From a virus, in the IMG/VR virus record IMGVR_UViG_3300025840_000195, positions 1 to 27,936 of that record: 27,936 nt of DNA; one strand, written 5' to 3'. Made by a program: the position numbers and the translations under genes. Positions within the stretch are counted from its first letter, which is position 1. The number at the start of each line of letters is the position of its first letter. The notes beneath the pieces were generated by a model, which was given only the letters and a program-made list of their open reading frames with translations, was not told the DNA's origin and did not search any database. Below are positions 1 to 27,936 of the stretch, in pieces.

Positions 1-207
1 AAAGAAGTCGTTCTGAGTGTTCATGAATGGACAAAATGGTGTGATGATAATCCTGAATGGACACGAGATTGGTCAGATCCATCTACTGCACCTATGGCAA
101 CAGATGTTGGTGAATGGAGAGATAAACTTGTGGCAAGAAATCCTGGATGGAATCAAATACTGAGCCGTGCTCAAAAAATGCCAGGTTCAAAAGTAAGTAA
201 AATCTAA
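1..207 (+). CDS. C-terminal end of an unknown protein (partial)
   Basis: The window opens inside this gene, and the visible 68 codons end in TAA at 205-207. The stop shares its last base with the ATG of phoH (TAATG), so the two are probably translationally coupled in one operon. The fragment is unusually rich in tryptophan, with six in 68 residues in motifs such as HEWTKW, TRDW and GEWRDK, and it ends in a basic stretch. I do not recognise the family. The position just upstream of phoH and the replication genes suggests an early or middle gene, but that is inference. Confidence 0.75.
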   Translation, partial: KEVVLSVHEWTKWCDDNPEWTRDWSDPSTAPMATDVGEWRDKLVARNPGWNQILSRAQKMPGSKVSKI

Positions 208-968
208 TGGCAAGAAGAAAAAGAGCATCTGTAAATGATCAACCCATTGGAGTTGGTCTTTCAACAAAGCAGATGAAAAAAAAGAAACCACTAAGTTCTT
301 CTTACTTAGTAGACATAGACCCACTTAATGAAAATCAAAAAAGACTGTTTGATTCTTATAAGGAAGGAAAGCATTTAGTCGCATATGGTTGTGCAGGGAC
401 AGGAAAGACCTTTATAACCCTCTTTAACGCACTTAAAGATGTATTAGATGAGAATACTCCTTATGAGAGAATATACCTTGTGAGGTCTCTTGTAGCAACC
501 AGAGAGATTGGGTTTCTTCCCGGTTCTCATGAAGATAAGGCAGACATCTACCAAATTCCATATAAGAATATGGTAAAGTATATGTTCCAGATGCCAAGTG
601 ACGCTGATTTTGAGATGTTATATGGCAATCTAAAATCTCAGGAATCAATTAAATTCTGGAGCACATCATTTCTTCGTGGAACAACTCTTGATAATGCTGT
701 AATTATTGTAGACGAGTTTCAAAATTTGTCCGGGCACGAATTAGATTCTATTATTACTCGTGTTGGTGAAAATACAAGAATTTGTTTCTGTGGTGATGCT
801 ACCCAGTCTGACCTTACTAAAATGAGTGAAAGGAATGGTATTGTTGACTTTATGAACATCTTGCGTAAAATGCCATCATTTGATATAATTGAGTTTGGAA
901 CTGACGATATCGTTCGATCCGGTCTAGTCAAAGAGTATATCATCGCAAAAATAGAAGCAGGTTTTTAA
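207..968 (+). CDS. phoH: PhoH-like P-loop ATPase
   Basis: The 253-residue product has a Walker A motif GCAGTGKT at residues 61-68, a Walker B motif VIIVDE at 165-170 and a GDATQ sensor-like motif at 196-200. This is the order found in PhoH-family ATPases, which share the helicase superfamily 1 core. The first 30 residues are strongly basic and probably disordered. PhoH is one of the commonest genes of marine myoviruses. Its biochemical role is unsettled, and the link to phosphate stress comes from the host homologue rather than from anything seen here; no Pho box is visible upstream. The ATG overlaps the stop of the preceding gene, and its own stop overlaps the ATG of the nuclease gene (TAATG), so it sits inside an operon. 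The family call is secure, the role uncertain. Confidence 0.9.
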   Translation: MARRKRASVNDQPIGVGLSTKQMKKKKPLSSSYLVDIDPLNENQKRLFDSYKEGKHLVAYGCAGTGKTFITLFNALKDVLDENTPYERIYLVRSLVATREIGFLPGSHEDKADIYQIPYKNMVKYMFQMPSDADFEMLYGNLKSQESIKFWSTSFLRGTTLDNAVIIVDEFQNLSGHELDSIITRVGENTRICFCGDATQSDLTKMSERNGIVDFMNILRKMPSFDIIEFGTDDIVRSGLVKEYIIAKIEAGF

Positions 969-1648
969 TGTTTAATCATGTAGATTTGAATCTCCCTCTC
1001 CTTGAGAGAGAGACTATTGATGGAGTCAGATATTATTCTGTTCCTGATGAAAAAGAACTCTTAAAATTAGTTTCTATCACTTCGGTGACCAGTCATTATA
1101 ATAAGGAGACTTTCGTAAAATGGAGAAAAAGAGTTGGTGATGAAGAAGCAAATCGAGTTACAAAGGCGGCAACACGTCGTGGAACTGATATGCACACTCT
1201 CACTGAGTGTCACCTAAAGAATATAGAGTTGCCGAAAGTTCCTCCTATTTCTGAGTTCTTATTTAAGATTTCTAAGGGTACTTTAAATAATATTGATAAT
1301 ATTCATGCTCTGGAAACTTCCCTATATAGTAAGCAGTTAGGTATTGCTGGAACCGTCGATTGTATTGCAGAATACGAGGGTGAATTAGCAATCATTGACT
1401 TTAAGACTTCAAAGAAACCTAAACCAAGAGATTGGATCGAAAACTATTTTGTCCAATGTGCAGCATATGGTTGTATGTTGTATGAAATGACTGGTATTCC
1501 CGTCAAAAAATTTGTAATCATTATGGCTTGTGAAAATGGAGAATGCGTCGTCTACGAAGAAAGAGACAAATCAAAGTACATCAAACTTCTTACCGAATAC
1601 ATTAGAAAGTTTGTTACAGATAAATTGGACCTCTATGGATCAGAATAA
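968..1648 (+). CDS. PD-(D/E)XK (RecB/lambda-exo type) exonuclease
   Basis: The 226-residue protein carries the motifs of a RecB-like PD-(D/E)XK nuclease in order: RGTDMHTLTE at 71-80, a glutamate at 116 (HALE), GTVD at 128-131, IDFKTS at 143-148 (D144 and K146 as catalytic residues) and QCAAY at 163-167, the Q-x(3)-Y motif of this superfamily. It should therefore be a metal-dependent DNA exonuclease. In T4 the matching slot before dsbA-33-59-32 holds rnh, the 5' flap/primer nuclease. An inference is that this enzyme does a related job in lagging-strand processing or recombination. Its start overlaps phoH by one base, and its last 14 bases overlap the gp33 start. The superfamily is well supported; the substrate is not. 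Confidence 0.85.
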   Translation: MFNHVDLNLPLLERETIDGVRYYSVPDEKELLKLVSITSVTSHYNKETFVKWRKRVGDEEANRVTKAATRRGTDMHTLTECHLKNIELPKVPPISEFLFKISKGTLNNIDNIHALETSLYSKQLGIAGTVDCIAEYEGELAIIDFKTSKKPKPRDWIENYFVQCAAYGCMLYEMTGIPVKKFVIIMACENGECVVYEERDKSKYIKLLTEYIRKFVTDKLDLYGSE

Positions 1649-1895
1649 AGAGTTAGAGAAGGCAATAGCAAGTAAATTTCTAACACCATCTAAGTTTGCA
1701 TTGGAAATTGAAAAGATTGTTGCCGAAGAAAAAATCAACTATATCGATGCCATTTGTCACTATTGTGAATTAAATGAACTTGATGTAGAATCAGTCACAA
1801 AACTTGTATCAAAACCACTGAAAGAAAAACTGAAGTGGGATGCTACGAGACTTAATTTTATGAAAGCAACTTCGAAAGCAAAACTGCCTTTATGA
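1635..1895 (+). CDS. 33: gp33-like late-transcription co-activator
   Basis: A start at the ATG at 1635 gives 86 residues (MDQNKELEKAIASKFLTPSK...), which matches the size and position of gp33, directly before gp59 as in T4 (112 residues there). In T4, gp33 bridges the host RNA polymerase flap and the gp45 sliding clamp, so that gp55-driven late promoters are activated by replication. The protein is small, helical and charged, and the C-terminal part (FMKATSKAKLPL) is short and hydrophobic/basic, as expected for a clamp- or polymerase-binding tail. A longer reading from 1530 is possible, but it would lie almost entirely within the nuclease gene and is rejected. The stop overlaps the gp59 start (ATGA), indicating coupling. 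The identification rests on context and general character. Confidence 0.75.
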   Translation: MDQNKELEKAIASKFLTPSKFALEIEKIVAEEKINYIDAICHYCELNELDVESVTKLVSKPLKEKLKWDATRLNFMKATSKAKLPL

Positions 1896-2488
1896 AAGTG
1901 ACCCCATATCAAGTCTATTGTGAGTATCTTGCTTTGAAATCGCATTTTAGTAATAGAAAATACGATTATTTCAAATACAATAAAAAGGTAAGGGCTTCTC
2001 TTCAATCTTTTTACAAAAGAAAAGACCGTTACTTCTTTGAAAAAACAAGTCGTAAATATAAAGACGAAGAGATTGTTAATTTTTTGGTCGCAAACTTTGT
2101 AGAATCTACTAGTGTAAATCAGGTATGGATTGGAGAAATTATAAGTTCTGGAGAAAGAACCTACCAAGATTGGACAAAAAGACAACAGAGTTTGACTTAC
2201 TTGTTCAAAGAACAAAGCAACGAATTACTCTCGAACAACGAATTAGAGAATCTATTCAGTTGTTCGAAAGGTCATCCAATAATCTTAAAAAGATTTCTTG
2301 GTGGAGACATAAGTCTTGAAACTTTTGTAATCTATGATAGAATATTCTCATTCAGAAAGAAGTTTGATAAAGAACTGAAAGATCCTGTATGGGAAACTGT
2401 AAGTTTAAAACTCCAAAAATATTCTTCCTTTCTAAATATTGATGTGTTCAAATTCAAAAAGATTTTGCGGGACATTGTAAATGAGTGA
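1892..2488 (+). CDS. 59: gp59-like loader of the gp41 replicative helicase
   Basis: The 198-residue protein is basic, aromatic and mostly alpha-helical. It begins MKVTPYQVYCEYLALK, like T4 gp59 (217 residues), and lies between gp33 and gp32 as in T4. Gp59 loads the gp41 helicase onto gp32-coated forks and locks leading-strand synthesis until loading is complete. Visible landmarks are Y/F-rich N-terminal helices (KSHFSNRKYDYFKYNKK) and a C-terminal helical domain (GGDISLETFVIYDRIF). The start at 1892 is set by the ATGA overlap with gp33, and the end overlaps the next gene by eight bases. There is no separate promoter, so expression should be tied to the upstream operon. Confidence 0.85.
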   Translation: MKVTPYQVYCEYLALKSHFSNRKYDYFKYNKKVRASLQSFYKRKDRYFFEKTSRKYKDEEIVNFLVANFVESTSVNQVWIGEIISSGERTYQDWTKRQQSLTYLFKEQSNELLSNNELENLFSCSKGHPIILKRFLGGDISLETFVIYDRIFSFRKKFDKELKDPVWETVSLKLQKYSSFLNIDVFKFKKILRDIVNE

Positions 2489-2813
2489 CTTTTTTGATTC
2501 TGAGATCATTCAGGAAGAACTGAGTGAAATTAATGAAATGCAAGAAAAAATCTACGAAAGTTTTATTTCTTTCGGTAATATGTCCCGTGAACAAAAACTT
2601 GAGCACGTTGAAATACTTTCATCCTTGCTTGAAAAACAGCAAGTGATGTATACAAGATTATCTCTTTCGGATGACCCAAAAGCCATCGAAATGAAGGATA
2701 ATCTACGCAAATCAGTTTCATCAATGGGGTTTCCTCCAGAAACTGATATGTTGACTTTATTCAGTAGTATGAATGCAACAATAAAATCTCTCAAAGATTA
2801 TATTGAAGATTGA
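2481..2813 (+). CDS. DUF1825-family protein
   Basis: The 110-residue protein starts MSDFFDSEIIQEEL and has the pattern MGFPPETDMLTLFSSMN near residues 82-98. Both fit the DUF1825 family, a roughly 108-residue family of unknown function found chiefly in cyanobacteria and their phages (recognition from memory). It is acidic and helical, without signal peptide or membrane segment. It overlaps gp59 by eight bases and ends inside the promoter of gp32 (its TGA is part of the -35 box). In T4 nothing comparable sits between gp59 and gp32. A cyanobacterial origin and a role tied to replication are inferences; the function is unknown. Confidence 0.78.
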   Translation: MSDFFDSEIIQEELSEINEMQEKIYESFISFGNMSREQKLEHVEILSSLLEKQQVMYTRLSLSDDPKAIEMKDNLRKSVSSMGFPPETDMLTLFSSMNATIKSLKDYIED

Positions 2814-2838
2814 CAATTAAGTCTCTATTTGTTATACT
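2810..2838 (+). promoter_or_regulatory. sigma70-type promoter of gp32
   Basis: TTGACA at 2810-2815 and TATACT at 2833-2838 are separated by exactly 17 bases. This is a near-perfect host sigma70-type promoter, and transcription should begin near 2845. It overlaps the stop codon of the DUF1825 gene. It lets gp32 be made independently of, and more strongly than, the upstream replication genes. Confidence 0.82.
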
Positions 2839-2847
2839 ATCTAAGTA

Positions 2848-2883
2848 AATCTAAAACATCCAAACTAATCTAAGGTAATCTAA
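2848..2883 (+). repeat. three AATCTAA repeats in the gp32 leader
   Basis: AATCTAA occurs at 2848-2854, 2867-2873 and 2877-2883, the last ending one base before the gp32 ATG. The likely Shine-Dalgarno sequence (TAAGG, 2871-2875) lies between the second and third copies. The leader is unstructured and A/T-rich. In T4, gp32 represses its own translation by binding such a leader, so these repeats are a candidate autoregulatory operator (inference). Confidence 0.55.
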
Positions 2884-2884
2884 A

Positions 2885-3805
2885 ATGAGCTTCGCAGATC
2901 TTAAAAAGCAATCCAAACTTGGTTCTTTGACACAAAAACTAGTCAAAGAAGTCGAAAAAATGAATAATGCAGGTAGTTCAGGAGATGATCGTCTCTGGAA
3001 ACTAGAATGTGATAAAGGCGGTAATGGTTATGCCGTTATTCGTTTCCTTCCTGCTCCTGAAGGTGAAGATCTTCCATTTGTTAAACTTTATTCCCATGCC
3101 TTCCAAGGTCCTGGTGGATGGTATATTGAGAACTCTCTGACGACTCTGGGTCAGAAAGATCCAATGTCAGAATACAACACGATGCTGTGGAATAACGGCA
3201 CTGATAGTGGTAAAGATCAAGCACGTAAGCAGAAACGTAAACTGACTTATGTTGCAAACATCTATGTCGTCAAGGATCCTGCTAATCCTGAGAATGAAGG
3301 TCAAGTATTCTTGTATAAGTTCGGTAAGAAAATCTTTGATAAGATTACTGCCGCAATGCAACCTGAGTTTGAGGACGAGGAAGCAATTGATCCATTTGAC
3401 TTCTGGCAGGGTGCTAACTTTAAGTTGAAGGCAAAGAATGTTGCCGGTTATCGTAACTATGATTCTTCAGAGTTTGCCCGTCAGGATGCACTTCTGGAAG
3501 ATGACGAAGCAATGGAAGCAATCTGGAAAAAAGAGTACTCTCTTGAAGAGTTTGTTGCTCCTGACCAGTTCAAGTCCTATGATGAACTGAAGAAGCGTCT
3601 TGATTATGTTCTTGGTATCAAAGGAACAACTAAGTTCCAAGATCAAGAATCCGTTCAGGAAGAAGAAGAGTTTCGTCAACAGAATCGTGGAGAATCAAAT
3701 TCTGTCCCTCAGTCAATGAAAGAAGAATTGAATGACCTTTCTTCTACTAATACTGATGAAGATGATGATACTCTTTCATACTTTGCCGCACTCGCAGCAG
3801 AATGA
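2885..3805 (+). CDS. 32: gp32 single-stranded DNA-binding protein
   Basis: The 306-residue protein matches T4 gp32 (301 residues) in length and architecture. It has a short basic N-terminus for cooperativity (LKKQSK, residues 6-11), an OB-fold core with the conserved block VKLYSHAFQGPGGWYIEN (66-83) and YNTMLWNNG (97-105), then an acidic C-terminal tail (TNTDEDDDTLSYFAALAAE) that recruits partners. It coats single-stranded DNA at the fork and works with gp59. The only cysteine in the whole protein is at 42. The zinc-binding cysteines of T4 gp32 are therefore absent, and the region around residues 84-95 reads S-x(10)-S instead. It has its own promoter and leader repeats. Its stop lies one base from the end of the opposing gp53 gene, with no terminator visible. 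Confidence 0.93.
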   Translation: MSFADLKKQSKLGSLTQKLVKEVEKMNNAGSSGDDRLWKLECDKGGNGYAVIRFLPAPEGEDLPFVKLYSHAFQGPGGWYIENSLTTLGQKDPMSEYNTMLWNNGTDSGKDQARKQKRKLTYVANIYVVKDPANPENEGQVFLYKFGKKIFDKITAAMQPEFEDEEAIDPFDFWQGANFKLKAKNVAGYRNYDSSEFARQDALLEDDEAMEAIWKKEYSLEEFVAPDQFKSYDELKKRLDYVLGIKGTTKFQDQESVQEEEEFRQQNRGESNSVPQSMKEELNDLSSTNTDEDDDTLSYFAALAAE

Positions 3806-3806
3806 G

Positions 3807-4472
3807 TTAGTTAGAGATTGTGACTTTGGTATTCTCAGTTCTAATCAGTGATTCATTCACATACTCTGAGGATAAACCATAAATCATAATCTCTCTCATA
3901 TCATTTAAAAATTGTTGTAAATATCCTTGCTTTAGTAAATAAATCGAGGATTTTTTATTGTTCTTAATTGTTTCATATTCCCAGTTTGATACTCCTCTTC
4001 TCACTGAAATACCAGATACAGAAACTTTAGTACCATTATCACTATAATTTAAAGTAAAGTCTTCATCAACAACTTTACCTGCCGGAAGAATTAATCTACC
4101 ACTTGAGTCTTTGACTTCTTTAGTCTCATAATAATTAATATCATTCAAACCTACAATACCATACTTATTTTCTGCATACTTATATAATTGGTAATTAGAT
4201 AAAGGCCATTCATCTCTTACATTAATAATACCGGCAGTCATTAAGACTACCCAATCTAAATCTGCCTTACCATAAAACTCTTCTGCCACTGTATCAGGTC
4301 TTGCACCTTCTACGATTTCATACTTATTGAAGAGTGTAAAAACATTTTGTAAATCATCACGCAACTTATTTCTTCTGAATAAGTTTTTGACTTTTAAGTA
4401 ATCTTGTGATGAAATTGCATCAGACAAAAATGACTGATATTCTACATCTGGTAATTCTCTGAAATAACCCAT
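3807..4472 (-). CDS. 53: gp53-like baseplate wedge protein
   Basis: The 221-residue protein (T4 gp53: 196) begins MGYFRELPDVEYQSFL. It contains FNKYEIVEGARPDTVAEEFY (48-67) and DLDWVVLMTAGI (72-83), the typical LysM-like 'state, degraded, time to act' block of gp53 baseplate-wedge proteins in T4-like phages. Gp53 completes the wedge and contacts gp48/gp54 around the tail tube. It is the last gene of the minus-strand operon. The start is one base after the gp48 stop, indicating coupling. It ends head-on against gp32 with a single base between the stops, and neither side shows a terminator hairpin. Confidence 0.88.
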   Translation of the reverse strand: MGYFRELPDVEYQSFLSDAISSQDYLKVKNLFRRNKLRDDLQNVFTLFNKYEIVEGARPDTVAEEFYGKADLDWVVLMTAGIINVRDEWPLSNYQLYKYAENKYGIVGLNDINYYETKEVKDSSGRLILPAGKVVDEDFTLNYSDNGTKVSVSGISVRRGVSNWEYETIKNNKKSSIYLLKQGYLQQFLNDMREIMIYGLSSEYVNESLIRTENTKVTISN

Positions 4473-4473
4473 T

Positions 4474-5625
4474 TTAGTATCCTACTCCTCCTACTTTTCC
4501 TTTTGCTCCTTCATTACCAAAATCATCATAATCTTCTGCATAAATTGGACTCAGTTCTTGGAATGATAATTGCATCACCATATGAACTGGTGTTTTGGAA
4601 TCATCGTTATATGTCATATAAGTTCCCGAACCTGTATAATTGATCTGAACATTTGTAAGTGCCGCAACAATAAAACTATTTAAGAATTGATGATCATTAT
4701 TTCCAGTCTTATACTTTAAACGGAATACATTTGGAGATTTAAGGAATAGTCCTGTACCACCTTGCTCAGAGTTTTCTGCAATTGTTGAGGTAGGTGCCAT
4801 ATTTCTTTTCAATTCGATAATAATTTTTTTAATTTGCTCTGCTTCTGTACCATTTCTTGGAGCAAGATTAAATGAAAAATTAAAACTTCTTAACTTAACT
4901 CCATTAAATAAAAGTTCTGTATTTGGATTTAAGATTTGACCTGTTGATCTTGCTAAAACTCCAGAAAAACTAGTATTTGCTCCTAGAATATTTACTGCCT
5001 TTGACCCAAAAAATGCATTAGATAGTTGCTGTCCTTCACCACTTTTTACAATTCCCTTTAAATCTGTAAATGATTGTTCTAATGCACTAGCAATTCCTCC
5101 AAAAAAGGTTTCATTAGTTATCGTATCATTTACAGCACCCAAACCATATGCTGCTAAAGTATTTAATCTATCTTCACCCCAACCGGTGGAATTTGTTGAT
5201 GTAATATTTTGTGGTATTGGTAGAATTATAGTACCTATTTGATCTTCTTTTTTTGTATTATTATAATTTCTTTTATTTGAATTTAATCCCTCTTGGAGTA
5301 CATTTTTTTGAGGAGTAATTCCTAATGTTTTATACTTTAGAATTTCTATTTGTAAATAATCAGTTTCTTTTTCTAATATCGCATATGGATATCTCAATGG
5401 TCCAAATTTATTATTTCTATTACTTGCAGATCTTTGCCTTCCTATATTTAATGTTGATGGCGGTTGTTCTCCTCCATCTCCTGGAGATCCTTCCCCTGGT
5501 TTTGCAACTGTTGCTGGTGAATTTGCTGGAGTCAATTTGCCAGCATCCAAATCAGCAAAATATTTATCACCTTCTGGTCCGGATAAGTCTTTAGGAATTT
5601 GATCAGTGGGAACAGTATACTCCAT
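4474..5625 (-). CDS. 48: gp48-like baseplate tail-tube cap protein
   Basis: The 383-residue protein (T4 gp48: 364) has a disordered Pro/Gly-rich N-terminus to about residue 65. This is followed by PLRYPYAI and a core rich in beta strands, with FNGVKLRSFNFSFNLAPRN (240-258) and an HMVMQLSFQELSPIY segment near the C-terminus. This is the tail-tube-like fold used by gp48, gp54 and gp19, where gp48 sits on the hub and starts the tail tube. The start at 5625 is 18 bases downstream of a TCTAAATA late-promoter-like box that overlaps the end of the preceding gene. It lies between an unknown virion-type gene and gp53. Confidence 0.85.
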   Translation of the reverse strand: MEYTVPTDQIPKDLSGPEGDKYFADLDAGKLTPANSPATVAKPGEGSPGDGGEQPPSTLNIGRQRSASNRNNKFGPLRYPYAILEKETDYLQIEILKYKTLGITPQKNVLQEGLNSNKRNYNNTKKEDQIGTIILPIPQNITSTNSTGWGEDRLNTLAAYGLGAVNDTITNETFFGGIASALEQSFTDLKGIVKSGEGQQLSNAFFGSKAVNILGANTSFSGVLARSTGQILNPNTELLFNGVKLRSFNFSFNLAPRNGTEAEQIKKIIIELKRNMAPTSTIAENSEQGGTGLFLKSPNVFRLKYKTGNNDHQFLNSFIVAALTNVQINYTGSGTYMTYNDDSKTPVHMVMQLSFQELSPIYAEDYDDFGNEGAKGKVGGVGY

Positions 5626-5637
5626 CTATCTTTTTTT

Positions 5638-6159
5638 TTAAGTATTTAGAAACTTTCCATAAGGAATTTCTCTCAGGTCGGCAATTTCACCTGCATATAT
5701 CTCATAAAATTGTGTATCTGCTCTACTTAGTTTATAGTTTCTTATTTTTCCCCAGTGATAATTAAAACCAATAAATGCAAAATCATTGGGTACACTGTAT
5801 ATATCTGTACAAGCAATTAATGGATGTTGGTCATATTGTATATTTGGTGATCTTGCAGTGTAAATATAAGTATAAAATTTTCCAGGAATGGGAACAGGAG
5901 TTACAGAATCTTTAACTGCCTCTAATATTTTTGACATTAATTCATCAGGTGTTTCAATACCGATTAAATTTCCAACAATATTTCTTACTCGATTATTGTC
6001 ATCATCTGTTGGTCTATTTGGATTTTTTAGGACTCCATCATCATAAACATTAGAACCTACTTTTATATTTGGGTCACTACTGTAAGTTACTTCACCAGTT
6101 TGAGAAACATAATAATATGATCTTCCTGTTCTTCCTCCTCTTTTTATTGTTCTTGCCAT
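5638..6159 (-). CDS. conserved T4-like virion-type protein, unknown
   Basis: The 173 residues divide into a basic, glycine-rich N-terminus (MARTIKRGGRTGRSYYY), an acidic linker with NPNRPTDDDNN (46-56) and a C-terminal domain. That domain has YDQHPL (109-114), FIGFNYHW (129-136) and IPYGKF (165-170). The Y-D-x-x-P-L ... G-x-N-x-H pattern recurs in structural proteins of T4-like phages, and a connection to gp2 (encoded beside gp4 and gp53 in T4) is possible but not shown. Its ATG shares a base with the gp4 stop (TAATG), so it is made with gp4. A late-promoter-like box for gp48 lies inside its last codons. The function is not assigned. Confidence 0.75.
   Translation of the reverse strand: MARTIKRGGRTGRSYYYVSQTGEVTYSSDPNIKVGSNVYDDGVLKNPNRPTDDDNNRVRNIVGNLIGIETPDELMSKILEAVKDSVTPVPIPGKFYTYIYTARSPNIQYDQHPLIACTDIYSVPNDFAFIGFNYHWGKIRNYKLSRADTQFYEIYAGEIADLREIPYGKFLNT
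5642..5650 (-). promoter_or_regulatory. late-promoter-like box TCTAAATA before gp48
   Basis: Read on the minus strand, TCTAAATA ends at 5643, 18 bases before the gp48 ATG. It differs from the T4 late box TATAAATA at one position and matches the boxes before three other gene starts in this window. The position overlaps the end of the upstream gene. Confidence 0.5.
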
Positions 6160-6599
6160 TACTTAATACCAAGTTCGTTTTCTGTAAGGACCTTAAACTC
6201 ATAACCATGATCTAAACACCATTCTTTAGCGGCATTCCACTTTGCCTGATTTTTAGCATACTCAACGACTTCATAGATATAACCTTTCGTCTTTCTTTGT
6301 TTGACTTTAGGTTCGATACACTGCTTAAATGGTTTGATTTCAATAATCATCTTTTTGATTGTTCCGTTATTATCTTTATATTTGATATAAAAATCTGGGA
6401 AGTATCTCCTTACTTTATTTGTAGTTGGATCATAGTATGGAATTATGGCCTCTTCACTACTCCAAGATAATATATTTTCATTTGTATCACAATATTTCAT
6501 AAATTTGCGCTCCCATAGAGAACGATATATAATATTTCTATGGTCTCCAACATATTTTTGAGGGTATAGTGGTTGGTATCTTCCTTTATAGGATGCCAT
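6159..6599 (-). CDS. 4: gp4-like head completion protein
   Basis: The 146-residue protein equals T4 gp4 (150) in size. It shows the TnsA/Vsr-like nuclease signature E30 (SLWERKF), D69 in YFPDFYIKY and E87-x-K89 in MIIEIKP, which is the known fold of the gp4/gp50 head-completion family. In T4 gp4 is needed for DNA-filled heads to become competent for tail joining. Whether it cuts DNA here is not known, but the catalytic triad pattern is intact. A good Shine-Dalgarno sequence, GGAGAGG, lies at 6608-6614 (minus strand), eight bases before the ATG. The ATG overlaps the stop of a possible 23-codon upstream ORF. It is the first full-size gene of the minus-strand operon. Confidence 0.88.
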   Translation of the reverse strand: MASYKGRYQPLYPQKYVGDHRNIIYRSLWERKFMKYCDTNENILSWSSEEAIIPYYDPTTNKVRRYFPDFYIKYKDNNGTIKKMIIEIKPFKQCIEPKVKQRKTKGYIYEVVEYAKNQAKWNAAKEWCLDHGYEFKVLTENELGIK

Positions 6600-6670
6600 T
6601 ATTTTGACCTCTCCGTTATCAATCCGCGAATTGATGAAAAAGACTTATCGCAAACTGGACAGTATGACAT
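6599..6670 (-). CDS. possible 23-aa CxxC mini-protein
   Basis: Between the late box at 6703-6710 and gp4, the minus strand has an ATG at 6670-6668 and an open frame of 23 codons, MSYCPVCDKSF followed by SSIRGLITERSK. It ends in TAA, which overlaps the gp4 ATG as TAATG, the same coupling used at 968 and 6159. The CPVCDKSF motif is a half zinc-knuckle. The ATG lies 32 bases after the late box, the usual spacing in this window. The gp4 Shine-Dalgarno sequence lies inside it. It could be a genuine mini-protein, a leader peptide or chance. Confidence 0.4.
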   Translation of the reverse strand: MSYCPVCDKSFSSIRGLITERSK

Positions 6671-6677
6671 CTAAATA
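6670..6677 (+). promoter_or_regulatory. late-promoter-like box TCTAAATA before the tail-tube-fold gene
   Basis: TCTAAATA lies 33 bases before the GTG at 6711. With the opposing box at 6703-6710 it forms a divergent pair only 25 bases apart, so the two transcripts would overlap at their 5' ends. Confidence 0.55.
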
Positions 6678-6702
6678 ACTAATAATCAAGTAGTCTTATA
6701 GG

Positions 6703-6710
6703 TATTTAGA
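6703..6710 (-). promoter_or_regulatory. late-promoter-like box TCTAAATA of the minus-strand operon
   Basis: On the minus strand TCTAAATA occupies 6710-6703. It would drive the mini-ORF, gp4, the 173-aa gene, gp48 and gp53. It overlaps the Shine-Dalgarno/start region of the divergent plus-strand gene at 6711. Confidence 0.55.
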
Positions 6711-7433
6711 GTGCCGAGAATTAAAAAAATATCAGAATTTAAACCCTTAATTACTAATCTTGCACAGACATCTCATTATCAAGTCATGTTTGGTGGGTTG
6801 AATAATTATTTAAGTGGATATTTAAATGAAAGAGGAGTAAATACGAGATTTATTACAGAAGAATCTGGTTTATTATGTTCTTCTGCTTCCATTCCTGGTA
6901 GTTCATTAGCAACTGCGGATATTAATGGGAACTTTATGGGTATGCAAGAGAAGATGGCACATACCCGAATTTTTACTGAAATGCAATTAGAATTTTATGT
7001 TGATTCTGATTATAGAATGATTAAGTTTCTAGAGCACTGGATGGAATATATTGTAAGTGGGGGCGAATCACCATCTGCTGGTCCTGGATATTATTATCGA
7101 ATGCAGTTTCCAGAACAATATAAATGCGATCAGACAAAAATTATAAAATTTGATAGGAATGGAGATAAAGAATTGGAATATAAGTTCTTTAAGTTGTTTC
7201 CAAAAAATTTAACATCTATTCCAGTTTCTTATGGAACTTCTGATATATTAAAAGTTAGTGCTTCATTCGAATATGAACGTTATGTTTCTGGTAAATTAAC
7301 ATCGAAGAGTGTGAAAGATGGAACTAGTAATAATAGAGGATCTGTGAAAACTGAATCTATTCCTCTTGAAGTAATTCCATTTCAAGGACGACAAATAAGT
7401 GGAGTAGTTCTTCCAAATAATAATCTTGCTTAA
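6711..7433 (+). CDS. tail-tube-fold protein, probable gp54-like tube initiator
   Basis: The 240-residue product starts at GTG (MPRIKKISEFKPL). It has the tail-tube pattern HYQVMFGGLNNYL (17-29), CSSASIPGSSLATADINGNF (56-75), TEMQLEFYVDSDYRMIKFLE (89-108) and a late beta strand SASFEYERYVSG. These features are shared by the gp19/gp54/gp48 family, in which hydrophobic strands line the tube wall. The basic/polar tail beyond residue 200 and the place beside gp26 suggest gp54, the baseplate tail-tube initiator, rather than the major tube protein, but a gp19 paralogue cannot be excluded. GTG is the only plausible start: the upstream sequence has AGG nearby and the late box is 33 bases away. Confidence 0.75.
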   Translation: MPRIKKISEFKPLITNLAQTSHYQVMFGGLNNYLSGYLNERGVNTRFITEESGLLCSSASIPGSSLATADINGNFMGMQEKMAHTRIFTEMQLEFYVDSDYRMIKFLEHWMEYIVSGGESPSAGPGYYYRMQFPEQYKCDQTKIIKFDRNGDKELEYKFFKLFPKNLTSIPVSYGTSDILKVSASFEYERYVSGKLTSKSVKDGTSNNRGSVKTESIPLEVIPFQGRQISGVVLPNNNLA

Positions 7434-7438
7434 TCCGT

Positions 7439-7446
7439 TCTAAATA
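7439..7446 (+). promoter_or_regulatory. late-promoter-like box TCTAAATA before gp26
   Basis: TCTAAATA lies in the only sizeable gap between the tube gene and gp26, 28 bases before the gp26 ATG. It is identical to the boxes at 6670, 6703 and 5643. It would drive the long gp26-to-coiled-coil operon. Confidence 0.5.
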
Positions 7447-7474
7447 ATCACAACTGAACTTATAATGGGTTTTT

Positions 7475-8194
7475 ATGCCTTTACCTAAAATTAATACTCC
7501 AATATATGAGTTGGAATTGCCTTCGACTAAAAAGAAAATTAGATACAGACCATTTTTAGTTAAGGAAGAAAAGATTCTAATTATTGCGATGGAATCTGAA
7601 GATCAAAAACAGATTACGACTGCTATTAAAACTGTAATCGGCAATTGTATTCTTTCTAGAGGTATTAAAGTAGAACAACTATCCACTTTTGATATTGAAT
7701 ATCTTTTCTTGAATATCAGAGGCAAATCTGTCGGAGAAGATGTTGAAGTATTGCTGACTTGTCCTGATGATGAAGAGACGCAAGTTTCTGTAGTTATTAA
7801 TCTCGATGATATTAAGGTTCAATCTGATAAAAATCATTCGAGAGATATTGTATTAGATGAAAATCTAACTATGAGAATGAAGTATCCTTCTCTAGATGAG
7901 TTCATTAAATCTAATTTTAGTTTTGATGGTAAGTTTGGTGTGGATGAGTCATTCCAACTAATTGCTTCTTCAGTAGAGCAAATTTATAATGAAGAAGAGT
8001 CATGGAATTCTTCTGATTTTAGTAAGAAGGAAATGCTTGATTTTATTGAGCAATTGAGTTCCAAACAATTTAAAGAAGTTGAGAATTTCTTTGAGACAAT
8101 GCCAAAACTTTCACATACTGTAAAACTAAAAAATCCAAATACTGGAGTCGAAAGTGATGTTGTATTGGAAGGTCTATCCAGTTTTTTCGCATAG
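7475..8194 (+). CDS. 26: gp26-like baseplate hub / tail assembly protein
   Basis: The 239-residue protein (T4 gp26: 208) begins MPLPKINTPIYELELPSTKK. It has the conserved FDIEYLFLNIRGKSVGE block (residues 72-88), a cysteine-containing strand (LLTCPDDEE) and YPSLDEFIKSNF, the signature of the T4_baseplate family. In T4 gp26 helps assemble the central hub. The last codons read AGT TTT TTC GCA TAG. T TTT TTC is a canonical -1 slippery heptamer in the correct register, followed after six bases by a 10-bp hairpin, so a fraction of ribosomes may continue into the next ORF (see findings). That arrangement would make this the G-like half of a tail-assembly chaperone pair. Confidence 0.87.
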   Translation: MPLPKINTPIYELELPSTKKKIRYRPFLVKEEKILIIAMESEDQKQITTAIKTVIGNCILSRGIKVEQLSTFDIEYLFLNIRGKSVGEDVEVLLTCPDDEETQVSVVINLDDIKVQSDKNHSRDIVLDENLTMRMKYPSLDEFIKSNFSFDGKFGVDESFQLIASSVEQIYNEEESWNSSDFSKKEMLDFIEQLSSKQFKEVENFFETMPKLSHTVKLKNPNTGVESDVVLEGLSSFFA

Positions 8195-8223
8195 GTATGG
8201 CGCACACTGACCTTGCGTCATAC
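8182..8223 (+). promoter_or_regulatory. candidate programmed -1 frameshift signal
   Basis: The slippery heptamer T TTT TTC spans 8182-8188 in the gp26 frame. A spacer of six bases follows (8189-8194, including the gp26 stop). Then comes a hairpin pairing 8195-8204 with 8214-8223, ten pairs with one G-U, around a 9-base loop. Slipping back one base continues as Arg-Ile-Gly-Met into the 60-aa ORF without meeting a stop. All elements are directly visible; activity is inferred. Confidence 0.75.
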
Positions 8224-8379
8224 TACCAAATAACATTTGCCCTGATGCAGCATCATAAATATAGCTTAACAGAGTTAGAAAATATGTTACCTTGGGAAAA
8301 GGACATTTACCTCACTTTATTAGAGCAATATATTGAAGAAGAAAAATTAAAACAGCAGCAAAACAGTGGTAACCAATAA
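8197..8379 (+). CDS. 60-aa ORF, likely T-like part of a frameshifted tail chaperone
   Basis: The 60 residues (MAHTDLASYYQITFALMQHH...) are helical, with the pattern YSLTELENMLPWEKDIYLTLLEQ and a charged, glutamine-rich tail. Helical segments with W-x(3)-Y near the end are common in small tail-assembly proteins translated by frameshift. As an independent gene it has a poor start: the only AGG lies one base from the ATG. In the -1 frame it is continuous with gp26 and would give a fusion of about 301 residues. It sits in the slot of T4 gene 51 (hub assembly catalyst, 249 residues), but I see no clear likeness. It overlaps the next gene by 14 bases. Confidence 0.75.
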   Translation: MAHTDLASYYQITFALMQHHKYSLTELENMLPWEKDIYLTLLEQYIEEEKLKQQQNSGNQ

Positions 8380-10267
8380 ATCTTACAGAGCACCACAATT
8401 AAATATGAGGAGAAGTAAAATTTCTCCTAGTAAATTTTCTAATACTAAGGTAAATCCTTATACGGGAGAGTACTTATCTGCTGGAGAGAGAAAATTATTA
8501 TTTCAAAAAAGAATTGTAAGTTCTGCAAATGTTTTTAAGAAATTAGGAGCACTTGTAAGAACACCATCTAAAATCATACCATCTAAAAATGTTTTTAAGA
8601 AATCAGAAGCACTTATAAATCCAAAGACATCCTCAATTGCCTCTGATAATAAACCAAAAGATAAAAATGATATTAAATCCTTAGAAAAAAGATTTTCTGG
8701 TTTAGAAAAAGGATTTTCTGGTTTAGAAAAAAATGTTTATTCCATATCAAAAGCATCAGATAATAAATCTGATAATAAAATTTTATCTAAAAGAGTTTTT
8801 GTATTAGAAAATGATGTTTCTTTTCTGGCAAAGACATTAAATAAGGAAGCAGAACTTGAGAAGAAGGCACAGAAACAATATGAAAAAGATGTAGAAAAAG
8901 TAGAAGAAAAGAAACTTAGAAGTGGTGAAGAGAAAAAATTAGAGAAAAAAATAACCAAAGGACTAATTTCTCCAGTAAAAGCAGTAGGAAAAAAAGCAGG
9001 AGGAGTTCTTGGAACCTTGATGGAACTCTTCATGACTTTGCTTGGAGGGTGGTTAACAAATCAAGGATTAGAGGCAATAAAAGCAAATGCAGAAGGTAAT
9101 ATTGATAAATTAGAAGAAATTAAAAAAAATGTTACAGAAACTCTTGCAACTGTTGGTGGAATATTTGCATTATTGAGTGGTGGTCTTCTTGTTATTGGTG
9201 CTATTGTTAAGTCATTAGCAAAAAGAATTGCTAAGTTTCTTTGGAGAAAAACATTTGGAAGAATTTTAAATCCTAAACCACCAAAGACAACACCAAAACC
9301 AACGAATCAAAAACCAAACCCAACAGGCACTATAAAACCTTCGACCCCAACACCAAAATCTGGATCTCTCAAAGGAGGGGGAAGTGCTCAGGCACCAAGA
9401 GCAGGAGCAGGAAACTCTGGTCTATTAGACCGTTATGGGAAACCATTAAAGAGTTCACCATTGGACGCATATAGAGGATCAGGATCTTCACCAGCAAGAG
9501 CACCAAAAATTCCTCAACCTAAACCTGTAATTTCAAAAACTCCTAAATTTAAAGGATTTAAAGGTATGAGAGGTGGAATTGCTGGAATTGCCCTTGGATT
9601 GGGACTTTCATTATTCGAAACACAAATAGTAGATACACTTGGATCTTTTTACGGTAAATTTGGTGTTGGATTTCGTTCAATGAAAGATTCTGAAATATTA
9701 AGTGAAATGGATTCTTTAGAAAAAAAAGTAATTTCTTTAGATATTGAGAATAAACCTTGGAATGGAATTATTGCAGAATCACTAATTAATGAATCATCTA
9801 TTTACTTTAGAGAAGCAAAAAGAAGAGAATTGATTAAAGTTTCTGAAGATGGATCTGAATTTTTATATACAGAAAAAGGAATAAAAGCAAAAAATCCAAA
9901 CAAATCTGCGAGAGATAGTCTTAGTGCTGAAGATAAAAAAGTTACACCGGGAACTTTACCTCCTTCAGCAGCAGTAACACCAACACCAGCAGTAACAACA
10001 CCAACACCAGCAGTAACAACACCAGTACCAGGAGAAATGCCTGCGGCACAAATTTCTTCTCCATCTTCTTCAATGCCAGCACCAGGGCCAGTATCTAGTG
10101 CTGGAAATACAACCGTAATTTATAAGAAAGTTGGAGGTTCTGGAGGACAAATGCAGGGACAACCACTTAAGAGTGGATCTGCAACTGATGTTCCATTGAT
10201 TGCTTCGGCAGATCCAAGTAATTTCTATACAATGTATTCTCAACTTCTCTATAATGTGGTAGGTTAA
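8366..10267 (+). CDS. large tail protein, probable tape measure (gp29-like)
   Basis: The 633-residue protein (T4 gp29 tape measure: 590) begins at GTG 8366; an ATG at 8405 is an alternative, and neither has a clear Shine-Dalgarno sequence. It has a coiled-coil region at about 104-195 with LEK heptads and hydrophobic segments at 212-230 and 259-283. Basic patches follow, then a Pro/Thr-rich linker (302-332), a Gly-rich hydrophobic stretch (GIAGIALGLGLSLFETQ) and a second Thr/Pro linker near 540-556. This alternation of coiled coil and hydrophobic segments is typical of tape measures. The location, directly after the putative frameshifted chaperone, is where tape measures sit in other tailed phages. 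Internal 7-residue and 28-bp repeats suggest length variation. The call is an inference from architecture and context. Confidence 0.6.
   Translation: MVTNKSYRAPQLNMRRSKISPSKFSNTKVNPYTGEYLSAGERKLLFQKRIVSSANVFKKLGALVRTPSKIIPSKNVFKKSEALINPKTSSIASDNKPKDKNDIKSLEKRFSGLEKGFSGLEKNVYSISKASDNKSDNKILSKRVFVLENDVSFLAKTLNKEAELEKKAQKQYEKDVEKVEEKKLRSGEEKKLEKKITKGLISPVKAVGKKAGGVLGTLMELFMTLLGGWLTNQGLEAIKANAEGNIDKLEEIKKNVTETLATVGGIFALLSGGLLVIGAIVKSLAKRIAKFLWRKTFGRILNPKPPKTTPKPTNQKPNPTGTIKPSTPTPKSGSLKGGGSAQAPRAGAGNSGLLDRYGKPLKSSPLDAYRGSGSSPARAPKIPQPKPVISKTPKFKGFKGMRGGIAGIALGLGLSLFETQIVDTLGSFYGKFGVGFRSMKDSEILSEMDSLEKKVISLDIENKPWNGIIAESLINESSIYFREAKRRELIKVSEDGSEFLYTEKGIKAKNPNKSARDSLSAEDKKVTPGTLPPSAAVTPTPAVTTPTPAVTTPVPGEMPAAQISSPSSSMPAPGPVSSAGNTTVIYKKVGGSGGQMQGQPLKSGSATDVPLIASADPSNFYTMYSQLLYNVVG
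8527..8614 (+). repeat. 28-bp imperfect direct repeat in the tape-measure-like gene
   Basis: The 28 bases at 8527-8554 recur at 8587-8614 with two mismatches, giving NVFKKLGAL and NVFKKSEAL. The copies start 60 bases apart, a whole number of codons, so the duplication preserves the frame. Confidence 0.8.
8681..8735 (+). repeat. 21-bp tandem repeat (LEKxFSG heptads)
   Basis: Units at 8681-8701 and 8702-8722 differ at one base, and the start of a third copy follows from 8723. Each encodes one coiled-coil heptad, LEKRFSG then LEKGFSG then LEKNVYS. Confidence 0.85.
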
Positions 10268-10268
10268 G

Positions 10269-11987
10269 ATGGCAGTAGCAGCAGTAGCAGCAGGAGCACT
10301 TAGAATAGGTTCAATGTTTGCCAGAGGTGCTGGTTCAGTTCTTTCTGGTGGAGCAAGGGGAGTTGGTAGAAGTGGAGGAATGCTTCGTAGAGCAGTTCTC
10401 AAAAAGACTAAAGTAAAGAGAGAAAATATTGCAAGAAGCAGAAGTTTTAATAAAAAACTTATAGAGAGAAATAAGAGAAGACAAAAAGAAAAAACTATAG
10501 AAACTTTTAGTATAAAAAAACCTAGACTTGGATCAATTCCGGGTAAAAGTTTTTTTGAGAAAATTTTAGATTTTATTGGAACTTTATTTCTTGGGTGGTT
10601 ATTTAATAACCTTCCAAAAATTATAAAGTTTGTTGAAGATTTAAAAAAGAGAATAAATCTTCTTATTGATAGTTTAAAAAGTTTTGTTGAGAATGTTGGA
10701 AAATGGTTTACGGCATTAAAAGATAATATTGTTGCACGATGGGAAAATATAAAAAGTTTTGATTTTACGGATCAATCTGGAAAAATTAAAAAGTCAATGG
10801 ATGATTTGGAGAAAGCATTTATAGGAATGTCAAATGATTTTGATTCTGCAAAAAGGGCAATGCTTGATGAAATGGGAGAAGATTCTGGTGGAGGGAGTTA
10901 CACTCCAGGAGAAGTGCCTGAAGAAGTATCATCTGATACTGAATTTTCAACAGCAGTTACTAATCTTGCAAAAAAATATGATTTAAATGAAGATGATCTA
11001 TATGCTGTAATGAGTTTTGAGACTGGTGGCACTTTCGATCCAGCAAAGAAAAACATGGCCGGTTCTGGTGCTACAGGTTTGATTCAATTCACGAATTCCA
11101 CGGCAAGAGGATTAGGAACTACAACTGAAGCACTTGCAAGGATGTCGAGAACAGAGCAATTAAAGTATGTTGATAAGCATTTTTCGAATAAAGGAATTCA
11201 AGGTGGAAATATTGAGGACCTTTATATGTCAATTTTATTTCCAGCTGCTGTAGGTAAACCCAGCAATTTTGTTCTTTTTGGTAGAGGAGCAATTGCTGGA
11301 TATGGACCTGGATCTAGAGCATATTCACAAAACAGAGGATTGGATAGAAATAATGATGGAAGTGTTACTAAAGCAGAGGCTTCTGCTGCAGCAAGAGCAC
11401 ATAAAAAAGGTGGTAGTGGTGGAAGATATGGTGGTGGGGGAAATGTTGTAGAATATATTACAGGAGATAGAAGGCACCCAAACTTTGAATATAGTGGTCA
11501 TGGAAGAGCATATAATTACCATGATCATATTGCTTTTAGAACTATACAAGAAAAAGAGAGAGCAAAGGCAGCATTACGTGCAGCAGGAATAAAAATAGGT
11601 AGTGAGTATATTGGGAGAGAAAATGATCCTGGATGGCACGGAGCAAACTTGGCAATTGATATTCCTGGAGGACAGTGGGGTGGTAGTGGTGCAATCGGAC
11701 AACGAGAATATAATGGTTCTGCAAGAGTAAGGCAAGTATTAACAAATGCTGGATTTGGTGGTGCAGGATTAGGACATGGATCAAGTGCAATCTCTCGATC
11801 TCCTGGTGTAATGCCTGATATTGGATATTCAAAAGGACCACAAAATACAATCCTAATTATAGAAGAAGAAGCACCACCACCAATGATGATGGGTCAATCT
11901 GGAGGATCTTCTCCAATTATTGTTATGGGTGCCTCGTTAAATAGTATTATGAAAAGAAAATTACTAACAGATTTAGCATATACTTAA
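10269..11987 (+). CDS. tail protein with lytic transglycosylase domain
   Basis: This 572-residue protein has several parts. The N-terminus is basic and glycine/alanine-rich, and a hydrophobic amphipathic stretch (95-140) is followed by a helical region. An SLT-type lysozyme/lytic transglycosylase domain at about 225-340 has catalytic Glu251 in MSFETGGTFDP and the GATGLIQFT motif. A calcium-loop-like DRNNDGSVTKAE lies at 359-370. A C-terminal domain (about 393-505) has HDH (418-420) and HGANLAIDIPGG (457-468), which resembles a peptidase or sugar-binding fold I cannot name. It should cut peptidoglycan during DNA injection, the role gp5 plays in T4; the gp5 equivalent here shows no lysozyme motifs. 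It lies between the tape measure and gp27. The catalytic fold is well supported; the C-terminal function is unknown. Confidence 0.8.
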   Translation: MAVAAVAAGALRIGSMFARGAGSVLSGGARGVGRSGGMLRRAVLKKTKVKRENIARSRSFNKKLIERNKRRQKEKTIETFSIKKPRLGSIPGKSFFEKILDFIGTLFLGWLFNNLPKIIKFVEDLKKRINLLIDSLKSFVENVGKWFTALKDNIVARWENIKSFDFTDQSGKIKKSMDDLEKAFIGMSNDFDSAKRAMLDEMGEDSGGGSYTPGEVPEEVSSDTEFSTAVTNLAKKYDLNEDDLYAVMSFETGGTFDPAKKNMAGSGATGLIQFTNSTARGLGTTTEALARMSRTEQLKYVDKHFSNKGIQGGNIEDLYMSILFPAAVGKPSNFVLFGRGAIAGYGPGSRAYSQNRGLDRNNDGSVTKAEASAAARAHKKGGSGGRYGGGGNVVEYITGDRRHPNFEYSGHGRAYNYHDHIAFRTIQEKERAKAALRAAGIKIGSEYIGRENDPGWHGANLAIDIPGGQWGGSGAIGQREYNGSARVRQVLTNAGFGGAGLGHGSSAISRSPGVMPDIGYSKGPQNTILIIEEEAPPPMMMGQSGGSSPIIVMGASLNSIMKRKLLTDLAYT

Positions 11988-13325
11988 ATGTCAGCATCCG
12001 GATCTTCGCTATACGAAATACTAATATTAGAATCTAATGATAAACAGAGAACTGTTGATCTGAAGTTAGGTGCTGTTTCGATTGATTATTATGAGGATAT
12101 TTTTTCACCAACAATCACTGCTAAAATCAGAGTGATTAATACTGGAGATTCGATTGAAGGTGAGAAAAGTGGTAAATTACAATCGATATATAATGGTCTT
12201 CCTTTAAGAGGTGGGGAGAGAGTTCGTATGAAAGTTTTAGATAGAGGTGATGAAAAGAAAGGTCTTGATTTTGCATCAACTCCAAGCAAGTATCTTTATG
12301 TTTCTAGTATTACTGATGTAATTTCTGAATCTCAGAGAGAAAGTTTTCTACTTAATCTAGTTTCAAGAGAGGCAATCACAAATGAAACTACAAGAGTCGC
12401 AAGAAAATATACTGGAACTATTGATCAATCCGTATCAAAAATTTTAAAAGATGTTTTAAAAACCACAAAATTTGATACTGAAGGTATAGAAAAATCTCAA
12501 AATAAATATCCATTTATTGGAAATTCAAGAAAACCTTTTACTACTTTAGTTTGGTTAGCATCAAAATCTGTTCCAGTATCTTCTGGAGATTCTAGTGCAG
12601 GATTTGTTTTTTATCAGACAAAAGATGGATTTAAATTTAAATCTATTGATGGTTTAATGAAGCAAGAACCAAAAAATAAAAATACACCTTATTATTATAC
12701 AGAAGTTAATGTAAATGAAACTGAAACAAATAATGATTTTAAAATTTTAAATTATTTTACTGATAAAAATCAAAACTTAATTGAAAAATTAAGATTGGGA
12801 GCATATTCTAGTGAAACGATATTTTTTAATCCATTAACAGGAGAAGTAACTCCACCAGAAAAAAGAAAGTTTCAATTTAAAAAATATCAAGATAAAATTG
12901 AGAATCTTGGTTCAAAAGGAAAAATATCTTTACCGAAAATGAGTGAAAATTCTAATGAATCATTGGGAGATGCTCCAACTAGAATTATCACTGGAGTATT
13001 GAGCATTGGAACTGCAGACTCTAGTGTCTCAAAAAAATTGAATTATGATCCTGGAACATATCAAGCACAATCCATTATGAGATATAATCTATTACTTACT
13101 CAATCAATCAGTATGATGGTGGCATGTAATACTAATCTCAGTGCTGGTGATGTTATTGATTGTAGATTTCCAAAAATTTCATCAGAAGATGAAAATGAAA
13201 TTGATACCGAAACAAGTGGGCCATATATAATAAAGGAACTCTGCCATCATTTTGAACCTAATAGTTCATACACTTCTTTAAAATTAGTTAGAGACAATTT
13301 TGGAATCAAAAAAATAGACAAATGA
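11988..13325 (+). CDS. 27: gp27-like baseplate hub protein
   Basis: The 445-residue protein (T4 gp27: 391) begins MSASGSSLYEILILESNDKQ. It has the pattern YYEDIFSPTITAKIRVINTG (34-53), GGERVRMKVLDRG, YVSSITDVISESQ and a C-terminal ...SGPYIIKELCHHFEPNSSYTSL-like block. This is the arrangement of the gp27/VgrG N-terminal barrels that form the torus around the spike. It is followed immediately by gp5 with an ATGA overlap, as expected for proteins that form the hub together. There is no sign of frameshift or truncation. The ATG follows the preceding stop directly. Confidence 0.87.
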   Translation: MSASGSSLYEILILESNDKQRTVDLKLGAVSIDYYEDIFSPTITAKIRVINTGDSIEGEKSGKLQSIYNGLPLRGGERVRMKVLDRGDEKKGLDFASTPSKYLYVSSITDVISESQRESFLLNLVSREAITNETTRVARKYTGTIDQSVSKILKDVLKTTKFDTEGIEKSQNKYPFIGNSRKPFTTLVWLASKSVPVSSGDSSAGFVFYQTKDGFKFKSIDGLMKQEPKNKNTPYYYTEVNVNETETNNDFKILNYFTDKNQNLIEKLRLGAYSSETIFFNPLTGEVTPPEKRKFQFKKYQDKIENLGSKGKISLPKMSENSNESLGDAPTRIITGVLSIGTADSSVSKKLNYDPGTYQAQSIMRYNLLLTQSISMMVACNTNLSAGDVIDCRFPKISSEDENEIDTETSGPYIIKELCHHFEPNSSYTSLKLVRDNFGIKKIDK

Positions 13326-15508
13326 TAGAAGAATCAAGTTTAAAAAGTAATTTTATTGGTAGAGATGGATTTCGTTGGTGGATAGGACAAATTCCTCCAA
13401 TGGAATCTATGGGTGAGCAATTTAATGGAGAAGGATGGGGAAATAGGATAAAAGTTAGAATAATGGGATATCATCCACTTGATGATAGTGAGTCAGGTTT
13501 AAAGAATGAGGATTTGCCTTGGGCACTAATTATGCTCGGAACTGCTGATGGTAGTGGAGGATCAAATTTTGCAAAAAGTACAAAGATAAGACCAGGCGAT
13601 GTTGTCTTTGGATTTTTTATGGATGGAGATGACGCACAGAACCCTGTTATTATGGGAATACTTGGCAATACTGATTTATATACGAAAGGTGATTATAAGT
13701 TTCCATTTTCTCCATTCACTGGATATACAACAAATATACCAAAACCGGATAAAGAGGTATCAACCGCAAATGAGGCAAATGAGTCTAACAAAACATCTCA
13801 AGAACCTCCGGTTCAACTTCCAAAATCAAAAGCATCTCAAGTAGGTAGAGCTGCTGCCGGTGGTACTTCAATTGGAGTCAAACTTACTCCGGCAAATACT
13901 TGTGAAAATACGACTCTTACAAATATTGAGGAAGCATTAGAGAATTTAATTAAGTTTATACAAGAAGGTCAAGGAAAATTAAGTGAATATCAGGATAAAA
14001 TTGATGAAGTTGCGGAATTTATAAAGGCATCTTTGAGTTGGTTGGTCGGTGAGATAATGAAAGCAATTACACAATTTTTAGTTGGTGATGATAATAAACC
14101 TGGAATTATTCCTGTAGCACTTAATGCTCTTTATGCTTCTGTATATAGTGCAATTCTTCCGGCAGGTGGTCCAGCAGTAGCAAATATAGCAGCATCAAAA
14201 GAAATCGAAGCATTTGTTATTCCTATCAGTGCATTAGAAGCAGCATTAATATGTGTTGCGAATGCAGTGTTAGAAGGATTGGTCACTTTAATTCGTGAAT
14301 TACTTCTTTCGATGTTGGAAAATATTGATAGATTTGTAACTTGTATTGTTGATCAATTTGTTGGGTCACTTTTAAATAGTGTTGTTGATCGCATAGCAGA
14401 TGGATTATCCGGTGCTCTTGGTGGACTTTCGGGTCTTCTGGGTGGAGCAATCGATATTATATCAGTTGCAAAGGATGCAATATCATTCTTCAATAGTCTT
14501 GAAGGATTATTGGATTGTAATCAGGTTAATACAAAATGTGATGGAACTAAAGAATGGATTATTGGTCAAGGTACAAAAGAAGCAATGGATATAAATGAAT
14601 CATTTGAAAATATTTCTAATATTGTCAATACTGCCGGAGCACTTGCTAATGATGTAATAAACACAATCGAAGGAGTTCCAACAAGTATTCAAGAATTAAC
14701 TGGTGGAATTACTGATGTTGTTGATATTTTCAATGGTGATTCTTTAATTGAAGGTAGGACTGGAGATTTTGGAAATTGTCTTACTACTTATCCTACTAGT
14801 TGTGGTTCTGCACAAATTAAAATATTTGGTGGTGGAGGAACCGGAGGATCTGCAATTCCTATATTAGGACCAACTGTAGAAAGAATTATTAATGATACAT
14901 CTATCGGGCAAAATGTAAATAAAACTGCAAATGTTATAGGAGTTGTTTTAGAAAATGCAGGTTCTGGTTATCGTTTCCCACCATTTGTAGAAATTACTGA
15001 TGAATGTGGAATTGGATATGGTGCAAGAGCAAGATCTACAATTAACAATGAAGGTCAAATTACCTCTATCTATATGGTATCTTCTGGCGAAAATTATCCA
15101 GTTAATGGTGAGGGTGGGTATGGTGTTGTTGATGTAGAGATAGTTTCTAGTGGCATTGGTTATCAGGCAACAGATACTATTGTCGATAATTTTGGAAATG
15201 AATATTCTTTTACTATTGATACCGATTCTTTAACTACTGATACCGATTCTTTAACTACTGATACCGATTCTTTAACTACTGATACCGATTCTTTAACTAC
15301 TGATACCGATTCTTTAACTACTGATAGTAATGTTACTGGGAGGATTGTTTTTGTATCCCCAATAAATAAGGTTGAGGTTCCAGATCTGGTTACTATTAAA
15401 ATTAATTCTGAAACTGGTTTAGGTGCTGTTTTCAAACCAATTCTTGGTAAAATTGATAATACCACATCACAAGAAGAAGTTATTCGAGTCATTGATTGTA
15501 TAAGTTAA
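13322..15508 (+). CDS. 5: gp5-like hub protein with OB fold and repeat insert
   Basis: The 728-residue protein (T4 gp5: 575) has an N-terminal OB-fold-like region at about 20-120 with GWGNRIKVRIMGYHP, LPWALIMLGTADGSGG and GDVVFGFFMDGD...NPVIMGILGN, the gp5 OB pattern. A long helical/amphipathic middle follows (200-420) that T4 gp5 lacks. The C-terminal beta-rich part has VLENAGSGYRFPPFVEI and CGIGYGARA, a motif seen in other cyanophage structural proteins. I see no lysozyme signature. A perfect 5 x 7-residue repeat (DTDSLTT, residues 633-667) interrupts the C-terminal domain. The hub forms with gp27; the spike is probably a separate gene (15513). Confidence 0.8.
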   Translation: MIEESSLKSNFIGRDGFRWWIGQIPPMESMGEQFNGEGWGNRIKVRIMGYHPLDDSESGLKNEDLPWALIMLGTADGSGGSNFAKSTKIRPGDVVFGFFMDGDDAQNPVIMGILGNTDLYTKGDYKFPFSPFTGYTTNIPKPDKEVSTANEANESNKTSQEPPVQLPKSKASQVGRAAAGGTSIGVKLTPANTCENTTLTNIEEALENLIKFIQEGQGKLSEYQDKIDEVAEFIKASLSWLVGEIMKAITQFLVGDDNKPGIIPVALNALYASVYSAILPAGGPAVANIAASKEIEAFVIPISALEAALICVANAVLEGLVTLIRELLLSMLENIDRFVTCIVDQFVGSLLNSVVDRIADGLSGALGGLSGLLGGAIDIISVAKDAISFFNSLEGLLDCNQVNTKCDGTKEWIIGQGTKEAMDINESFENISNIVNTAGALANDVINTIEGVPTSIQELTGGITDVVDIFNGDSLIEGRTGDFGNCLTTYPTSCGSAQIKIFGGGGTGGSAIPILGPTVERIINDTSIGQNVNKTANVIGVVLENAGSGYRFPPFVEITDECGIGYGARARSTINNEGQITSIYMVSSGENYPVNGEGGYGVVDVEIVSSGIGYQATDTIVDNFGNEYSFTIDTDSLTTDTDSLTTDTDSLTTDTDSLTTDTDSLTTDSNVTGRIVFVSPINKVEVPDLVTIKINSETGLGAVFKPILGKIDNTTSQEEVIRVIDCIS
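15218..15322 (+). repeat. five perfect 21-bp tandem repeats in gp5
   Basis: A 21-base unit (GATACCGATTCTTTAACTAC plus T) is repeated five times without a single change from 15218 to 15322, encoding (DTDSLTT)5 in frame. Such identity implies recent expansion. The copy number could also be misassembled. Confidence 0.95.
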
Positions 15509-15512
15509 TAAA

Positions 15513-16070
15513 ATGGCAGATAAAAATTACGAAGCAAGATTGTATGAGACATGGGGTCCAAACTTTAGGATTGATATAAATAATCCTGATATCGGAGTAG
15601 ATGGTAAGAGTGTATATCAATTATATGCATTCAATGATGATAATGATATTCATTTACAAACATTTACTGAAAGTGGTGCATATAGAATTATTAATGATCG
15701 AGGAATAGAAATTGCCGGTGGAGCAAAAGGTTCCGATGGTAATGTGGATATATGTATTACTGGAGTTGGTGGTGGTGATGTGTGGATTACTGCGATGCAA
15801 AATGGGACAGTTAAAATTAAAGGCAAAAATATAATGATCGAAGGAGTTGAAGATGTTGATATAAAAGCAGGAAGAAATCTAAACTTAACTTCTGGTTCTG
15901 GTAGAATTATAATGAGTGGGAATAAGATAGATAGAGATACATTTTCAGGAAATCTTTCTGGTGCATTAGCATTTACTGCAAGAGCATATGCGCCAACTCC
16001 TCTTGGTACTGATTTTATAACAGAATCTTTCGGAATTGGAAACTTTATAGCATCAATTATTGGAGGATAA
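15513..16070 (+). CDS. beta-helical spike-like baseplate protein
   Basis: The 185-residue product is beta-rich. Its stretch at 88-136 (GDVWITAMQNGTVKIKG, NIMIEG, DIKAG, LNLTSGSG, IIMSG) has the short alternating strands and glycines of a triangular beta-helix like the T4 gp5 C-terminal needle. The N-terminal part (to about 60) is mixed, and the C-terminus (FGIGNFIASIIGG) is hydrophobic and probably forms the tip or trimer contact. Encoded directly after gp5, it is a candidate for the detached membrane-piercing spike. It could equally be another baseplate beta-helix. The ATG lies four bases past the gp5 stop. Confidence 0.6.
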   Translation: MADKNYEARLYETWGPNFRIDINNPDIGVDGKSVYQLYAFNDDNDIHLQTFTESGAYRIINDRGIEIAGGAKGSDGNVDICITGVGGGDVWITAMQNGTVKIKGKNIMIEGVEDVDIKAGRNLNLTSGSGRIIMSGNKIDRDTFSGNLSGALAFTARAYAPTPLGTDFITESFGIGNFIASIIGG

Positions 16071-16072
16071 TT

Positions 16073-16774
16073 ATGGCAGTCGGTACTCTTATTAATACCC
16101 TTACTACATTACTTGGACTTCCAAGTTTTCCAAAGAAGGGAGTCAATAAATTTCAGTATCTTGATACAAGATTTAGGTCAACAGTATCTGTAAGTGGTCC
16201 ATTAATTGCAGAAAGTGTTTCGGCAGAATTAGGTGAAAGTTTAATGTGTGGAACGAAGTTTCTTCTCCCAAACCCACTTACGCCAAGTCAAGCACTTCCT
16301 CCTCATATTATTGCGACACCATTATCATATCTATTGAATTTTGGTGGTCTTGTTACATCTGTTAATATAAATTGCACCGGAACTAATAATATTACTGGAG
16401 TTACCTCCATAAATGGTATTGTTAATCTTAACGGTACTGTCAAACTTAATGGTAAAGATTTAGAAGCAGAACTTGCATTAGGAAAGGCATTACCATCATC
16501 TGACGAGAGATTAAAGAAGAATATACATACTATTACAAATCCGATAGAAAAAGTATCAGCACTGAGAGGTGTTTCTTTTGAATATAAAGAAACTGGTCAA
16601 AAGCAAATAGGATTTATTGCTCAAGAAATTGAAAAAATTATTCCTGAAGTTGTTGGTGAAAATCCTGATGGATATAAAGGAGTTCAATATCAAAATGTGG
16701 TTGGACTTTTAGTTGAAGCAATCAAAGAACAACAAAATCAAATTGATGAATTAAGGAGAAAAATAGATGAGTGA
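16073..16774 (+). CDS. tail protein with C-terminal S74 self-cleaving chaperone
   Basis: The 233-residue protein has a beta-strand-rich N-terminal part with repeats NINCTGTNNITGVTSI / NGIVNLNGTVKLNG. Its C-terminal intramolecular chaperone domain starts at SSDERLKKN (142-150) and continues with NPIEKVSALRGVSFEY, IGFIAQEIEKIIPEVV and a final coiled coil. S143 and K148 fit the Ser-Lys dyad of peptidase S74, which trimerises fibre tips and then cuts itself off. It follows the spike gene by two bases with a strong GGAGG Shine-Dalgarno sequence, and overlaps the next gene by eight bases. The domain call is firm; the adhesin target is not known. Confidence 0.82.
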   Translation: MAVGTLINTLTTLLGLPSFPKKGVNKFQYLDTRFRSTVSVSGPLIAESVSAELGESLMCGTKFLLPNPLTPSQALPPHIIATPLSYLLNFGGLVTSVNINCTGTNNITGVTSINGIVNLNGTVKLNGKDLEAELALGKALPSSDERLKKNIHTITNPIEKVSALRGVSFEYKETGQKQIGFIAQEIEKIIPEVVGENPDGYKGVQYQNVVGLLVEAIKEQQNQIDELRRKIDE

Positions 16775-17447
16775 TAAATTAATTAAAAAACTAGATGATA
16801 GAGTTTCTTCAAATAAAACTGCAATTGGATTTATTGAGGCAGAGCTACCAAAATATGAAGAAACAATTGGTGAGTTTACTGAAATTACAATTCCAATAGA
16901 AAATAAAATAATATCAGTTACCTCAGAAATTAATTCATTACAAGAACAAATTGTTTCTGTTGCTACGAGTGCATTTAATGTTGGTTGTGGAACAACAACT
17001 GGAGCAACAACAGTATATCCAGATACTGTAAAAAATTATTCTGAAAATCTCTCATCGGGATCATATGATGGACTCGATCCATTTGGAGGACAAACATCTT
17101 CATTATTAAGTTCTTCTAATGTCGGGGTCGGAACATTTTTAGTATTTACAGAGAATGATAGTTCTCAAGCAGGACTTGGAACACTTTATGGAACTATTCA
17201 GAGTTGTTTTAGATTACCATGTACCGGTAGTGTTTGTATTGATTATAATGATGAAATTGTATCATTACAAAATCAAATTACAACACTCAGAGGTCAATTA
17301 CCATCAAATATAACAAATGTAAATGCTATAAAAACTGAAAGAAGATATTCTGAGATAGAGAGATATGGACAAAAAAGAGGAGTGGCAGCATTAAAAGAAA
17401 GAAATTCTGAAATGAAATCTGCAATTAATACAATCAGAAATATTTGA
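16767..17447 (+). CDS. coiled-coil structural protein, unknown
   Basis: The 226 residues have N-terminal (1-66) and C-terminal (about 163-226) heptad regions rich in E, I, L and Q. They flank a Ser/Gly/Thr-rich middle with four cysteines (VGCGTTTG and CFRLPCTGSVC). It has no recognised domain. The arrangement suggests a rod or linker of the baseplate or fibre. Its position at the end of the tail operon, overlapping the S74 gene by eight bases, supports a virion role. A sigma70-type promoter starts just after it. Confidence 0.7.
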   Translation: MSDKLIKKLDDRVSSNKTAIGFIEAELPKYEETIGEFTEITIPIENKIISVTSEINSLQEQIVSVATSAFNVGCGTTTGATTVYPDTVKNYSENLSSGSYDGLDPFGGQTSSLLSSSNVGVGTFLVFTENDSSQAGLGTLYGTIQSCFRLPCTGSVCIDYNDEIVSLQNQITTLRGQLPSNITNVNAIKTERRYSEIERYGQKRGVAALKERNSEMKSAINTIRNI

Positions 17448-17468
17448 CCACTTCCCTGACTGGCACAC

Positions 17469-17497
17469 TTGACACCAGCACTCAGATGCCTTATAAT
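17469..17497 (+). promoter_or_regulatory. consensus sigma70-type promoter of the small-gene island
   Basis: TTGACA (17469-17474) and TATAAT (17492-17497) are separated by exactly 17 bases, a full consensus match. The following AAGGTAAGC at 17501-17509 nearly repeats the sequence after the promoter at 27484-27489. It switches early-type expression on inside the late region. Confidence 0.85.
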
Positions 17498-17521
17498 ATC
17501 AAGGTAAGCAACCAAGGCAAG

Positions 17522-17710
17522 ATGCAAGACGAATTTCTCACACAATGTGTTGTAGACCCTACCAAACGCACATTCTACATCTATTCTAGTGAAGGAGACG
17601 CCAAAGAAATTGTTTGTGATACTGTAGACCAGTTCATGAATGTTCTTAAGGTCATCCATAATACTTGTCCCGAAGATGCTTTGGTTTATGCAGAACCACT
17701 GGAGGTGTAA
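17522..17710 (+). CDS. 62-aa conserved-looking small protein
   Basis: An ATG at 17522 gives 62 residues (MQDEFLTQCVVDPTKRTFYIY...DALVYAEPLEV). The frame is open from 17444, but the two upstream ATG candidates (17444 and 17486) precede the expected transcription start of the consensus promoter at 17469-17497, so 17522 is preferred, with AAGG four bases before it. The protein is acidic and mixed alpha/beta, with two cysteines and no recognised motif. It ends one base before the next ATG and shares a short operon with the Phd-like gene. The function is unknown. Confidence 0.7.
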   Translation: MQDEFLTQCVVDPTKRTFYIYSSEGDAKEIVCDTVDQFMNVLKVIHNTCPEDALVYAEPLEV

Positions 17711-17884
17711 ATGGAAGTTTTTACCTTGAAAGAATGGGAAGAAAACTTCGATTCCCTCCTTGAGAGGGTAGAAAACGGAGAGCACATTGGCATTGTCAAA
17801 GAAGATGGTACAGCAGCAATAATGATACCTGCAAATGATGAACTTATACGAATATACACTGAGAATAATAACGAAGCACAGTAG
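17711..17884 (+). CDS. 57-aa Phd/YefM antitoxin-like protein
   Basis: The 57 residues read MEVFTLKEWEENFDSLLERV, then an ENGEHIGIVKEDGTAAIMIP stretch, then a short charged tail. This looks like the N-terminal DNA-binding domain of Phd/YefM antitoxins: N-terminal strand, helix with N-F-x-x-L-L-E-x-V, a G-E/H-x-G turn and strand I-V-K-x-D-G-x-A-x-I-M. The C-terminal toxin-binding tail is very short. No toxin gene lies beside it. The family call is a resemblance by eye. It could have been co-opted as a regulator or an anti-toxin defence factor. It follows directly on the 62-aa gene. Confidence 0.62.
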   Translation: MEVFTLKEWEENFDSLLERVENGEHIGIVKEDGTAAIMIPANDELIRIYTENNNEAQ

Positions 17885-17915
17885 TTCATCATCTGCTCGT
17901 GAGACTTGGTAGTCA

Positions 17916-17936
17916 GGGGAGTTTTATAAACTCTTT
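17916..17936 (+). terminator. weak hairpin upstream of the tRNAs
   Basis: GAGTTT (17919-17924) pairs with AAACTC (17928-17933) around a three-base loop, extendable by three G-U pairs and followed by TTT. It could be a weak terminator of the Phd-like operon or a processing stem before tRNA-Met. Confidence 0.3.
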
Positions 17937-17940
17937 CCTT

Positions 17941-18013
17941 GCCCGTTTGGCCCTCTGGTGAAGGCGATCTGCTCATAACAGATAGAAGGTCGGATCGTAA
18001 CCGACAACGGGCA
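17941..18013 (+). tRNA. tRNA-Met(CAU), atypical T loop
   Basis: Seventy-three bases fold as a cloverleaf. The acceptor is GCCCGTT/AACGGGC with A73 as discriminator. The D stem GCC/GGC has GG in the loop. The anticodon stem ATCTG/CAGAT carries loop CTCATAA with anticodon CAT, and the T stem is GTCGG/CCGAC. The T loop reads ATCGTAA, so positions 54 and 58 are A and T instead of the near-universal T and A. Initiator features (C1-A72 mismatch, three G-C pairs in the anticodon stem) are absent, so it would be elongator Met or, if C34 becomes lysidine, Ile. No CCA is encoded. Confidence 0.8.
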
Positions 18014-18016
18014 TTA

Positions 18017-18116
18017 GGAACTTGAGACGTTCCAATCAAGGTGCTCATCGGTTCGGATATACCGAAACCCTGTTGGTGAGGATAAACCCCCTTGAATATT
18101 CACAACGGAAATTGTG
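18017..18116 (+). ncRNA. candidate structured RNA between the two tRNAs
   Basis: Four helices are visible. A hairpin GGAAC/GTTCC (18017-18021/18029-18033) has a 7-base loop. Three nested helices follow: TCAAGG/CCTTGA (18036-18041/18090-18095), CTCATC/GGTGAG (18044-18049/18075-18080) and GGTTCGG/CCGAAACC (18050-18056/18062-18069, one bulged A). A last hairpin is CACAA/TTGTG (18101-18105/18112-18116). The pairing is more ordered than in the flanks. I do not recognise the RNA. Confidence 0.45.
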
Positions 18117-18188
18117 TCTTACTCCATTATAAACTGTCAGTATACTGGGTGTAATGCCCACATAGCATACGGATAAGTGTAATGTCTT

Positions 18189-18262
18189 GTGGGCGTAGTC
18201 CAATTGGAAGAGACATGGAGTTTAAGCCTCCATCAGTGCTGGTTCGAGTCCAGTCGCCCATA
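18189..18262 (+). tRNA. tRNA-Leu(UAA) without long variable arm
   Basis: Seventy-four bases fold as a cloverleaf. The acceptor is GTGGGCG/CGCCCAT with a terminal G-U pair. The D stem GTC/GAC has loop CAATTGGAAGA, a D arm like those of leucine tRNAs. The anticodon stem TGGAG/CTCCA carries loop TTTAAGC with anticodon TAA, the T arm is GCTGG-TTCGAGT-CCAGT, and the discriminator is A73. The variable region is only TCAGT, five bases, whereas bacterial leucine tRNAs carry a long variable arm. No CCA is encoded. It should read UUA, which is common in AT-rich genes. Confidence 0.82.
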
Positions 18263-18274
18263 TTAACATAAAGG

Positions 18275-18282
18275 AATAAATA
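18275..18282 (+). promoter_or_regulatory. late-promoter-like box AATAAATA
   Basis: AATAAATA lies 12 bases before the ATG at 18295 and matches the NATAAATA form of the T4 late box. Transcription from it would give an almost leaderless message. Confidence 0.5.
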
Positions 18283-18295
18283 GTCAAAAAGACTA
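18281..18295 (+). promoter_or_regulatory. hairpin between Shine-Dalgarno sequence and start codon
   Basis: TAGTC (18281-18285) pairs with GACTA (18291-18295) around five A residues; the last pair involves the A of the ATG. AAGGA at 18271-18275 is too far from the ATG unless the hairpin forms and brings it close, as in the split ribosome-binding sites described for T4 genes 25 and 38. Confidence 0.4.
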
Positions 18296-18636
18296 TGAAA
18301 TATTTTCAGCAATTTTCAGAAGATATGGCACAAAGACGTGCTGAACTTGCAAATAAACAAAAAGAATATGTTCAAAATTATCAGGATAATTTAGCACGAG
18401 ATTCTGAAGAATATGCTAAAGATTCTGAAGAAAGAAGAGAAAAGCAAGAAGCAGAGCAAGAAGCAAGAAATCAAGAACAGGAACAACTGGTGCAAAGAAG
18501 AAGAGAAGAACGTCAACAAAGAAAAGCAGAAAGAGAAGCAGAAAGAGAAGCAGAAAGAGAAGCAAGAGAACAAAAAGCACAAGATGAATACTTGAGATCG
18601 TTAGAAGCAAGAGTTGCTGAAAAAGAAAATAAATAA
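18295..18636 (+). CDS. 113-aa highly charged coiled-coil protein
   Basis: The protein (MKYFQQFSEDMAQRRAEL...) is almost wholly made of E, K, R, Q and A from about residue 45 on, with the repeated unit EREA (AEREAEREAEREAREQ, 79-94). It is expected to be one long helix or coiled coil. No enzyme motif is visible. The ATG at 18295 follows the AATAAATA box, so late expression and a virion or assembly role are likely but unproven. The repeated GAAGCAGAAAGA bases suggest that the helix can lengthen by replication slippage. Confidence 0.72.
   Translation: MKYFQQFSEDMAQRRAELANKQKEYVQNYQDNLARDSEEYAKDSEERREKQEAEQEARNQEQEQLVQRRREERQQRKAEREAEREAEREAREQKAQDEYLRSLEARVAEKENK
18628..18635 (+). promoter_or_regulatory. 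late-promoter-like box AATAAATA
   Basis: AATAAATA overlaps the stop of the coiled-coil gene and lies 17 bases before the ATG at 18653. It repeats the arrangement seen before the neighbouring late genes. Confidence 0.5.
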
Positions 18637-18652
18637 AAGAAAGAATAATATT

Positions 18653-18961
18653 ATGTCTTATGTAATAACCACTAAGAAGTGTTGGTATAATGACTATAAA
18701 ATGATAGTCAAAATGTTCTTCTTGAATGATGTTCCATTTACATTTGATGATTTGCCTGTAGGATATTTGTATGATAGAGAAATAGTAAGAGAGGCATATA
18801 GTAATAAAGATTATTCGGTAGAAGATATTTACAAAGGATCTAATTATTTAATATTAGAACAGTGCCATCCTTGCTTTGATGATATTGAGATATTAAATCC
18901 TGAAAATTTGCCAGAAGAAATACAAAGTTTTTATAATGGAGAAGAAGATTTACTAAGATAA
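18653..18961 (+). CDS. 102-aa acidic protein, unknown
   Basis: A start at the ATG at 18653 gives 102 residues (MSYVITTKKCWYNDYKMIVK...). The same frame is open further upstream, but only by a weak TTG inside the previous gene. The protein is acidic and rich in Y, D and E, with two cysteines near the middle (EQCHPCFDD), and has no recognised motif. The stop overlaps the next AATAAATA box. It is a late gene by context. Confidence 0.65.
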   Translation: MSYVITTKKCWYNDYKMIVKMFFLNDVPFTFDDLPVGYLYDREIVREAYSNKDYSVEDIYKGSNYLILEQCHPCFDDIEILNPENLPEEIQSFYNGEEDLLR

Positions 18962-18967
18962 TAAATA
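18960..18967 (+). promoter_or_regulatory. late-promoter-like box AATAAATA of the large fibre gene
   Basis: AATAAATA lies 30 bases before the TTG start at 18998 and overlaps the preceding stop codon. It is one of four identical boxes in this fibre region. Confidence 0.55.
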
Positions 18968-18997
18968 AAGCATAGGAACAGTAATTGGTGTGGAAAA

Positions 18998-21900
18998 TTG
19001 CCATTAAATAAATTAGATTCAATTATCAAAAATACTGATGGTCGTATAATCTACGTTAGTCCTTCCGATTTAGATTCTACCGATAGTATTGATAATCAAG
19101 GAAACTCACTAAATCGTCCATTTAAGACTCTTCAAAGAGCACTGATCGAATCTGCAAGATTCTCATATGTCAGAGGAAGTAGTAATGATATAGTAGAGAA
19201 AACTACAATTCTCTTAATGCCTGGAAGTCATGTTATAGATAATCGTCCAGGATATACAATTGACAGTGGAGGAGCAGTTATAACCTCTGAAGGAGCTTCT
19301 TCCTCTAGAAGTACTTTTAATTTATCATTAAATTCTAATTTAGACTTAACAGACAAAAATAATGATCTTTATAAGTTTAATAGTGTTTATGGTGGTGTAA
19401 TTGTTCCTAGGGGAACTTCAATTGTTGGTCTTGATTTAAGAAAAACTAAAATAAGACCTCTTTATGTTCCTAACCCAACATTCTCTTCAATTTCTAATAG
19501 TGCAATTTTAAGGCTTACTGGAGCTTGTTATGTTTGGCAGTTCTCTATTTTTGATGGGGATGACTCTGGAACTGTTTACACGCAACCAGATAATTTTGAT
19601 ATTAAATCTATCCCAACTTTTTCTCACCATAAGTTATCAGTATTTGAATATGCCGATGGTGTCAATGAAGTTGGAACTAAAGGTCTGACCGATCTTCAAA
19701 TGTATTATGCCAAATTATCATATGCATATTCCTCAAGTTCGGGTAGAGAAATTAATACTGCGGATGAGTATCTTGAAAATCCTGAAGGATTTAGTCCAAG
19801 AAGACCTGAATATGAAATTGTTGGAGCATTTTCCGCAGATCCTATTTCAATTGCATCTATCATATCCGGTGATGGATTAACTGCATCAAGAGTCATTACA
19901 GTTACTACAGTTACTCCTCATGGATTGGATAAAGGAACTCCAATTCGTATTAGTGGTGTTTCGCAAGATCAATATAATATTTCAACTAAAGTTACATCAA
20001 TTAGTGATACTAATGATAGTGTATTTACTTATGTAATTGAATCTGATCCAAGATTTTTAACTCCATCATTAACGAGTCAAGGAATAGTAAATGTAGATAC
20101 TGATACAGTATCTGGTGCCTCTCCTTATGTTTTTAATGTGAGCATGAGATCTGTTTGGGGGATGAATGGATTAATTGCTGATGGAAACAAGGCAACTGGA
20201 TTCCGTAGCATTGTGATCAGTCAATTCACTGGAATTAGCCTCCAAAAAGATGATAGGTCTTTTGTCAAATATGATGCATCTAATGGTAGAACTTATAGTG
20301 GATTAACAATCACTGAACAGTCAGGAAGTGAGTTATCGGCAAATTCTTCTTCGAGTGGAATAGTTTATCATATAGATTCTGATTCGGTTTATAGGAAAGA
20401 TTGGCAACAGTCTCATATTAAAATAAAAAATGATGCTATTTTACAAATAGTATCAGTCTTTGCAATTGGATATAGTACGCAGTTTGTTTCCGAATCTGGT
20501 GGTGATGCATCGATAACGAACTCTAATTCAAATTTTGGTCAACTATCTTTAGTTTCTGAAGGATTTAAAAAAACAGCATTTGATAAAGATAATAAAGCAT
20601 TTATAACTCATATTATTTCACCAAGAGCAGTTGATCAAATTGAAGATAGAGTTGATTGGTTGTCAATTGATGATGGAGTAACAACATCTGTTGGTGATAG
20701 TAATAAAATTTATCTTGCCGGATTTAAAAACGAAACAGTCCCTCCACCATCATTAACACAAGGATATCGTATTGGAGCAAGAGTATCTGATAAACTTTAT
20801 TTAACTCTCAATACTGTAGAATATTCTGCAGATATTGTAATTCCATCTAGTAATCAATCTTCATTTGAAGAATATCTTGTAGGAGAACCTTCTTCAAATA
20901 TATTCACTCTTTCTTCTGGAACTCATAGTTTATCTACAGGCGAAAAAGTTATTATTATTAGTGAAGATGCAGATCTTCCAGAAAATTTAAGAACAAATGT
21001 AATCTACTATGCAATTACTCCTTCAAATACTACAATTAAACTTGCCGCAACAGAGTCTGAAGCACTTTCTGGTCAAGAAATTAATGTTTTTGGTGGAACT
21101 AATTTAAAAATACAATCAAGAGTTTCTGATAAATCATCTGGTGATGTTGGACATCCAATTCAATGGGATTCAATTCGTGAGCAATGGTATATCAATGTAA
21201 TTAATAATTTAATTACCCCGCAACTTTCTGGATCTGGAATAACAGAACCACTTTTTGTTAAAAGAATATCTGATTCTAGAAGTCTTGATGAAAAAATTTA
21301 TAAGGTCAGGGTAGTAGTTCCGAGACAACTTACAAATGGAAAAAATCCAGAACCTGGATTTGTTATTCAAGAATCAAGTTCTACAGGATTTTTTGAAGAT
21401 GATGATGGAACGAAAACAACTATTGATTCTACAGATTTTGATTATAATAAAAATCTAAGATTTATTAGTACTTGCTCTTTCTCATCACCAACGGTAACAG
21501 TAATTTCAGAAATTCCTCATAACTTAAATGTTGGAGATACAGTAATAATTAAAAATGTTACAGATTCTAGTGTTAGTGGTCTTGCATATAATGGAACTCA
21601 TACCGTAACTTCTATTACCAATGAATTGACATTTACTTATGATACAGAATTAACTCCTGGATCTTTTACAAATGACACTTCTGTTAGAACAAAATCACTC
21701 CCAAGATTTGAGAGAAATGATTTACAATCAAATCTCTACATTTATAGAAATGAAATTATTTCAGAATATGATGAAGGAGAAAGAAATGGTGTATATAATT
21801 TTTATGTATTAAATTCCAATAATCAAGTTCAAACTGAATTTACAGATCTTAAATATGGACAAAATGTAGTTGACTTATATCCACAAAATGATAGAGATAA

Positions 21901-24199
21901 TATTAGCGAAAACCCAAGATCTGCAAAATCATATGCACTAAGATCACCAATTGGAGATGTTCAGACAAATGATCTCAGAAATAGTATTACAAGAGAAAGT
22001 ATTGATTTATTTGTCAAAACATTAGGTATTGGAAATAAAATTTCATCAATTTCTGGTGCGGGAACTACTAATCCGACCATAACTTTCGATAGAAATCATA
22101 ATTTTAATAGTATTGTAATTGGAAGTATTAATGCTTCCCCAACAGGATTTACTGCCGGAACATATTATAATGTAAAAATTTATAATAATTCTTTATTAAC
22201 AATTTGGAATGGTGCTACTGCGAAAGTGATTGTTTCCGGTGCAGGTAATATAACATCTGCGGAAATTATAAATGGAGGATCTGGATATTCTGCCGGAACA
22301 TATTACTTAGATACTAATATTATTGGTTCTGGATCTAATAATGATTTTACTGTTGCTTCTGATGGAATTTCTTCACCAATAGGTCAAGTTGTTCAATTTA
22401 CTGGTGTTGGAACTACATCAGATAATTATCATCGTATCTCAGCAGTCAATTCTGCAAATCAAATAACAATTGAAAGGTCTACGAGTGAACCAGTTATTGT
22501 TACAGATCAATATGCTCTTTTAATTGCACCTTCAACATCATTCACCAGTATTGGCAATACAATTACTGCACCTAGTCATGGATTGGTAGTTGGAAATAGA
22601 TTTAAATCAATTGACTCTTCAAATAATAATCTTGGAGATTATATTGTTGATAGTGTAATTAATGTTAATACCTTTACTATTTCTGGTGTAATGGGATCAA
22701 CTTCTGGATTTATTCTGAAGCACGGATTATCATCTAATGCGGGTATTTCTGATGGTTCAAATGAAAATCTTGAGGTAAGAGGAATCACTATCTTTGATGG
22801 AGAAAAGTTAACTCTTACAGAATCTGGAGGTATAGACAGTTCAGAAACGCAATTTAGTGTTAGTCATTCTGGTATTGGTACTGCAGAAAGATTCTCACTA
22901 GGTTCTTATATTAAAGTTGATGGTGAGATCATGAGAATTGCAAGTAATTCTCTTAGTGGAGTTCCTGCGGATAAAATTACAGTGATTCGTGGAGTATTTT
23001 CATCTAAACAAAAATCACACCCTGAGAATTCATTAATCACTAAAATTAAAATTCCTGCGGTCGAATTTCGTAGACCATCAATTATTCGTGCTTCTGGACA
23101 TACTTTTGAGTATCTTGGATATGGTCCGGGAAATTATTCTACAGCACTCCCACAAGTCCAGAATAAAACTTTATCAGAAAGAGAAGAATTTTTAGTTCAA
23201 TCTCAAGAAAGATCATCTGGTATTGTTGTTTATAATGGTATGAACAATAAAGGAGATTTCTTTATTGGCAATCAAAAGAAGTCTTCTACAACAGGTGAGG
23301 AAACAACTTTTGATACCCCAATTCCTACTGTAACTGGACAAAGTGTATCAAGATTAAGTGAAGTATTTGATGAAGTCACAATTAGGGAGAGATTAATTGT
23401 AGAAGGAGGAGACTCTGGACAATCACTTTCTCAATTTGATGGATCTGTTACATTTAATTCAGAAACTAGATTTACAAATTCTAATGGAATAGAAGGATCT
23501 GCAGCAATAAATGTTTCTAATACAAAACAATCAACAGCAACAAATTCTGGAGCACTTATTGTTGCAGGTGGAGTTGGTATTGGAAAAGATTTATATGTTG
23601 GAGGAACAATATATGGTCTTGGTGGTTTATCTATTAGTTTGATAAACATATCTCCAAAACAAGTTCTTTTTTCAAATTCCAATTCTTTTCTTGATGGTGA
23701 TAATAAATTTACTTTTGAACAATCAACATCAACATTAGGAATTAATAGTATTTCAGTATATGAATCTGGCGGCAATTCTTATATTGAAGAAATTGATTCT
23801 AAAGATTTAATATTAAAAGCATATTCTTCAGATAAATTAATTATTAATGGAGTAGGAGTTAGTATTACTGGAAATCTTGATGTTACTGGAGATGTAAATT
23901 CTTTCTCAACATCTGATGAGAAGTTAAAAGATAATATTATCCCAATTCATAATCCATTAGAAAAAGTTATTTCGATTAGTGGAAATACTTTTGATTGGAA
24001 TGAAAATTCTAATAAAGAAGGTCATGATGTTGGATTGATTGCACAAGAGATTCAAAAAATTCTTCCTGAGGCAGTTAAGGAAAGAGATGATGGTTATCTT
24101 GCCGTTGATTATAAAAAGATAATTCCTCTGCTTGTAGAATCTATTAAAGAACTTTCTAATAAGGTCGAATCGATTGAGCATCAATTAAAGAATAAATAA
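18998..24199 (+). CDS. 1733-aa tail fibre/adhesin with S74 chaperone
   Basis: This is the largest gene of the window. The start is TTG at 18998 (MPLNKLDSIIKNTDGRIIYV), with GGTGTGG just upstream. MPLNKL fits the N-terminus I remember for related cyanophage structural proteins. Residues 30-85 contain the NRPFKTLQRALIESARF and PGSHVIDNRPGY block, typical of parallel beta-helix fibres. At least three beta modules with the pattern H-x-L-x-x-G (near residues 306, 837 and 1191) repeat along the chain. The C-terminal 96 residues are a peptidase S74 intramolecular chaperone (SDEKLKDN with S1639 and K1644, then VGLIAQEIQKILPEAV and a coiled coil), which should be cleaved after trimer folding. It is a likely receptor-binding or baseplate-attached fibre. 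Confidence 0.85.
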   Translation: MPLNKLDSIIKNTDGRIIYVSPSDLDSTDSIDNQGNSLNRPFKTLQRALIESARFSYVRGSSNDIVEKTTILLMPGSHVIDNRPGYTIDSGGAVITSEGASSSRSTFNLSLNSNLDLTDKNNDLYKFNSVYGGVIVPRGTSIVGLDLRKTKIRPLYVPNPTFSSISNSAILRLTGACYVWQFSIFDGDDSGTVYTQPDNFDIKSIPTFSHHKLSVFEYADGVNEVGTKGLTDLQMYYAKLSYAYSSSSGREINTADEYLENPEGFSPRRPEYEIVGAFSADPISIASIISGDGLTASRVITVTTVTPHGLDKGTPIRISGVSQDQYNISTKVTSISDTNDSVFTYVIESDPRFLTPSLTSQGIVNVDTDTVSGASPYVFNVSMRSVWGMNGLIADGNKATGFRSIVISQFTGISLQKDDRSFVKYDASNGRTYSGLTITEQSGSELSANSSSSGIVYHIDSDSVYRKDWQQSHIKIKNDAILQIVSVFAIGYSTQFVSESGGDASITNSNSNFGQLSLVSEGFKKTAFDKDNKAFITHIISPRAVDQIEDRVDWLSIDDGVTTSVGDSNKIYLAGFKNETVPPPSLTQGYRIGARVSDKLYLTLNTVEYSADIVIPSSNQSSFEEYLVGEPSSNIFTLSSGTHSLSTGEKVIIISEDADLPENLRTNVIYYAITPSNTTIKLAATESEALSGQEINVFGGTNLKIQSRVSDKSSGDVGHPIQWDSIREQWYINVINNLITPQLSGSGITEPLFVKRISDSRSLDEKIYKVRVVVPRQLTNGKNPEPGFVIQESSSTGFFEDDDGTKTTIDSTDFDYNKNLRFISTCSFSSPTVTVISEIPHNLNVGDTVIIKNVTDSSVSGLAYNGTHTVTSITNELTFTYDTELTPGSFTNDTSVRTKSLPRFERNDLQSNLYIYRNEIISEYDEGERNGVYNFYVLNSNNQVQTEFTDLKYGQNVVDLYPQNDRDNISENPRSAKSYALRSPIGDVQTNDLRNSITRESIDLFVKTLGIGNKISSISGAGTTNPTITFDRNHNFNSIVIGSINASPTGFTAGTYYNVKIYNNSLLTIWNGATAKVIVSGAGNITSAEIINGGSGYSAGTYYLDTNIIGSGSNNDFTVASDGISSPIGQVVQFTGVGTTSDNYHRISAVNSANQITIERSTSEPVIVTDQYALLIAPSTSFTSIGNTITAPSHGLVVGNRFKSIDSSNNNLGDYIVDSVINVNTFTISGVMGSTSGFILKHGLSSNAGISDGSNENLEVRGITIFDGEKLTLTESGGIDSSETQFSVSHSGIGTAERFSLGSYIKVDGEIMRIASNSLSGVPADKITVIRGVFSSKQKSHPENSLITKIKIPAVEFRRPSIIRASGHTFEYLGYGPGNYSTALPQVQNKTLSEREEFLVQSQERSSGIVVYNGMNNKGDFFIGNQKKSSTTGEETTFDTPIPTVTGQSVSRLSEVFDEVTIRERLIVEGGDSGQSLSQFDGSVTFNSETRFTNSNGIEGSAAINVSNTKQSTATNSGALIVAGGVGIGKDLYVGGTIYGLGGLSISLINISPKQVLFSNSNSFLDGDNKFTFEQSTSTLGINSISVYESGGNSYIEEIDSKDLILKAYSSDKLIINGVGVSITGNLDVTGDVNSFSTSDEKLKDNIIPIHNPLEKVISISGNTFDWNENSNKEGHDVGLIAQEIQKILPEAVKERDDGYLAVDYKKIIPLLVESIKELSNKVESIEHQLKNK
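24191..24198 (+). promoter_or_regulatory. late-promoter-like box AATAAATA
   Basis: AATAAATA overlaps the stop of the 1733-aa gene and lies 18 bases before the ATG at 24217, as in the three preceding cases. Confidence 0.5.
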
Positions 24200-24216
24200 T
24201 TGTAAAAGATTAAATA

Positions 24217-25470
24217 ATGGCAAATATTAGAAAGTCATTCAATTTTAGAAATGGTTTACAAGTAGATACTGATAAGTTTGTAGTAAATTCCAATGGACTT
24301 GTTGGAATAGGAACATCAAATCCTGAAAATTATTCTTTAAGTGTTCATGGTGACACTAAAATTGTTGGTATTATTACAACAAAACACATATTTGTAGAAC
24401 AAAATGTAATTTCTCTTGGTAAAATTGGTATCCATACCACAAATCCAACTTCTAAATTTCATATATCAGGAATTGGAGTTACCAATCCTAGTGGTATTGA
24501 TGCTGGAAATAGAATTAGGATAGGTGATTTTCATTGGGATAATACATTTACTAGTATTCATGCAAAGAAAGTTAGTAATCAATGGTGGTTAGAACAAAAT
24601 TCTCCTGATAATGATGGTACAGATTTAGTATTTTATAAGTCGAGAGGTTTACCAAACCAAGAAGAACCAGTTCAGGTTGGAGACAATTTATTCAGATTAA
24701 CTGCAAGAGCATATAAACCAAATGGAGTTGGAATAGGAACTACTATTTCTCTTAGTGATTATAGTGGTGATTTTTCAGGTCAAATTGCTTTTGATGTAGA
24801 TAGTATTGATGGTAATAATGTAGCATCTTCTATTGATGTAAAAACTGCCGGAGAAAGTAGGTTAATTGTAAAAGGTGATGGTAAGATTGGTATTGGAACT
24901 ATTTTACCAACACAAAAATTAGATGTAATAGGTAATACATATGTTTCCAATTCTGTTGGTATTAGAAGTACAGCACCAACAGAAGCACTAGATGTAAATG
25001 GAAATATTAAATCTTCTGGCACTGTTACAGCAACAACATTTAGTGGTAGTTTACCAACAACTGATCTTACAGGAACTATAACCAATACACAGTTAGCAGG
25101 TTTTATTGATAACTCTAAGTTAGTTAATGATAGTGTTTCTTATGGTGGGGTATCTGTTGACTTAGGTGCTTCTGATGATACTCCAGCATTTGATTTGACT
25201 AATGCTACTAACTATCCCTATACATCGCTGACTGGTATAACAACAAGTGTTGTAGGAGATACTACTCCTCAGTTGGGTGGTGACTTAGATCTGAATGGTA
25301 AATTTATAACAGGACTCGGTGGTATTAGTATTTCTTCTGGTGTTACAACATGTACTGATGGATTTACAAGTGGTATTGGAGTAACAACTCCAGTCCAAAT
25401 ATCAGTCACTGGTTCTACATTAACATTTAATGTTGTTGGAGTTGGAAGCACAAGCTTGACACTATCGTAA
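24217..25470 (+). CDS. 417-aa tail fibre-like protein
   Basis: The protein begins MANIRKSFNFRNGLQVDTDK and is built of repeated beta modules of the form VGIGTSNP...LSVHG, IGIGTILPTQKLDVIG and VGIRSTAPTEALDVNG, typical of phage fibre shafts. Unlike its upstream neighbour it has no S74 chaperone; it ends with ...VGVGSTSLTLS. It may trimerise with another partner or use a different chaperone. A strong terminator follows after about 78 bases, marking the end of the late block. A fibre role is likely; the target is unknown. Confidence 0.78.
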   Translation: MANIRKSFNFRNGLQVDTDKFVVNSNGLVGIGTSNPENYSLSVHGDTKIVGIITTKHIFVEQNVISLGKIGIHTTNPTSKFHISGIGVTNPSGIDAGNRIRIGDFHWDNTFTSIHAKKVSNQWWLEQNSPDNDGTDLVFYKSRGLPNQEEPVQVGDNLFRLTARAYKPNGVGIGTTISLSDYSGDFSGQIAFDVDSIDGNNVASSIDVKTAGESRLIVKGDGKIGIGTILPTQKLDVIGNTYVSNSVGIRSTAPTEALDVNGNIKSSGTVTATTFSGSLPTTDLTGTITNTQLAGFIDNSKLVNDSVSYGGVSVDLGASDDTPAFDLTNATNYPYTSLTGITTSVVGDTTPQLGGDLDLNGKFITGLGGISISSGVTTCTDGFTSGIGVTTPVQISVTGSTLTFNVVGVGSTSLTLS

Positions 25471-25498
25471 AAACCCTGTAGACTACCTTTGTTAGGGT

Positions 25499-25560
25499 TG
25501 AAGAGGAGGGGCTAAGCTCTTAAAGAAATCCACTCCCACAACTGTCACACCACCTCTTCA
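25499..25560 (+). promoter_or_regulatory. inverted repeat competing with the terminator stem
   Basis: TGAAGAGG (25499-25506) is a perfect complement of CCTCTTCA (25553-25560), which includes part of the 5' arm and loop of the terminator at 25549-25575. The two structures exclude each other, so one could prevent the other (inference). Confidence 0.4.
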
Positions 25561-25575
25561 CAGGGGTGGTTTTTT
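25549..25575 (+). terminator. rho-independent terminator
   Basis: ACCACCTC (25549-25556) pairs with GGGGTGGT (25563-25570) in eight pairs including one T-G, with loop TTCACA, followed by TTTTT. It closes the late fibre block. Confidence 0.85.
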
Positions 25576-25585
25576 AATGTATAAT
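25557..25585 (+). promoter_or_regulatory. sigma70-type promoter overlapping the terminator
   Basis: TTCACA (25557-25562) is the loop of the terminator hairpin and, 17 bases on, TATAAT occupies 25580-25585. Expected transcription starts near 25592, which makes the ATG at 25577 untranscribed and points to the GTG at 25610 as the start. Confidence 0.65.
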
Positions 25586-25609
25586 AAGTCCATAGTTCAC
25601 CACACACCA

Positions 25610-26770
25610 GTGACAATCACTCTTCGTCCACACCAGCAAGATGCCACCAAGGCAATGCTGAAGCATGATCGTGGCCAGGTTCTGATTCCGACTGGTGGCG
25701 GTAAGACCCTGTGCATGATCGAGGATACTAAGATACATTTCAAACTGTTTGAAAATCAGGTTCATGTGGTAGTGGCACCACGAATATTGTTAGCAGAACA
25801 GTTGTGTTCTGAGTTTCTTGAACATGTTGATGCACATGTGATGCATGTTCATAGTGGTGAGACAGAGCACTTTAGCACCACAAAGGCAGATACTGTTCGG
25901 TTATGGTCTGAGAATGTTGGTGGTAATCAACTGATCTTTACGACTTATAACTCTCTTCGTCGTATTGAAGAATCTGGCATTAAAGTAGATTCGATTTACT
26001 TTGATGAAGCACACAATAGTGTCAAGAGAAACTTCTTTCCTTCTACTGAGTTTTTCAGTCATAATGCTGATCGTTGCTATTTCTTTACTGCGACTCCGAA
26101 GCATTCTGCTACTATTTTCAAACCAGGAATGAACGATACTGATGTTTATGGTCAGGTGATTTGTAATGTTCCAGCTACTGAACTGGTTGAGCAAGGATAC
26201 ATTCTCCCTCCTAAGGTTGTTGTCAATGAGTTGCCACAGGGTGATTTTAAAATGTCTGATTGTGATAATTTGATTTCTACCATTGACGACAATTCACTGA
26301 GTAAGATTCTCATTGCAGCACGGTCTACAAAACAGATTATCAATCTTTTGAGTGAGTCTAATTTTCGTAATGAATTAGCACAACGTGGTTATTCTTGCAT
26401 GTATATCACGTCTAAGACTGGTGCAATTATTGATGGTGAAAAAGTTGACCGAGAGATGTTTTTCAATACTTTGAATGCATGGGGCAAAGATCCTGAGAAG
26501 AAGTTTGTGGTTCTTCATCACTCTATTCTGTCTGAAGGTATCAATGTCAGTGGACTTGAAGCAGTGCTGTTCATGCGTAACATGGACTTTGTAGGAATTT
26601 CTCAGAGTATTGGTAGGGTTATTAGGTTAGGTGTCTCTTCTAAGACCTTTGGGTTGGTCTGTGTGCCTGTTTATGATAAGATAGGGATCAATACGGCAAA
26701 GAGTGTTCAAAGTGTCGTAGAGACGATTTTTGAGAAGGGTGAACCTGCCGTATCTGTCATTCGTCGTTAA
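25610..26770 (+). CDS. uvsW: UvsW-like superfamily 2 helicase
   Basis: From GTG 25610 the protein has 386 residues (MTITLRPHQQDATKAML...). It has all main SF2 motifs: Q-like RPHQQ, Walker A IPTGGGKT, DEAH in IYFDEAHNS, SAT-like FTATPKH and motif VI QSIGRVIRLG. In T4, UvsW (503 residues) unwinds R-loops and branched DNA and shifts replication from origin- to recombination-dependent. This one is shorter, mainly because the N-terminal extra domain is missing. The frame is open from 25577 (ATG), but that codon overlaps the -10 box, so 25610 is chosen although no clear Shine-Dalgarno sequence precedes it. UvsW is the likeliest identity; another SF2 helicase is possible. Confidence 0.8.
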   Translation: MTITLRPHQQDATKAMLKHDRGQVLIPTGGGKTLCMIEDTKIHFKLFENQVHVVVAPRILLAEQLCSEFLEHVDAHVMHVHSGETEHFSTTKADTVRLWSENVGGNQLIFTTYNSLRRIEESGIKVDSIYFDEAHNSVKRNFFPSTEFFSHNADRCYFFTATPKHSATIFKPGMNDTDVYGQVICNVPATELVEQGYILPPKVVVNELPQGDFKMSDCDNLISTIDDNSLSKILIAARSTKQIINLLSESNFRNELAQRGYSCMYITSKTGAIIDGEKVDREMFFNTLNAWGKDPEKKFVVLHHSILSEGINVSGLEAVLFMRNMDFVGISQSIGRVIRLGVSSKTFGLVCVPVYDKIGINTAKSVQSVVETIFEKGEPAVSVIRR

Positions 26771-26785
26771 TCTCTGGGCAGCATT

Positions 26786-26815
26786 TTGCGTAAGTCCCAT
26801 ACAAACAATTATAAT
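26786..26815 (+). promoter_or_regulatory. possible sigma70-type promoter
   Basis: TTGCGT (26786-26791) and TATAAT (26810-26815) are separated by 18 bases. It lies between the helicase and the next gene. Its -35 box is weak, the -10 box perfect. Confidence 0.55.
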
Positions 26816-26836
26816 ATGCAAAAAACACTGATTACA

Positions 26837-27445
26837 ATGCAAGGTGCAATTGAACGCCTTGAAACAATTAGATCATCAAGTAGAAAAAAGATTGAAATCT
26901 ACGCCAAGAGATGTTATCAAGTCACGATGGATAATAATACCATTAAATGGTGGAATGATGAAAAATCCGATAAAGATGTGGCAAGAGCTATTACACGTCC
27001 ATTTTACGATCTTATTCATTCTTGTTCTATTCCAACAGGTTTGATTACAGAAAATGCTTTCACAGGAAGAATGAATGATTCTAAGTATATTTGTACCAAA
27101 GATCATATTTTTCGTCCTCAATTTGTCTGTCGATACATTTTAGACAATTATGAAATGTTTAAAGATTTTGTAGTATTTCGGAAGTGGGTTATTATGTGTT
27201 GTTCCACTACATTAGTGACAAAGGAGGAGAATGCAGATCTTCGTATCTCTGGAACAAATAATAGGGGTGAGGATTATGTTCTTCTAAGTTCGACTGATAG
27301 TCAGTACAGAAAGATTGACTTAAAATTATTTTCTCATAGTAATCATAGGTCTTGGAGTGATCGTACAATTCAAGAGTCTTCTAATCTTATTAGTCCCCCA
27401 CAAGAACTATTAGAGTATGAAGTGCCATTTTTAGACAATCTTTAA
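26837..27445 (+). CDS. 202-aa unknown protein with HNH-like flavour
   Basis: From ATG 26837 (MQGAIERLETIRSSSRKKIE...) the product has 202 residues. ATG 26816 or even TTG 26786 would add 7 or 17 residues, but these lie at or before the expected transcription start. The first 40 residues are basic and helical. The central ICTKDHIFRPQFVCRYILDN and MCCSTTLVTKEENADL segments contain a D-H and an E-E-N as in some HNH nucleases, but I cannot assign the family. Several cysteines occur in pairs. A role in DNA metabolism is a guess from position next to the helicase. Confidence 0.7.
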   Translation: MQGAIERLETIRSSSRKKIEIYAKRCYQVTMDNNTIKWWNDEKSDKDVARAITRPFYDLIHSCSIPTGLITENAFTGRMNDSKYICTKDHIFRPQFVCRYILDNYEMFKDFVVFRKWVIMCCSTTLVTKEENADLRISGTNNRGEDYVLLSSTDSQYRKIDLKLFSHSNHRSWSDRTIQESSNLISPPQELLEYEVPFLDNL

Positions 27446-27460
27446 ACTGGCACTCTGTCC

Positions 27461-27489
27461 TTGACTCTGCCCTGACTCTGCCCTATAAT
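27461..27489 (+). promoter_or_regulatory. sigma70-type promoter with duplicated spacer
   Basis: TTGACT (27461-27466) and TATAAT (27484-27489) are separated by 17 bases. The segment TGACTCTGCCC is present twice in tandem (27462-27472 and 27473-27483), making up the spacer. AAAGGTAATC follows, as near the promoter at 17469. Confidence 0.82.
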
Positions 27490-27515
27490 ACAAAGGTAAT
27501 CAAGGGAACACCACC

Positions 27516-27659
27516 ATGAAATGCAAAGTCGAACTCTATGTTGCTGGCACTGTCTTTTATGAGACCGTTCATGCCCGTGACTATCAAGAAGCAAAAAAAG
27601 TAGCACTGGCACGTAATCCGAATGCTACTGTTGTTTCTGTCAATGCATCTTTCTTCTAA
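27516..27659 (+). CDS. 47-aa small protein
   Basis: An ATG at 27516 gives 47 residues (MKCKVELYVAGTVFYETV, then HARDYQEAKKVALARNPN, then ATVVSVNASFF), too short to be picked up by length filters. AAGGGAA precedes it by seven bases. It looks like a single beta-alpha-beta unit. The stop TAA shares its last base with the ATG of the next gene (TAATG). It is expressed from the promoter at 27461. The function is unknown; I recall similar small proteins in other cyanophages, which supports its reality. Confidence 0.75.
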   Translation: MKCKVELYVAGTVFYETVHARDYQEAKKVALARNPNATVVSVNASFF

Positions 27660-27936
27660 TGACTGACCAAATCACATTGGAAGAAGCCCTGGAGCTTGTC
27701 ACCTTTCGTCGGAATGCCTGCGGCACTTGGTGTGTTGATCGCGTCCTGGGCAATGTCCGGAGCAATGTCCTAGGCAATGTCGTAGGCACCGTCTACGGTA
27801 ATGTTGGCAGTGTCGGAGGCAATGTCAAATACAGTGTCGGAGGCACCATCGCTGGTCGCGCTTGGAAACTCATCGAGACACCTGAACAGAAGTTCCGCCG
27901 ACTGCTTGATGAGACTGAAAATCAAGAGTTAATTGA
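27659..27936 (+). CDS. partial gene with V-x-G-N tetrapeptide repeats
   Basis: The gene starts at ATG 27659 and runs off the window after 92 codons. After a helical N-terminus (MTDQITLEEALELVTFRR), residues 29-67 are ten short repeats of the form V-x-G-N (VLGN VRSN VLGN VVGT VYGN VGS VGGN VKYS VGGT IAGR), one of them three residues long. This is followed by a charged helix (PEQKFRRLLDE). Such short glycine-rich repeats are likely to fold as a beta-solenoid. Base composition is clearly more GC-rich than in the late genes. The function is unknown; a regulatory or host-interaction role is possible but unsupported. Confidence 0.75.
   Translation, partial: MTDQITLEEALELVTFRRNACGTWCVDRVLGNVRSNVLGNVVGTVYGNVGSVGGNVKYSVGGTIAGRAWKLIETPEQKFRRLLDETENQELI
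27743..27859 (+). repeat. degenerate 12-bp tandem repeats (V-x-G-N)
   Basis: Nine 12-bp units and one 9-bp unit follow each other from 27743 to 27859, most containing GGCAATGTC or a near match. The reading frame is preserved throughout, including at the short unit. Confidence 0.85.

Follow-up and report, generated by a model that had tools for sequence, protein, structure and literature searches.

The gp26 locus of a marine, S-SKS1-like T4-type cyanophage very probably carries a programmed −1 frameshift (probability of about 0.93, judged from comparison of sequences), by which a single gene would make a short tail assembly chaperone (TAC), TAC-N, of 239 aa, and a long form, TAC-NC, of 301 aa. 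The window, that is, the whole stretch of DNA analysed, is an IMG/VR virus fragment of 27.9 kb whose gp26-gp51 DNA is 96.8% identical to that of Synechococcus phage S-SKS1. The initial annotation had proposed a −1 slip on gp26 giving a long form like that of the lambda G/GT proteins, and the comparative evidence strongly supports it, because the heptamer, its codon choice, the covariation in the hairpin, the conservation of the frame, the TAC-like N-terminal fold and the in-frame fusion found in T4 gp51 all point to it. The features of the region are as follows.

6711-7433, plus strand: tail-tube-family gene directly upstream of gp26 (phrog_45 tail tube, 5.8e-44; PF23849 Phage_TTP_2, 6.2e-22).
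7475-8194, plus strand: gp26, or TAC-N, the 239-aa zero-frame product (PF12322, 4.3e-75; phrog_150, 1.6e-81; N-terminal fold).
7475-8379, plus strand: predicted frameshift product TAC-NC, 301 aa (7475-8188 joined to 8188-8379, computed translation).
8167-8172, plus strand: possible Shine-Dalgarno-like stimulator GGAAGG, ending 9 nt before the heptamer (Glu codon bias, anti-SD pairing).
8182-8188, plus strand: slippery heptamer T TTT TTC, in the gp26 register.
8188-8379, plus strand: segment read in the −1 frame as TAC-C, namely R I G and the 60-aa ORF that records of relatives call gp51 (phrog_634, C-terminal end of phrog_150, alignment with T4 gp51).
8194-8224, plus strand: putative stimulatory hairpin, stem 8194-8204 with 8214-8224, 11 pairs and a 9-nt loop, starting 5 nt past the heptamer.
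8366-10267, plus strand: candidate tape-measure gene, 633 aa, with a GTG start overlapping the end of TAC-C (position and coiled/hydrophobic composition).

The 3' end of gp26 reads AGT TTT TTC GCA TAG, and this direct reading bears out the T TTT TTC first annotated in the gp26 frame, with a single sense codon (GCA) between the heptamer and the stop. A −1 slip leads into the codons CGC ATA GGT ATG (R I G M); from the slip, this frame is open for 63 codons, reaching 8379, 185 nt beyond the gp26 stop; the opening into the 60-aa ORF, with a fusion of about 301 residues, was likewise correctly anticipated, the translation being 301 aa long. A scan of all ORFs in the window with a minimum length of 100 aa found the gp26 site to be the only in-register slippery heptamer of the A/U type with a long −1 extension. 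Downstream, the annotated ten-pair hairpin with one G-U, formed by GTATGGCGCA (8195-8204) and TGCGTCATAC (8214-8223), is present and is extended to 11 pairs by the outer G8194-U8224. Its minimum free energy is −15.0 kcal/mol, with a z of −3.7 against dinucleotide shuffles.

A search of IMG/VR and annotated phage records gave 423 sequences with a gp26 match, corresponding to 297 distinct junctions. The heptamer U-UUU-UUN is in register at the gp26 end in 294/297 of these junctions, the second ORF lies in the −1 frame in 296/297 and the seventh base is C in 285/297, although, given relatedness and metagenome redundancy, these counts do not represent independent events. Moreover, Phe-Phe is written TTT TTC in 283/288 cases at the slip site versus 11/286 elsewhere in gp26; simple conservation of the protein is therefore ruled out, because this codon choice is specific to the slip site. 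A heptamer present by chance is excluded by the same codon choice together with the retention in 294/297 junctions. The heptamer persists down to 23-39% protein identity, its distant carriers being Aeromonas phage Aeh1 and phages of Stenotrophomonas, Ochrobactrum, Sinorhizobium, Agrobacterium and Vibrio.

The departures from this pattern are few. In the Vibrio phages K475 and BX-1 (the latter classed as Ackermannviridae), TTTTTT(C) is replaced by CTTTTT or GTTTTT, and the second ORF is still in the −1 frame. One junction (L109) is without the heptamer; about 100 nt of its gp26 3' end are apparently gone in comparison with its near relative L122, and it appears to be a deletion or an assembly fault. 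Finally, S-SCSM1 (locus L163, 2472-2530) has an 11-nt insertion just past the gp26 stop that places gp51 in the +1/−2 frame; the heptamer is intact, but the −1 frame closes after four codons. Either the insertion is an error of sequencing, or this phage relies on a −2/+1 slip or on reinitiation.

Folding of the region past the heptamer is also unusually stable, with a mean z of −3.25 and 217/289 aligned junctions below −2, compared with a mean of −0.22 and 12/120 below −2 for random gp26 windows. For 52 diverse sequences from the clade to which the window belongs, 94.9% of the cells of the 11 pairs are paired, against 24-45% for slid controls. One pair (alignment columns 21/35) switches between U-A, found in 25 of these sequences, and G-C, found in 24, with A-U in one; 25 double changes were counted for it. 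A tree from which the junction was left out gives minima of 12 and 14 changes for the two sides of this pair, and among six independent contrasts on supported branches an average of 5.7 go in the same direction and 0 in the opposite one (sign test, p 0.03). This double-sided change involves only 1 of the 11 pairs, the others being invariant or variable on one side. In more divergent cyanophages this position is occupied by unrelated stems, for example a 14-pair stem in S-PM2 and GCCCTC/GAGGGC in L320 and L336. As a universal element the hairpin is rejected, about one-quarter of the junctions missing a z of −2 and the ten most distant relatives (<40% identity) showing no special structure (mean z about −0.5). 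Because of these ten relatives, the hairpin looks like an elaboration of the cyanophages. The conservation of heptamer and hairpin in relatives, which had been named beforehand as the point on which the reading could fall, has thus been examined, and the reading was not refuted.

A third signal is suggested by a conserved Glu-Gly about 9 nt upstream of the heptamer, with the family consensus GGAGGG/TGAGGG, compared with which the GGAAGG of the window is weaker. At this Glu, GAG is used in 197/271 sequences (73%) versus 29% at other gp26 Glu codons; the column ranks first of 27 for GAG (0.73, the runner-up being 0.66), and changes between GAA and GAG number at least 30 on the tree. Also, the anti-SD pairing at the element has a mean of −7.2 kcal/mol versus −5.5 kcal/mol in synonymous shuffles. 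These values are suggestive of a Shine-Dalgarno-like element.

The ORF that begins at 8197 could also be read as a gene of its own, its ATG being located two bases past the gp26 stop (TAG GT ATG). However, the poor start signal initially ascribed to it is confirmed, since the sequence ...CGCATAGGT ATG offers no usable Shine-Dalgarno, the AGG lying just 1 nt from the ATG. Among relatives, ATG is found at the gp51 start codon in 217/288, with mostly Leu in the remainder, and 32/288 have no ATG at all in the first 16 codons. Frameshifting would then be the conserved route, because the start codon is often lost and the slip site almost never. The residues between the slip and the ATG, R-I/V-A/S/G, also look conserved.

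The possibility that frameshifting is accompanied by some free gp51, made by reinitiation in the phages that bear the ATG, is a doubtful one: many relatives have the ATG two bases past the stop, but it is not preceded by a Shine-Dalgarno at usable spacing, and we know of no role for free TAC-C in other phages. Far less probable is a scheme with no frameshift, in which ribosomes would terminate at the gp26 stop and reinitiate at ATG 8197 to make the 60-aa gp51 by itself. The TAG GT ATG arrangement of the window, the ATG at that codon in most relatives and the database records that annotate a gp51 gene agree with this scheme; nonetheless, the ATG is unconserved while the heptamer is kept, the R-I/V-A/S/G residues look conserved although they precede the ATG, reinitiation predicts neither the Phe-Phe codon choice nor the constraint on the −1 frame, and T4 has the domain fused. 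Independent initiation as the sole route to gp51 is thus disfavoured, the ATG being gone in about one-quarter of relatives. Slippage of RNA polymerase on the U6 run, instead of the ribosome, is extremely improbable: a run of six T is present, but six is short for transcriptional slippage, the covarying hairpin at ribosomal spacing and the C at the seventh base fit the ribosome instead, and the register of the heptamer would not be needed.

A −1 frameshift is also consistent with the organization of the homologous proteins of T4. The PF12322 (T4_baseplate) model matches the window gp26 with 252.6 bits, above its curated cut-off of 24.5, and it matches both T4 proteins, gp26 with 215.6 bits and gp51 with 177.5 bits. 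The TAC-C segment of the window matches phrog_634 (1e-26) and the C-terminal end of phrog_150 (positions 239-278), and the same domain is the extra C-terminal domain carried by T4 gp51 (phrog_634, phrog_150 239-278). Moreover, the alignment of T4 gp51 with the predicted 301-aa product is colinear and free of gaps over the slip site (VFKLLVNPDEIFTFYQ with FFRIGMAHTDLASYYQ). In T4, gp26 and gp51 are two genes on opposite strands and a frameshift is unneeded, whereas in the cyanophage they form one locus.

In the AlphaFold model of gp26 (pLDDT 86.5), the N-terminal domain resembles known chaperones. The best three of 650 chains aligned with VIA-align 2 were 2ob9 (Z 7.9), which is the HK97 tail assembly chaperone, and 3fgx (7.7) and yqbN 3klu (7.1), which we take to be TAC structures; all three cover residues 1-96 of gp26, although a Z below 8 can reflect a common arrangement. 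Foldseek matches to TACs had E values of 1.4 or worse, which are not significant. A TAC-like N-terminal domain is therefore taken as supporting evidence only.

Regarding known systems, the lambda G/GT genes slip on GGGAAAG, in contrast with the U-rich heptamer and strong downstream hairpin of the cyanophage, and no sequence similarity between the two loci is claimed. The arrangement resembles that of E. coli dnaX, where a Shine-Dalgarno-like element about 10 nt upstream and a stem-loop about 6 nt downstream flank the slippery heptamer. The cyanophage stem-loop, with 11 pairs, one of them covarying, starts 5 nt past the heptamer and so falls within 5-8 nt; however, the heptamer is AAAAAAG in dnaX and UUUUUUC here, the genes are unrelated and the Shine-Dalgarno-like part of the window is weak and putative. 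The TAC genes of T4-like phages were reportedly identified by Vladimirov, Gautam and Davidson (Virology 2022), whose abstract is said to describe frameshifting as apparently conserved in several groups of T4-like phages, with the two forms encoded in T4 by genes 26 and 51. As that study is represented in papers that cite it, the present locus belongs to the same gene family, with gp26 as TAC-N and the C-terminal domain of gp51 as TAC-C, and, according to one citing paper, in some T4-like phages the short form instead has its own gene and the long form is encoded by a fused one. Poly-T sequences are cited as known −1 signals in T4-like TAC-N genes in a passage of another paper (PMC12846349). 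The same passage describes for Vandenendeviridae and Andersonviridae a conserved poly-T −1 site, shared with our locus, at the 3' end of TAC-N and ahead of the tape measure; its motif there is GTTTTT, which the slip motif of K475 and BX-1 resembles, and the passage itself makes no mention of a hairpin.

As far as the kind of device is concerned, the statement in the initial annotation that no such report was known for gp26 is consequently not upheld. On the cyanophage site, its hairpin or its upstream element we found no paper, Vladimirov et al. being considered through the papers that cite it. As far as checked, what is new is the conservation across cyanophages, the covarying hairpin, the possible Shine-Dalgarno-like element and the S-SCSM1 exception.

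Based on these data, gene 26 of an S-SKS1-like cyanophage would encode the short chaperone TAC-N, and U-UUU-UUC would be the point at which a fraction of the ribosomes shift back by one base, an event favoured by the hairpin that starts 5-6 nt downstream and perhaps also by the Shine-Dalgarno-like stretch about 9 nt upstream. The slipped ribosomes would pass the stop of gp26 and continue in the −1 frame as far as 8379, giving TAC-NC, in which a gp51-like C-terminal domain is added to gp26. On the model of lambda gpG/gpGT, both forms would coat the tape measure protein before the assembly of the tail tube. We infer the slippage, its efficiency and the binding to the tape measure. Digestion of TAC-NC with trypsin is predicted to yield the frameshift-specific peptide NPNTGVESDVVLEGLSSFFR (from the window sequence), whereas the C-terminal peptide of the zero-frame product would end in SSFFA; IGMAHTDLASYYQITFALMQHHK is a TAC-NC peptide that would not be expected from separate initiation at the Met.

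The natural candidate for the tape measure, by position and make-up, is the ORF at 8366, which showed no significant match in PHROG or NCBIfam and weak, below cut-off matches in Pfam. It is followed by another long ORF (10269-11987) with an SLT/lysozyme-like domain. In S-PM2 and Syn19, gp51 is followed by just one ORF, of about 1170-1550 aa; because of this single ORF, the tape-measure region may be split in the window phage. Also, positions 8254-8261 of the window, inside the TAC-C coding sequence and some 105 nt upstream of the ORF at 8366, read CATAAATA, which matches the late promoter NATAAATA of S-PM2 (PMC2984593). A motif of this type occurs at +62 from the gp26 stop in 269/289 junctions, with near-invariant synonymous sites (CAT in 233/234, AAA in 232/233), and it may be an embedded late promoter for the downstream tail gene.

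In most of the cyanophage records examined, gp26 appears as a "baseplate hub" gene and gp51 as a separate "baseplate hub assembly catalyst" gene, or the second one is unannotated. The TAC-C/gp51 ORF is unannotated, for example, in the records of S-CAM4, S-WAM1 and S-PRM1, possibly because some records have no start codon nearby. Because the evidence points to one frameshifted gp26/gp51 locus, hundreds of cyanophage annotations would have to be corrected. Moreover, T4 gp51, which PMC3004832 presents as a hub assembly protein, essential and of unknown function, would be the long chaperone form made without frameshifting. A broader scheme, which we propose tentatively and regard as possible though not probable, is that the cyanophages have a three-part dnaX-like cassette (Shine-Dalgarno-like element, U6C heptamer and hairpin) in which the slip site and spacing are fixed and the hairpins are replaced by unrelated ones from clade to clade, at least one phage (S-SCSM1) having moved to a −2 or +1 slip, and that, together with the two-gene split of T4, these form a series of ways to set one protein ratio. 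The cyanophage series would offer a way to test how the strength of the hairpin and the slip site set the ratio of the short to the long form.
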